Assembly (NCBI GenBank): GCA_021806615.1
Contig: JAJZRB010000002.1
Location: forward strand, 1-54,528
Length of the DNA stretch: 54,528 nt
DNA from: a bacterium
GTDB lineage: Bacteria; Patescibacteriota; Patescibacteriia; Patescibacteriales; UBA12465
Reading direction: 5' to 3'
Position numbers and translations under genes: made by a program. Of this stretch, positions 1 to 54,528 are shown piece after piece (position 1 is the first letter of the stretch; each line of letters begins with the position of its first letter). The notes under the pieces were generated by a model. That model ran no database searches. It was not told the origin of the DNA and worked only from the letters and a program-made list of their open reading frames with translations.

Positions 1-69
1 AAGTAAAAAACTAATCAGTTTATCAGTTTTATTAGATATTAAGTTGTTTATTTTTTTTATATAAGCCAT

Positions 70-1110
70 ATGGAAAATTTACTAGAAAAAATGGTTAAGG
101 AAAAAAAATCTGAAGAATTGGCCCGCTTGGATGCTACCGGCATAGTTGATTCTTTGTTCAGTGAACTTTTAGACCGGGAAAGAGACATCTTATCCCGTCG
201 TTTCGGCTTGAAAGGCGATAAAGGAGAAACTCTGGAGAAGATAGGCGGCTTACATAAATTAACTCGGGAACGCGTACGCCAGATAGAAGCGGCGAGCATC
301 AAGAAAATAAAGAAGCTGGAGAAATTAGAAACTTCCATCGCGACCCTGAAAGAAGTCGTAAATAGCCTACTTGCTGAACACGGCGGACTTATCAGACGCG
401 ATTATCTTTTGGATATTTTGACGGTCGTTTGCTTAGAGCTTAACGATGAGGCGAACGCCGGCCAGCCGGAATATGAAGTGAATCGCCAAGTATACCGCAA
501 CCATTTTAATTTTTTGATTTCCAAACTGATGAACGACGAACTGGAGCTGGTAGACGACGCCGGTCACTTCAACCCTTCTTTCAAGAAGAAAGATCAGGCG
601 GTCGACCATTTGGAAGAGCTCGCGGCCGACCTCTTGCAGAAAGTAGAGGGTCTGAAGAAGACCATGACGACCGAAGAATTATTGGCGCTTTTGAAGGATC
701 TGGCCGCTTATAACAAGCACCAGGAAAGATTGAACCAGGCCGATAGCTCCGATATCACCACGGTCTTCAAGAGTAAAGTCTTTCCGGATAAGGCCGAGCT
801 CATAAATAGCAATAAGGTCTTATATTCCTTGCTTCAGGCCGTGAAGAACCTGGAGCAGAATAAATACGGTGAATGGGGCATTGCCAATTGGGGCGAAGTC
901 AAGCCGAAGACGGTTAACGATAAGATCTATCTTATCCTGAAACATGCCGGCGAACCTTTGCACTTTACGGAGATCGCCAAAAAGATAAATGACATGAAAT
1001 TTGATAAGAAAACGGCCAATGCCGCTACTGTCCATAATGAACTTATTCTGGACGGCCGCTACGTGTTGGTAAATCGCGGTACTTATGGCCTGAAAGAATG
1101 GCAGAAATAA
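70..1110 (+). CDS. Sigma-70 region 4-like / HARE-HTH domain fusion protein
   Basis: N-terminal LLDRERDILSRRFGLKGDKGETLEKIGGLHKLTRERVRQIEAASIKKIKKL resembles sigma-70 region 4; C-terminal DKIYLILKHAGEPLHFTEIAKKIN...VLVNRGTYGLKEW resembles HARE-HTH (RpoE delta-like). Confidence 0.8.
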   Translation: MENLLEKMVKEKKSEELARLDATGIVDSLFSELLDRERDILSRRFGLKGDKGETLEKIGGLHKLTRERVRQIEAASIKKIKKLEKLETSIATLKEVVNSLLAEHGGLIRRDYLLDILTVVCLELNDEANAGQPEYEVNRQVYRNHFNFLISKLMNDELELVDDAGHFNPSFKKKDQAVDHLEELAADLLQKVEGLKKTMTTEELLALLKDLAAYNKHQERLNQADSSDITTVFKSKVFPDKAELINSNKVLYSLLQAVKNLEQNKYGEWGIANWGEVKPKTVNDKIYLILKHAGEPLHFTEIAKKINDMKFDKKTANAATVHNELILDGRYVLVNRGTYGLKEWQK

Positions 1111-1155
1111 AGTTTTTATCCCGGAAACCCCAAGATAATTTTAATAAAAATTTAG

Positions 1156-1188
1156 GAAATCCGTCTTTAACCAGGCGGATTTCTTTTT
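1156..1188 (+). terminator. Intrinsic terminator
   Basis: gaaatccg (1156-1163) / cggatttc (1176-1183) followed by a T-tract. Confidence 0.8.
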
Positions 1189-1246
1189 ATTCGGCCTTAG
1201 ATTTCTTCTTTTTCTGAAAATATGCTAAAATAAACGTATAAAAATT

Positions 1247-2686
1247 ATGGATATTGTCATTAATACTGCCAGCATCAGCCAATTTCTTAATTTGCCTGCC
1301 GACCAGATGGTTTGGGTTTTTTTCCGTGATTTCGGCTGGCTGATATTGGCTCTTATTTATCTTTTCGGCGTCCGTGAAGTCTATCTTCTTTGGATCCGGC
1401 AGAAATGGGCCGGAACCCATCAGAGCATATTATTGGCCATTGATATTCCGCGGGGTAACGAGCAATCGCCCAAGGCCGTAGAGAATATCTTTACTTATCT
1501 GGCCGGCGCGCACGGCTCGATAAATTTCTTTGAAAAATGGTTTGAAGGGAAATTCCAAAAATCTTTCAGTTTCGAAGTCGTCAGCTTGGAGGGCTATACG
1601 CAATTCCTGATTGACACGCCCGTAGAATTCCGCAATCTCGTAGAATCCGCCGTCTATTCGCAGTATCCGGATGCGGAAATTTCCGAGGTAGACGACTATA
1701 CCGAGACCGTCCCCCATGTTTATCCGGATGAGGAATACGATGTCTGGGGTTCGGAATTCATACAGGCTAAGCCCTGGGTCTATCCGATCAAAGGTTATCA
1801 GGAATTCGAACATACTATGGGACCGAGCGAGACTCAATTCAAGGATCCGATGGCGAGCTTCATGGATCTCTGCGGCTCTCTGCGCCAGGGCGAACAGCTA
1901 TGGTTCCAGATGATCATCATCCCTATCGGTTTTGATTGGGTCAAGGATTCGGAAAAGGAAATCAATAAGATTTTCGGCCGCAAGGAAAAGGCCAGCTCCG
2001 GAGCGGCCAGCAAGCTCATTGAGTGGATGGGCGAAGCGAGCGAGGCGGTCTACTCTATCTGGGGAGACATCGTCAAGAAGGAAGAGAAATCGCGGACGAT
2101 GATGGACCTTACGCCGAGCGAAAAGCGGCGGGTAGAGAGCATCCAGCTTAAATCCGCCAAATTAGGCTTTGAAGCTAAATTCCGGGTCGTCTATGTCGCC
2201 AAGAAAGAAGTGATGAATAAAGCGAAGGTCGCGAACGGCATCGTCGGTTTCATGAAGCAGTTCGCCGCCTTGGACCTGAATAACCTGAAGCCGGATATTG
2301 ATATGACCTTTACTAAGACCGTTTATTTCTTTACCGAAGCGCGATTGAACCTGAAGAAACAGAAGATTTTCAGCGCCTATATCAAGCGTTCTGATTCGCG
2401 CGGGCGACGGCCGGGAATCTATAATATCGAAGAGCTCGCGACTGTCTGGCATTTCCCGATTGAGGCTAACGTGAAGGCAGCCATGGTCCAGAAAGCGCCG
2501 GGCCGCAAAGCCGACGCTCCGGCCGCTCTGCCGCTCGCGGAAGAAGCCGCTCAGCCGCTTCCGGATATCTTCAGAGGCGGTAATGGTAACGGCAACGGCC
2601 ATGGGCATGAGGGTTCATATGGACACGTTTCTGGACACGTAGAAGCGCCTACCCCTCCTTTACCGCCGAATTTACCTTTTGTTTAA
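1247..2686 (+). CDS. Conserved hypothetical membrane protein (Patescibacteria-type, Gly/His-rich C-terminus)
   Basis: Intact 479-aa ORF with N-terminal TM segment; family recognised only loosely. Confidence 0.7.
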   Translation: MDIVINTASISQFLNLPADQMVWVFFRDFGWLILALIYLFGVREVYLLWIRQKWAGTHQSILLAIDIPRGNEQSPKAVENIFTYLAGAHGSINFFEKWFEGKFQKSFSFEVVSLEGYTQFLIDTPVEFRNLVESAVYSQYPDAEISEVDDYTETVPHVYPDEEYDVWGSEFIQAKPWVYPIKGYQEFEHTMGPSETQFKDPMASFMDLCGSLRQGEQLWFQMIIIPIGFDWVKDSEKEINKIFGRKEKASSGAASKLIEWMGEASEAVYSIWGDIVKKEEKSRTMMDLTPSEKRRVESIQLKSAKLGFEAKFRVVYVAKKEVMNKAKVANGIVGFMKQFAALDLNNLKPDIDMTFTKTVYFFTEARLNLKKQKIFSAYIKRSDSRGRRPGIYNIEELATVWHFPIEANVKAAMVQKAPGRKADAPAALPLAEEAAQPLPDIFRGGNGNGNGHGHEGSYGHVSGHVEAPTPPLPPNLPFV

Positions 2687-2696
2687 TTTGATCGTC

Positions 2697-3902
2697 ATGA
2701 AAATAGGCATTGATGCCCGCTTCTATGGCCCCGTTGGCAAAGGTTTGGGCCGTTATACCCAAGAAGTGGTGGATAATATAATAAAAATAAGCGAAGCTCA
2801 AGCGGCGGATGATCCGGAATCTGGCGATGATTTTCAATATGTTGTTTTTTTAAGCCCGGATAATTTCGACGAATTTACGCCAGCTAGCGATAGAGTCAAG
2901 AAGGTAAAATTGCCTTGCGCCTGGTATTCGCTTTCCGAGCAAATCGTGATGCCTTTCTATTTATGGCGCTCCCGGCTGGATTTAGTGCATTTTCCTCATT
3001 TTAACGTCCCGATCCTGACTCCCAGCAGATTCATAGTTACTATCCATGATCTTATCCTGACTCATTTTCCGACCGTAAGAGCGACGACGCGCGGACCCTG
3101 GCGCTATTTTTTCAAGAATATCGCCTATCGCGCGGTTATCTTTTTCGCGCTGTGGCGGGCGGAGAAGATAATTACCGTTTCCGAGTTTTCCCGTTCCGAC
3201 ATCATCAGTAAATTCGGCGCCGATCCGGCAAAAATAGTCGTGACTTATGAGGGCGTCGCTAATTTATCCAAAGGACGCGATTCTTTATTCGTCGCCAAAT
3301 TAGACAACCAGGAAACGCTGGCGCAGTACCATATCCCGCATAATTTCCTACTGTATGTCGGCAATGCTTATCCGCATAAGAATCTGGAGAACTTATTGAA
3401 GGTTTTCAGCCATTTGCACGCGGAGCGTCCGGAATTTCGCCTGGTCCTAGTCGGGAAAATCGATTATTTTTATGAGCGGATACAGGCCGCGGCCCGCGCT
3501 TTGAATCTCTGGCAAACCGGCAATCTTAACAGTCCCGTTATCTTCCCCGGCTATGTTCCTGACGCGCAGCTAGAAATTTTCTATGCGGAAGCGAAAGCCT
3601 ATGTCTTTCCCTCTCTTTATGAAGGCTTCGGCTTGCCGCCTTTAGAAGCGATGGCCAAGAATTGCCCGGTGGCGAGTTCTGACCGCGCTTCTTTGCCGGA
3701 AGTTTTGGGGGAAGCCGCCTTGTATTTCGATCCTGAAGACACGGCTGACATGTTGGCTAAGATCAAAATGGTCCTGGACGACCAGAAACTACGGGAAGAC
3801 CTGAAACGGCGCGGCTTAGATCAGGCGAAGAAATATAATTGGTGGGAATGCGCCAATAAGACTCTGGCGGTCTATCGTGCGGCGCTTAAATTGAATGATT
3901 AA
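2697..3902 (+). CDS. Glycosyltransferase family 4 (GT-B)
   Basis: MKIGIDARFYGPVGKGLGRYTQEVV start; GNAYPHKNLENLLKVF and FPSLYEGFGLPPLEAMA motifs. ATG at 2697 preferred to 2679. Confidence 0.9.
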   Translation: MKIGIDARFYGPVGKGLGRYTQEVVDNIIKISEAQAADDPESGDDFQYVVFLSPDNFDEFTPASDRVKKVKLPCAWYSLSEQIVMPFYLWRSRLDLVHFPHFNVPILTPSRFIVTIHDLILTHFPTVRATTRGPWRYFFKNIAYRAVIFFALWRAEKIITVSEFSRSDIISKFGADPAKIVVTYEGVANLSKGRDSLFVAKLDNQETLAQYHIPHNFLLYVGNAYPHKNLENLLKVFSHLHAERPEFRLVLVGKIDYFYERIQAAARALNLWQTGNLNSPVIFPGYVPDAQLEIFYAEAKAYVFPSLYEGFGLPPLEAMAKNCPVASSDRASLPEVLGEAALYFDPEDTADMLAKIKMVLDDQKLREDLKRRGLDQAKKYNWWECANKTLAVYRAALKLND

Positions 3903-6477
3903 AATGGCTAAGAATAAAGCACAATCTAATTTCGGTTTAGAACGGGAGAGATTCTCTAACTTTGTCGTTGATTTACGGCGTTTAGAGCAGGCCGCCGCTC
4001 CGAAGATAAAAGCGGAAGAGAAAAAAATAAGCCGCCGGATCTTTGAACAATGGGGAAAGGTGGAGCGGAGTTTCCAACAAGTGAAGCCTAACCTATTAGC
4101 CGCTTCCCAAGCGGCTCGCTCTAGCCGGATTATCTTCCGCCGTCCCAAGCTAGACTTCAGCCGGTGGAAGAAGATTATCAGTTCCGCCTTTACCATCTTA
4201 GCCGCGGAATTGAGAGCCAGGAGTTCTAAGCCTTCCATCCAAAAGAACGCTTGGCGATCTTTTATCAGGTCGCAAGAACGGATCCTGGGCGCGCCGCCGA
4301 AATTAAAGATCGCTTCTCCGCGCGAGACGGCCAGCCTGGAACGGACTGAACGCTTGGAGACGACAGAAACGACGGCTGCTTGGTATCGTTCTTTATTCAC
4401 CTTTGCTTTAGTGTTGATCTTGATAATCCTGCCTTTCAAGATCTTGTCTTATTTCCAGCTGATTGATTTCAAAGGCTGGGAAGCGAAGATCATGGGCAAT
4501 TCGGAATCAGCTCTTAATAATCTTATGGCCGCCGCTGATTCGGTCGGCCAGAAAGACTTCAAAGGCGCTGACTCCAGATTCCAGGCGGCGGGCGCTAATT
4601 TCCTGGCGGCGAGCGGGGAACTTGATAAGATAAATGACTCGATCCTTATCCTGGCCTCTCTTTCTAGCAATGAACAGCTGAAAATGGCGGCGGAAAGCAA
4701 GAAATTTTTGACCGCCGGCGTAATCGCCGCTTCGCTCGGACGCAATCTGGTCCTAGCGACCGATAGCCTGTTTAACGGCGATAAGAATGATTTTTCGGCG
4801 ACCTTGGATCATTTTTTAAATTATGGCCATCAAGCGGCTAAGGATGCCCAGGACCTGAAAGCCACGGTTTCCCGGATAAATCCGAATAACTTGCCGTCCG
4901 CTTATCGGGCCAAGTTCATCTCCCTTAATGACCAGGCCGCTTTATTGGCTGATAGCTTGGTTAATTTCGTCGGTTTGGGAGATAAGCTGAAGGAGGTCCT
5001 CGGCGTGAGCCGCGATAAGAGGTATCTCGTCGTTTTCCAGAATAATTCGGAACTCCGGGCGAGCGGCGGTTTCCTGGGAAGCTATGCCTTGGTTGATCTT
5101 CGGGACGGGAAGATAAACAATTTAGAAGTGCCGGGCGGCGGCTCTTATGACACGGAAGCCGGATTGGACGTCCGGGTCGCGGCGCCTAAGCCGCTTTGGC
5201 TCGTTAATACTCTCTGGCATTTTTGGGATGCGAATTGGTGGCCGGATTGGCCGACTACGGCCCAACATCTGATGTGGTTTTATGAACACAGCAACGGCCC
5301 GAGCGTAGATGGCGTGATCAGCGTCACGCCGACCGTCGTGGAAAGGCTTTTGGAAGTAACCGGGCCGATTGATCTGACTAAAGAATATGGGCTGACTATC
5401 ACGTCCGATAATTTTTGGCAGACCGTACAGCTTATCAGCGAACGGGAGAATCTTTTAAAGACTAATCCGACAGCCGTTTTGAATGTGCCGGCGACTTCAT
5501 CGCCGGTCGCGGTCAGCCTGCCCTTGAAACAGGGCCTGGAGAATAATTCTTCCAATAAGCCGAAAAAAATCATCGGCGATCTATTGGCGAAAATCTTAGA
5601 AATCCTGCCCTCTAAATTAGATAAGGATAATCTTTTGAAAATCATCACTATCTTTGAAGAAAACATGTCGGAGAAGCAGATCCTTTTATATTTTACCGAT
5701 CCGGCTCTAGAGGCGGAAGTAGAGAGCCATAATTGGGCGGGCGAGATCCAGGACGCCCCCAAAGACTATCTCCTGGTCGTTAATACTAATATCGCCGGGC
5801 AGAAAACCGACCGCTTGATCAAGGAAAAGATAGAAGAGACAAGCGTAGTTTCGCCGAGCGGAGCGATAATAAATACGCTCATCATTACGCGGACGCATAA
5901 TGGCGTGAAGCATGAGGCTCTCACCGGCGTAAGGAATGTTGACTGGCTGCGCGTCTATGTGCCGGCCGGGAGCGAGCTTTTATCAGCGGAAGGCTTCCTT
6001 TCGCCTGACGCCAAGTATCTGCAGGATAGGCCGGATAGCACTATGGAAAACGATCCGCTTTTAGCCGCGGAAAATTCAGCCGCGGAAGATCCGTCATCCG
6101 GCACCAAAATATATACGGAAAAAGGGAAGACGGTTTTCGCCAATTGGAGCATGGTTGATCCTGGCGAGTCGGTGACGATCACTTTGCAATACCGCTTGCC
6201 TTTTAATTTTTTTACGGCGCCCGCCGATGACAGCTGGCTGAAGCGTTTGAATAATTGGCTCAATCCTGATTCTCAAAAATTATGGCCCTATTCTTTATTG
6301 GTCCAGAAACAGCCGGGAGCGGCCGCGAGCGATTTCCAGGGGCGCCTCGTCCTGCCTACGGGCGCTTCGGTTTTCTGGCATTATCCGGAAAATATGGATA
6401 CGACGGACGGCTGGGAAATAAACGATCAGCTGAATGCCGATAAATATTGGTCAATCTTGGTCCAAAAAAATAAATAA
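3895..6477 (+). CDS. DUF4012 domain-containing membrane protein
   Basis: LVVFQNNSELRASGGFLGSYALVDLRDGKI is the DUF4012 signature; one TM near aa 170. Alternative start 3904. Confidence 0.85.
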   Translation: MIKMAKNKAQSNFGLERERFSNFVVDLRRLEQAAAPKIKAEEKKISRRIFEQWGKVERSFQQVKPNLLAASQAARSSRIIFRRPKLDFSRWKKIISSAFTILAAELRARSSKPSIQKNAWRSFIRSQERILGAPPKLKIASPRETASLERTERLETTETTAAWYRSLFTFALVLILIILPFKILSYFQLIDFKGWEAKIMGNSESALNNLMAAADSVGQKDFKGADSRFQAAGANFLAASGELDKINDSILILASLSSNEQLKMAAESKKFLTAGVIAASLGRNLVLATDSLFNGDKNDFSATLDHFLNYGHQAAKDAQDLKATVSRINPNNLPSAYRAKFISLNDQAALLADSLVNFVGLGDKLKEVLGVSRDKRYLVVFQNNSELRASGGFLGSYALVDLRDGKINNLEVPGGGSYDTEAGLDVRVAAPKPLWLVNTLWHFWDANWWPDWPTTAQHLMWFYEHSNGPSVDGVISVTPTVVERLLEVTGPIDLTKEYGLTITSDNFWQTVQLISERENLLKTNPTAVLNVPATSSPVAVSLPLKQGLENNSSNKPKKIIGDLLAKILEILPSKLDKDNLLKIITIFEENMSEKQILLYFTDPALEAEVESHNWAGEIQDAPKDYLLVVNTNIAGQKTDRLIKEKIEETSVVSPSGAIINTLIITRTHNGVKHEALTGVRNVDWLRVYVPAGSELLSAEGFLSPDAKYLQDRPDSTMENDPLLAAENSAAEDPSSGTKIYTEKGKTVFANWSMVDPGESVTITLQYRLPFNFFTAPADDSWLKRLNNWLNPDSQKLWPYSLLVQKQPGAAASDFQGRLVLPTGASVFWHYPENMDTTDGWEINDQLNADKYWSILVQKNK

Positions 6478-6487
6478 TTATTTTCAT

Positions 6488-8485
6488 ATGCCTGAAGCCA
6501 AAAAAATAAAAAGAGTCTTGCGCGTCGGAAGATCGCTGGATTCCAGCCTCTCTTCTTTCGTAGAACGGCCGGTACCGACTGAACGCGAAGTCGCCAGCTT
6601 TGAGCGCGTCGTCAAAAGAGAAGCGCGCGATCAGGAGATAGATTCTAATTTATCGGAAATCTATAGCGATAAGAACGGCGACCGGGTCAATGTCCAGAGG
6701 TTAAGAGCCAAGAAGCGCCTGCCGTTTATCATCCGCCTCTTAAGCCGCCTCTTAGTCCTGGGATTCCTGGCTCTTATGGCTTATCTTGCCTATTCTTACT
6801 GGTTCAGCGGCACGAATGATATCAGCAGTTTAGATTTTAAGGTAAATGCCCCGGACCAGATCACGGCCGGAGAAGAGTTCTCTTATGAGATAAGCTATCA
6901 TAATCCGACTAAATTGAGCCTGTCGCGCGTCCACTTAGAGATGCAATATCCTGATAATTTTATTTTCATGTCCGCCTCTTCTAACCCGACGAGCGGCAAC
7001 TACGGCTGGGATCTGCCGGATCTAAGCCCGGGAGCGAGCGCTAATCTGACTATCACCGGCAAGCTTATCGCCGCGCCCGACTCAGCCAACGTGGTTTTCG
7101 GCCGCCTGAGCTATTTGCCCGGCAGTTTTACCAGTGAGTTCAAGAAAGAAGCCTCAGCTTCCACGATGATAAGCGGCCTCGGTTTCAATGTCGATTTGAA
7201 TTATTCAGCGACCGCTTTCCTGAATCAGGATAATGAAATGTCCCTTATTTTTTCCAATGTGCAGAATAATTATCTGGGCGATTTCAATATCAGCTTTACT
7301 TTGCCGTCGGACGCGAACGCGGATGTCGGAACGACCGCTGATACGGCATCTTCCACGCCGCCTCTCGCCGCCTCGTCTACTCCGTTCACTATAGTCAAAA
7401 GCGGCGGAGCGAGCTGGCAAGTGAGCGGCTTGAATCAGGCGACCGGTCGCCAGGAAGTGCCTTTGACTTATATCATCAAGCAGAAATCGGCCAATTCGGA
7501 AATCAAAGTCCGTTTAGAGAAAAAACTGGATGACGGCCAGACTTACACTTTCTGGGAAAAATCTTTTACGCCGGAATTAGTGACAAGTGACCTGAATCTG
7601 GCCTTAAGCCTGAATGGTTCGAAAAATGACAGCGCCGTCTCTTTCGGACAGACTTTGCATTATTCTTTAGCCTATGCCAACCGCGGCGCCAATTCCTATA
7701 AGGACGTGGTAATCATGGCGGCTTTAAGCGGCGATTTCCTGAATTGGAATTCTCTAGAGGATAGCAATAAGGGCGCAGTCCAGAACCAGACGATCATCTG
7801 GACTAAGAATGAGATTCCGGCTCTCGCTGAAATAAAGCCCGGCGCGGAAGGAACGATCGATTTCAGCATCGGCTTATTGCCCTTTAGGAGCGGAGATTTA
7901 GGCAAGAAGATGACAGTCGTCGCTTACGGCCAATACGGGATGAACAATAAGCCAGTTAAGGGCCAAGAGAATATGAGTAATACCATAACCAGCCAGATTA
8001 ACAGCAATCTGAACCTGAGCGAAGAAATAAGATATTTCAATTCTGATAATCTGCCGGTCGGTTCCGGCCCTTTGCCGCCGCAAGTGGGAGCTAAGACCAG
8101 CTTCCGGGTTTATTGGACGGTTAAGAATGATCTGCATGAATTAAGCGATGTCCGCGTCGTCTTGCCGCTTCCGAGCTATGTCAATTGGGAGGGGAATAAT
8201 ACGACTAATGTCGGCAGCCTTTATTTTGACGACGCCACCCATCAAGTCATTTGGGAAATCGGCCGTTTGCCCTTATCGGTCTACCGTACTGATGCGGAAT
8301 TCAGCATCAGCATCACGCCGTCTGACAGCGATCGCAATAAGATCTTAGTCATATCTCCCGGTTCCACGGTGAGCGCTATGGACGCTGAAACGAAGAATAC
8401 CATTACCAAGAAAATAAGCTCTAAGACCACGAAGCTGGAAGACGACGATATCGCCAGCCTGAATAATTCCGGCATAGTCCAATAA
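6488..8485 (+). CDS. Membrane-anchored extracellular protein with DUF11-like repeats
   Basis: TM at RLLSRLLVLGFLALMAYLAYSYW followed by repeated beta-rich segments (AGEEFSYEISYHNPTKLSLSRVHL..., QTLHYSLAYANRGANSYKDVVI...). ATG at 6488 preferred to 6434. Confidence 0.7.
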   Translation: MPEAKKIKRVLRVGRSLDSSLSSFVERPVPTEREVASFERVVKREARDQEIDSNLSEIYSDKNGDRVNVQRLRAKKRLPFIIRLLSRLLVLGFLALMAYLAYSYWFSGTNDISSLDFKVNAPDQITAGEEFSYEISYHNPTKLSLSRVHLEMQYPDNFIFMSASSNPTSGNYGWDLPDLSPGASANLTITGKLIAAPDSANVVFGRLSYLPGSFTSEFKKEASASTMISGLGFNVDLNYSATAFLNQDNEMSLIFSNVQNNYLGDFNISFTLPSDANADVGTTADTASSTPPLAASSTPFTIVKSGGASWQVSGLNQATGRQEVPLTYIIKQKSANSEIKVRLEKKLDDGQTYTFWEKSFTPELVTSDLNLALSLNGSKNDSAVSFGQTLHYSLAYANRGANSYKDVVIMAALSGDFLNWNSLEDSNKGAVQNQTIIWTKNEIPALAEIKPGAEGTIDFSIGLLPFRSGDLGKKMTVVAYGQYGMNNKPVKGQENMSNTITSQINSNLNLSEEIRYFNSDNLPVGSGPLPPQVGAKTSFRVYWTVKNDLHELSDVRVVLPLPSYVNWEGNNTTNVGSLYFDDATHQVIWEIGRLPLSVYRTDAEFSISITPSDSDRNKILVISPGSTVSAMDAETKNTITKKISSKTTKLEDDDIASLNNSGIVQ

Positions 8486-8492
8486 TCTCTTT

Positions 8493-9587
8493 ATGTTCAA
8501 AATAATCAAAGTTACGCCGGCCGGCATCCGTCGCGGCTTATTAAGAACCGCCCACGGAGCGCTCGCTACGCCTTTTTATATGCCGGACGCGACGCGCGGT
8601 TTCGTCAAGCTGGTGGATAATGACGCGATAAGAAGAACCGGGACGGAGGCGCTAGTCGTGAATACTTTCCACCTTTATCTGCAGCCGGGATTGGAAGTTA
8701 TTAAGAAAGCCGGCGGGATACATAAGTTCATGGATTGGTCCGGGCCCCTCCTGTCAGATTCGGGAGGATTCCAGGTCTTTTCGCTTATCCATCAGAACAA
8801 GCAGATGGGAAGAATCAGCGATCAGGAAGTGGTTTTCAAATCGCCTTTAGACGGCAGCCGTCATCAGCTGACGCCCGAAAAATCTATCCAGATCCAGTTC
8901 GCTTTAGGAGTGGATATGATGGTCTGCCTTGACGACTGTCCGCCTAACGAGTTTGAGCGGGCCGATTTAGAGCGTGCCGTTATCCGGACTATCGCCTGGG
9001 CTAAGCGCTGCAAGAAAGAATACGAAAGGCAGATTAAGAGACGCGGGCTGCGCGGCTCCAAGCGCCCCTTATTATTCGCGGTTATCCAGGGCGGCGCGGA
9101 AATAGATCTGCGCGAACGCTGTGCCAGAGAATTAGTCGAGATAGGTTTCGACGGCTATGGTTTCGGCGCCCGGCCCGTCGATAAGCAAGGTAATTTTTTA
9201 GAAGAAGTCTTGCGGCGGACAGCCGGATTCATACCGCGGGACGCCCTGCGTTTCGCTCTCGGCATCGGTACGCCGGAAGATATTTATCGCTGCGCCCGCA
9301 TGGGTTGGGATATGTTTGATTGCGTCATTCCGACCCGCGAAGGCCGGCACGGCAAGCTATTCACGGCGGAGCGTCTGCCGCGCTATGGATCCTTGAACAT
9401 CAATAACGCTAAATTCGCCTTGGATTTTTCGCCTATCAATAAGAAGAGCCGCCTGGCAGAATTGCGCCGGCATTCTCGCGCCTATCTGCATCATTTATTC
9501 CGTCTTCAGGAAGGTCTAGGCCATAAGCTGGCGAGTTTGAATAATTTGGAGTTTTATCAAAGTTTGATGGATATTTTGAAAAAATAA
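8493..9587 (+). CDS. tgt: Queuine/archaeosine tRNA-ribosyltransferase family protein (zinc-site variant)
   Basis: LSDSGGFQVFSL, VDMMVCLDDCPP, FDCVIPTREGRHGKLF and SRAYLHHLF motifs; the usual CxCxxC is absent. Confidence 0.88.
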   Translation: MFKIIKVTPAGIRRGLLRTAHGALATPFYMPDATRGFVKLVDNDAIRRTGTEALVVNTFHLYLQPGLEVIKKAGGIHKFMDWSGPLLSDSGGFQVFSLIHQNKQMGRISDQEVVFKSPLDGSRHQLTPEKSIQIQFALGVDMMVCLDDCPPNEFERADLERAVIRTIAWAKRCKKEYERQIKRRGLRGSKRPLLFAVIQGGAEIDLRERCARELVEIGFDGYGFGARPVDKQGNFLEEVLRRTAGFIPRDALRFALGIGTPEDIYRCARMGWDMFDCVIPTREGRHGKLFTAERLPRYGSLNINNAKFALDFSPINKKSRLAELRRHSRAYLHHLFRLQEGLGHKLASLNNLEFYQSLMDILKK

Positions 9588-9601
9588 GGCGTGTTCATAA
9601 T

Positions 9602-9630
9602 AAAAAACCCGTTCTTTCTATAGAACGGGT
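9602..9630 (-). terminator. Intrinsic terminator for the 9657-10175 gene
   Basis: acccgttct (9607-9615) / agaacgggt (9622-9630); on the minus strand followed by TTTTTT. Confidence 0.8.
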
Positions 9631-9656
9631 GGGAGGAGGAGCGCGGGATCGCAAGT

Positions 9657-10175
9657 TTAATCATTGAGCGTTTCAGCCGTCTGCAGTCTCGGGTTAGGAT
9701 CGAATAAGACCTCAAATTTTGTGAAGTCTAAGAAGGGAAAGCGGTCGTCAACATCATTATTGATCTGGACGAGTTGTCCCTCTTTGGCTTCTTTAAAGCC
9801 GAGATTTTTCAGGAATGTTTGATCGGTTATCAGGAGAGTTCCTTCTTCCAAGCTGTTCAGGAATGATCGGGCGTCCGGAACCAGGAATTTTTTTTCTGAA
9901 ATTTCCGCGCCGTCCGTCAGGAAGACGATGCCGGCATCGGGGTCCGGGAAACTTTCCGATCCGCATACGACGCTGTAAGCGTCAGGATTCAAGTCCATGA
10001 TGACAGCGACTTGGCTGTGTCTGAAACCGGTGCCGATAATAACTTGCTGGATTTTTATTTCCGGCATTTTCGCTGCAATCGTTCCGGCTATGGACATAGC
10101 TGTCATCGTCAAGCCAGGATTGGCTTTGCCGCTTTCAACTTGTCCGCAGGTGACAACATAAATAGTTTTTTCCAT
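9657..10175 (-). CDS. Hypothetical protein, possibly a degenerate histidine-phosphatase-superfamily member
   Basis: VVTCGQVESGKANPGLTMTAMSIAG resembles the RHGE...N..GLT..G start without RHG; GTGFRHSQVAVIM resembles the second arginine segment. Confidence 0.45.
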   Translation of the reverse strand: MEKTIYVVTCGQVESGKANPGLTMTAMSIAGTIAAKMPEIKIQQVIIGTGFRHSQVAVIMDLNPDAYSVVCGSESFPDPDAGIVFLTDGAEISEKKFLVPDARSFLNSLEEGTLLITDQTFLKNLGFKEAKEGQLVQINNDVDDRFPFLDFTKFEVLFDPNPRLQTAETLND

Positions 10176-10288
10176 TTTGGGGCCTCAAGTTTAAATTGAA
10201 AAATGAACGTTGATTAAAATCGTTAATTAAAAAATGTCGTTCTTTATTTTTACTTTATAATCTTTATTAGTATTTGTCAATATGAAGA

Positions 10289-10317
10289 TTGGCAAAATTC
10301 CGTTTTTCCTTTATAAT
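10289..10317 (+). promoter_or_regulatory. Promoter for pyk-eno
   Basis: TTGGCA (10289-10294), 17-nt spacer, TATAAT (10312-10317). Confidence 0.7.
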
Positions 10318-10386
10318 GGAGTTGGCCTAAACAAGGCTCTTTTAGTAAAAGACATCTTGGCATGTCTTTATTTATAATTATTAGCT

Positions 10387-11415
10387 ATGACTACGAAAAT
10401 TATCGCTACTATTGGACCAAAAACCGATTCGCCGGATCATCTTCTCCCGCTCCTTAAAGCGGGCGTGGACATCGTCCGGGTAAATTTTTCACATGCCGAT
10501 TATGATCAGTATAAAAGCATTAAGAAGACTATTGATGATTTTAATCAAAGCGCGGCTAATCACGTGGATTTGATGCTGGATTTGCAAGGACCGCGTATCC
10601 GCGTCGGCACTTTGCCGGAAGAAGGTATAATCTTGAAAGAAAGGGAAATTTATAAATTTATCTATTCCAAATCCCCTTATGAATCAGGCGGGGTTATTCC
10701 GATAAACAACGCGGAGCTGTACCTAGATATCAAGAAGAACGATCCTTTGTTCTTATGTAACGGCGCTATTGAACTACTGGTGCAAGACGTCAGGCGCGAA
10801 GTGATCACGGCTAAGGTCATTACCGGCGGCCTTTTGACTTCTAAGAAAGGGATAAATGTCCCTCGGACGCATATTAAAAAAGGCGGCATGACTCCTAAGG
10901 ACGTCCAGGATGTTAAGTTTGGCTTGCGCGCCGGCATGGATTATGTGGCGCTTTCTTTCGTCCAGACCGAAGAAGACGTCCTGCGCTTGCGCCGCTTATT
11001 AGGCAAGAAAAGCAAGGTCAAGATAATTTCCAAGATTGAGCGGGCTATCGCTTTGAAGAATATCGATAAGATTATCGCCGCTTCGGATGTGATTATGGTA
11101 GCCCGAGGCGATTTGGGCATTGAAATCCCGATTGAAGACCTGCCGATAATCCAGAAGAATCTGGTCCGGCATGCCCATTGGCACGATAAACCGGCGATAA
11201 TCGCGACCCAGGTCATGACTTCTATGATTCAGAATCCGCATCCGACCCGCGCGGAGGTTTCAGATATCGCTAATGCCGTATTTGATGGCGCTGACATGGT
11301 CATGCTCTCAGACGAGACGGCAGTGGGCGATTATCCGGTTCCGGCCATCAAGACTTTGCGTAAAGTCCTGGACCGGGCGGAACGCTATCTCTATAAAACT
11401 AATGTCACCCTCTAA
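10387..11415 (+). CDS. pyk: Pyruvate kinase lacking the C-terminal domain
   Basis: TKIIATIGPKTDSPDHL, VRVNFSHA, KIERAIALKNIDKIIAASDVIMVARGDLGIEIP, MVMLSDETAVGDYPV; ends at 342 aa. Confidence 0.93.
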   Translation: MTTKIIATIGPKTDSPDHLLPLLKAGVDIVRVNFSHADYDQYKSIKKTIDDFNQSAANHVDLMLDLQGPRIRVGTLPEEGIILKEREIYKFIYSKSPYESGGVIPINNAELYLDIKKNDPLFLCNGAIELLVQDVRREVITAKVITGGLLTSKKGINVPRTHIKKGGMTPKDVQDVKFGLRAGMDYVALSFVQTEEDVLRLRRLLGKKSKVKIISKIERAIALKNIDKIIAASDVIMVARGDLGIEIPIEDLPIIQKNLVRHAHWHDKPAIIATQVMTSMIQNPHPTRAEVSDIANAVFDGADMVMLSDETAVGDYPVPAIKTLRKVLDRAERYLYKTNVTL

Positions 11416-11416
11416 T

Positions 11417-12706
11417 ATGAAGATAAAAGATATCCGAGCTTTGGAAGTTTTAGATTCCCGCGGCAATCCGACTGTCGCCGCGACCGTTATCTTGGATAGC
11501 GGCGTTAGCGCGACGGCCATGGTTCCGAGCGGCGCTTCTACGGGGAGCTATGAAGCCGTAGAATTACGCGATCAGGATGCCGGCCGCTATCACGGCCAGG
11601 GAGTCTTGACCGCGCTCAAGAATATTACGGACAAGATAAGGCCGGTCCTTCTTGGTTTAGATCCGACCGAGCAGGAAAAAATAGATGAACTTATGATCAG
11701 GTTGGACGGTACAGAAAACAAAGCCAATTTAGGAGCGAACGCTATTCTAGCCGTTTCCTTGGCCGTAGCGCGCGCCGCCGCCGCCGGTTCGGGCAAGCCC
11801 CTTTATCAATATTTGACGAAATTCAATCCAGATTTTTCCGGCCGATATACTATGCCGATCCCGATGATGAACGTCCTGAACGGCGGTAAGCACGCTAATT
11901 GGGCGACCGATATCCAAGAATATATGATCCTACCCGTCGGCGCTGAGAATATGGCGGGAGCGGTCAGGATCGGTTCGGAGATCTACCAGAGCTTGAAGAA
12001 GATCATAAAAGACCATGGCTATAGCGTGGCGGTGGGTGATGAGGGAGGCTTCGCCCCGGCCGTGAAGAATAATGAAGAGACTTTCGCTCTCCTGGCAGAA
12101 GCGGTCAAGGCCGCCGGCTATGAATTGGGCCGGGATATAATTTTCGGCATTGATGCGGCCGCTTCGGAATTTTTTAAGGATGGCGCGTATTACTTGAAGA
12201 AGGAAGGAAAGAATCTAAGCGGCTATGAGCTAGCCGGTTTTTATCGCGATTTAGCGACTCGTTATCCTATTTATTCCTTTGAAGATGTCTTTGCCGAGGA
12301 TGATTGGGATAGTTTCCGCGACTTTACCGCGGCGGGCGGCGATAAGATCCAGGTTGTCGGCGATGACTTATACGTTACGAACGTCAAACGCCTGGAACGT
12401 GGCATCGCGGAAAAAACGACTAACTCTATCCTGATCAAGCTCAACCAGATAGGCACCCTGTCGGAAACGATCAAAGCCGTTCTTTTGGCGCACCAAAAGG
12501 GTTTGACTGCGGTTATTTCCCATCGTAGCGGCGAAACCGAAGATGCTTTCATCGCCGATCTGGTAGTCGCGATGGGGAGCGGCCAAATCAAAGCTGGAGC
12601 GCCAGCCAGGTCAGAACGGACCGCTAAATACAACCGCTTAATGGCTATTGAAGACGAATTAAAAGGCCTAGCTTTTTATGCGACCTGGCCTTTCGCCGGA
12701 AAATAA
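11417..12706 (+). CDS. eno: Enolase (phosphopyruvate hydratase)
   Basis: MKIKDIRALEVLDSRGNPTVAATV..., SFEDVFAEDDWDSF, ISHRSGETEDAFIADL. The ORF-track start at 11273 overlaps pyk; ATG 11417 is canonical. Confidence 0.96.
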   Translation: MKIKDIRALEVLDSRGNPTVAATVILDSGVSATAMVPSGASTGSYEAVELRDQDAGRYHGQGVLTALKNITDKIRPVLLGLDPTEQEKIDELMIRLDGTENKANLGANAILAVSLAVARAAAAGSGKPLYQYLTKFNPDFSGRYTMPIPMMNVLNGGKHANWATDIQEYMILPVGAENMAGAVRIGSEIYQSLKKIIKDHGYSVAVGDEGGFAPAVKNNEETFALLAEAVKAAGYELGRDIIFGIDAAASEFFKDGAYYLKKEGKNLSGYELAGFYRDLATRYPIYSFEDVFAEDDWDSFRDFTAAGGDKIQVVGDDLYVTNVKRLERGIAEKTTNSILIKLNQIGTLSETIKAVLLAHQKGLTAVISHRSGETEDAFIADLVVAMGSGQIKAGAPARSERTAKYNRLMAIEDELKGLAFYATWPFAGK

Positions 12707-12712
12707 AATCAT

Positions 12713-13822
12713 ATGATGCAAATCATTTTTTTCGCGGTTTCTACAGTCACGCTTTTAGCGAGCCACGCTTTATTCTGGTACATTTTTATCCGTTTCTTCC
12801 ATATCGTTTCTGTCTACGGCCGGATAGCGGCCGCCCTCGTCCTGTTCTTCTTATTTTTAAACGCGATCGTTTCTTCCTATATCATCCATAAGTGGGATAA
12901 TATCTTTACCCGTTATTATTATATCCTTTCCGTCTTCTGGATCGGCCTGTCTTTCAATCTATGCCTGGCCGCCGCGCTTATCGCCGTCTTGAAATTGGCT
13001 GATTGGTCCTTTGATTTCTATCTGCCGGATTTATATTTGAAAATAATCTTTGTCGCCTCCGCCTCGTTCCTGACTCTCATCGGCCTCTATCGCGCTTGGC
13101 GTCCGCAGGTCAAAGAATATACGGTTACCATTAAGGATCTGCCGGAGTCTTGGCAAAATAAGACCATAGTCCAATTATCAGACGTCCATCTGGGAGCGAT
13201 TTATCGTAAAAAATTTTTTTATCGCTTGATTGATAAGATAAATGACCTGGATCCAGCCGCCGTTTTTATCACCGGAGACCTGTTTGACGGCATGGATGCG
13301 GAATTTAGCTGGCTTAACCATCCTTTCGCGCGCCTTAACGCTCCGCAAGGGATCTATTATAGCTTCGGCAACCACGATTTGTACCTCGGCTTCAATCGCG
13401 TCATCGATCTATTGAAAGAAAACCCGGTCAAGATCTTGGATAATAGCATGGCTGTCGTAGACGGCTTGCAGATAATCGGTATCAGCTATTCTTTCAATAG
13501 CGATTTCAATCTGGAAGCAGAGATTTTAAAACAGATAAATTACAGCGCGGCTAAACCCAGCATTCTCTTGCTGCACGCGCCGAAAAATATAGATTTAGCT
13601 AAGAAGGCCGGCATTGATTTGCAGCTTTCCGGCCATACGCACGACGGACAGCTCTGGCCCTTTAATTATATCGTGAGCTGGGCGCATAAGGGTTATGGCT
13701 ACGGATTTTTCCATGAAGGCGATTTTTCCCTGGTCGTCACTTCCGGCGCCGGTTCCTGGGGTCCGCCGATCAGGACGGCGGCGCGGAGCGAGATAGTCAA
13801 GATCACTTTGCGTAGAAAATAG
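12713..13822 (+). CDS. Membrane-anchored metallophosphoesterase (calcineurin-like)
   Basis: TM segments then VQLSDVHLGAIY, FITGDLFDG, YSFGNHDLY, LQLSGHTHDGQLWPF. Confidence 0.9.
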   Translation: MMQIIFFAVSTVTLLASHALFWYIFIRFFHIVSVYGRIAAALVLFFLFLNAIVSSYIIHKWDNIFTRYYYILSVFWIGLSFNLCLAAALIAVLKLADWSFDFYLPDLYLKIIFVASASFLTLIGLYRAWRPQVKEYTVTIKDLPESWQNKTIVQLSDVHLGAIYRKKFFYRLIDKINDLDPAAVFITGDLFDGMDAEFSWLNHPFARLNAPQGIYYSFGNHDLYLGFNRVIDLLKENPVKILDNSMAVVDGLQIIGISYSFNSDFNLEAEILKQINYSAAKPSILLLHAPKNIDLAKKAGIDLQLSGHTHDGQLWPFNYIVSWAHKGYGYGFFHEGDFSLVVTSGAGSWGPPIRTAARSEIVKITLRRK

Positions 13823-13878
13823 CATGATAGCAGGCGCTGAATTATTATTAAATGGATTGTCCGGGCAATCATAATCAT

Positions 13879-14946
13879 ATGGATATCACTAATCTGCACC
13901 ACGTCTTAGCGGACGAACCGAAGTTCCGCTACGCTCAAGCCAATAAAGCTTTATTCCAGGATTTCATATCTGATTGGGCTGAGGCTTCTAATCTGCCGAA
14001 GCCTTTGCGGGAGAAACTCGCAGAGGAATGTCCTTTAGGAATAAAGGCCGAAGTCTTAGAGACCGCTCGCAGCCATAAAAGTTGGAAAGCTCTTATTACT
14101 TTAGCTGACGGCGAGGTAATAGAAACGGTGCTTATTCGTCAGAATAATGATAAGAAAGCCGATGGTATAAAGGGCCAGGAAGAACAAAAAAGCGCCCGGA
14201 ATACGGTCTGTGTTTCGTCCCAGGCCGGCTGTCCGTTGAATTGCTCTTTTTGCGCGACCGGCATGAACGGCTTCCGCCGCAATTTAAGCGCCGAAGAAAT
14301 AGTCGAACAGGTGGTTTTCTGGTCCCGTTATTTGAAACAGGAGGGAAAGAATGAAAAAATCGATAATATTGTCTTCATGGGCATGGGCGAGCCCTTCTTG
14401 AATTATGAACAATTCATCAAGGCCGTGAAATTCATAAATAATCCGGAAACTTTGAATATCGGCGCGCGCCGCCTGTCGGTTTCTACGGCCGGAGTATTAG
14501 AGGGCATCAAGCGCCTGGCCGGCGAAAAATTACAGATCAATTTAGCGATATCGCTCCATGCGGCTAATGATGAACTCCGCCGCGACCTGATGCCTATCGC
14601 TAAGAAGCACTCTTTGTACGAGCTTTTTAAGGCCGTAGATAATTACATCGCTAAGACCGGGCGCCGGGTGATGTTTGAATACCTGATGATAAAAGGCGTT
14701 AACGATCGCGATGAAGACGCGCGGGAACTCGCCCGGCTGATGAAAAAGCCGCTCTATCTCGCGAACCTCATCCCCTATAATCCCACCGGCCGCTTCCAGG
14801 CTTCCGACCGCGGACGCATCGCTGAATTTAAAAAGATATTGGAAGGAGAACGGGTGCCGGTGACTGTGCGCCTGAGTTTCGGGGCGGATATTTCCGCCGC
14901 CTGCGGACAATTAGCCGGAAAGAAGAAAAACCAGGCCGCTGCTTAG
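13879..14946 (+). CDS. rlmN: 23S rRNA (adenine2503-C2)-methyltransferase, radical SAM
   Basis: CPLNCSFCATG radical-SAM motif, GMGEPFLNYEQFIKAV, RLSVSTAGV, LAISLHAANDELR. ATG 13879 preferred to 13852. Confidence 0.93.
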   Translation: MDITNLHHVLADEPKFRYAQANKALFQDFISDWAEASNLPKPLREKLAEECPLGIKAEVLETARSHKSWKALITLADGEVIETVLIRQNNDKKADGIKGQEEQKSARNTVCVSSQAGCPLNCSFCATGMNGFRRNLSAEEIVEQVVFWSRYLKQEGKNEKIDNIVFMGMGEPFLNYEQFIKAVKFINNPETLNIGARRLSVSTAGVLEGIKRLAGEKLQINLAISLHAANDELRRDLMPIAKKHSLYELFKAVDNYIAKTGRRVMFEYLMIKGVNDRDEDARELARLMKKPLYLANLIPYNPTGRFQASDRGRIAEFKKILEGERVPVTVRLSFGADISAACGQLAGKKKNQAAA

Positions 14947-14987
14947 CTAGATCTGGGCCAAGCGCCATAAGAATATTCGGTAAATGA

Positions 14988-15016
14988 AAAAGCTCAACTT
15001 AACTAGTTGAGCTTTT
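14988..15016. terminator. Bidirectional intrinsic terminator
   Basis: aaaagctcaact (14988-14999) / agttgagctttt (15005-15016), loop taact, between convergent genes. Confidence 0.85.
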
Positions 15017-15027
15017 GAGTTTGAGAA

Positions 15028-16089
15028 TCAAGGCGATGAGTCGCGGGCATAACGGGCAGGATAGCGCACGACTTCGGCGTTCAGGAGCCGGACCAAAGTC
15101 TTATTGTCTATCTTATCAGCCACGTGCTCTTTGATTATCGGGACGATATCAAGCTTGGCTGAACCGACTTCCATCCGTTCCTGTCCTTGGATGCGATATT
15201 TAACGACGCAAAGCCAGGGAAAACGTTTATAGCCATAGGCGAGAATGTCTTGGACATTGATGAAATTAGGCATTTCGCCCAAATTAACATAACCGACCGG
15301 GCGGCCGATCTTCTTAGCTTGGCGGAAAAAGATTGAAGAGTCGGAGAATTTCAGCTTCGCCTTATTAGTCTCTTTGACTGCTTTCGGGAAAAGGTTGGCC
15401 AGAGAGACTACGTCCGTATTTGGTCGGCTATAGATCAATTCTTGGACTGAAGCCAAAAAATAGAATAGGTAGAAATTACTGTCCCGCAGATTATTGCCGA
15501 TAATGCTGGCGACATAGCTGGCTCCCAGATAGCGGACAGCCAAGCTATTGCCGTTTAAAATATCGGGGTTGTCGGACATTAACGCCGCTTCCGCTTCTTT
15601 CCAGTATCTCGGACTGTGGCATTTGTACCGTTCCAGGAGCTGAAGAGGCGTAATCCCGCGTTGCCATTTGATGATTTCGCGGTATTGGTTCATATAATGC
15701 AGTTCAGCTGGCAGCCAATCATGCTGAGTATCCAGCCACCAGGCGATATCCGCTTCGTGCCGCTCCATAAAAGCGACGAGATTCGGCATATCCTCGTTAT
15801 GCTGAGGTCCGATATTGATAAGATATAGGCTTATCCCCCCGGTATTTATAGGCATCCGGTCTTCATCTTCCAGATAAGGATTATCATCTTCGCGCTGATA
15901 GTGCTTTATTTCCGCGAGAAGAGCTCTTTGAAAACCATCTTCGTCGCCAAGAGATTCAGGCTTGGCATTCATGACGATAATCGTTTCCGGGGATTTCCTG
16001 AATTTACGAAAGATGGCCGCAACCGGGAAAATATTTTCCAGTCTGCTGATATCACATAGGATTACTTTGATTGACGGGTAACTAGGCAT
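15028..16089 (-). CDS. Hypothetical protein (possible divergent DHH-superfamily)
   Basis: Intact 353-aa ORF with ggagg SD 5 nt upstream of the ATG; LYLINIGP...WWLDTQHDW is weakly DHH-like. Confidence 0.6.
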   Translation of the reverse strand: MPSYPSIKVILCDISRLENIFPVAAIFRKFRKSPETIIVMNAKPESLGDEDGFQRALLAEIKHYQREDDNPYLEDEDRMPINTGGISLYLINIGPQHNEDMPNLVAFMERHEADIAWWLDTQHDWLPAELHYMNQYREIIKWQRGITPLQLLERYKCHSPRYWKEAEAALMSDNPDILNGNSLAVRYLGASYVASIIGNNLRDSNFYLFYFLASVQELIYSRPNTDVVSLANLFPKAVKETNKAKLKFSDSSIFFRQAKKIGRPVGYVNLGEMPNFINVQDILAYGYKRFPWLCVVKYRIQGQERMEVGSAKLDIVPIIKEHVADKIDNKTLVRLLNAEVVRYPARYARDSSP

Positions 16090-16263
16090 GATATCCTCCG
16101 TTCATTAAATGATTGTTTAAGGACGATTATTTTTAAAATTTTTATCTTATTAACTATAGATAATTTAGCGCAGTTAGCCGCTCGCGTCAACAAAAAAGGT
16201 GCATAACCTCAGCCGGACACCTTATATTTCCGTGTTTTAGGGCCGCCGCCTGTTTATAGGCAT

Positions 16264-16611
16264 TCAGCTTAATATGCCAGCTATGTCTTTCTTGAGGCGT
16301 TCAGTCAGCTTTATCGCTTGGCTATATCGGCCGCTACGAGCGGCGGCGCGGGCGGCTGTAAAACGGGCGAAAACCTCTTCGTTGACGCCGCCTACTTGCC
16401 GACCGGTTATCTGTCGCCAAGCTCGATAGTCATTATTTTCAAAAGCGCTGATAATCAGTTCCCGCCGCTCCTGTTTATAAGAGGCTTGATCGTTATTCCA
16501 GTCGATATCAGCGTCGTTATTCAATGGCGCCTGATAGCTGCCCGCCAGGCCAGCCGACAGGAAGAATGTCAAGAAGGCGATATTTATAGCCGCTTTTTTA
16601 TATTTTTTCAT
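16264..16611 (-). CDS. Small secreted hypothetical protein
   Basis: Signal-peptide-like N-terminus MKKYKKAAINIAFLTFFLSAGLAGS; 115 aa. Confidence 0.55.
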   Translation of the reverse strand: MKKYKKAAINIAFLTFFLSAGLAGSYQAPLNNDADIDWNNDQASYKQERRELIISAFENNDYRAWRQITGRQVGGVNEEVFARFTAARAAARSGRYSQAIKLTERLKKDIAGILS

Positions 16612-16712
16612 AGGTTGAAGCTAGATATTCATTAGTACGCCGGATGGCTACCGATTTCTTCAAATTTAGGAATTATTCGGATTTTTTGGTAAAATAAGAA
16701 TATTAAGAATAT

Positions 16713-17807
16713 ATGGTATTAAAGCCTGACAATTACGATTATCTCTGGACAGATCATGAAATTAATTTCATTTTTACTTCCTGCTACCTTTTTCCAGAAT
16801 TCAGGCGCGCTGATATTGTCCTAATCTATAATTGGCGTGATAAAGGCCTACGTTTTTTCTTATCTAAGCAAGACCGCCTGAAATTCGCTAATTATGGCGT
16901 AAGGTTCTATCGGCATTATTTTCCGGCCTGGCAGAAAAATATCCTGGAAAACATCAAGCGCGGGAAAGACTTGATTCGGGAAACTGGCGCGGATAGGCTG
17001 AAGGTCGCCCGTTTATCGGAAAGAGAATTAAAGGGAAAAATCCGGCGGCGAGCCAGATTATTCCAAGCTCTTGGCGGGAATTATTTTTATACCGAATTCT
17101 TTTTTTCAGATAAAGTAGAGAGGTCATTTTCCGATCCTCAGATTCGGAAAAATTTTCAAGCTATGGGCCGTCTAAAATTCAGGGCTCGTGGAGTATTAAA
17201 TAGTTTCTACAATTATCACCATATCTTTGAGCCTTATATCGATGAAGCCGGACGGCGCTTGAAACGAAAAGATATCCAATGGCTCAGCTATCAGGAGGTT
17301 TTGGATTTATTATCTGGACGGCACGTTAGAGAAAGCCATCGGGATAGTCGCTCTTGGCTTTTGGCTAAAAATACCGATTGGCAGCTACGGAGCGGCAGGA
17401 ATATCGACAAGACGATAGCCGAATTCGAGCGATATTTCTTTCCGCCGAGTAAGGCGACGTTTTGGCCGGCCGTCATTGCTAATCGGGGTTCGTATAAGGG
17501 GCGGGTTAAGATCATCCGCACCTTATTCAGTAATAAAATTTTAGATGAATTGAAAAAGGTAAAACGCGGCGATATCTTAGTAGCGGAAACGACCGGGCCG
17601 GAGATGATGGTCGCCTGCCGAAAAGCTGGAGCGATTATTACTGACGAAGGCGGCTTGACTTCGCACGCGGCTATTGTCGCCCGGGAACTGGGAGTTCCTT
17701 GCCTGGTCGGCGCCAAGGTCGCCACTAAGGCCCTACAGGATGGCGACCTGGTCAGAGTAGACGCTGACAAAGGCTTGTTCAAAATATTAAAAAAGGCTAA
17801 ACGCTAA
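16713..17807 (+). CDS. Stand-alone PEP-utilising enzyme mobile (phosphohistidine swivel) domain protein
   Basis: C-terminal GDILVAETTGPEMM...AGAIITDEGGLTSHAAIVARELGVPCLVGAKVATKALQDGDLVRVDADKG with the swivel His. Confidence 0.88.
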   Translation: MVLKPDNYDYLWTDHEINFIFTSCYLFPEFRRADIVLIYNWRDKGLRFFLSKQDRLKFANYGVRFYRHYFPAWQKNILENIKRGKDLIRETGADRLKVARLSERELKGKIRRRARLFQALGGNYFYTEFFFSDKVERSFSDPQIRKNFQAMGRLKFRARGVLNSFYNYHHIFEPYIDEAGRRLKRKDIQWLSYQEVLDLLSGRHVRESHRDSRSWLLAKNTDWQLRSGRNIDKTIAEFERYFFPPSKATFWPAVIANRGSYKGRVKIIRTLFSNKILDELKKVKRGDILVAETTGPEMMVACRKAGAIITDEGGLTSHAAIVARELGVPCLVGAKVATKALQDGDLVRVDADKGLFKILKKAKR

Positions 17808-17824
17808 ATGCTAAACGCTAAACG
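17797..17824 (+). repeat. Tandem heptanucleotide repeat (4 x ctaaaYg)
   Basis: ctaaacg-ctaaatg-ctaaacg-ctaaacg; the stop codon of the preceding gene (17805-17807) lies in unit 2. Confidence 0.8.
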
Positions 17825-17838
17825 CCGACAATAAATAT

Positions 17839-18747
17839 ATGATTAATTTTGAAAAAAAAGTCCCGGCAGAAAAAGGACGGGATAAAGACGATAAGTTTTT
17901 CGCGATTCGGCACAGCATCGCCGAATATAAGCTGAACGAAGGCATTGTCAATTCCGATAATCCTGAAGCGGCGCCCAGCGCCGATAAGCAATGGTTCAAT
18001 TCCGATTTGACTCCGGAAGGGAAGGAATTAGCCAAAGAAAAAGCGGAGGAGTTTTTTAAAGGATTAAATCCGGAGAAGGACGCCTTATTTTTCGTTTCCA
18101 GCGATTTAGTCCGAGCGGCCGAAACGGCTAAGATCTATTTAGATATCGCGAGAGAGAAGGGTTTCGAAATAATAAAACCGCGAGAGAAATCCGCCCCAGG
18201 CGGCTATCGCGATAAGGCCGAGGAAATCGGCGAAGGCTATATCCGCAAAGTCGGTGCCCTGACTTTGGACCATTTAGACAATATGTTGCGGGAGCATATC
18301 TTCCAAGGGAAGGACTATTTAAAGGAGGTTATAAAAGACCAAACGCTCGTCAGCCAAGAGACAAAAGAAAAATGGGCTGAAGCCCGGAAAATAATTGAAG
18401 CGGATAACCGCGGCTCCTGGGGCGCCAACTATGCGGTCCATTCCGAAGAGATCGAGAAGATATTTCCTAACGTCAAATCCGCTTCTTCGGTTTATAATAC
18501 AAAATTTAAAGATATGTTGCGCTTGATGAGGTTCGGCCAGGCTAAAATAAATGAGCAGGATCCGGAAAAAGATATAAAGGTCTTAGCATTCAGCCATGAA
18601 AATTCCTTTTTGTATTTTTTAAATGAAAATTTCGGTAAGAATCTAAAAAATTGCGAAAGCATCGCTTTCCAGGTGACTGATAGCGATCATGAGGGCGAGC
18701 ATGGGAAGATGCGGTCCGAATTCAAAGGGGAGACTAAAGAAATATAA
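17839..18747 (+). CDS. Histidine phosphatase superfamily-like protein
   Basis: KFFAIRHSIAEY...LTPEGKELAKEKAEEF...FFVSSDLVRAAETAKIYLD. Confidence 0.7.
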   Translation: MINFEKKVPAEKGRDKDDKFFAIRHSIAEYKLNEGIVNSDNPEAAPSADKQWFNSDLTPEGKELAKEKAEEFFKGLNPEKDALFFVSSDLVRAAETAKIYLDIAREKGFEIIKPREKSAPGGYRDKAEEIGEGYIRKVGALTLDHLDNMLREHIFQGKDYLKEVIKDQTLVSQETKEKWAEARKIIEADNRGSWGANYAVHSEEIEKIFPNVKSASSVYNTKFKDMLRLMRFGQAKINEQDPEKDIKVLAFSHENSFLYFLNENFGKNLKNCESIAFQVTDSDHEGEHGKMRSEFKGETKEI

Positions 18748-18755
18748 ATAAAAAT

Positions 18756-19646
18756 ATGAAAGTCGCGGTCTTAGGTCCGATCGCCAAAGACTATGTCACG
18801 ATAGACGGCCGGCGCTCGATCCAAATAGGCGGCATACCTTACTATGTCGCTTTAGCGCTCCAAGCTCTGGGAACCGAGGAAGTCGCTCCTTATGTTAGTT
18901 GCGGCCCAGAAGATAGAAATTGGGTCCAAGATAATTTTTCCGGATTAAACCTTAAATTTCTATCGGCGCGTAAGACAATAGAATCGTATATAAGTTACTC
19001 GGCTTCTGATCCGGACACTAGAGACAGCAATATCAAGTCATATCCTAATACGATCGAAGCGGAGACTAGATTGCTCCAAGAACTGGAAAAATTCGATCAT
19101 ATCATCCTCGGTCCGTTATTCCATGACGATATTTCCTTCGAACTGTTTGAAAGGCTGAAGCATAAACTGTTAGCCATGGATAATTTCGGCTTGTTTACTT
19201 ATAACGAAAACGGGCGGATGATCAGGAAAAACCCGGAAAATTTACATCGGGTCCTGCCATTTTTGAATTATTTATTTTTAGACAAGAGCGAGGCCTTTTT
19301 TGCCAGCGGATACGAAAATATTAAAGAAGCCGGCCGCTTTTTACAAGCCAAGGGTCTTGCTAATATGATTATTACTGAAGGTTCGCAGGGTTCGCACCTC
19401 TTTGTCGGTCCTGATTACTATAAGATTCCGTCTTTCCCGCCGCGCCAAATCGCCGACACGACTGGCGCCGGCGATACCTATATGGCGGCTTTTATCAGGG
19501 CGACGGAATTATTTGATGATCCGGACGAACAGGGCCGTTTTGCCGCCATGGTCGCGACCATGTCTTTAGAGAATAAGGGAGCATTCCGAGAGAACCTAGA
19601 GAAAGTCTTAGAACGCTTGGGACAGATGAGAGGCTTGAATTTTTAA
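18756..19646 (+). CDS. PfkB-family carbohydrate kinase
   Basis: IQIGGIPYYVALALQALG and DTTGAGDTYMAAFI (anion hole/catalytic Asp). Confidence 0.88.
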   Translation: MKVAVLGPIAKDYVTIDGRRSIQIGGIPYYVALALQALGTEEVAPYVSCGPEDRNWVQDNFSGLNLKFLSARKTIESYISYSASDPDTRDSNIKSYPNTIEAETRLLQELEKFDHIILGPLFHDDISFELFERLKHKLLAMDNFGLFTYNENGRMIRKNPENLHRVLPFLNYLFLDKSEAFFASGYENIKEAGRFLQAKGLANMIITEGSQGSHLFVGPDYYKIPSFPPRQIADTTGAGDTYMAAFIRATELFDDPDEQGRFAAMVATMSLENKGAFRENLEKVLERLGQMRGLNF

Positions 19647-19672
19647 CTTTGCTATGTTATTATAAATTTACT

Positions 19673-19732
19673 ATGAATAACAGTTTCCGGACAATCAGTC
19701 AGGTCTGGTGGACTGCCCATAATATTGGGTAG
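19673..19732 (+). CDS. trpL: Putative trp leader peptide MNNSFRTISQVWWTAHNIG*
   Basis: ATG 19673, tandem TGG codons 19706-19711, TAG 19730-19732; immediately precedes a 4-segment attenuator upstream of trpB. Below the ORF-track length cutoff. Confidence 0.85.
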   Translation: MNNSFRTISQVWWTAHNIG

Positions 19733-19797
19733 TCGTTTTTTGCGTTGGATCCAACTAGTTCAGACTGCCCGATATTTGCTAAGAGGGCAGTTTTTTA
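19711..19797 (+). promoter_or_regulatory. Ribosome-mediated transcription attenuator of trpB
   Basis: Segment 1 gactgccca 19711-19719; segment 2 tgggtagtc 19726-19734; segment 3 gactgccc 19763-19770; segment 4 gggcagt 19785-19791. Pairings 1:2 (9 bp, one G-U), 2:3 (8 bp, one G-U) and 3:4 (7 bp) are mutually exclusive; T-tract 19791-19796. Confidence 0.85.
19764..19797 (+). terminator. Attenuator terminator (3:4 hairpin)
   Basis: actgccc / gggcagt, 14-nt loop, then TTTTTT. Confidence 0.85.
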
Positions 19798-19916
19798 TTA
19801 CCTAAAATCATTTATGTATTACTATTTCCAAAACCGATCGACCGAACGATGGCGACTCGAGCTATCAGTTTAAACGCCAGTCTTTTATTATTAATTAAAG
19901 ATTTAAATTCAATCAT

Positions 19917-21137
19917 ATGAAAAATACTATCGTTAAGACCGCGACTTCCTTTAAGTCGCTGCCGGATCAGGCCGGCTATTTCGGCCAGTATGGCGGCCAG
20001 ATCATCCCGCCGGAATTAAAACCTATCTTTGATGAAATCGCAGAAGAATATCGCCGAGCCCAAGCCGATCCGGCTTTTCGGGCGGAATATGAAAAGCTCC
20101 TGAAAGATTATGTCGGTCGGCCGTCGCCTTTATACTATGCCCGTAACCTCTCGGAAAAGTTAGGCGGCGCCAAAATTTACTTGAAACGCGAAGATTTGAA
20201 CCATACTGGCGCGCATAAGATAAATCATACCCTGGGCGAGGCGCTCTTGGCTAAACGGATGGGGAAGAAAAAATTATTAGCCGAAACCGGCGCCGGCCAG
20301 CACGGCGTAGCGCTGGCGACCGCCGCAGCCTTGGTCGGGATCGATTGCGAAATACATATGGGAGAGATAGATATCGCCAAACAACATCCGAACGTCATCC
20401 GCATGCAGCTTCTCGGCGCGAAAGTCGTGGCAGTCAAGACTGGCGGCCGGTGCCTTAAGGACGCGGTGGACAGCGCTTTCATGGCTTTTATCCAGGACCC
20501 GAAGAATATCTTCTTTGGCATCGGTTCCGTCGTCGGGCCGCATCCTTTCCCGATGATGGTCCGTGATTTCCAGTCCGTTGTCGGACGTGAAGCGCGCGGA
20601 CAGATATTAGAAGATGCGGGCCGTTTGCCAGACTATCTTATCGCCTGCGTCGGCGGAGGCTCGAATGCTATCGGCCTCTTTCATGAATTTTTAGACGATA
20701 AAGAGGTTAAGATGGTGGGCGTGGAGCCGAGCGGCCGGAGCTTCAAGCCGGGCGAAAACGCCGCGACCCTGACTTTGGGCCAGCCGGGCAATATCCACGG
20801 CATGTTTACCTATCTGCTCCAAGATGAGAAAGGAGAGCCGCTGCCAGTCCACTCTATTGCCTCCGGGTTAGATTATCCCGGCGTCGGGCCGGCCCACTCC
20901 GACCTGAAAGATAAAGGGCGGGTTAGCTATGAGGTGGCAAGCGATGAAGAGGCTCTCCAGGCTTTTCAAGATTTATCCCGGATAGAGGGCATCATACCGG
21001 CTTTAGAGAGCTCTCACGCCTTAGCCTATGCTTCTAAATTAGCGCCTGCATTAAGCCCGGATAAGATTATGATCGTCAACCTTTCCGGAAGAGGCGACAA
21101 AGACATAGACTATGTCGCTGAGAGACTGGGGATGTAG
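19917..21137 (+). CDS. trpB: Tryptophan synthase beta chain
   Basis: [33 protein letters not shown] (PLP Lys), [42 protein letters not shown]. Confidence 0.96.
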
Positions 21138-21191
21138 GGATTGGAGGGCGGCATAATGGTCGTCGTGGTGATAAAGACTAATAAAAATCAT

Positions 21192-21218
21192 AAAAAACGA
21201 GCGGCAAGCTCGTTTTTT
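21192..21218. terminator. Bidirectional intrinsic terminator
   Basis: aaaaaacgagc (21192-21202) / gctcgtttttt (21208-21218), loop ggcaa. Confidence 0.9.
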
Positions 21219-21253
21219 ATCTCCTTAATGAAAAAAGACAGTTATTCATTGGT

Positions 21254-21901
21254 TTAACTGTCTTTGTATTTCCTAAGTAGGATGCTTAGCGGCAGAAGCA
21301 GGGACAGGCCGATGGCGCTGGATGCTTGGAAGGCCCAATCTCTGGTCAGTATGCCATAAATAAGCCAAGAGGCATTAGTTACGACATATACGTCGATCAG
21401 CTTCGGCTCCAAAGAGCCTCTTTTCTTATGGATGATGAGGACGATGAGCTGCCATAAGATGCCGATAAGGACGACCGAGGCGCAGCCCATATAAGCCAGC
21501 TTCTTATCGGGCATGATGATTATGAGAGGTATCATCAAGGAGAAGGCTAGGATAGATAAATAATCAATGGCGCTGATTTTTTTATATCTCCAAGCGGCGA
21601 CAAGGACCCCGAGGATGAAGAACGCGCTCAAGCCGTTAAAGGCGATAGATAACTTGCTGGTATATAGCCCGTATAGTATGGCGATGAGCAGATAAAAAAA
21701 ACTGAAGACGAAAAAAGGAATGATTATCAGCTCAGCCGACTTCTTCCGCTTTATAGTTTTTATCTGCTGCGTAATCCCCCACATTTGGTAACTGCTGAGA
21801 CTGATGGAGAGTAGGGCACTCGCGGTTGTTAAATTGAAGCCTAGATTTTTGGCTTCAACGGAGTTTGTAAAGAACTGCACTATGGCCTGTATTGTTTCCA
21901 T
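21254..21901 (-). CDS. PQ-loop/SWEET-like membrane protein with two three-helix repeats
   Basis: SSYQMWGITQQIKTIKRKKSAELIIIPFFVFSFFYLLIAILYGL and WQLIVLIIHKKRGSLEPKLIDVYVVTNASWLIYGILTRDWAFQASSAIGLSLLLPLSILL; SD ggaggtgat upstream of ATG 21901. Confidence 0.6.
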   Translation of the reverse strand: METIQAIVQFFTNSVEAKNLGFNLTTASALLSISLSSYQMWGITQQIKTIKRKKSAELIIIPFFVFSFFYLLIAILYGLYTSKLSIAFNGLSAFFILGVLVAAWRYKKISAIDYLSILAFSLMIPLIIIMPDKKLAYMGCASVVLIGILWQLIVLIIHKKRGSLEPKLIDVYVVTNASWLIYGILTRDWAFQASSAIGLSLLLPLSILLRKYKDS

Positions 21902-21976
21902 TATCACCTCCAGATTGATTTTTAATATTACCCATTATGGCTTATTTTGTCAAATAAATAAAGATAAGATAATTTA

Positions 21977-21985
21977 TGCTATAAT
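21977..21985 (+). promoter_or_regulatory. Extended -10 promoter element
   Basis: TGcTATAAT, 21 nt upstream of the 22007 start codon. Confidence 0.6.
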
Positions 21986-22006
21986 TAACTATAAATAATA
22001 TAGCAT

Positions 22007-22300
22007 ATGCCTCTCAACCTTCAGACGCTTTATATTTTAATCGTTTTTGCCTTGATGAATCTCGGCGCTTTCTTAGTGATGCTTCTGGATAAGATCAAGT
22101 CAGAAAGCCATGGAGCCGAGCGGATTTCCGAAGGCTTGATGTTTTTTCTGGCCGCCGCCTTCGGTAGCTTCGGTGTCTATCTCGGCATGTTCGTTTTCCG
22201 CCATAAGACGCGGAAATGGTATTTTCTAATCGGCATCCCGCTTTTAATGCTGGAGAATCTCGCCGCGCTTTATTTGGTTTATTTATGGTTTAACCAATAA
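22007..22300 (+). CDS. DUF1294 family membrane protein
   Basis: MNLGAFLVMLLDKIKSESHGAERISEGLMFFLAAAFGSFGVYLGMFVFRHKTRKWYFLIGIPLL. Confidence 0.8.
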   Translation: MPLNLQTLYILIVFALMNLGAFLVMLLDKIKSESHGAERISEGLMFFLAAAFGSFGVYLGMFVFRHKTRKWYFLIGIPLLMLENLAALYLVYLWFNQ

Positions 22301-22302
22301 TT

Positions 22303-22860
22303 ATGTCCCTTTTAGCCCAATCGCGCCAGATAAAGAAAGAGGCTGACAGCTTATTGCGCCAGACGGCCCTGTTAGAATTCTTGGAGAAACTGGGAAAAAT
22401 GAATTTCGTCGGTAGCTATCGCTATGATCTGATGATAGATGGCGACGTCGACCTGCATATAGTCAATCCGCTTTTTACTAAAGAAAAGAGCGTGGCTGTT
22501 TTGAACGCTCTGATCAAAGCTAATAAATTCAGAGGTTATCTTTATTATGATTTTACGGCGCGCCGGCGCGCCGGTTTCCCCAAAGGCTATTATATCGGCC
22601 TCAAGACTAAATTTAAGGGGCGAAAATGGAAGATCGATATTTGGCTCCTGAAAAAAGCGAGCCGGAATGATGATATAGCTCGATTAGTTGAAAGATATTC
22701 AAACCCCAGGACTAAGCTCCAGATTTTGCGTTTGAAAGATATAGTTAAGGCCAAGCGGCTGCCTTTTACCAGCGTAGAAATATATCGTGCCGTGTTTCTA
22801 AATGATGTTAGAAATTTATCGGATTTAAAGAGGCTGACAGCCGATAAGCTCCTTTTTTAA
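22303..22860 (+). CDS. Putative nucleotidyltransferase-fold protein
   Basis: FVGSYRYDLMIDGDVDLHIV (GS...DxD-like) and KWKIDIWLL (third acidic strand). Confidence 0.5.
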   Translation: MSLLAQSRQIKKEADSLLRQTALLEFLEKLGKMNFVGSYRYDLMIDGDVDLHIVNPLFTKEKSVAVLNALIKANKFRGYLYYDFTARRRAGFPKGYYIGLKTKFKGRKWKIDIWLLKKASRNDDIARLVERYSNPRTKLQILRLKDIVKAKRLPFTSVEIYRAVFLNDVRNLSDLKRLTADKLLF

Positions 22861-22870
22861 TTTTAATAAT

Positions 22871-23626
22871 ATGAAAAAAGTTTACGCTTTACGCACCCTG
22901 ATTAAGAAAGAGATCGTGACGGAATTTGTTCCGCCGGTGCGAAAATCAAATAAGGTCGTTATCGTCTGCGGCGGCCTGCCCAGCTATCCATCCAGAGATC
23001 TGCTATTTCTATTGGCTAGCAAAGGTTATTGGGCTTTCTTTCCGCGTTATCGCGGTTCCTGGGAAAGCGGCGGACGTCTCTTGAAAAAATCTCCCCACCT
23101 AGACATCATTGATGTCATGGATGCCGTGAGTTCAGGTTTTACCGATCTTTGGGATAATAAGAAATATCGCCTGAAGAATCCAAGCTTCTATATTCTGGGC
23201 GGCAGTTTCGGCGGCCCGGCCGCCATTCTTGCGTCTTTAGATAAGCGGGTCAAGAGCGCGGTTGTCTTTTCGCCGGTCATCGATTGGCAGGCGCAGGCTA
23301 AGAGCCCGATTGAGCCCTTGGATAGGCTGGGAAAATTTATTCGCCCAGCTTTTGGCGAGGGATATCGTTTTTCCGATAAAGATTGGGCTAAATTAGGAAC
23401 AGGACGTTTTTATAGCCCCCTGGCCGTTCTGGATAAATTAGATAAGAAGAAGATCTATATTATCCACGCGCAAGACGATGAAATAGTCCCCGCCGCTCCC
23501 TCCATCGGATTTGCCAAAGCTTTGGGCTGTAAATTGACGGTTTTGAAAAAGGGAGGGCATTTATCCCTTTTCAATAATCTCCGGCGCGCCGCTATCTGGA
23601 AAAGAGTTCGGCCTTTTTTACGTTAA
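22871..23626 (+). CDS. Alpha/beta hydrolase (S9-like)
   Basis: ILGGSFGGPAAILAS nucleophile elbow, HAQDDEIVPAAPS, KKGGHLSLF. Confidence 0.82.
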   Translation: MKKVYALRTLIKKEIVTEFVPPVRKSNKVVIVCGGLPSYPSRDLLFLLASKGYWAFFPRYRGSWESGGRLLKKSPHLDIIDVMDAVSSGFTDLWDNKKYRLKNPSFYILGGSFGGPAAILASLDKRVKSAVVFSPVIDWQAQAKSPIEPLDRLGKFIRPAFGEGYRFSDKDWAKLGTGRFYSPLAVLDKLDKKKIYIIHAQDDEIVPAAPSIGFAKALGCKLTVLKKGGHLSLFNNLRRAAIWKRVRPFLR

Positions 23627-23632
23627 TAAATT

Positions 23633-24163
23633 ATGATTTTTATGAAAAATCAAGTAATTTGCCATGACGTGAACGGCAAGGAATATGCTGTTCCTTCTGA
23701 TAAGCTAAGTTTCCGTCCCTCGGCCTATGGCTTGTTGATCGAAGACAATAAGATCTTGATGTCCGGCCAATGGGACGGTTATGATTTTCCCGGCGGAGGC
23801 GTGGAGCTCGGTGAATCTTTAGAAGAGGCGGTGACGCGGGAATTTTGGGAAGAGACAGGCCTCAGGATAAGGCCGCTCTACGCTTTCCAGGCCCTGACTT
23901 CCTTCTATAAGCCTATGCCTTTCGACGGCGCTCAGAAGCATTGGAACTGCCAGATGATTTATTTTCTCGTGGAGAGAATAGGCGGTGAATTATCCATAGA
24001 TAATTGCGACAAATATGAAAAGGAGTTCATGAGCATGCCCCAGTGGCTGGATATCGATAAGCTCGACCAATATAGATTCTATAATCATTTGGGCGAGAAA
24101 AGCGCCGCGCTTATCAGGCGAGCTCAGGAGATAAAAGATAAATTTCCGCAGAGCTGGAGCTAG
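23633..24163 (+). CDS. NUDIX hydrolase
   Basis: Nudix box GGGVELGESLEEAVTREFWEETGL. Confidence 0.92.
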   Translation: MIFMKNQVICHDVNGKEYAVPSDKLSFRPSAYGLLIEDNKILMSGQWDGYDFPGGGVELGESLEEAVTREFWEETGLRIRPLYAFQALTSFYKPMPFDGAQKHWNCQMIYFLVERIGGELSIDNCDKYEKEFMSMPQWLDIDKLDQYRFYNHLGEKSAALIRRAQEIKDKFPQSWS

Positions 24164-24678
24164 TCTATCCTGATTATTTTATATCCTGTGAGCTTTCCTC
24201 CCGATTCTATCTGTATCGTTTCGCCGACTCGGCGGCCTAAAAGCGCCGCGCCGAGCGGCGAGCTGTGAGAGACGATGCCGCTTAAAGGATCGCTTTCCGT
24301 TGAACCCAGAATTTTATATGTCTTGAAATGGCCGGCTCCGTCTTTATCGCCGGTTTTTTCTATCTTCACCGAATGGCCGAGCCGGACTTGGTCCGTTTCG
24401 CCTGACGGCGTGATTATTTCCGCTCGTCTCAAGAGATCCTCTAGATCTAAAATACGTTGATTGAGTCCGCGCAGGCGCCCTTTCGCTACCTGGTATCCGG
24501 TATTCTCAGAAAAATCTCCCATGAGCGCGAGCCTGGCCACCTCGGCGGCTTCCCGCGGGCGGTTAATGGTTTTCCATTTATGCAATTTGGCTTTTAATTC
24601 CTCGTATTTTTCCGCCGTCATGAACGGGTCGGCTTTAGGGCGCGGGATCTTATCGCCTCGCCTCGTTGGTACCTGCAT
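24160..24678 (-). CDS. greA: GreA/GreB-family transcript cleavage factor
   Basis: EEVARLALMGDFSENTGYQVAKGRLRGL-type coiled-coil tip; SSPLGAALLGRRVGETIQI C-terminal domain. Confidence 0.85.
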   Translation of the reverse strand: MQVPTRRGDKIPRPKADPFMTAEKYEELKAKLHKWKTINRPREAAEVARLALMGDFSENTGYQVAKGRLRGLNQRILDLEDLLRRAEIITPSGETDQVRLGHSVKIEKTGDKDGAGHFKTYKILGSTESDPLSGIVSHSSPLGAALLGRRVGETIQIESGGKLTGYKIIRID

Positions 24679-24754
24679 AAGACTATATTTTTTATTTTGT
24701 CAGCGTAGTATATTATGATATAATTTCTAATAATTATCAATTTTCAGCCAGCCT

Positions 24755-25384
24755 ATGACTAAAATACACCCTAAAATGATAGTGCTTTCCGGGGTTATCC
24801 TGCTTATCATCGTTATTATAGCTTACGTCTTCAATTATTGGTGGTCCGGCGTCGGTTTTACCCGCCAAGCGGAGATGCCGCCCATTAACCTTGTCGCCGA
24901 GAATATCATCCCCGTGCCGGACAGCGGAGAGAAGATTCCGGAGGCCGCCGCTTCAACGACGGCCGCTTGGCTGACTTATGCGGATGGAGCGCATGGCTTC
25001 AGTTTCAAATATCCGCCGCAATTAACGGCTAAATATATTACGCCGCAGGTCTGGCCGCCGCAAATCAGCTTCTCTGACGGCCATTTAATCTGCCCCGTTA
25101 CTCCGGCGACTGGTAGCCAGGCCGAGAGAATTTCTCGCGAAAGAATCGGACAGCGCGAATATTGCCTAGACGCGCAGAGCGAAGGCGCGGCCGGATCGGT
25201 CTATACCGACTATAGCTATAAGACGGAATTAGGCGGGCGCCTCGTAGCCGTCAACTTCACTTTGCGTTATCCGCAGTGTTATAACTACGACAACCCGCAA
25301 CAAGCCGAGTGCGTGAATGAACGGCAGATTTTTAATCTGACCGATCTGATAGATAAGATAGTCGGGACTATTCATCCTCTATAA
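24755..25384 (+). CDS. Hypothetical membrane-anchored protein
   Basis: Single N-terminal TM then extracellular domain; 209 aa. Confidence 0.6.
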   Translation: MTKIHPKMIVLSGVILLIIVIIAYVFNYWWSGVGFTRQAEMPPINLVAENIIPVPDSGEKIPEAAASTTAAWLTYADGAHGFSFKYPPQLTAKYITPQVWPPQISFSDGHLICPVTPATGSQAERISRERIGQREYCLDAQSEGAAGSVYTDYSYKTELGGRLVAVNFTLRYPQCYNYDNPQQAECVNERQIFNLTDLIDKIVGTIHPL

Positions 25385-25385
25385 A

Positions 25386-25958
25386 ATGCTACAGCAGATA
25401 AAACTTCAGGGACGGGAACTGGACTATATCCTGAAAATAAGTTCTCGCGCCCGCCGTCTCCGCCTGACGATTTACGGCGACGGCCGTCTCGTCCTGACTC
25501 AGCCGCGCTTTTTAAGCCGTCGTTTCGCGGAAGATTTTCTCCGAGAAAAAGCCGCTTGGATCTTGGCTCGGTTAGACAAGGCTAAAGAATCTATGTCGCC
25601 CCTTGATAGCGGCCTGTCTGGCGCCGATCTCCGCGCGGATTACCTGGCTAAGAAAGCGGACGCCTATGAATTTGCCCGGACGCGTTTGGAGCATTTCAAT
25701 AAATTTTATAATTTCGCTTATCAAAAGATAAGTATCCGTAATCCGCGGACCCGCTGGGGAAGCTGCTCGCGGAAGGGCAATTTAAATTTTAGCTATCGTC
25801 TCTTAGATCTCACGCCAGAAGCGGCCGATTATATCATCGTCCATGAGCTTTGCCACTTGGCCCAGTTCAACCATTCGCCCCGTTTTTGGCGTCTAGTGTC
25901 CAGGACGATTCCCGATTATGATGAGAGACGGCGGTCTCTGCGTAATAAAATCAGGTGA
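25386..25958 (+). CDS. YgjP-like / DUF45 zinc metallopeptidase
   Basis: RTRWGSCSRKGNLNFSYRLLDLTPEAADYIIVHELCHLAQFNHSPRFW (HExxH). Confidence 0.9.
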   Translation: MLQQIKLQGRELDYILKISSRARRLRLTIYGDGRLVLTQPRFLSRRFAEDFLREKAAWILARLDKAKESMSPLDSGLSGADLRADYLAKKADAYEFARTRLEHFNKFYNFAYQKISIRNPRTRWGSCSRKGNLNFSYRLLDLTPEAADYIIVHELCHLAQFNHSPRFWRLVSRTIPDYDERRRSLRNKIR

Positions 25959-26004
25959 TTATCCCTGATTTTTTCTATTTTTAATCGCTTTTTATTGGAT
26001 TTTT

Positions 26005-26013
26005 TGTTATAAT
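26005..26013 (+). promoter_or_regulatory. Extended -10 promoter element
   Basis: TGtTATAAT upstream of sod. Confidence 0.6.
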
Positions 26014-26043
26014 TATCTTACTAATAATTTAATCTTCAATCAT

Positions 26044-26634
26044 ATGTTTACTTTACCGTTATTACCTTACGACCGCGCGGCCTTAGAGCCTCATATGTCG
26101 GGAAAGACCCTAGATTTCCATTACGGCAAACATCACCAGGCTTATATCGATAATCTTAATAAGCTTATTTCTGGTACGGATTTAGAAAAAGAGACTTTGG
26201 AAAATATCATTAGGCAGACCGCCGGCGATGCGGCCCGTAGCGGTATTTTCAATAATGCCGCCCAGCATTATAATCATGCTTTCTTCTGGCCCGGTCTACG
26301 CCCGACGGCCGAAAAGATGAACCCGGACGCCAAGACCCTGGGCTTGATTAATCAGAGTTTCGGATCCTTGGAGATGTTCTATACTGAATTCAAGGTAGCC
26401 GCAGTCAGCCTCTTCGGCAGCGGTTGGGTCTGGCTAGTTAAAGACGGGGCAGCCTTGAAAATAATGAAGACCTCTAACGGCGACAATCCCGTGGCGCACA
26501 GCTTGAAGCCGATCTGGGGCTTGGATGTCTGGGAGCATTCCTATTATCTTGATTATCAGAACCGCCGCGCGGATTTTGTAGAAGCGGTCTTGAAGAATTT
26601 GATCAATTGGAATTTCATAGCTCAGCAGCTTTAA
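26044..26634 (+). CDS. sodB: Superoxide dismutase, Fe-type by motif
   Basis: LDFHYGKHHQAYIDNLN, FNNAAQHYNHAFFW (AAQ, Fe-type), WGLDVWEHSYYLDYQNRRADF. Confidence 0.9.
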   Translation: MFTLPLLPYDRAALEPHMSGKTLDFHYGKHHQAYIDNLNKLISGTDLEKETLENIIRQTAGDAARSGIFNNAAQHYNHAFFWPGLRPTAEKMNPDAKTLGLINQSFGSLEMFYTEFKVAAVSLFGSGWVWLVKDGAALKIMKTSNGDNPVAHSLKPIWGLDVWEHSYYLDYQNRRADFVEAVLKNLINWNFIAQQL

Positions 26635-26643
26635 CTTACATTT

Positions 26644-27357
26644 ATGATGAAAGTCGATTTGCATACCCATTCTTTGGCGAGCGGCCACGCTTATAATACT
26701 ATTTTAGAGATAGCCAAGGACGCGGCCGACAAGAATTTGGAAGCGGTCGCGATCACCGACCATGGGCCGGCTTTAGGTTTCGTCCAATATCCTAATTATT
26801 TTCATGTTTTGCGCCGTATCCCCGATGAACTGTTCGGCGTGCGCATCTTAAAAGGCTGCGAAGCGAATATCCTGGATACCGAGGGAACGATCGATATCGG
26901 AGAGAAAGTGCAGCGGCGCTTGGATCTGGTTATCGCCGGCCTGCATGTTATTCCAGGGTTTCCTAGAGATCTCGGCCCGGAAGGGAATACAGCGGCCCTG
27001 GTAAAAGCCATAGACAAAAATCGTATCCATATCATTTCCCACCCCTTCCGTCCCGGTTTTCCGGTGAATATCAAGAAGCTCTTTTCGGCTTGCCAGGCAC
27101 GGCACGTCCTTTTGGAAATAAATTTGAGCGTTTTGCGGGACGAATTGGATAACGAGATGGTCGTCGCTAATACGAAAGAACTGGTGGATCTGGCCCTAGA
27201 AAACAAAGCGAAGCTAGTCATTAACTCCGACGCCCATTTCATTAGCGAGGTAGCTGATGATAGCATCTTGAAAGAGCTATCCTTCAAGGTGCCGCCAGAA
27301 ATAGTTTTAGGTGTTGGCGGTTATAAAGAAGTGGCCGAATTTTTAGCCGATAAGTAA
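26644..27357 (+). CDS. PHP-domain phosphoesterase (YcdX-like)
   Basis: KVDLHTHSLASGHAYNTILEIAKDAADKNLEAVAITDHGP; INSDAHF. Confidence 0.88.
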   Translation: MMKVDLHTHSLASGHAYNTILEIAKDAADKNLEAVAITDHGPALGFVQYPNYFHVLRRIPDELFGVRILKGCEANILDTEGTIDIGEKVQRRLDLVIAGLHVIPGFPRDLGPEGNTAALVKAIDKNRIHIISHPFRPGFPVNIKKLFSACQARHVLLEINLSVLRDELDNEMVVANTKELVDLALENKAKLVINSDAHFISEVADDSILKELSFKVPPEIVLGVGGYKEVAEFLADK

Positions 27358-27367
27358 TTTTAGTAAT

Positions 27368-28039
27368 ATGTATAAGAATCCCTATGCTAAGTTAAAGCCG
27401 CCGCTTAGAAAACCGTATACCGAAGTCTATCTTATCCGTCATTGTAATCCCGATTATTCGCTAGAGAAAAAGATTGGCGATTATGATATGCCTTTGTCTA
27501 TAGCCGGCCGGAAACAAAGGAAATATCTGACCAAGAAGCTCTTGGCGATGGATATAGATAAGATTTACGCGAGCGGTTTGGCTAGAGCCCAGGAAACAGC
27601 CGAGCCTTTCGCCGCGGCCGTCAGGAAGACGATTATCATTGATAAGCGCCTGGATGAAATCGACTGGGAAGATTGGTATAGGATAAAGTATTTTAATATG
27701 TCGGAGAAGACGCGCGAGAAAAGGATGAAGCATCATGTCCGGCTCGATAAAGAGCTGGATAAGATGCAGACTATCGCTCGCCGCGCTCTCGCGGATCTGT
27801 TCCGGCGTAATCGCGGCCAGAAGATCGCGGTCTTCTCCCACGGCAATTTTATCAAATCTCTACTAACCGATATCCTGAATGCTGACGTTATCGGTTTCTT
27901 GTCCATGGAGATATTCCAATCGTCCATCAGCAAATTAGTCATTGATCGCGATGGGTATATCAAAATAAGCTATGTAAACGATTATAGCCATTTGCCATCG
28001 CCGCCGACCGAAGATTTATTCGTTACTTTATTAGATTAG
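27368..28039 (+). CDS. Histidine phosphatase (phosphoglycerate mutase-like)
   Basis: EVYLIRHCNPDY, LSIAGRKQ, YASGLARAQETAEPF, IAVFSHGNFI. Confidence 0.85.
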   Translation: MYKNPYAKLKPPLRKPYTEVYLIRHCNPDYSLEKKIGDYDMPLSIAGRKQRKYLTKKLLAMDIDKIYASGLARAQETAEPFAAAVRKTIIIDKRLDEIDWEDWYRIKYFNMSEKTREKRMKHHVRLDKELDKMQTIARRALADLFRRNRGQKIAVFSHGNFIKSLLTDILNADVIGFLSMEIFQSSISKLVIDRDGYIKISYVNDYSHLPSPPTEDLFVTLLD

Positions 28040-28045
28040 CAGGTT

Positions 28046-29512
28046 ATGCATCTTTTAAAGGGTAAAATTATTATTGTCTTATTAGCCGGCGCCCTGGTTT
28101 TCCAGATAGCGTCCGCTCAAGCCGCCCTTAATCTGAACGGACGCATCCTTTTGCAAGTTCAGGATAAGGGGCAGGCTTGGTACGTAAACCCGCTTAACAG
28201 CCAGCGTTATTATTTGGGCCGGCCTGATGACGCCTTTAATCTCATGCGTTCTCTCGGCCTGGGTATTACGAACGCTGACGCTGATAATTTTTTGAAAAAT
28301 GGCGCTCCGCTACGCTTGTCCGGGCGCATCCTCTTGCAAGTCCAGGATAAAGGCCAAGCGTATTATGTCGATCCTCAAAACTTAAGATTATCTTATCTCG
28401 GCCGGCCGGCTGACGCTTTTAATCTGATGCGCTCCCGCGGGCTAGGTATTACTAACGCCGATCTAGCCTTGATCGCGATTTTCCAAGACAGCCCGGCGTC
28501 CTCAGCCGGCGTCGCTACGGCCCATGATTTTACCTTTAAATACCAAAATAATAGTTATCAAATCAGCCAGGATCTTTCCGCGGCTTGGTATAGCGCCTAT
28601 AAGGATTCGCCTAAAGTCTATACTTATTCTAGCGCGAATGAGCCGGCGAACCTGCGCGAAGCTTTTTATGGGCTGTTCCTGCAATCTAAAGCCGGCGACA
28701 GCTCTTTAGACGATCTGGTGTCTAAGATGAAAGCCATCGCTGGCCGTAATAATTGGACGAGTGATCAGCTGGCGGAATTCACTTTGGCGTTCGTCCAGTC
28801 CATCCCTTACGACCACGCGAAATTAGCAGCTGATAATAACCGCAATACTGACCCTTACTATCCGTATGAAACCCTGTATCTAGACCGTGGCGTCTGTTCT
28901 GACAAGACTTTTTTGGCTGTCGCCTTATTGCGCCGTCTCGGTTTTGGCGCCGCGATATTAGATTTTCCGGACGCTAATCATTCGGCGGCCGGTATAGCTT
29001 GCCCCGTCGCCGATTCCGTAAACGGTTCGGGTTATTGCTATGGCGAAACGACTAACTATTTCCCGCTCGGCGTCGTTCCGCAGTCGATCAGCGCCGGACA
29101 AGCGCAAACAGCAGCTGATGAATTTACCAATCTCTTCAGCGCCGCCAGCTTAGGCAGGATGGAAATTTATCAGAAGACTAGTGGAAAAACATATGATGGC
29201 GTCGCCGCCACCAAGAGCCAGGTCGCCTATCTTAAAGCTTCTAAGGATGACTTGAGCGCCAGGCAGATAGAATTAAACAGCTTGGAGGCTGATCTCCGGA
29301 TCAAGGAAGCCGATTTGAGCGCTATGAAGACGAATATGGATAATTATTATAATAGCGGTCAGACAGATAAGTATAATAATCTGGTGCCTGATTATAATAA
29401 TCTGGTCAATCAATATAATGCGGCTCTCGCTAATTATCAGGCTAAAATCAATGAATATAATCAAAAAGCCGCCAGTTTTAATCAGGCTGTTAAAAATTTC
29501 TATCAAAAATAA
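28046..29512 (+). CDS. Secreted protein: two 47-aa repeats, transglutaminase-like domain, C-terminal coiled coil
   Basis: Signal peptide; duplicated GRILLQVQDKGQA.YV.P...YLGRP.DAFNLMRS.GLGITNAD; RGVCSDKTFLAVALLRRLGFGAAILDFPDANHSAAGI resembles a TGc Cys/His core. Confidence 0.75.
   Translation: MHLLKGKIIIVLLAGALVFQIASAQAALNLNGRILLQVQDKGQAWYVNPLNSQRYYLGRPDDAFNLMRSLGLGITNADADNFLKNGAPLRLSGRILLQVQDKGQAYYVDPQNLRLSYLGRPADAFNLMRSRGLGITNADLALIAIFQDSPASSAGVATAHDFTFKYQNNSYQISQDLSAAWYSAYKDSPKVYTYSSANEPANLREAFYGLFLQSKAGDSSLDDLVSKMKAIAGRNNWTSDQLAEFTLAFVQSIPYDHAKLAADNNRNTDPYYPYETLYLDRGVCSDKTFLAVALLRRLGFGAAILDFPDANHSAAGIACPVADSVNGSGYCYGETTNYFPLGVVPQSISAGQAQTAADEFTNLFSAASLGRMEIYQKTSGKTYDGVAATKSQVAYLKASKDDLSARQIELNSLEADLRIKEADLSAMKTNMDNYYNSGQTDKYNNLVPDYNNLVNQYNAALANYQAKINEYNQKAASFNQAVKNFYQK
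28139..28279 (+). repeat. Intragenic repeat copy 1 (47 aa)
   Basis: GRILLQVQDKGQAWYVNPLNSQRYYLGRPDDAFNLMRSLGLGITNAD. Confidence 0.9.
28322..28462 (+). repeat. Intragenic repeat copy 2 (47 aa)
   Basis: GRILLQVQDKGQAYYVDPQNLRLSYLGRPADAFNLMRSRGLGITNAD. Confidence 0.9.
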
Positions 29513-29557
29513 GCTAATATCAGTATAAATATTTTTATTTTTAGCTTATCTTAGGAC

Positions 29558-29586
29558 TTGACAATCTTGTCTATTCGCGATATCTT
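29558..29586 (+). promoter_or_regulatory. Promoter for rpsB-tsf
   Basis: TTGACA (29558-29563), 17 nt, TATCTT (29581-29586). Confidence 0.7.
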
Positions 29587-29594
29587 TAAGGTCG

Positions 29595-29695
29595 GAGGTT
29601 AGGCCTCTTAAAGCAACCTCTTTTTTGTATCAAAAACTAATTAATTATCATGCTCCGACTTATTTTCTTCTCCGGTTTTCCGGAGCGGCGGAGCA
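29595..29695 (+). promoter_or_regulatory. Structured rpsB leader
   Basis: gaggtt/aacctc + TTTTTT (29595-29626); tgctccg (29651-29657)/cggagca (29689-29695) enclosing ctccgg-tttt-ccggag (29670-29685). Confidence 0.6.
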
Positions 29696-29756
29696 GAAGC
29701 TAAGGGCGCCGTCAGCCTTCCGTCAGGAAGACCGCCGCCGCTTAAAAAGAAAAAAT

Positions 29757-30452
29757 ATGATTAACGTACCCAAAGTGGAAGACATGCTGAAAGCCGGCAT
29801 GCATTTCGGCCATCGGACCAACCGTTGGCACCCGAAGATGAAGCAATTCATCTTCACCTCTAAGAATGGCGTCTATATCATTGATCTGCGCAAGACCCAG
29901 GAAAAATTGCAGGAAGCCCTGGAATTCTTAGCTAAACTGGTGGCTGAAGGAAAGAGCGTCTTATTCATCGGCACCAAGAGCCAGGTTTCCGCGCCTTTGA
30001 AGAAAATGGCCGAAGAAACCGGCCAGCCCTATGTCGTCGGCAAATGGCTCGGCGGATATCTGACTAATTTTGCCATCGTCAAAAAATCCGTCAAGAAATA
30101 TCTCGACTTGATCGAAAAGAGAGAAACCGGCAAATTGGATAAATATACGAAAAAAGAACGTTTAGATTTTGATCGGGAAATTAAAAAATTAGAAGAACGC
30201 GTCGGCGGTTTGAGTACCCTTAACAAGTTGCCGGACGCTTTATTCGTCTGGGATATCAAGGAAGAGGAAACAGCGGTCCGAGAGGCGCAACAGAAGAATA
30301 TCCCGATTATCGCCATTTGCGATACGAACGTCAATCCGGAAGAAGTCAATTATCCGATTCCGGCCAACGACGACTCCACTAAGACCATCAAGCTGATCCT
30401 GGAAGCAGTCAGACACGCTATCCTGGAAGGTAAAAAAAGTTTAAAAAATTAA
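29757..30452 (+). CDS. rpsB: 30S ribosomal protein S2
   Basis: MINVPKVEDMLKAGMHFGHRTNRWHPKMKQFIFTSKNGVYIIDLRKTQ; ORF-track start 29625 is an in-frame leader extension. Confidence 0.96.
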   Translation: MINVPKVEDMLKAGMHFGHRTNRWHPKMKQFIFTSKNGVYIIDLRKTQEKLQEALEFLAKLVAEGKSVLFIGTKSQVSAPLKKMAEETGQPYVVGKWLGGYLTNFAIVKKSVKKYLDLIEKRETGKLDKYTKKERLDFDREIKKLEERVGGLSTLNKLPDALFVWDIKEEETAVREAQQKNIPIIAICDTNVNPEEVNYPIPANDDSTKTIKLILEAVRHAILEGKKSLKN

Positions 30453-30515
30453 ATTAGGTCCGGGAAGAGGCTGCCGCCGATCGGCGTTCGGCCGTCTTCC
30501 AGGGCTGATAACAAT

Positions 30516-31310
30516 ATGGAACTCATCAAACAATTGCGCGAAATGACCGGCGCCGGCATGGTAGATTGCAAGAAAGCGCTGGACGAAGCGGCCAATGATC
30601 TGAATAAGGCCGTAGAAATTTTGCGTAAGAAAGGCATTTCCAAGGCCGCTAAGCGCACGGATCGGGAAACCAATGAAGGCGTAGTCAAAGTGGCGGTAAA
30701 CGAAGCGCGAAACGAAGGCTATATCCTGGAATTAGATTCAGAAACTGATTTTGTCTCCCGCAATGAAAAATTCCAACATTTTGCCGAAGCGGTTTTAAGC
30801 TTAGCCCAGGAAAAGAAGCCGGCTGATTTGGCGGCTCTTTTAGCTTTGCCTTATGACGGAGCTACGGTGGCTGATAGTTTAGCGACTTTATCCGGTACTA
30901 TCGGTGAAAAGATGGAGATCAAACGCTTCGCTATCTTAAGCGGTCAGACCGTAGCGGCCTATTCGCATTTAGGCGGGCGCATCGGCGTCTTAGTCGCTTT
31001 AGACACGGCCGGTAAGGCTGATTTAGCTGGCGATATCGCGATGCAAGTCGCGGCGGCCAATCCGAAATATTTAGTGCCGTCTGAGGTTGACCCGGCGGAA
31101 ATGGCTAAGGAGAAAGAAATCTATAAGGCGCAACTCTTAAAAGAAGGCAAGCCGGAGAATATGGTGGACAAGATCGTGGAAGGGAAAATGGGCAAGTATT
31201 ATTCCGAAGTTTGCTTGGTAGAACAGGAGTATATCAAAGACGACAAGAAGAAAGTCAAAGACATTTTAGGCGGTGCGAATATTTTACGATTCGTCCGCTA
31301 TTCTCTATAA
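30516..31310 (+). CDS. tsf: Elongation factor Ts
   Basis: MELIKQLREMTGAGMVDCKKALDEAANDLNKAVEILRKKGISKAAKRTDRETNEG. Confidence 0.97.
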   Translation: MELIKQLREMTGAGMVDCKKALDEAANDLNKAVEILRKKGISKAAKRTDRETNEGVVKVAVNEARNEGYILELDSETDFVSRNEKFQHFAEAVLSLAQEKKPADLAALLALPYDGATVADSLATLSGTIGEKMEIKRFAILSGQTVAAYSHLGGRIGVLVALDTAGKADLAGDIAMQVAAANPKYLVPSEVDPAEMAKEKEIYKAQLLKEGKPENMVDKIVEGKMGKYYSEVCLVEQEYIKDDKKKVKDILGGANILRFVRYSL

Positions 31311-31316
31311 CTAACA

Positions 31317-32159
31317 ATGCTTATCGCTCAGGTACAATTCGCTCCCTGGGATAAAGTTTATAATTTTTCCGCCGGCGACTTAGAACTCGCCGTCGGTGAT
31401 TATGTTATTGTCAAGACCGAATTAGGGACAGAGTTAGGGAAAGTTAATTCTTTGTTTCCCGTCAGCGCTGAGAGCGGGCTAGTGGCTGGCGCCGATAGCC
31501 GGGAGATAAAGCCAGTCTTGAGGAAAGCTGACTATGACGACGTTTCCAAGCTGCCGGACGCCGCCCGGAAAGAGGAAGTTTTAGAATATTGTCAGGAGAT
31601 GATCCAGAAGCATGACCTTAAGATGAAGCTGGTGGATGTCCATTTCGCTTATGAGGGCAATCGCTATAATTTTGCTTTTATCGCCGATGGTCGCGTTGAC
31701 TTCCGGGAGCTGGTTAAAGATTTAGCCGGCCGCTTCAGCGCCAATATCCGTCTGACGCAGATCGGAACGCGCGATGAGGCTAAAATAGCCGGAGACTGCG
31801 GTCCTTGCGGCCGCGAACTCTGTTGCCGGGGATTTTTGACGGAATTTTCTTCTATTACTTCGGAAATGGCTGAGGCCCAGCAAGTCGTCCACCGCGGCAG
31901 CGAACGGATTTCCGGCATGTGCGGACGCCTGATGTGCTGCTTGTCTTATGAATATGAGGGATATAAGGATATGGCCGGAGCATTGCCTCCTTTGGGCACG
32001 AAAGTGAATGTGGACGGAACGCGGGGCACAGTCGTCGGACATCATATTTTGAAACAGACCGTGGATGTCAAGATTCCCAGCGAAAGAGCCGATGAACGGG
32101 ACGTGATTATAGAAGTGGACATAAATAGGCACAAGAAGAAGCCGAATAATAAACAATAA
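31317..32159 (+). CDS. PSP1/RicT-family (YaaT-like) protein
   Basis: GTRDEAKIAGDCGPCGRELCCRGFL...ISGMCGRLMCCLSYEYEGY. Confidence 0.9.
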   Translation: MLIAQVQFAPWDKVYNFSAGDLELAVGDYVIVKTELGTELGKVNSLFPVSAESGLVAGADSREIKPVLRKADYDDVSKLPDAARKEEVLEYCQEMIQKHDLKMKLVDVHFAYEGNRYNFAFIADGRVDFRELVKDLAGRFSANIRLTQIGTRDEAKIAGDCGPCGRELCCRGFLTEFSSITSEMAEAQQVVHRGSERISGMCGRLMCCLSYEYEGYKDMAGALPPLGTKVNVDGTRGTVVGHHILKQTVDVKIPSERADERDVIIEVDINRHKKKPNNKQ

Positions 32160-32175
32160 AGAATAGCTATTTGAT

Positions 32176-32202
32176 AAAAAACCGCTCTAGCAGCGGTTTT
32201 TT
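32176..32202 (+). terminator. Intrinsic terminator
   Basis: aaaaaaccgct / agcggtttttt, loop ctagc. Confidence 0.9.
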
Positions 32203-32238
32203 ATTGAGCTGATTATCTTTAACCTTTTAGCGGTAATA

Positions 32239-32247
32239 TGTTATAAT
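32239..32247 (+). promoter_or_regulatory. Extended -10 promoter element
   Basis: TGtTATAAT upstream of gap. Confidence 0.6.
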
Positions 32248-32282
32248 AATATAGAGAATAATTTAATAATCCTCTTTTATCT

Positions 32283-33293
32283 ATGAAAAAAATCAATATC
32301 GCGATCAATGGTTTCGGGCGTATCGGGCGCGCCGCTTTAAAAGTTATCTGGATGCGTTTTCCTCATCTTAATGTCGTGGCCGTAAACGATCTGACTGATC
32401 CGGCGACTTTAGCCCACTTATTGAAATATGATTCTTGTTATGGGACCACAGACCAGAAAATCATGGCGACTAAAGACGCCCTGATTATCGGCGATCGCAA
32501 GATCCCAGTCTTAGCCATTAAAGATCCTAGCGAGCTGCCTTGGAAGGCTCTTAAAGTAGATATTGTTATCGAGAGTACCGGCCGGTTTACCAATAAAGAA
32601 GGATTGAGCTTACATTTAAAAGCGGGCGCTAAGAAGGTGGTTTTATCAGCGCCGGCCAAGAAGGGCGGCGTGAAGACTATCGTGCCCGGCGTTAATCTGG
32701 ATAAAGTGACAAAGAAAGACAATCTGCTCAGCTGCGCTTCGTGTACGACTAATTGTTTGGCGCCGGCCACCAAGGTAATCAAAGATAATTTTGGCATTAA
32801 GAAAGCGATCATGACCACCGTCCATTCTTATACCGCCGATCAGAATTTAGTGGATGGGCCTCACAAAGACTTGCGGCGCGCCCGGGCGGCGGCCATAAAT
32901 ATTATTCCGACGACGACCGGAGCGGCCATCGCCACGACGGAAACCATCCCTTCTTTAAAGAATAAATTTGACGGCTTAGCCGTACGCGTCCCGACCCCAG
33001 TCGGCTCTTTATGCGATACGGTTTATCTCCTGAATAAGAAAACGACCGTAGAGTCCGTTAATAAGTCTTTCATCAAAGCGGCCAAAGGGAAAATGCGCGG
33101 CATTATCGAAGCGTCTGATGAAGAATTGGTTTCCTCCGATATTATCGGAAATTCGCACAGCTCTATAATCGACCTCAGAAGCACTAAGCTTATCGGCGGA
33201 GATCTGCTCAAGGTGATTTCTTGGTACGATAATGAATGGGGGTATTCCAACCGCTTGGTGGAATTAGCTAATTATTTAGTGAAGTTTATTTAA
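32283..33293 (+). CDS. gap: Glyceraldehyde-3-phosphate dehydrogenase, type I
   Basis: INIAINGFGRIGRAALK, SCASCTTNCLAPATKVI, WYDNEWGYSNRLVELA. Confidence 0.97.
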   Translation: MKKINIAINGFGRIGRAALKVIWMRFPHLNVVAVNDLTDPATLAHLLKYDSCYGTTDQKIMATKDALIIGDRKIPVLAIKDPSELPWKALKVDIVIESTGRFTNKEGLSLHLKAGAKKVVLSAPAKKGGVKTIVPGVNLDKVTKKDNLLSCASCTTNCLAPATKVIKDNFGIKKAIMTTVHSYTADQNLVDGPHKDLRRARAAAINIIPTTTGAAIATTETIPSLKNKFDGLAVRVPTPVGSLCDTVYLLNKKTTVESVNKSFIKAAKGKMRGIIEASDEELVSSDIIGNSHSSIIDLRSTKLIGGDLLKVISWYDNEWGYSNRLVELANYLVKFI

Positions 33294-33302
33294 ACTAAAA
33301 AT

Positions 33303-34034
33303 ATGAAATTACAAGATAAGGTCGCTATCGTGACCGGCGCCGCCTCCGGCATCGGGCTCGCTATTGCCAACCTGTTCGTAGCCGAAGGCGCCCAGGTCGT
33401 TTATGCCGATATTAATGAAGGCGGCTTGAAGTTAGATTCCGCGCGGGCCATATTCGCTAAATGCGATGTGTCTAGCTCGCTGGAATTAGACGCCCTCATC
33501 AAGACGGCGATAGATAAATTCGGCCATCTGGATATCATGGTCAATAACGCCGGTATCGGTTCTTTGGGCGGTATCTTAGATACGACGGATGAAGTCTGGG
33601 AGAAAACTTTGCGGGTTAATTTATTCGGAGTCTTCTACGGCGCCCGCGCGGCCGCGCGGGCCATGAAAGAGCGCGGCGTTAAAGGGGAGATTATAAGCCT
33701 CAGTTCGATCCTGGGCACGGTCGGTCTGCCGGGAGCCGTCGCCTACTCCGCGACTAAAGGCGGCGTGGTCCAGCTTACGCATGCTGGCGCTTTAGATCTA
33801 GCGCCTTATGGTATCAGGATGAACGCTATCGCCCCGGGCTTCATAGCTACTAATATGACGAAGGATGTATTAGGTAATCCGGACTTCCAAAAGATGGTTA
33901 CTGCTAATACGCCGCTCGGTTACGTCGGCGAACCGAACGATATCGCCCAGGCCGCTTTATATCTGGCAAGCGACGCTTCTAAATATGTGACGGGAACGGT
34001 CCTGTATGTAGACGGCGGCTGGACCGCGCGATAG
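33303..34034 (+). CDS. SDR-family oxidoreductase
   Basis: VAIVTGAASGIGLAIA, VNNAGIGS, YSATKGGV, IRMNAIAPGFI, YVDGGW. Confidence 0.93.
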   Translation: MKLQDKVAIVTGAASGIGLAIANLFVAEGAQVVYADINEGGLKLDSARAIFAKCDVSSSLELDALIKTAIDKFGHLDIMVNNAGIGSLGGILDTTDEVWEKTLRVNLFGVFYGARAAARAMKERGVKGEIISLSSILGTVGLPGAVAYSATKGGVVQLTHAGALDLAPYGIRMNAIAPGFIATNMTKDVLGNPDFQKMVTANTPLGYVGEPNDIAQAALYLASDASKYVTGTVLYVDGGWTAR

Positions 34035-34044
34035 TCCTGAATAT

Positions 34045-34392
34045 ATGGATTTCAAAGAGTTACAAAAATTCATTAAGCTGGAAGATCGGCGCATTAAAAG
34101 ATATTTTAACGGCCTTGAAGATAAAGATAAGAGGATCCTGGCCCGAACCGTAAAATTAAGCGAGGAAGTCGGCGAGCTCGCCGCTGAAGTCTTGGCCCAT
34201 CATAATTGGCAGCGCCAAGAAAAGCTAGACCGGCGCGCGAACGAAGACCTGGGGCATGAAGTCGCCGATGTCATTATAACTACTTTTCTTTTGGCCGATA
34301 CTTTAGAAATTGATATCGAGAAATCATTACGCGAGAAGATGAAAAAAATAAATTTGCGATATCGGGATAAAGGAAAGAAGAATAAACCTTAG
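34045..34392 (+). CDS. MazG-like nucleotide pyrophosphohydrolase
   Basis: KLSEEVGELAAEVLA...NEDLGHEVADVIITTFLLADTL (EExxE...ExxD). Confidence 0.75.
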   Translation: MDFKELQKFIKLEDRRIKRYFNGLEDKDKRILARTVKLSEEVGELAAEVLAHHNWQRQEKLDRRANEDLGHEVADVIITTFLLADTLEIDIEKSLREKMKKINLRYRDKGKKNKP

Positions 34393-34397
34393 TTTTA

Positions 34398-35423
34398 ATG
34401 ACTACCGCCTCTAACATCCTGCTGAAAATTTCTGAAGCCGGCCTGGTCGGCCGAGGCGGAGCCGGCTATCCGACCGCTGCCAAGTGGTCGGCCGTTAAGA
34501 CAGCCTTAAAAGGGAAGAAGCAGGGGTATATTATCTTAAATGGCGCCGAAGGCGAGCCAGGAGTGAAAAAAGACGGCTATATCGTCAAGCATTATCCCGA
34601 CGCCGTTATCGACGGATTGTATTTAGCTGAGCGATTTTTGGGGCCGGAAAAAATAAAAAAAATTTATATCTTTCTTAATCGGGAATATTTTGAAAGTTAC
34701 GGTCCGGGCTTGAAGCGAGTCTTGGCCCAGAAAAAATATCATCTCTTTTCAGAAAAGACGGAATTCTTTATCAAGCCGGAACGGCTGGCCTATATCAGCG
34801 GAGAAGAAAGCGCCCTTTTGAACCTGATCGAGGGCAAGAAGGTCGAGCCGCGCCTTCGTCCGCCATATCCGACTGCACACGGCCTGCACGGCCGGCCGAC
34901 GCTTATTAACAATACAGAAACTTTTTATAACGTCAGCTTAGCGGTCGCCGGACGATATGAGGAAAGAAGATTCTACACTATCGGCGGAGCTATCAAGCAT
35001 CCCGGCGTCTATGCCTTGCCAGAAACTTTAAGCATCGAGGAAGTCTTGAGACGCACGGATAATTGGCCGTCGCGCCCCTTCTTCGTCTCGGTCGGCGGCG
35101 AGGCGAGCGGCGAAATCCTTAATTCCGGCCAGCTGTCTAGCCCGGTTGAGGGGGCAGGGCTGGTCATGGTCTATGATAAAGAACGAACTAGCAGGCATAA
35201 ATTAGTTAAATATTGGCTAAAATTCTATCATGAGCAAAGCTGTGGCCAATGTTCTATCTGCCGTGAAGGGACTTATCGTCTGGAAGAAATCGCCGCCCGG
35301 AAACCTTTTGATCATAAATTATTTTGGGAAATTGTCGATGGCCTGGAAGAAAGCAGCTTCTGCGCCCTCGGCGCCTCAATCCCCATGGTTCTTAAAAGCT
35401 ATCTTAATAATATAAAAAATTAA
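34398..35423 (+). CDS. NuoF/HydB-like flavoprotein subunit
   Basis: GLVGRGGAGYPTAAKW, YIILNGAEGEPGVKKD, ISGEESALLNLIEGKKVEPRLRPPYPTAHGLHGRPTLINNTET, SCGQCSICREGT...SSFCALG ([4Fe-4S] ligands). Confidence 0.9.
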   Translation: MTTASNILLKISEAGLVGRGGAGYPTAAKWSAVKTALKGKKQGYIILNGAEGEPGVKKDGYIVKHYPDAVIDGLYLAERFLGPEKIKKIYIFLNREYFESYGPGLKRVLAQKKYHLFSEKTEFFIKPERLAYISGEESALLNLIEGKKVEPRLRPPYPTAHGLHGRPTLINNTETFYNVSLAVAGRYEERRFYTIGGAIKHPGVYALPETLSIEEVLRRTDNWPSRPFFVSVGGEASGEILNSGQLSSPVEGAGLVMVYDKERTSRHKLVKYWLKFYHEQSCGQCSICREGTYRLEEIAARKPFDHKLFWEIVDGLEESSFCALGASIPMVLKSYLNNIKN

Positions 35424-35434
35424 AAAACAAATTT

Positions 35435-36172
35435 ATGACTGAAGACAAAAAGCCGGAGTTGACGCCCGTCTTCGTTAATCTGGAGTCGGCGCTGAAACTT
35501 TGGTGGAAAAATTTAAAAAAGTTCATTTTCGTCTATCTCTGGGGTCTATTCTTCGCCCTCATCTCTTTGGCGATAGTCGCGGTTTTCGTCGGGCTGGATT
35601 ATTGGCTGGGGCGCGGCAATAATACCCCGCTCCATATTTTAACGATCGCGGTCGCTATCGTCGGCTTTCTGTTCGCTCTTTATTTTTCTATCCGATCTTA
35701 TATGGGTATGTTCCTGCTGGTCAAGAAGAATTATGAGGGGGAGGAATTCGCTATTTTCCAAGAAACCGGCCAATATTTTTGGCCTTATTTGGGCCTGGCT
35801 CTTTTAACAGCTATTTTCGTGCTATTGTGGTGCTTGCTGCTTATCATCCCCGGCATTATTTACGGCGTTTTTTACAGCTTAGCCGTTTATGTCTTCTTTT
35901 TCGAAGATAAGCGCGGGCTCGCGGCTATCCGCCGCAGCGTCCGGCTGATTGAGGGCTATTGGTGGCCGATGTTCGGCCGTTATGTGGTCATCGGTCTATT
36001 ATCCTGGCTGGTAATGATCGTCGTGTCCGCGCCCCTCGCCGGATCTGATATTCATAGCGCTTTTTATCAGATCTGGAATATGGTCGTCCAGATCGTTAGC
36101 TTCCTGATCGGTCCGATCGTCCTCATCTATACTTATAATATTTATCAGGATTTAGTTAAGATAAAAAAATAA
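35435..36172 (+). CDS. Hypothetical polytopic membrane protein
   Basis: Several TM segments; ORF overlaps the hydrogenase start by 1 nt. Confidence 0.65.
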   Translation: MTEDKKPELTPVFVNLESALKLWWKNLKKFIFVYLWGLFFALISLAIVAVFVGLDYWLGRGNNTPLHILTIAVAIVGFLFALYFSIRSYMGMFLLVKKNYEGEEFAIFQETGQYFWPYLGLALLTAIFVLLWCLLLIIPGIIYGVFYSLAVYVFFFEDKRGLAAIRRSVRLIEGYWWPMFGRYVVIGLLSWLVMIVVSAPLAGSDIHSAFYQIWNMVVQIVSFLIGPIVLIYTYNIYQDLVKIKK

Positions 36173-37923
36173 TGCGCGTAATCATCAATAATAAAGAGCT
36201 ATCTGGCCGAACCGGCCAGACGATTTTGGAGCTGGCGCGTGAAAACGGGATCAAGCTTCCGTCCCTATGCTACCACCCCGACTTAGAAGTAAAAGCTAAT
36301 TGCCGTCTCTGCGTCGTGGAAATCAGCGGCCAGGATAAGCTCGCCGCCGCCTGTTCCACCGCTATCAGGGAGGGCATGGACATCAGGACTGACAGCCTGC
36401 GCGTGAAAAAGGCGCGGGCGATCAACTTAGAGCTCATTCTAGCCGAACATACCAAGAAATGCGGCGATTGTCTCTTATCCCCGGATTGCGAGCTATTGCA
36501 TCTGGCTAAGACCTATAAGATCAAGACTGATCGCTTAGATAATCGGAAGAAGGGCCGGAAGACTTATCGCTTCGCTAATGCCGTAGAAATAGATGGAGAG
36601 CAGTGCATTGACTGCCAAAACTGCGTGGAAGCTTGTTCCAGGCAGGGGGTCCATTATTTGAAAATAGCCGGTTCCGGCAGCCGTCAGGAGATCGTCCCGG
36701 ATAGCCAGGGGAAATCCGCCTGCGTTTACTGCGGCCAATGTACCCTGCATTGTCCGGCGGCTTCAGCCCAGGAACAAAGCGATTGGCCGGCGGTCTTAAG
36801 ATTATTGCAAGATAAAAACAAGATCGCTCTCGCCCAGTTCGCGCCGTCCGTCCGCGTAGCGCTCGGCGAGGAATTCGCTCTGCCCTATGGCACGAATTGC
36901 GAGGGTAAAATAAATAGTGCTTTGAAGAGATTAGGTTTCCGGCAGGTTGCTGATGTAAACTTCGGCGCTGATATCACGACGCTCGTGGAGGCGGAAGAAC
37001 TTCTAGAAAGATTAAAAGATAAAAAAGCCGCCTGGCCGATGATGACCTCCTGCTGTCCGGCCTGGGTCGCTTACGCGGAATATTATCATCCTGAACTGTT
37101 AGACAACCTAACGACGGCTCGTTCGCCGCAGATTCATCTGGCCGGCGCTTTAAAGACTTATTGGGCGGAAAAGAAACAGATGAATCCTAAGAATGTATTC
37201 GTAGTTTCTATCGTGCCTTGCACCGCCAAGAAATATGAAGCGGCTCGTCCGGAATTTCGCCGGAAGGGAAGGCCGCTGGTCGATTATGTCCTGACTACGC
37301 GCGAGTTAGCTTATCTTATCAAGAGGCAGGGGATAGATTTTAAGAAATTATCCCCGTCCAGCGGCGATCGATTATTCAACGCCGGCTCTGGCGCCGCGGC
37401 GATTTATGGCGCTTCCGGCGGCGTGATGGAATCGGCTCTTAGGACCGCGACGGCGCTGCTTGGCCGGGATAACCGCTCTAAGCTTGGCGACAGCCGTTTA
37501 GAATTCAAAGAAGTCAGAGGCTTGGCCGGCTTCAAGGAAGCGACGCTTGATCTGGCGGGACGGAAATTACGCGTCGGCGTCGTCAACGGCTTGAGTAATC
37601 TCCACCGCTTGCTGCCGAGATTGAAAAGATATCATTATATTGAAGTGATGGCTTGTCCGGGCGGTTGTTTGGGCGGCGGCGGACAGCCCCTGCCGACGAC
37701 GGCGGCTATACGCGCGAAGCGATTGGCTGGGTTATATGAAATCGATAAAGGGCGGAATATACGCCGGGCGCATGAGAATACAGCGATGCTCCAGTATAGA
37801 TCCTGGGTTAAGGAGCGGAGATTAGGGAAGGAATTATTGTATACGGGATTCAAGAAGAGCCGGGGTTCTATTTTGACGGTGATTAATAAGAACAAAAAGC
37901 CGCTTTTATCTTTTTTACATTAG
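36172..37923 (+). CDS. hydA: [FeFe] hydrogenase, M3-type domain layout
   Basis: N-terminal [2Fe-2S] (CYHPDLEVKANCRLC...C), HTKKCGDCLLSPDC, two 4Fe-4S motifs (CIDCQNCVEAC, CVYCGQCTLHCP), L1 TSCCPAW, L2 VPCTAKKYE, L3 EVMACPGGCLGGGGQP. Confidence 0.95.
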   Translation: MRVIINNKELSGRTGQTILELARENGIKLPSLCYHPDLEVKANCRLCVVEISGQDKLAAACSTAIREGMDIRTDSLRVKKARAINLELILAEHTKKCGDCLLSPDCELLHLAKTYKIKTDRLDNRKKGRKTYRFANAVEIDGEQCIDCQNCVEACSRQGVHYLKIAGSGSRQEIVPDSQGKSACVYCGQCTLHCPAASAQEQSDWPAVLRLLQDKNKIALAQFAPSVRVALGEEFALPYGTNCEGKINSALKRLGFRQVADVNFGADITTLVEAEELLERLKDKKAAWPMMTSCCPAWVAYAEYYHPELLDNLTTARSPQIHLAGALKTYWAEKKQMNPKNVFVVSIVPCTAKKYEAARPEFRRKGRPLVDYVLTTRELAYLIKRQGIDFKKLSPSSGDRLFNAGSGAAAIYGASGGVMESALRTATALLGRDNRSKLGDSRLEFKEVRGLAGFKEATLDLAGRKLRVGVVNGLSNLHRLLPRLKRYHYIEVMACPGGCLGGGGQPLPTTAAIRAKRLAGLYEIDKGRNIRRAHENTAMLQYRSWVKERRLGKELLYTGFKKSRGSILTVINKNKKPLLSFLH

Positions 37924-37956
37924 GTTTTTGGAAATATTTAATTATTTTTTTATAAT

Positions 37957-38568
37957 ATGCCATATTCGCCGGATAACATCGTAGATCCTAATATTCCAGA
38001 AGATCATTCTGGAATCGGCCAAGCGCCCGATACAGAGCTTAGCTCGGTTGGCATTTTGGAAAAAATCAATGTTACCGCCTTGGCTCAGCTCCTAGTCTTG
38101 TCCGGCGTGGCCATCTTTTTGCCGTTCTTTATCCATTTGCCTTTCCTGACCGGGCCGATAGTGAATGCGGTCCTGATTCTCATTCTATTTTTAACTGGCC
38201 GACGTAACGCCATTCTGGTCTCTTGCTTGCCAAGCTTGATGGCTCTTACCGGCGGCTTATTGCCCTTAGCATTAGCTCCCGCCGTACCTTTCATCATCTT
38301 AAGCAATATTATCCTCGTCGTTATCATAGACGAATTTTATAAGAGCTGGAGAGACGATTTCCAGGGTTATTGGCTAGGAGTCTTAGCCGGCGCTGTTTTG
38401 AAATTTGTCTTTTTATTTTTTAGTGTTAATATATTAGCGGCCTTTTTCCTGAAGGAGCCGGCTCTCAAAGCCGTTAGCCAGCTCTTTGGCTGGTCTCAGC
38501 TGGTTACCGCTTTGCTCGGTGGATTAATAGCTTGGGGCGTTCTGAAATTCTTGAAATTTTTTAAATGA
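37957..38568 (+). CDS. Hypothetical polytopic membrane protein
   Basis: Multiple hydrophobic helices, 203 aa; terminates with TGA. Confidence 0.65.
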   Translation: MPYSPDNIVDPNIPEDHSGIGQAPDTELSSVGILEKINVTALAQLLVLSGVAIFLPFFIHLPFLTGPIVNAVLILILFLTGRRNAILVSCLPSLMALTGGLLPLALAPAVPFIILSNIILVVIIDEFYKSWRDDFQGYWLGVLAGAVLKFVFLFFSVNILAAFFLKEPALKAVSQLFGWSQLVTALLGGLIAWGVLKFLKFFK

Positions 38569-40031
38569 TTATGAATATTCCCGGTTATATTTTAAAGGTT
38601 GTCAAAGATCTGCAGGTCTCGGGTTACGAGGCCTATATTGTCGGCGGCTGCGTACGCGATATCCTGATGGAACGGGAACCGCAAGATTGGGATATTACGA
38701 CTAACGCCTTGCCCGATCAGATATTGCAAGTCTTTCCGGATGCCAAATATGAGAATAATTTCGGGACAGTCTTGCTCCCAGTCCGGGGCCAAGCTAAGGC
38801 CGGGGAGGCCAAGGGCCTCTTGGAAGATGTCGTGGAAATAACTACTTATCGTAGCGAACAGGACTATTCTGACCGCCGCCATCCCGATGTCGTCCGTTTT
38901 GAGACGGAGTTAGACAAAGATCTGGAAAGACGCGATTTTACGATAAATGCTCTCGCCCTCGATCCTGGCGACCATGAAAAGATCATTGATTATTTCGGCG
39001 GGCGCAAGGATATCAAGGCGAAGATTATCAGGGCGGTCGGTGAGCCGAGCGACCGCTTCAAAGAAGATGCGCTGAGGATGTTGCGGGCTGTCCGGCTTAG
39101 TACCCAGCTCGGTTTTATCCTGGAGCCCAAGACTCAGCGCGCCATCATCAAGCTGGCCGGCAGCCTTAAATTCGTTTCCCAGGAGAGGATCCGCGATGAA
39201 TTGATAAAGATCTTAGCTTCGGAGCGGCCGGCCGAAGGCATTCTGTTGCTCCATGATTGTAAATTGCTTCAGTATATACTGCCGGAATTGATAGAGGGCG
39301 TCGGCGTAAAACCGGCGCGCCACCATGTTTATCCGATCTTTGAACATAATGTTTTTTCTTTGAAGCATTGTCCCAGCTCGGAGTGGCCGGTGCGCCTCGC
39401 CGCCTTGCTCCACGATATCGCCAAGCCGCGGACGCGGAAAATAATCAAAGGCGTCGCTACTTTCTATAATCATGAATATGTCGGCGCTAAGATGGCGGAT
39501 AAAATCATGGGTCGCCTGAAATTTTCTAATAGCGATCGTGAACGGGTCGTGAATCTGGTCAAAAATCACATGTTTTATTATAATGTCGGCGAGGTGACAG
39601 CCGCTTCAGTCCGCCGTCTGATCGTCAAGGTCGGTAAAGATAATTTGCAGGATCTCATCCATCTGCGCGTGGCCGACCGTCTCGGTTCCGGCACGCCTAA
39701 AGCGATGCCTTATAAATTGCGCCATCTCCAGTATATGCTGGAGAAGGTCCAGAACGATCCGGTTTCCGTGAAGATGCTGAAAATAAACGGCGATGATCTG
39801 ATGCGTATCTTAGCGATCGCGCCGGGGCCGAAGATCGGGGCTATCCTAGACGTATTATTGGGCGAAGTGTTGGAAAATCCAGATTTGAACGCCGCCGGCT
39901 ATCTGGCCGGACAGGCCGGGAAACTGAATAAACTAAATTTAGAAGAACTTCGGTCTAGAGCCAAAGAAATTATCGCGGAAAAGCGCGAGGAAGATGATAA
40001 AAAGATAAAAAAACAATATAAAGTTAATTAA
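38565..40031 (+). CDS. cca: CCA tRNA nucleotidyltransferase / poly(A) polymerase family with HD domain
   Basis: YIVGGCVRDILMEREPQDWDITTNA, RRDFTINALAL, RLAALLHDIAKPRTR. Possible start 38571. Confidence 0.92.
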   Translation: MIMNIPGYILKVVKDLQVSGYEAYIVGGCVRDILMEREPQDWDITTNALPDQILQVFPDAKYENNFGTVLLPVRGQAKAGEAKGLLEDVVEITTYRSEQDYSDRRHPDVVRFETELDKDLERRDFTINALALDPGDHEKIIDYFGGRKDIKAKIIRAVGEPSDRFKEDALRMLRAVRLSTQLGFILEPKTQRAIIKLAGSLKFVSQERIRDELIKILASERPAEGILLLHDCKLLQYILPELIEGVGVKPARHHVYPIFEHNVFSLKHCPSSEWPVRLAALLHDIAKPRTRKIIKGVATFYNHEYVGAKMADKIMGRLKFSNSDRERVVNLVKNHMFYYNVGEVTAASVRRLIVKVGKDNLQDLIHLRVADRLGSGTPKAMPYKLRHLQYMLEKVQNDPVSVKMLKINGDDLMRILAIAPGPKIGAILDVLLGEVLENPDLNAAGYLAGQAGKLNKLNLEELRSRAKEIIAEKREEDDKKIKKQYKVN

Positions 40032-40056
40032 TTAAATTAAATATTCTATTAAGATT

Positions 40057-40842
40057 ATGAAGAAAGCCCTATTTTTTTTAGCCCTGACCGTCGTCTTCCT
40101 GAGCGTTTCCGCTTGTTCTAGCAGCCAGGAAACCGTTACCGGTACGCCCAGCCAGACAGCCCCGCCAGCTAATACCGGGACTTTCGTGACGCCCGTCCCT
40201 GCTTCCGATGAGAATAATAAATCAGCGTCCGGCCAAGAGGCCGCCGCACCGGAGACTGGCTCAGCCGCCGCGAACCAAGAAACGGCTGCGAACGCCTCAG
40301 CTCCGGTTGATAATAATAAAACTATGTTGAGTCCCAGCGAACAGCCGGATCTTCTTAAGGAGTATTCTCAAGCTGTCATCAAAACGAACCATGGCGACAT
40401 TAAAGTGAAATTTTACAGCAATGATGCGCCGCTATCCGTGAATAATTTTTTGTATCTGGCGAAAGAAGGATTTTATAGTGGCATTAAATTCCATCGAGTC
40501 ATAAAAGATTTTATGATCCAAGGCGGAGATCCCCTGAGTAAGGGGGCCGATACCTCAGTGTGGGGAACTGGCGGCCCAGGCTACCAATTCAAGGATGAGA
40601 TCAATAGCCACAAGTTAGTAGCGGGCAGCTTAGCTATGGCGAACGCTGGCCCAGGCACGAACGGTTCTCAATTCTTTATCGTCACCGCTCCGGAAACGCC
40701 CTGGCTGGACGGCCACCATACTAATTTCGGCGAAGTCGTTTCCGGAATGGATGTAGTCAAGAAAATAGAAGCGGTCGCGACCGGCGCTAATGATCGACCC
40801 GTCCAGGATGTAGTGATTAATAGCGTGGAGCTCATAAAATAA
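40057..40842 (+). CDS. Peptidyl-prolyl cis-trans isomerase (cyclophilin), lipoprotein
   Basis: Lipobox-like VSACSSS; FHRVIKDFMIQGGDPL, LAMANAGPGTNGSQFFIVTAPETPWLDGHHTNFGEV. Confidence 0.94.
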   Translation: MKKALFFLALTVVFLSVSACSSSQETVTGTPSQTAPPANTGTFVTPVPASDENNKSASGQEAAAPETGSAAANQETAANASAPVDNNKTMLSPSEQPDLLKEYSQAVIKTNHGDIKVKFYSNDAPLSVNNFLYLAKEGFYSGIKFHRVIKDFMIQGGDPLSKGADTSVWGTGGPGYQFKDEINSHKLVAGSLAMANAGPGTNGSQFFIVTAPETPWLDGHHTNFGEVVSGMDVVKKIEAVATGANDRPVQDVVINSVELIK

Positions 40843-40878
40843 TAGTAGCCCAGAAAATAATCTCTGAAATGGTCAAAG

Positions 40879-40909
40879 ACCGGATTCATATCTTAAAATC
40901 CGGTTTTTA
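40879..40909 (+). terminator. Intrinsic terminator
   Basis: accggatt (40879-40886) / aatccggt (40897-40904) + TTTTT. Confidence 0.8.
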
Positions 40910-40958
40910 TTTGAATATTTATATCCAGTAAACTATAATGGACATAATGGCAGGAAGT

Positions 40959-40967
40959 TGTTATAAT
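40959..40967 (+). promoter_or_regulatory. Extended -10 promoter element
   Basis: TGtTATAAT upstream of the cysteine desulfurase. Confidence 0.6.
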
Positions 40968-41000
40968 TAAATTCCTAATAAAATAAAGTTAAATCAAAAT

Positions 41001-42176
41001 ATGCAAGTTTATTTAGATAATGCCGCGACCACGCGACTGGATCCGCGCGTTTTAGCGAAGATGAAGCCCTATCTGACTACTAAATATGCCAACGCTTCTT
41101 CTATACATAAGCCTGGACAGGAGGCTTATTTAGAGCTCCTTAAGGCCAAGAAATCGGTGGCTAAAATTTTGAATGGCGAACCGGAAAATGTCATCTTTAC
41201 AGCCAGCGCGACCGAAGCCAATAATTTCATCATTAAAGGCGTCGCTCGGGCGAATAAAAGCGGCCAGAAGAATAAGATCATAGTTTCAGCGATCGAGCAT
41301 CCTTGCGTCCGCGAATCAGCCCGCGAGCTAGAGAGCGAGGGCTTCCAGGTAGAGTTTATCCCGGCGACGGCCGAAGGCTTGATCACTCCTGACGCCTTGC
41401 GAGGCTTGATTGACGACAAGACCATCTTGGTTTCAGTCATGATGGTCAATAACGAAATCGGGACGGTCCAGGATGTAACCGCTCTAGCTCGGGTGGCGCA
41501 TGAGTTCGGCGCTTATTTCCATACCGACGCCGTCCAAGCCGTTCCGTATTTAGAGATTGATATTAAAAGAATGGAGTTAGATTTCCTGAGCCTTTCCGGC
41601 CATAAATTTTATGGGCCGAAAGGAGTGGGCGTCGCTTATATAGACCGCCGCAAAAAGATCCGTCCGCTTATAGTCGGCGGCGGGCAGGAAGATAATTACC
41701 GCTCCGGCACTTACAACTTGCCGGGCATTATGGGTTTAGCCTACGCCTTAGAATTAGCTTATAAAGAAAGGAAGGCTTATCTGAAGAAAGTCAAAAGCTT
41801 GCGCGACCATCTTTTGTCGGCTATCCAGGAAGAAATACCCGGGATACAGATAAACGGTTCGCTCATAGATCGCGTGCCGGCTAATCTGAACGTCATGTTC
41901 GGTTATGTGGAAGGGGAAGCTATCCTGATAGATCTCTCCCAGAAAGGCGTCTATGTTTCTACCGGTTCGGCCTGTTCAGCGACGAACCTGAAGGCCTCGC
42001 ACGTCTTAAGGGCGATAGGCTTGAATAAGAATTTTCTGAATAGCAATATCCGTTTTTCTCTCGGCCGCTTCAATACCCGCCAGGAGATCGACTATACGGT
42101 AAAATGCCTGAAAGACACGGTTAAAAGGCTGAGGAAGTTCAGTCCGGTTAAGAAAATCGGCCAGATTCTAAACTAA
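41001..42176 (+). CDS. Cysteine desulfurase (NifS/IscS family)
   Basis: VYLDNAATTRLDP, SLSGHKFYGPKGVG (PLP Lys), STGSACSATNLKASHVLRAIG (active Cys). Confidence 0.95.
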   Translation: MQVYLDNAATTRLDPRVLAKMKPYLTTKYANASSIHKPGQEAYLELLKAKKSVAKILNGEPENVIFTASATEANNFIIKGVARANKSGQKNKIIVSAIEHPCVRESARELESEGFQVEFIPATAEGLITPDALRGLIDDKTILVSVMMVNNEIGTVQDVTALARVAHEFGAYFHTDAVQAVPYLEIDIKRMELDFLSLSGHKFYGPKGVGVAYIDRRKKIRPLIVGGGQEDNYRSGTYNLPGIMGLAYALELAYKERKAYLKKVKSLRDHLLSAIQEEIPGIQINGSLIDRVPANLNVMFGYVEGEAILIDLSQKGVYVSTGSACSATNLKASHVLRAIGLNKNFLNSNIRFSLGRFNTRQEIDYTVKCLKDTVKRLRKFSPVKKIGQILN

Positions 42177-42197
42177 TTTAAAAAATATTTTACATAT

Positions 42198-42662
42198 ATG
42201 GCGCTTAATTATACCAAGAAGACAATCAATCATTTTTTGAAGCCGAAGAATATCGGCTCTATAAATAAGCCGGATGGCTATGCCCAGATAGGGAATATGG
42301 TCTGCGGCGACCAGCTGGACTTTTTCTTGAAAGTGGAAAAAGGGAAGATAAAGGATGTCAAATTCCTATCTTTCGGCTGCGCTTCTAATATCGCCACCGC
42401 CTCTATCCTGACGGAGAAGGTCAAGGGCCTCACCATTGAACAGGCGAAAAGCTATAATTGGCAGAAGATAGTAGATGAGCTCGGCGGCCTGCCTAGCCAG
42501 AAGATCCACTGTTCGGTGATGGCGGTCCAAGGCTTGAAGAAGGCGATTGAGGATTATGAGAATAAAAACAGCCTCGCATCCGCCCCTTCGGCTAGCGTCA
42601 AGACTAAGGCTAAGGCCAAGGCGGCTAAGAGCGAGGGCAGACTTGCTTCTAAGAAGAGATAA
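42198..42662 (+). CDS. iscU: Fe-S cluster scaffold IscU/NifU-like with Lys/Ala-rich C-terminal tail
   Basis: NMVCGDQLDFFLKV, FLSFGCASNIATASILTE, KIHCSVMAVQGLKKAI. Confidence 0.92.
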   Translation: MALNYTKKTINHFLKPKNIGSINKPDGYAQIGNMVCGDQLDFFLKVEKGKIKDVKFLSFGCASNIATASILTEKVKGLTIEQAKSYNWQKIVDELGGLPSQKIHCSVMAVQGLKKAIEDYENKNSLASAPSASVKTKAKAKAAKSEGRLASKKR

Positions 42663-42683
42663 CATTTTAAGGTTAGGCCATAA

Positions 42684-42709
42684 AAAACACCCCCGCCAGG
42701 GGGTGTTTT
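42684..42709. terminator. Bidirectional intrinsic terminator
   Basis: aaaacaccccc / gggggtgtttt, loop gcca, between convergent genes. Confidence 0.93.
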
Positions 42710-42739
42710 CTGTTATCTGTAAGGAGTCAAGATTCTAAA

Positions 42740-42997
42740 TTAAAATCTCTTTTCCAGAGGACGAGCCTCGTTAACGACCACAGTACGACCATCTAATTCC
42801 TGATTGTTGTACATGGCGATAGCTTTTTCAGCTTCCTCATCATTTTCCATTTCTACGAAACCAAAGCCTTTTGAGCGATGGGTCATCCGGTCCATGATAA
42901 TCACGGCAGAGATAACCTTACCAGCTTTCGCGAACGCATCCGCTAAGCCCTGTTCGGTCGTCTTGAAAGACAAGCCGCCGACAAATAATTTTTTCAT
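42740..42997 (-). CDS. Single-RRM RNA-binding protein
   Basis: RNP2 LFVGGL, RNP1 KGFGFVEM. Confidence 0.95.
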   Translation of the reverse strand: MKKLFVGGLSFKTTEQGLADAFAKAGKVISAVIIMDRMTHRSKGFGFVEMENDEEAEKAIAMYNNQELDGRTVVVNEARPLEKRF

Positions 42998-43045
42998 TTT
43001 CTTTTCACTAAAGTTTTTATTAAATTGTAAGACGACCTTTTTCTC

Positions 43046-43070
43046 AAAAAAAGAACGGATGGTCCGCTCT
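43046..43070 (-). promoter_or_regulatory. Terminator-shaped hairpin in the RRM-gene leader (alternatively the rplA operon terminator)
   Basis: Minus strand agagcgga-cca-tccgttct followed by TTTTTT. Confidence 0.6.
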
Positions 43071-43098
43071 TTCTCTGAAAATTGCTTACCTGTATGTC

Positions 43099-43127
43099 AG
43101 TATATCCTACTTTTAATTATAAGTCAA
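43099..43127 (-). promoter_or_regulatory. Promoter for the RRM protein gene
   Basis: Minus strand TTGACT-N17-TATACT. Confidence 0.65.
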
Positions 43128-43167
43128 TAGCTGATAAAGGGGCGATAAGCCGGGTATTTTAGGGGAT

Positions 43168-43932
43168 TTAAGATAAAGCCACCTTGATGCCCGGGCTCAT
43201 GGAGGAGGATAAGCTGATATTTTTAAGGAAAATACCTTTAGAAGAAGAAGGTTTCGCTTTTTTGACCGTTTCTAACAGAGCCTGGTAATTTTCTAAAAGC
43301 TTCTGATCGTCAAAGCTCATTTTACCGATAACCGTATGGACATTGCCAGTATCATCATTCTTAAAGCTTATTTTGCCCTTTTTTAATTCCTCAATGGTCT
43401 TGACCGGGTTAGTAGTCACAGTATCGTTTTTCGGAGATGGCATTAATCCGCGTGTTCCCAGGATTTTCGCGATAAGCGCTAAATTCTTCATGAGGGCCGG
43501 TTCAGCGATGGCAACCTGGAAATCAGTTTTTTCGGTTTTTTTGATTTCATTGATCAATTCTTCGCCGCCTACGAAATCCGCTCCGGCCGCTTTGGCCGCC
43601 TTTTCATTTTCAGAAGAAACGAAAGCCGCCACCTTGATAGTCTTGCCGGTTCCGTGCGGCAGGCTGACAGCGCCGCGGACCTGCTGGTCTCCTTTCTTAG
43701 TATCGATGCCTAGGCGAAAATGGACTTCCACGGAGGCGTCGAATTTGGCTTTGGATAATTTTTTCAGGATAGTGAGAGCTTCTTCCGGAGAATAGCTCTT
43801 GAGGCGGTCGTAAATGGCGCTGTAATCAGATTTTTTCGGACTACGGGCCGGCTGGCGATCCTTTTTGTCGGTCTTTGTCTTTTTCGCGCTCTTGGCGGGT
43901 TTAAGCTCCGCCTCTTTCTTTTCTTTAGTCAT
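43168..43932 (-). CDS. rplA: 50S ribosomal protein L1 with Lys-rich N-terminal extension
   Basis: KFDASVEVHFRLGIDTKKGDQQVRGAVSLPHGTGK...GLMPSPKNDTVTTNP. Confidence 0.95.
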   Translation of the reverse strand: MTKEKKEAELKPAKSAKKTKTDKKDRQPARSPKKSDYSAIYDRLKSYSPEEALTILKKLSKAKFDASVEVHFRLGIDTKKGDQQVRGAVSLPHGTGKTIKVAAFVSSENEKAAKAAGADFVGGEELINEIKKTEKTDFQVAIAEPALMKNLALIAKILGTRGLMPSPKNDTVTTNPVKTIEELKKGKISFKNDDTGNVHTVIGKMSFDDQKLLENYQALLETVKKAKPSSSKGIFLKNISLSSSMSPGIKVALS

Positions 43933-43992
43933 AAAATTGTTCGTGGTCAGACGTCAGCGCCTAAAATCAAGCGCTCACTCCCACAATTATAA

Positions 43993-44415
43993 TTATTTAA
44001 TTTCTACTCCCATTTGCCGCGCCGTGCCGGCGATGATCTTCTTAGCGGCCTCTAAATCATTCGCGTTCAGATCGGGCATTTTCACTTTTGCTATCTCTTC
44101 CAGCTGGGTCGCGTTTATTTTTCCTACTTTTTCCGTCAAGGGCTTGCCTGATCCCTTCTTGATGCCTGCGGCTTTTTTTATAAGTTCCGCGGCTGGCGGG
44201 GTCTTGAGGATGAAGTCATAGCTCCTGTCTTCATAGACGGTGATTTCTACCGGGATGATATCGCCCGCCTTATCTTTAGTCTTGTCGTTGAATTCTTTGC
44301 AGAATTGGGCGATATTAAGGCCATGCTGGCCTAAGGCCGGACCGATAGGAGGCGCCGGGTTAGCGGCTGCTCCGGGAATCTGTAATTTTATCTTGGTTTT
44401 TATTTTTTTAGCCAT
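43993..44415 (-). CDS. rplK: 50S ribosomal protein L11
   Basis: [36 protein letters not shown]. Confidence 0.97.
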
Positions 44416-44454
44416 ATATTTATTTTAGAGAGCGTAGAAGCGCCGCCCAGATTA

Positions 44455-45000
44455 TTAGATTTTTTTTATTTGCAGGAAATCCAGTTCTACCGGCGTTTCC
44501 CGGCCGAACATGGAAACAGAGACTTTGACCTTGCCTTTAGCTTCGTCAATGGCCGTGACCTTGCCCTCCATATTCTTGAAGGGGCCTTCGTTGATATGGA
44601 CCGGCGTGCCGATAACGACGTCAATCTGGAATTTCGGATCTTCCACGCCCATCCGTTTCTGGAGCGATTTTATCTCCACTTCGCTTATCGGCGTCGGAAT
44701 GGTCCCCGTACCGATGAAACCGGTGACGTTCGGAGTATTGCGGACAATATACCAGGATTCGTCCGTCACTTCCATTTCTACTAAGATGTAGCCGGGGAAG
44801 ATCTTTTCCTCGACGACCTTGCGCTTGCCGTTTTTAATCTTGATCTTTTTTTCCGTCGGAATAAGGATGTTGAAGATCTTATCTTCCATATCCAGGGATT
44901 CAACTCTTTGCTTCAGGTTCTGCGAAACGTTTTCTTCATAGCCGGAATAGGTATGTATGACATACCAGCGGCGGCCTTGGTTGAGAAGTTGTTTAGCCAT
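44455..45000 (-). CDS. nusG: Transcription termination/antitermination protein NusG
   Basis: RRWYVIHTYSGYEENVSQNLKQRVES...VHINEGPFKNMEGKVTAIDEAKGKVKVSVSMFGRETPVELDF. Confidence 0.97.
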   Translation of the reverse strand: MAKQLLNQGRRWYVIHTYSGYEENVSQNLKQRVESLDMEDKIFNILIPTEKKIKIKNGKRKVVEEKIFPGYILVEMEVTDESWYIVRNTPNVTGFIGTGTIPTPISEVEIKSLQKRMGVEDPKFQIDVVIGTPVHINEGPFKNMEGKVTAIDEAKGKVKVSVSMFGRETPVELDFLQIKKI

Positions 45001-45123
45001 ATCTTTTTAGTGTTAACTGCGCTCGTTCGGAAGTAAAAATAAATTTTTCTTCCGCCCGCCCGCTAGTTAAGAGATTTAAGAACTATTTATGAACTAGTTT
45101 ATAAACAGGCGTGCCGCCTCTTA

Positions 45124-45309
45124 TTATCGGTAGATGATGAATTGGAAGCCGGAAGAGAAGAGGTAGTCTAAGAGGCCCAAGAAAAGAGCCGTGCCGATAC
45201 TGATGCCGATAACGAGCAGGGTGTAATTATAGGTTTCTTTTTTGGTCGGCCAGGTTACTTTTTTCATTTCCGCCAAAGACTCCTGGAGATAGGTCGTGAT
45301 TTTGTTCAT
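45124..45309 (-). CDS. secE: Preprotein translocase subunit SecE
   Basis: YLQESLAEMKKVTWPTKKETYNYTLLVIGISIGTALFLGLLDYLF; upstream of nusG. Confidence 0.93.
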   Translation of the reverse strand: MNKITTYLQESLAEMKKVTWPTKKETYNYTLLVIGISIGTALFLGLLDYLFSSGFQFIIYR

Positions 45310-45329
45310 ATATTCGTATATTTGTATTT

Positions 45330-45354
45330 AAAAATAGCCCCCTAGGCCATTTTT
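45330..45354 (-). promoter_or_regulatory. Terminator-shaped hairpin at the 5' end of the secE-nusG-rplK-rplA leader
   Basis: Minus strand aaaaatggcc-taggg-ggctattttt (10 bp, one G-U) starting just after the predicted TSS. Confidence 0.6.
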
Positions 45355-45365
45355 TATCTGTTAAA

Positions 45366-45394
45366 ATAATACAAAATCCCCGCAAGCCTGTCAA
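45366..45394 (-). promoter_or_regulatory. Promoter for secE-nusG-rplK-rplA
   Basis: Minus strand TTGACA-N17-TATTAT. Confidence 0.8.
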
Positions 45395-45466
45395 GAGGCG
45401 ATCCCGGGCCTTTATTGCTTTTTACCGATAAAAAAGATACAATAAAAATGAACTAATAATTAACTT

Positions 45467-47197
45467 ATGGTTAGCCCAAATTTAATAAAACGGTCCGAGG
45501 AGTTACAGCCGGTAGAAGTGAACGAGGACACTAAAAAATTATTTCAGGTAATCTATAGCGAAAAGAATAAGAAAGCGTCGACTGACGATGACGTCGCCCG
45601 GATAAAAGTTTCCACCCTCATTTCCCGCTTAGCGGTTTTTTATGAAAAGATCAGGAATGCCGTCGATTATGATGAAGAGCACTTATTGCGTAAAAATGCC
45701 ATCGCCCGCATCCTGCGTCGCCAGATAATCATTGAGGGAGTCATCAAGGAAGATGACAGTATCCAGATAGCCGAGCATCTGTTAGTAGAGCTTATCCGGG
45801 GTAGCTATTTGCCCAACAACCAGATTCCGGAAAGCAAGATCCCGGAAGTCGCGGCTCGCTTAGAAAAATATATCGCCCTTAAGAATCAGATCTCTAATCA
45901 GATAAATTCGGAGTTGAATCTGAAGATTGATATCAATAAGGCCAAGGACCTCATCAACGAGAAAAATAACCTGACCCATTGGCTTTTAACCTTGGCCGCT
46001 TGCGAAATCGAAGAAGGCCTGGCGCCGAATAAGGTTAAGCAGATGATCGTCGCTAACCTTTTTTCGGTTTTATCAAAGAATATAAAATTGCCGGCGGATC
46101 TGCCTTATGAGCAGGATTTGGAAATACAGATTTATCTGAGTATCAGCCGCAATTTTTTGAAATTTGATGAGGAAATGATCAATTTCGTCCTGTTTAAATA
46201 TTATAATAATGATTGGCTGGAATTGAATAAAGTCGGAGAAACGACAGCGGCTGGCGACGATAAGATCAGGGCCGTGGCCATTGGATTGCGAGAGCTTAAG
46301 AAATCAATAGACTTTCAGCTCAACCACCCGCTGGCCCGCCAGTTAGACAAGATAGTCCGGATGTATTCCCTGTATTTCTCCATCTTGGCGGAAACCGTAG
46401 AATCTGATCCGACTAAGGTTTATGGAGAATTAGAGCGGGGGGAAAAGGCTTTCAGCGCCGCTATCCATAAGATCTGCGACTTGAAGTATAAGAAAGCGAA
46501 AAAACGTTTATGGCGGGTTGCTTTGCGCAGCATCATCTACATCTTCCTGACTAAGTCGATTTTCGTCTTCTTGATAGAGGTGCCGGCTATCAAGTGGTTT
46601 GGCGAGCCGGTTAATCCGGTTTCTCTGGCAATCAATGTCGCTTTCCCGGCCGCCTTATTGTTCTTGATAGTCTTCTTGACGCGCACGCCGGGCGAAGATA
46701 ATACCGAAAAGATAATCAGCGGCATTAAAGAGGTCAGCTTGGTCGGTAATGAGAAGAAGCAGCCGATCGTCCTGCGCCGCCCTGCCAGTCGCAATTGGCT
46801 GAAAAGCCTGGTCTTTAATCTGATTTATATCGCCGCTTTCTTCGTGTCGGTCTATTATATAGTCTGGGCTCTCACTAAAATCAACTTTAATTGGGTCAGC
46901 ATCACTATCTTCTTATTCTTCCTGGCTTTCGTCAGCTTTTTCAGCGTTCGGACGACGAGCGGCATCAAGGATCTCATGGTCGTAGAGCGCCGGGAGAATA
47001 TTCTCACTTTTCTTCTCGATTTATTCTATATGCCGATCATCCTGGTCGGCCGCTGGTTATCCCGCAACGTTTCCAAGATAAATGTCTTTATCTTCTTGTT
47101 TGATTTCGTTATCGAAGCCCCATTCAAGGTCCTGGTCGAAGTGGCTGAAGACTGGACCCGTTACGTCAGGGAACGGAGGGATAATCTCGATCAGTAG
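45467..47197 (+). CDS. Large hypothetical membrane protein
   Basis: 576-aa ORF; helical N-terminal part, multiple TM helices in the C-terminal half. Confidence 0.7.
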   Translation: MVSPNLIKRSEELQPVEVNEDTKKLFQVIYSEKNKKASTDDDVARIKVSTLISRLAVFYEKIRNAVDYDEEHLLRKNAIARILRRQIIIEGVIKEDDSIQIAEHLLVELIRGSYLPNNQIPESKIPEVAARLEKYIALKNQISNQINSELNLKIDINKAKDLINEKNNLTHWLLTLAACEIEEGLAPNKVKQMIVANLFSVLSKNIKLPADLPYEQDLEIQIYLSISRNFLKFDEEMINFVLFKYYNNDWLELNKVGETTAAGDDKIRAVAIGLRELKKSIDFQLNHPLARQLDKIVRMYSLYFSILAETVESDPTKVYGELERGEKAFSAAIHKICDLKYKKAKKRLWRVALRSIIYIFLTKSIFVFLIEVPAIKWFGEPVNPVSLAINVAFPAALLFLIVFLTRTPGEDNTEKIISGIKEVSLVGNEKKQPIVLRRPASRNWLKSLVFNLIYIAAFFVSVYYIVWALTKINFNWVSITIFLFFLAFVSFFSVRTTSGIKDLMVVERRENILTFLLDLFYMPIILVGRWLSRNVSKINVFIFLFDFVIEAPFKVLVEVAEDWTRYVRERRDNLDQ

Positions 47198-47202
47198 CCC
47201 TT

Positions 47203-47889
47203 ATGAGCACTTTAAGGATCATCGCGACGCCGATAGGCAATTTAGAAGATATCACGCTGCGCGCGCGCCGGGTTTTGGCGGAAGCGGATTTTATCCTGTG
47301 CGAAGATACGCGGGTCACTAGGAAATTATTGGATAATTACCAGATAAAAACGCCGACGATCTCTTATCATCAGCATTCCGGCGTTTTGAAAATCGATAAG
47401 ATCATCGCGCTTCTGCGTAGCGGGAAGAATTTGGCGCTCGTTACAGACGCCGGCACGCCGGGCATTTCTGATCCGGGCGGCCAGCTCGTCTCTTTGGTGC
47501 GAACGGCATTAGGAAATGAGGTGCAGATTGAAAGCGTTCCGGGGGTTTCCGCTCTTACCGCCGCCGTCTCTATCGCCGGATCCGGCTTTGATCGTTTTTT
47601 ATTCCTGGGGTTTCTGCCCCATAAAAAGGGGCGCCAGACGATGCTTAAGGAAATCGTTGCCAGCCGGCACTCCGTCGTTATCTATGAATCTAAGCACCGC
47701 ATCATCAAATTGCTGGCTGAGCTCGCGGCGCTCGGCACTGAGAGCGGGACACTCGATGTCATGGTCGCGAGAGAATTGACCAAATTGCACGAAAGCTTTT
47801 ATAAAGGCGACCCGGGAACGATTTCATCCGCTCTGAAGGACGATCCCCATAACTTAAAAGGGGAGTTCGTTGTCTTGATCCGCAAATAA
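47203..47889 (+). CDS. rsmI: 16S rRNA (cytidine1402-2'-O)-methyltransferase
   Basis: LRIIATPIGNLEDITLRARRVLAEADFILCEDTRVTRKLL, LVTDAGTPGISDPGGQLV, SVPGVSALTAAVSIAG. Confidence 0.95.
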   Translation: MSTLRIIATPIGNLEDITLRARRVLAEADFILCEDTRVTRKLLDNYQIKTPTISYHQHSGVLKIDKIIALLRSGKNLALVTDAGTPGISDPGGQLVSLVRTALGNEVQIESVPGVSALTAAVSIAGSGFDRFLFLGFLPHKKGRQTMLKEIVASRHSVVIYESKHRIIKLLAELAALGTESGTLDVMVARELTKLHESFYKGDPGTISSALKDDPHNLKGEFVVLIRK

Positions 47890-47908
47890 CCATTCAAGAA
47901 ATATTTAT

Positions 47909-49357
47909 ATGTCTACGAAAAATTTCTATATTACCACCACTCTTCCTTATATCAATTCCGATCCGCATATCGGTTTCGCGGCGGAGATAATCAAGGCTGA
48001 CGTTATCGCCCGTTACGAAGCGTCTTCCGGCGCGTCCGTTTTTTTCAATACCGGCACCGATGAACACGGCCTAAAGATTTATCAGAAAGCTTCGGAGCTA
48101 GGCTTGGATGTCCAGGCTTTCTGCGATGAGTATTCCGCTAAATTTTTGCCTTTGAAAGAAAAGCTGAATTTGTCTTATAATAAATTTATCCGGACGACCG
48201 ACTCTCGGCATGAGCGGGCTGCCCAAGCTTTCTGGCGGAAATGCGCGGTGAACGGCGACATCTATAAAAAGATATATAAGATAAAGTACTGCGTCGGCTG
48301 TGAGATGGAAAAAACAGATTCCGATCTGGAAAATGGCCGTTGTCCGCTCCACCCTAACAAGGAGCTGGAAGTCATTGATGAGGAGAACTATTTTTTCCGT
48401 TTCTCTAAATATCAGGCGCCGCTTTTAAAATTATATGAAGAACATCCGGATTTCGTCCTGCCGACCAGCCGTTTGAAGGAAATAAGATCTTTCGTGGAAG
48501 CCGGCCTGCAGGATTTCAGCATTTCCCGCGTGAAGTCCAAAATGCCGCATGGCGTACCGGTGCCGGACGACGAAAACCAGGTAATGTATGTCTGGTTTGA
48601 CGCTCTGGTCAATTATATCTCTACCTTAGGCTGGCCGGACGATTTCGACGGATCAGGAAATTTCGAACGTTATTGGCCCGGTCTCCAGGTCTGCGGCAAG
48701 GATAATCTGCGGCCACAGGCGGCTATGTGGCAGGCGATGCTGCTATCTGCCGGCCTGCCTAATTCGCGGCAAGTCTTAGTCTTCGGTTTCCTGACCGCTA
48801 ACGGGCAGAAGATCAGCAAGAGTCTCGGCAATGCCGTTGATCCTTATGAATTAGTCGATAAGTATGGCAGCGATCCTTTGCGTTACTACCTCTTAGCGGA
48901 AATACCGCCTTATGAGGATGGCGACTATTCGGAGAATAAATTCCGCGAGCGTTATAACGCTGATCTGGCTAACGGCCTAGGGAATCTAGTCGCTCGCGTT
49001 TCCAATCTATTGGAAAAAAATAATATTACTACCGGCTTACAAGTCGATTTGTCCGAGCCTTCTATTAAAAACACCGTTCAAGCTTTCACTGATAAGATGA
49101 AGAATTATCATTTTAACGAAGCTCTCGCCGTCATTTGGGAGAAAATCAAGGAAAGCGATGAGATCTTAAGCCGGACCGCTCCTTGGAAAATGAGCCAATC
49201 GTCTGATGTCGCCGCGGTCCTGCGTCCGCTCGCGCAAACTATCCTGAACCTGGCTTATTTATTAGAGCCGTTTTTGCCTCAGAGCGCCCAAAAGATCCAG
49301 ACCCAGTTTTCTGCCGTCCAGATCAAGAAAGACGATCCGCTATTCCCGAGATTATAA
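47909..49357 (+). CDS. metG: Methionine--tRNA ligase
   Basis: TTTLPYINSDPHIGFAAE, ANGQKISKSLGNAVDP (KMSKS-like), C..C zinc knuckle. Confidence 0.95.
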   Translation: MSTKNFYITTTLPYINSDPHIGFAAEIIKADVIARYEASSGASVFFNTGTDEHGLKIYQKASELGLDVQAFCDEYSAKFLPLKEKLNLSYNKFIRTTDSRHERAAQAFWRKCAVNGDIYKKIYKIKYCVGCEMEKTDSDLENGRCPLHPNKELEVIDEENYFFRFSKYQAPLLKLYEEHPDFVLPTSRLKEIRSFVEAGLQDFSISRVKSKMPHGVPVPDDENQVMYVWFDALVNYISTLGWPDDFDGSGNFERYWPGLQVCGKDNLRPQAAMWQAMLLSAGLPNSRQVLVFGFLTANGQKISKSLGNAVDPYELVDKYGSDPLRYYLLAEIPPYEDGDYSENKFRERYNADLANGLGNLVARVSNLLEKNNITTGLQVDLSEPSIKNTVQAFTDKMKNYHFNEALAVIWEKIKESDEILSRTAPWKMSQSSDVAAVLRPLAQTILNLAYLLEPFLPQSAQKIQTQFSAVQIKKDDPLFPRL

Positions 49358-49378
49358 GAAGATTATAATAAAAAATAT

Positions 49379-49912
49379 ATGTCTATCTTTGACCTCAGCC
49401 TCCTCATCATTTTAATCGGTTTCGTGGTTAACGGCCTATTCAAGGGGCTCATCAGAATCATCGGCCATATCGTCGGCCTCTTAGTCGGCGCTTATGCGGC
49501 CGGCCACTATTATCTGGCTTTCTATGACTGGTGGAAGAACTGGCATTGGTTCCAAGCCTGGGCCCTAGGTCACGATAGCGCCAGCAAGGTCATTTCCTTT
49601 ATTATTCTTTTCGTTCTAGTGACGAGGTTGTCTGATCTGTTCTTCGTGGTCCTGGAAAAAGCTTTCAATTTTATCGCCATTATTCCTGGCAGCCGTTTCC
49701 TTAATAATATTCTCGGCGCTTTTCTGGGCTTTTTAGAAGGTTCATTATTTTTAGGCCTGATTATTTATGTAATTTCCCGCTATGCTTTAATCGGCAATTA
49801 CTTCAGCGATCAGCTGGCCCATTCTATAATGGCCCCTTTTTTGCTGAAGGTAGTCAATCTTATCTTGCCGTTCTTGCCAGCCGCCCTTAAGGCTCTCCAG
49901 TCCGTTATCTAG
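49379..49912 (+). CDS. CvpA family membrane protein
   Basis: DLSLLIILIGFVVNGLFKGLIRIIGHIVGLLVGAYAAGHYY...NNILGAFLGFLEGSLFLGLIIYVI. Confidence 0.8.
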   Translation: MSIFDLSLLIILIGFVVNGLFKGLIRIIGHIVGLLVGAYAAGHYYLAFYDWWKNWHWFQAWALGHDSASKVISFIILFVLVTRLSDLFFVVLEKAFNFIAIIPGSRFLNNILGAFLGFLEGSLFLGLIIYVISRYALIGNYFSDQLAHSIMAPFLLKVVNLILPFLPAALKALQSVI

Positions 49913-49961
49913 CCGATGGCGCGTGAGGCGCGATTTTAGCGGGAGGAGAGTGGAACTAGAC

Positions 49962-50570
49962 ATGAAGACAGTCAATATAAAATCTAAAAAAATTACGCCG
50001 GCAATAGTTAAACTTGTTGCCGGCGCTTTAGAGTCGGGGCAGATCCTGGTCTTGCCGACAGATACTATTTACGGTCTTAGTTGCCGGGCCGACGATCCGC
50101 TGGCTATCAAGCGTATTTATAAATTGAAGGAACGGGACCCTAAGCGTCCGCTTATCATCCTGGTCAGTGATTTAGCGATGCTTAAGAGATATGCCTCCCT
50201 TTCTAGCCGCCAGGCTTCATTTTTAAAGAAAATATGGGGGGCGGATGCCCGTCCGACCACGATCGTCTTGGATCCGCTAGATAATTTACCGCGGGAATTA
50301 TACGGCGCTCATGGCAGCTTGGCCTTGCGTTTGCCTAAAAGTGAATTTTTGATTAAAATAATAAAGAAGTTAAAAAGGCCGATCGTCTCTACGAGCCTGA
50401 ATTTAAGCGGTCAAGAGAGCATCATGAGCGTCAAACGACTTTCCGGCTATTTCCCGGCTACACAGAACTGTCCTGATCTAATAGTTGATCAAGGCTATTG
50501 CCGCCGCCGCCGTCCCTCTCGGCTCATTGACCTCCGGGATGGGACAAAACCCTTAATCTTAAGAAAATAA
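49962..50570 (+). CDS. L-threonylcarbamoyladenylate synthase (Sua5/YrdC)
   Basis: GQILVLPTDTIYGLSCRADDPLAIKRIYKLKERDPKRPLIILVSD. ATG 49962 preferred to 49923. Confidence 0.92.
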   Translation: MKTVNIKSKKITPAIVKLVAGALESGQILVLPTDTIYGLSCRADDPLAIKRIYKLKERDPKRPLIILVSDLAMLKRYASLSSRQASFLKKIWGADARPTTIVLDPLDNLPRELYGAHGSLALRLPKSEFLIKIIKKLKRPIVSTSLNLSGQESIMSVKRLSGYFPATQNCPDLIVDQGYCRRRRPSRLIDLRDGTKPLILRK

Positions 50571-50581
50571 ATAATAACTTT

Positions 50582-51826
50582 ATGATAAATAAGCAAGATA
50601 TTTGGGAAAAAATACGTTGGTCCGGAGTCGCCGTCCTTTTCGCCGTGGCGGTTTTTGTCGGCGGTTATTATGCCGGGCGGGGAACCAGCGAGGCGTCGCC
50701 TGGGAACCGCCCCTTAGCCTTCTCGCCGGAAGCGACGGCAGAAGTTTCTTCCGGTACGAGTACGCCGCTGGACTTCAATCTCTATTGGCAGGTCTGGGAT
50801 AGCTTAAAGAGCAATTATGTTGATAGGAATAAGATAAGCGATCAGGATCTTTTCTACGGTTCCCTGAAAGGCATGGCCCAAGCGACCGGAGATCCTTATA
50901 CCGTTTTCATGTCGCCGCAGGAAGCTAAGGAGTTTTCCGATGAATTAGCCGGTACTTTCGAAGGCATCGGCGCCGAGTTAGGTTTTCGCAACGATACGGC
51001 CACCGTTATTGCGCCTTTAGACGGCATGCCCGCCCAGAAAGCCGGCATACGTTCCGGCGATAAGGTATACGCGGTAGACGGGAAACCGACTATCGGTTTG
51101 AGCCTGGATGCGATAGTCAAGGAGATACGCGGTCCGAAGGATACGAAGGTGACATTAACGATTATCCGCGGCAAGGATAAGCCTAAAGATATCACGATTA
51201 CCCGTTCGGTGATCGTCGTTAGGAGCGTCAAGACGGAGATGCGCCCGGATGGCATATTGGTTATCAGAGTCAGCAATTTCAATAATGATACGGAGGGTCT
51301 TTTCAGCCAGGCGGTCAACCTCGCCCTGACTAAGAATCCTAAGGGGATTATCTTGGATCTGCGTAATAATCCAGGCGGTTATTTAGAGACCGCGGTCAAT
51401 ATGGCGAGCGAGTGGGTTCCGGAAGGCCCGATTGTCGCTGAACAATTCAACGGCAACAAACGCAATGAATATCCTTCTAACGGCAGCGGCCGCTTGCAGC
51501 ATATCCCGACTGTCGTCCTGGTTAACGGGGGCAGCGCTTCCGCGTCCGAGATCGTCGCCGGCGCCTTAAGAGATTATAAGAAAGCGACGCTGGTGGGCGA
51601 AAAGACTTTCGGCAAAGGTTCGGTGCAGACAATCAATGATTTGATGGGCGGCGCGGCTTTGAAAGTCACGATAGCCAAATGGTTGACCCCCGCCGGCGAT
51701 TATATCCACGATAAGGGCCTTGACCCTAATATCGTCGTGCCTCTTACTTCTTCTGACCTAGATAAGAATTTAGATCCGCAATTTAATCGCGCTTTAGATA
51801 TTCTTCTAAAAACGCCGAAGAAATAA
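50582..51826 (+). CDS. S41-family C-terminal processing peptidase with PDZ domain
   Basis: PDZ (APLDGMPAQKAGIRSGDKVYAVDG), NGGSASASEIVAGALRDYKKATLVGEKTFGKGSVQ. Confidence 0.95.
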   Translation: MINKQDIWEKIRWSGVAVLFAVAVFVGGYYAGRGTSEASPGNRPLAFSPEATAEVSSGTSTPLDFNLYWQVWDSLKSNYVDRNKISDQDLFYGSLKGMAQATGDPYTVFMSPQEAKEFSDELAGTFEGIGAELGFRNDTATVIAPLDGMPAQKAGIRSGDKVYAVDGKPTIGLSLDAIVKEIRGPKDTKVTLTIIRGKDKPKDITITRSVIVVRSVKTEMRPDGILVIRVSNFNNDTEGLFSQAVNLALTKNPKGIILDLRNNPGGYLETAVNMASEWVPEGPIVAEQFNGNKRNEYPSNGSGRLQHIPTVVLVNGGSASASEIVAGALRDYKKATLVGEKTFGKGSVQTINDLMGGAALKVTIAKWLTPAGDYIHDKGLDPNIVVPLTSSDLDKNLDPQFNRALDILLKTPKK

Positions 51827-51844
51827 CAAAAAAATAAAATATTT

Positions 51845-53530
51845 ATGTCGTCAGAGAAAAAAACCGTTAAAGATCGTCAAAAGTCCGCGGAGTCTGTTAA
51901 GTATATCTTCGTGGTCGGCGGAGTGATGTCCGGAGTCGGGAAAGGCGTGACCACCGCCTCTATCGGCCAAATCCTGCAAGCCCGAGGCTATAAGGTCAGT
52001 TCCATCAAGATGGATCCTTATATTAATGTAGACGCCGGTACCATGAATCCGATAGAGCATGGCGAAGTATTCGTGACCGAAGACGGAGATGAGACCGACC
52101 AGGACATCGGAAATTATGAGCGTTTCCTGAATAAGAATATTTATCGCGAAAATTACATGACGACCGGCCGGGTCTATCAAGCGGTCATAAATCGCGAGCG
52201 TAATTTGGAATATAAAGGGCGTTGCGTCCAGGTCGTGCCGCATATTCCGCAGGAGATCCGCGAGCGCATCGACCGGGCGGTCGAGAAGACCGGCGCCGAA
52301 ATCATGATCATCGAGATCGGCGGGACGGTCGGAGAATATGAGAATCTATTGTTCTTGGAAGCGGCGAGAGTCATGAAGCTGTATAATCCCAAGGATATCC
52401 TGTTCGTCATCGTTTCCTATCTGCCTATTCCTAATAAGATCGGCGAGATGAAAACCAAGCCGACCCAGCATGCGGTACGCAGCCTGCAAGGAGCCGGCAT
52501 CCAGCCGGATTTCTTGATCGCGCGCAGCGAGAAGCCGATTGATAATCATCGCCGGGAAAAATTATCTATCAATTGCAACGTTCCGGTAGAGAATGTCATC
52601 TCGGCGCCCGATGTGGAATCCATTTATGACATCCCTCTTAATTTTGAAAAAGATAATCTGAGCGAAAGGATCCTAGATAAGTTCGGATTGCCGGCGCGCA
52701 ACCGCTATTATGATAACGAAGCTTGGAAAAAGATGGTCGCCGCTTCTAAGATCAAAAGTCCGGCAGTAAACATCGGCATCGTCGGCAAGTATTTCGCGAG
52801 CGGCGATTTTTCTCTCGGCGACTCTTATATTTCCGTCATCGAGGCGATCAAGCACGCGGCGGCGGAAAATAAGTGCCACGCTAATATCCGCTGGCTGAGC
52901 GCCGAAGAGGTCGAGAAAGAGGGAACTAAGGTCTTGCGCGGTTTAGATGGCGTAATCGTGCCCCAAGGTTGGGGCGGTCGCGGAGCGGAGGGGAAGATCA
53001 AGACCATCAAATACTGCCGGGAAAAGGGATTGCCATATTTCGGCTTATGTTACGGCATGCAGATGGCAGTCATTGAATTTGCCCGCCATGTCGCCGGCTT
53101 AAAAGACGCGAATTCGGCAGAAGTCGATCCTAAGACAACTAATCCGGTTATCCATATCATGCCCGGTCAGGAAAAATTGATAAAAGAAAGGGGTTATGGC
53201 GGGACCATCCGTCTCGGCGGCTGGCCTTGTAAGATAAAACCGAAAACCCATTTATTCCAGGCTTATGAAAGGTATAAGGCCAAGCCGATAGTTTCCGAAC
53301 GCCATCGCCATCGTTATGAATTCAATAATGATTATCGGGAAAGCTTTGAGAAACTAGGCTTGACTATTTCCGGAACTTCGCCGGACGGAAAGATAGTGGA
53401 GGCGATTGAACTAAGTAGCCATCCCTTTTTCGTCGGCGTACAGTTCCACCCCGAATATATTTCCCGCCCGCTCGCGCCCCATCCGCTGTTCGTAGAGTTC
53501 ATCAGGGTTTGCAAGGGCAATAAGAAATGA
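51845..53530 (+). CDS. pyrG: CTP synthase
   Basis: KYIFVVGGVMSGVGKGVTTASIGQILQARGYKVSSIKMDPYINVDAGTMNPIEHGEVFVTEDGDETDQDIGNYERF; GATase YFGLCYGMQ. Confidence 0.97.
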   Translation: MSSEKKTVKDRQKSAESVKYIFVVGGVMSGVGKGVTTASIGQILQARGYKVSSIKMDPYINVDAGTMNPIEHGEVFVTEDGDETDQDIGNYERFLNKNIYRENYMTTGRVYQAVINRERNLEYKGRCVQVVPHIPQEIRERIDRAVEKTGAEIMIIEIGGTVGEYENLLFLEAARVMKLYNPKDILFVIVSYLPIPNKIGEMKTKPTQHAVRSLQGAGIQPDFLIARSEKPIDNHRREKLSINCNVPVENVISAPDVESIYDIPLNFEKDNLSERILDKFGLPARNRYYDNEAWKKMVAASKIKSPAVNIGIVGKYFASGDFSLGDSYISVIEAIKHAAAENKCHANIRWLSAEEVEKEGTKVLRGLDGVIVPQGWGGRGAEGKIKTIKYCREKGLPYFGLCYGMQMAVIEFARHVAGLKDANSAEVDPKTTNPVIHIMPGQEKLIKERGYGGTIRLGGWPCKIKPKTHLFQAYERYKAKPIVSERHRHRYEFNNDYRESFEKLGLTISGTSPDGKIVEAIELSSHPFFVGVQFHPEYISRPLAPHPLFVEFIRVCKGNKK

Positions 53531-53586
53531 GCGCTCAGCGCCTATTTGGGATATTTTGTTTTCCGTATATCGTATTAAAAATAAAA

Positions 53587-53615
53587 AAAACAAGCTCCGA
53601 TTCGGAGCTTGTTTT
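53587..53615. terminator. Bidirectional intrinsic terminator
   Basis: aaaacaagctccg / cggagcttgtttt, between convergent pyrG and rpmA. Confidence 0.92.
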
Positions 53616-53632
53616 ATTGATAAATGATTCAT

Positions 53633-53950
53633 TTATTTTTTGACGCTTGCTTTGGCGGCTTTTTTCTCGGCAGTTGGAATGACGACGCTGACTATCTTGC
53701 AGGTTTTCAGGGAATTATCGTATTTTCTCAGTTTTTTGGTAGAGAATTTGACTACGCCATTTTTCAATGCGAACAGAGTATCGTCTTGGCCCTTCTTAAC
53801 GTTAGGTCCAGGATGATATTTCGTGCCGCGCTGCCTGATGATAATCGCGCCAGTCTTAGCTCGGGCGCCGTCAGCCAATTTGACGCCCAAACGTTTGCTT
53901 TCTGATTCGCGGCCAAGGGAGGTAGACCCGGCGGCCTTCTTATGTGCCAT
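53633..53950 (-). CDS. rpmA: 50S ribosomal protein L27
   Basis: [62 protein letters not shown]. Confidence 0.96.
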
Positions 53951-54037
53951 AGAGTTTTATTCAACACCCGACACGTTACATGGAAATTTGATGATAACGA
54001 GTAGTGTCCGACTAATTAAATTTAATTTTACCAGTTA

Positions 54038-54066
54038 AATATAACAAAAGGCTGAATAATTGTCAA
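54038..54066 (-). promoter_or_regulatory. Promoter for rpmA
   Basis: Minus strand TTGACA-N17-TATATT. Confidence 0.75.
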
Positions 54067-54136
54067 ATTAAGCCAGTATTAGCTTTATTTTTTAATTTAA
54101 ATCTTATTTCACAAGTATTTTAATTTTTCTGGAATG

Positions 54137-54145
54137 TGCTATAAT
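54137..54145 (+). promoter_or_regulatory. Extended -10 promoter element
   Basis: TGcTATAAT upstream of the ferredoxin gene. Confidence 0.6.
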
Positions 54146-54174
54146 AAAATTATAAAAATAAGAATAAAAAATAA

Positions 54175-54369
<195 letters not shown>

Positions 54370-54408
54370 AATCGTTTTTAACCTCTTGATTTAGGCATTA
54401 ATAAATCT

Positions 54409-54528
54409 ATGGCTGTAGAAAAAATTCTGGAAAAGCCAGCTATTTTAAAAAAGCCAGAAACGCCGCCGCCGGCCGAAAAGCCCGGCCATTTTGAAAATCT
54501 GGCGGAAAAAATCAGATCTCGGACGGAA
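54409..54528 (+). CDS. Partial CDS, truncated by window end
   Basis: ATG 54409, open to the end: MAVEKILEKPAILKKPETPPPAEKPGHFENLAEKIRSRTE... Confidence 0.5.
   Translation, partial: MAVEKILEKPAILKKPETPPPAEKPGHFENLAEKIRSRTE

Follow-up and report, generated by a model that had tools for sequence, protein, structure and literature searches.

A putative ribosome-mediated attenuator and a second conserved mini-ORF precede standalone trpB in Patescibacteria

In Patescibacteria, whose genomes are tiny, few regulators have been described. The trpB gene studied here lies in a stretch of 54,528 nucleotides (contig JAJZRB010000002.1, positions 1 to 54,528, hereafter "the window"). In agreement with the original prediction, which had assigned the DNA to a CPR-type genome, the window belongs to an 847 kb Patescibacteria genome with Candidatus Falkowbacteria and Komeilibacteria as closest named relatives. 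The gene itself (19917..21137, forward strand) encodes the beta subunit of tryptophan synthase (TIGR00263, 561.8 bits with a cut-off of 392), and the proposed leader is indeed located upstream of it. TrpB joins indole and serine to form tryptophan. The partner gene trpA (PF00290) was not found in the window genome or in 39 relatives, with 14 of 14 control genomes positive. Hence, trpB stands alone, and the known reaction of its product implies indole salvage. The protein contains no Trp residue, nor does any of the 41 standalone TrpBs that were examined, and it can therefore be made during Trp starvation. Since Trp is likewise absent from TrpB across most other phyla (56 of 61), this is no special adaptation. 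In the TrpB tree, the Patescibacteria standalone TrpBs formed no single supported clade (support of 0.165 at the common node), and we therefore make no claim about the number of transfers of trpB or of its switch. With a probability of roughly 93%, we propose that the element preceding this gene is a ribosome-mediated transcription attenuator of the trpL type.

Competing helices and promoter of the trpB leader

The element, located on the forward strand, starts with a trpL-like leader peptide ORF, MNNSFRTISQVWWTAHNIG* (19673..19732; ATG at 19673, TAG at 19730-19732), whose tandem Trp codons TGG TGG (19706..19711) are the candidate sensor. Segment 1 (GACTGCCCA, 19711..19719) is complementary to segment 2 (TGGGTAGTC, 19726-19734), which encloses the stop codon. 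Segment 2 can alternatively pair with segment 3 (GACTGCCC, 19763-19770; element 19763..19775), in which case its 5' side extends to 19722. This 2:3 helix is the putative antiterminator, while pairing of segment 3 with segment 4 (GGGCAGT, 19785-19791) yields an intrinsic terminator with a conserved T-run (19791-19796). The peptide, the coordinates and the pairings 1:2, 2:3 and 3:4 of the original prediction are all directly readable in the DNA, as are the stop codon within segment 2 and the T-run following segment 4. Solely the statement that segment 1 begins at the second Trp codon had to be refined: position 19711 is right, but it is the last base of that codon. By eye, GGATCCAACTAGT, which is situated in the loop that separates segment 2 from segment 3, looks like the polylinker of a cloning vector.

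The leader region folds with a minimum free energy of -45.7 kcal/mol as compared to -32.1 kcal/mol in dinucleotide shuffles (z -3.5), and none of 200 shuffles was as good. Evaluated separately, the helices have energies of -16.3 (1:2), -13.3 (3:4) and -17.9 kcal/mol (2:3). The full conformations are almost equal in energy, i.e. -29.6 for 1:2 plus 3:4 and -29.2 for 2:3 nested in a 1:4 pairing, which is what a switch needs. A search of the window with Rfam returned zero family matches, Trp_leader and T-box included, and Trp_leader was absent even at E<=10. The element would work like a trp leader, yet it is outside the Rfam Trp_leader model.

The trpB/trpB2 loci that we surveyed are a sample of Patescibacteria. 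Leaders with in-frame Trp codons were detected at the same place upstream of trpB in 35 cases, 28 of which carry WW or WWW (TGGTGG), while a single TGG is confined to seven related leaders. The peptides end in WWTAHNIG, WWTTHNIG, WWTAHISG, WWTTHICG, WWSAHYCRR, WWTTSLWR, WWKDFKGWRSL and others. The residues preceding the Trp codons are not conserved (pN/pS about 0.85 for the N-terminus of the first leader), in line with a leader in which the Trp codons alone are important. In 34 of the 35 leaders a W codon is present at nt 28-43, and the commonest distance to the stop codon is 24 nt, which fits masking of segment 1 or segment 2 by the ribosome.

For 27 of these leaders a plain, unconstrained MAFFT alignment (A2) was used to look for complementary columns, with no structure imposed beforehand. 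Three helices scored best, 2:3, 3:4 and 1:2, and they are mutually exclusive. Helix 2:3 was paired in 86% of the cells, and 23 cells had changed on both sides (mean of 8.7 in shuffles, a control that ignores relatedness); its covariation was 0.470 as compared to 0.280 when shuffled, a score reached by none of 500 shuffles. Helix 3:4 was 83% paired; both sides had changed in 29 cells, as compared to a mean of 10.4 in shuffles, and 7 of 8 pairs showed compensatory changes. Helix 1:2 is weaker than the other two and poor at some loci, but with 73% pairing it still exceeded its slid controls (31-48%), and 22 cells had changed on both sides (shuffled mean 10.9). The slid controls, with 28-53% pairing overall, and the competition of three helices are a stronger argument than the shuffles. 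In addition, the 2:3 duplex ranked in the best 5% of 200 shuffles for 25 of 34 leaders, where fewer than two were expected. Automatic terminator calls failed at four loci (L027, L028, L037, L106), of which the first three still align well in A2. An additional terminator composed of the 1:2 hairpin and a following U-run is at most a possibility, as T content past the stop codon hardly exceeds that of the remaining linker (0.54 versus 0.49; TTTT in 15/28).

The original prediction had named compensatory changes in all three helices and retention of the Trp codons in CPR leaders as its own check, and both were found. Altogether, 35 homologous leaders, three covarying and mutually exclusive helices and the link to trpB support its reading as a ribosome-mediated trp attenuator.

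The position of the promoter suggests how ribosomes may enter this leader. A -35 box (TTGAAT, 19635-19640), a 17-nt spacer and a -10 box (TATTAT, 19658-19663) form a predicted promoter at 19635..19663 on the forward strand. Transcription is expected to start about 7 nt past the -10 box, so that the transcript would begin on or close to the leader ATG, in the window within about 3 nt of it. This promoter is imperfect, with 9/12 matches and a gap of 9 nt rather than 6 nt between -10 box and ATG. Sigma-70-like promoters (at least 8/12 matches) ending 5-9 nt before the ATG are present at 27 of the 35 leaders, with a gap of exactly 6 nt in 20 of 35, as compared to 2.6% in the same scan over all ATGs of the window. 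Among 53 genes of the window a comparable promoter placement was seen in only one, and a Shine-Dalgarno-like 4-mer at only 4 of the 53 gene starts. Judged from promoter placement, the leader mRNA is probably leaderless. The leaderless layout, along with the 4/53 Shine-Dalgarno-like starts, provides a testable handle on translation initiation in this phylum.

The helices and Trp codons, the fact that both are conserved, and the association with trpB are all read from sequence, and from these we infer that switching would proceed as follows. The transcript would begin with the leader ATG or a few bases away from it, and the ribosome would load directly onto the 5' end. When charged tRNA-Trp is scarce, the ribosome would stall at TGG TGG and cover segment 1, so that segment 2 pairs with segment 3 and RNA polymerase continues into trpB. 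When it is plentiful, the ribosome would reach the UAG codon and cover segment 2, allowing formation of the 3:4 terminator. If no ribosome is loaded, 1:2 and 3:4 would form and transcription would stop.

A second conserved mini-ORF between terminator and trpB

Between the terminator and trpB, a further mini-ORF, MYYYFQNRSTERWRLELSV*, is present (19814..19873, forward strand), designated uORF2. Its counterparts comprise 14-34 codons and share the consensus MxxYFYNRxTxxWR with the core F-x-N-[RKH]-x-T-x-x-W-[RQ]. They occur at most standalone trpB loci, including those that carry a T-box-like element and no attenuator. The pN/pS ratio is 0.51 in frame as compared to 1.29 and 0.92 in the wrong frames, indicating that the peptide is under protein-level constraint; the set was first picked by a motif containing the Trp, and its conservation figures are biased accordingly. 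A profile of these peptides (A1), run against 384 genomes of the class, matched below 1e-4 only at places before trpB or trpB2. The non-orthologous trpB2 is preceded by uORF2 at three loci (L155, L160, L162), none of which contributed to the profile, and these cases therefore provide independent confirmation. The downstream genes of L155 and L162 pass TIGR01415, and the L160 gene resembles them on visual inspection; 5' of uORF2 there is a T-box-like element at L160 and a WW leader at L162. No match reached 0.01 in 25 genomes of other phyla, and the peptides had no Pfam or NCBIfam match. Two further profile matches (G281, G442) lie inside frames that by eye look ftsZ-like and secA-like and were taken as chance.

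The Trp codon of uORF2 (19850-19852 in the window) is the only one from the terminator to the end of trpB. As all 41 standalone TrpBs lack Trp, the invariant Trp of uORF2 represents the sole Trp codon of the read-through trpB mRNA. Together with the constraint on the peptide, and with its recurrence behind attenuator or T-box and ahead of trpB1 as well as trpB2, this could mean that uORF2 is the main control, its nascent peptide or single Trp codon stalling ribosomes and thereby setting trpB translation, with the attenuator being secondary. However, uORF2 was not found at seven loci that keep the attenuator (L007, L008, L018, L031, L035, L110, L121), and the interval between uORF2 and trpB varies from 4 to 214 nt and has no conserved RNA structure. 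A second attenuator within this interval was searched for by comparing folding with shuffles and rejected (z between -1.8 and +2.0, with most values positive or close to zero). A short hairpin past the uORF2 Trp codon, seen by eye (for example CGAT...ATCG at L002 and L009), was likewise discarded as not conserved. We therefore regard uORF2 as an unlikely candidate for the main control.

We favor the attenuator as the main switch, after which uORF2 would be made only upon read-through and probably adds a translational layer. Tentatively, and at somewhat less than even odds, uORF2 may represent a new class of Trp-related regulatory peptide, whose nascent chain or lone Trp codon would set translation of trpB or trpB2 after read-through. 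If so, indole salvage in Patescibacteria would be controlled in two stages, in a mix-and-match fashion. Alternatives are reinitiation feeding ribosomes to trpB, known as a general idea (PMC4833913), or a free-standing microprotein. A purely conceptual parallel is TnaC, the tryptophan-sensing arrest peptide of the E. coli tna operon (PMC8429421), in that a short peptide with one key Trp precedes a gene of Trp metabolism; there is no evident sequence likeness. As a candidate sensor or arrest peptide, uORF2 can be assayed in vitro. At one locus (L003, identical to L016), uORF2 and trpB share one reading frame with no stop codon between them, so that uORF2 may extend the N-terminus of this TrpB.

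Interchange with T-boxes and specificity for standalone trpB

The position of the attenuator can be occupied by a different switch. T-boxes are recognised tRNA-sensing switches. T-box-like leaders (RF00230) precede trpB or trpB2 at L009, L010, L011, L012 and L160, with scores of 35-55 bits as compared to a gathering score of 93, and are probably divergent T-boxes that are missed by the Rfam cut-off. Like the attenuator, they combine a switch upstream of a Trp gene with a terminator and are followed by the same uORF2 in related genomes. In contrast to the attenuator, a T-box senses uncharged tRNA directly and without a leader peptide. That attenuator and T-box replace each other ahead of an unchanging uORF2 is an unusual natural swap of regulatory parts.

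These cases, along with relatives that carry a trpR-like gene upstream of trpB (L031, L032, L035, L111), could be taken to mean that the window trpB, too, is controlled by a tRNA- or protein-binding element, i.e. T-box, TRAP or a TrpR operator, rather than by ribosome stalling. This is very unlikely, because the window has neither a T-box match nor a T-box motif, no trpR motif is present within 1.5 kb upstream, and neither TRAP nor TrpR would call for in-frame Trp codons that keep a fixed distance from segment 2. Even less credible is the idea that the WW ORF is a chance frame and the hairpin merely terminates the upstream PfkB-family gene (18756-19646), whose stop codon does lie 117 nt ahead of the terminator, since a simple terminator has no need of 1:2 or 2:3 pairing and since leader, Trp codons and helices persist before trpB at loci where the PfkB gene is not beside the leader (one distant homologue is found elsewhere in L028).

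Returning to the attenuator, its distribution points to trpB as the target. The PfkB-family, phosphatase-like and SWEET-like neighbours of the window trpB do not adjoin trpB elsewhere; as judged from these gene neighbourhoods, the leader goes with trpB and the upstream gene is not conserved. Among 38 distinct usable standalone trpB loci (at least 63% identity to the window TrpB and enough upstream sequence; duplicates of one genome removed by hand), a W leader is present at 31, a T-box-like element at 4, and neither of them at 3. No W leader occurred at any of the 20 loci that have a TrpA motif close by. A covariance model trained on A2, i.e. on 27 leaders including that of the window, matched the whole window genome at a single place with E<=0.01, namely its own training locus (19673-19799, E 9e-14). 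In the 384 genomes of the class, matches below about 1e-6 were mostly trpB leaders; weaker ones were trusted only in the presence of both a W-rich leader and a Trp gene. Among the new loci, WW leaders precede trpB2 at L195 and L202, and a WWW leader lies upstream of trpS at L191.

Relation to known attenuators and to other leaders

Attenuation of trp genes is a textbook mechanism, and the Yanofsky model of the E. coli trp attenuator comprises four segments, tandem Trp codons and a stop codon in segment 2. All of these are present in the window as well. The E. coli leader differs in that it has a 5' UTR with a Shine-Dalgarno sequence and precedes trpEDCBA, while the window element has no match to Rfam Trp_leader.

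Leaderless trpL genes are already known from Sinorhizobium (PMC7298713) and Streptomyces (PMC8079986), and the layout is therefore no new principle. In Sinorhizobium meliloti, trpLE(G) has a leaderless mRNA with its 5' end at the ATG, as is predicted for the window leader, and shares the Trp codons and the choice between antiterminator and terminator; however, it controls anthranilate synthase, and trans activity is an additional property of both its small RNA and its peptide (PMC7298713). The original prediction had compared the leader peptide to actinobacterial ones of the WWWTAHPAAH type, and such a peptide is real: Streptomyces lividans trpL1 encodes MFAHSTRNWWWTAHPAAH*, an ORF reported as leaderless upstream of trpE (PMC8079986), and belongs to an attenuator class predicted in PMC1262725. 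It agrees with the window leader in tandem Trp codons followed by T-A-H, competing hairpins and a U-rich terminator, and its leaderless start parallels the one that is probable here. It differs in that trpL1 controls trpE instead of a standalone trpB and belongs to another phylum, and a second conserved mini-ORF is not mentioned in the descriptions consulted. The "WTAH" likeness is no proof of common descent, as these codons double as segment 1 of the hairpin. In the actinobacterium Leucobacter (L094), a similar and apparently leaderless ORF, MRIANQWWTA*, precedes a trpB with no TrpA motif nearby.

Our literature search, for which subscription papers and preprints were outside coverage, returned nothing relevant on attenuation or leader peptides in Patescibacteria/CPR. 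As far as we have seen, the phylum-wide and probably leaderless attenuator on standalone trpB, its interchange with T-boxes and the constant second peptide are new. A conserved attenuator implies that transcription and translation are coupled so tightly in Patescibacteria that charged tRNA-Trp can be sensed. It also implies that a lone trpB salvages indole as part of a regulated response to Trp starvation, which bears on the amino acid supply of these mostly host-dependent cells.

Several leaders and elements at other genes were seen along the way. A SAM riboswitch (RF00162) is located downstream of a Patescibacteria trpB (L021:4787-4898). At L191 (reverse complement, 1501 onwards), a WWW leader, MKTKFNQINSWWWTLRFKS*, with terminator is followed by a small ORF and trpS, encoding tryptophanyl-tRNA synthetase. 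At L187 and L197, a trpR-like frame, a short leader of the NSTWLWTV type and a terminator precede a GNAT-like gene, which is also the downstream gene at L203; Trp control of a non-biosynthetic gene is possible at these three loci. Finally, at L204 (reverse complement, 1501 onwards) a leader peptide with clustered Arg codons, MKQILINNNVRRSRHSCESWLA*, probably leaderless, is found together with a terminator before an argG-like gene (argininosuccinate synthase), a possible arginine attenuator in Patescibacteria.
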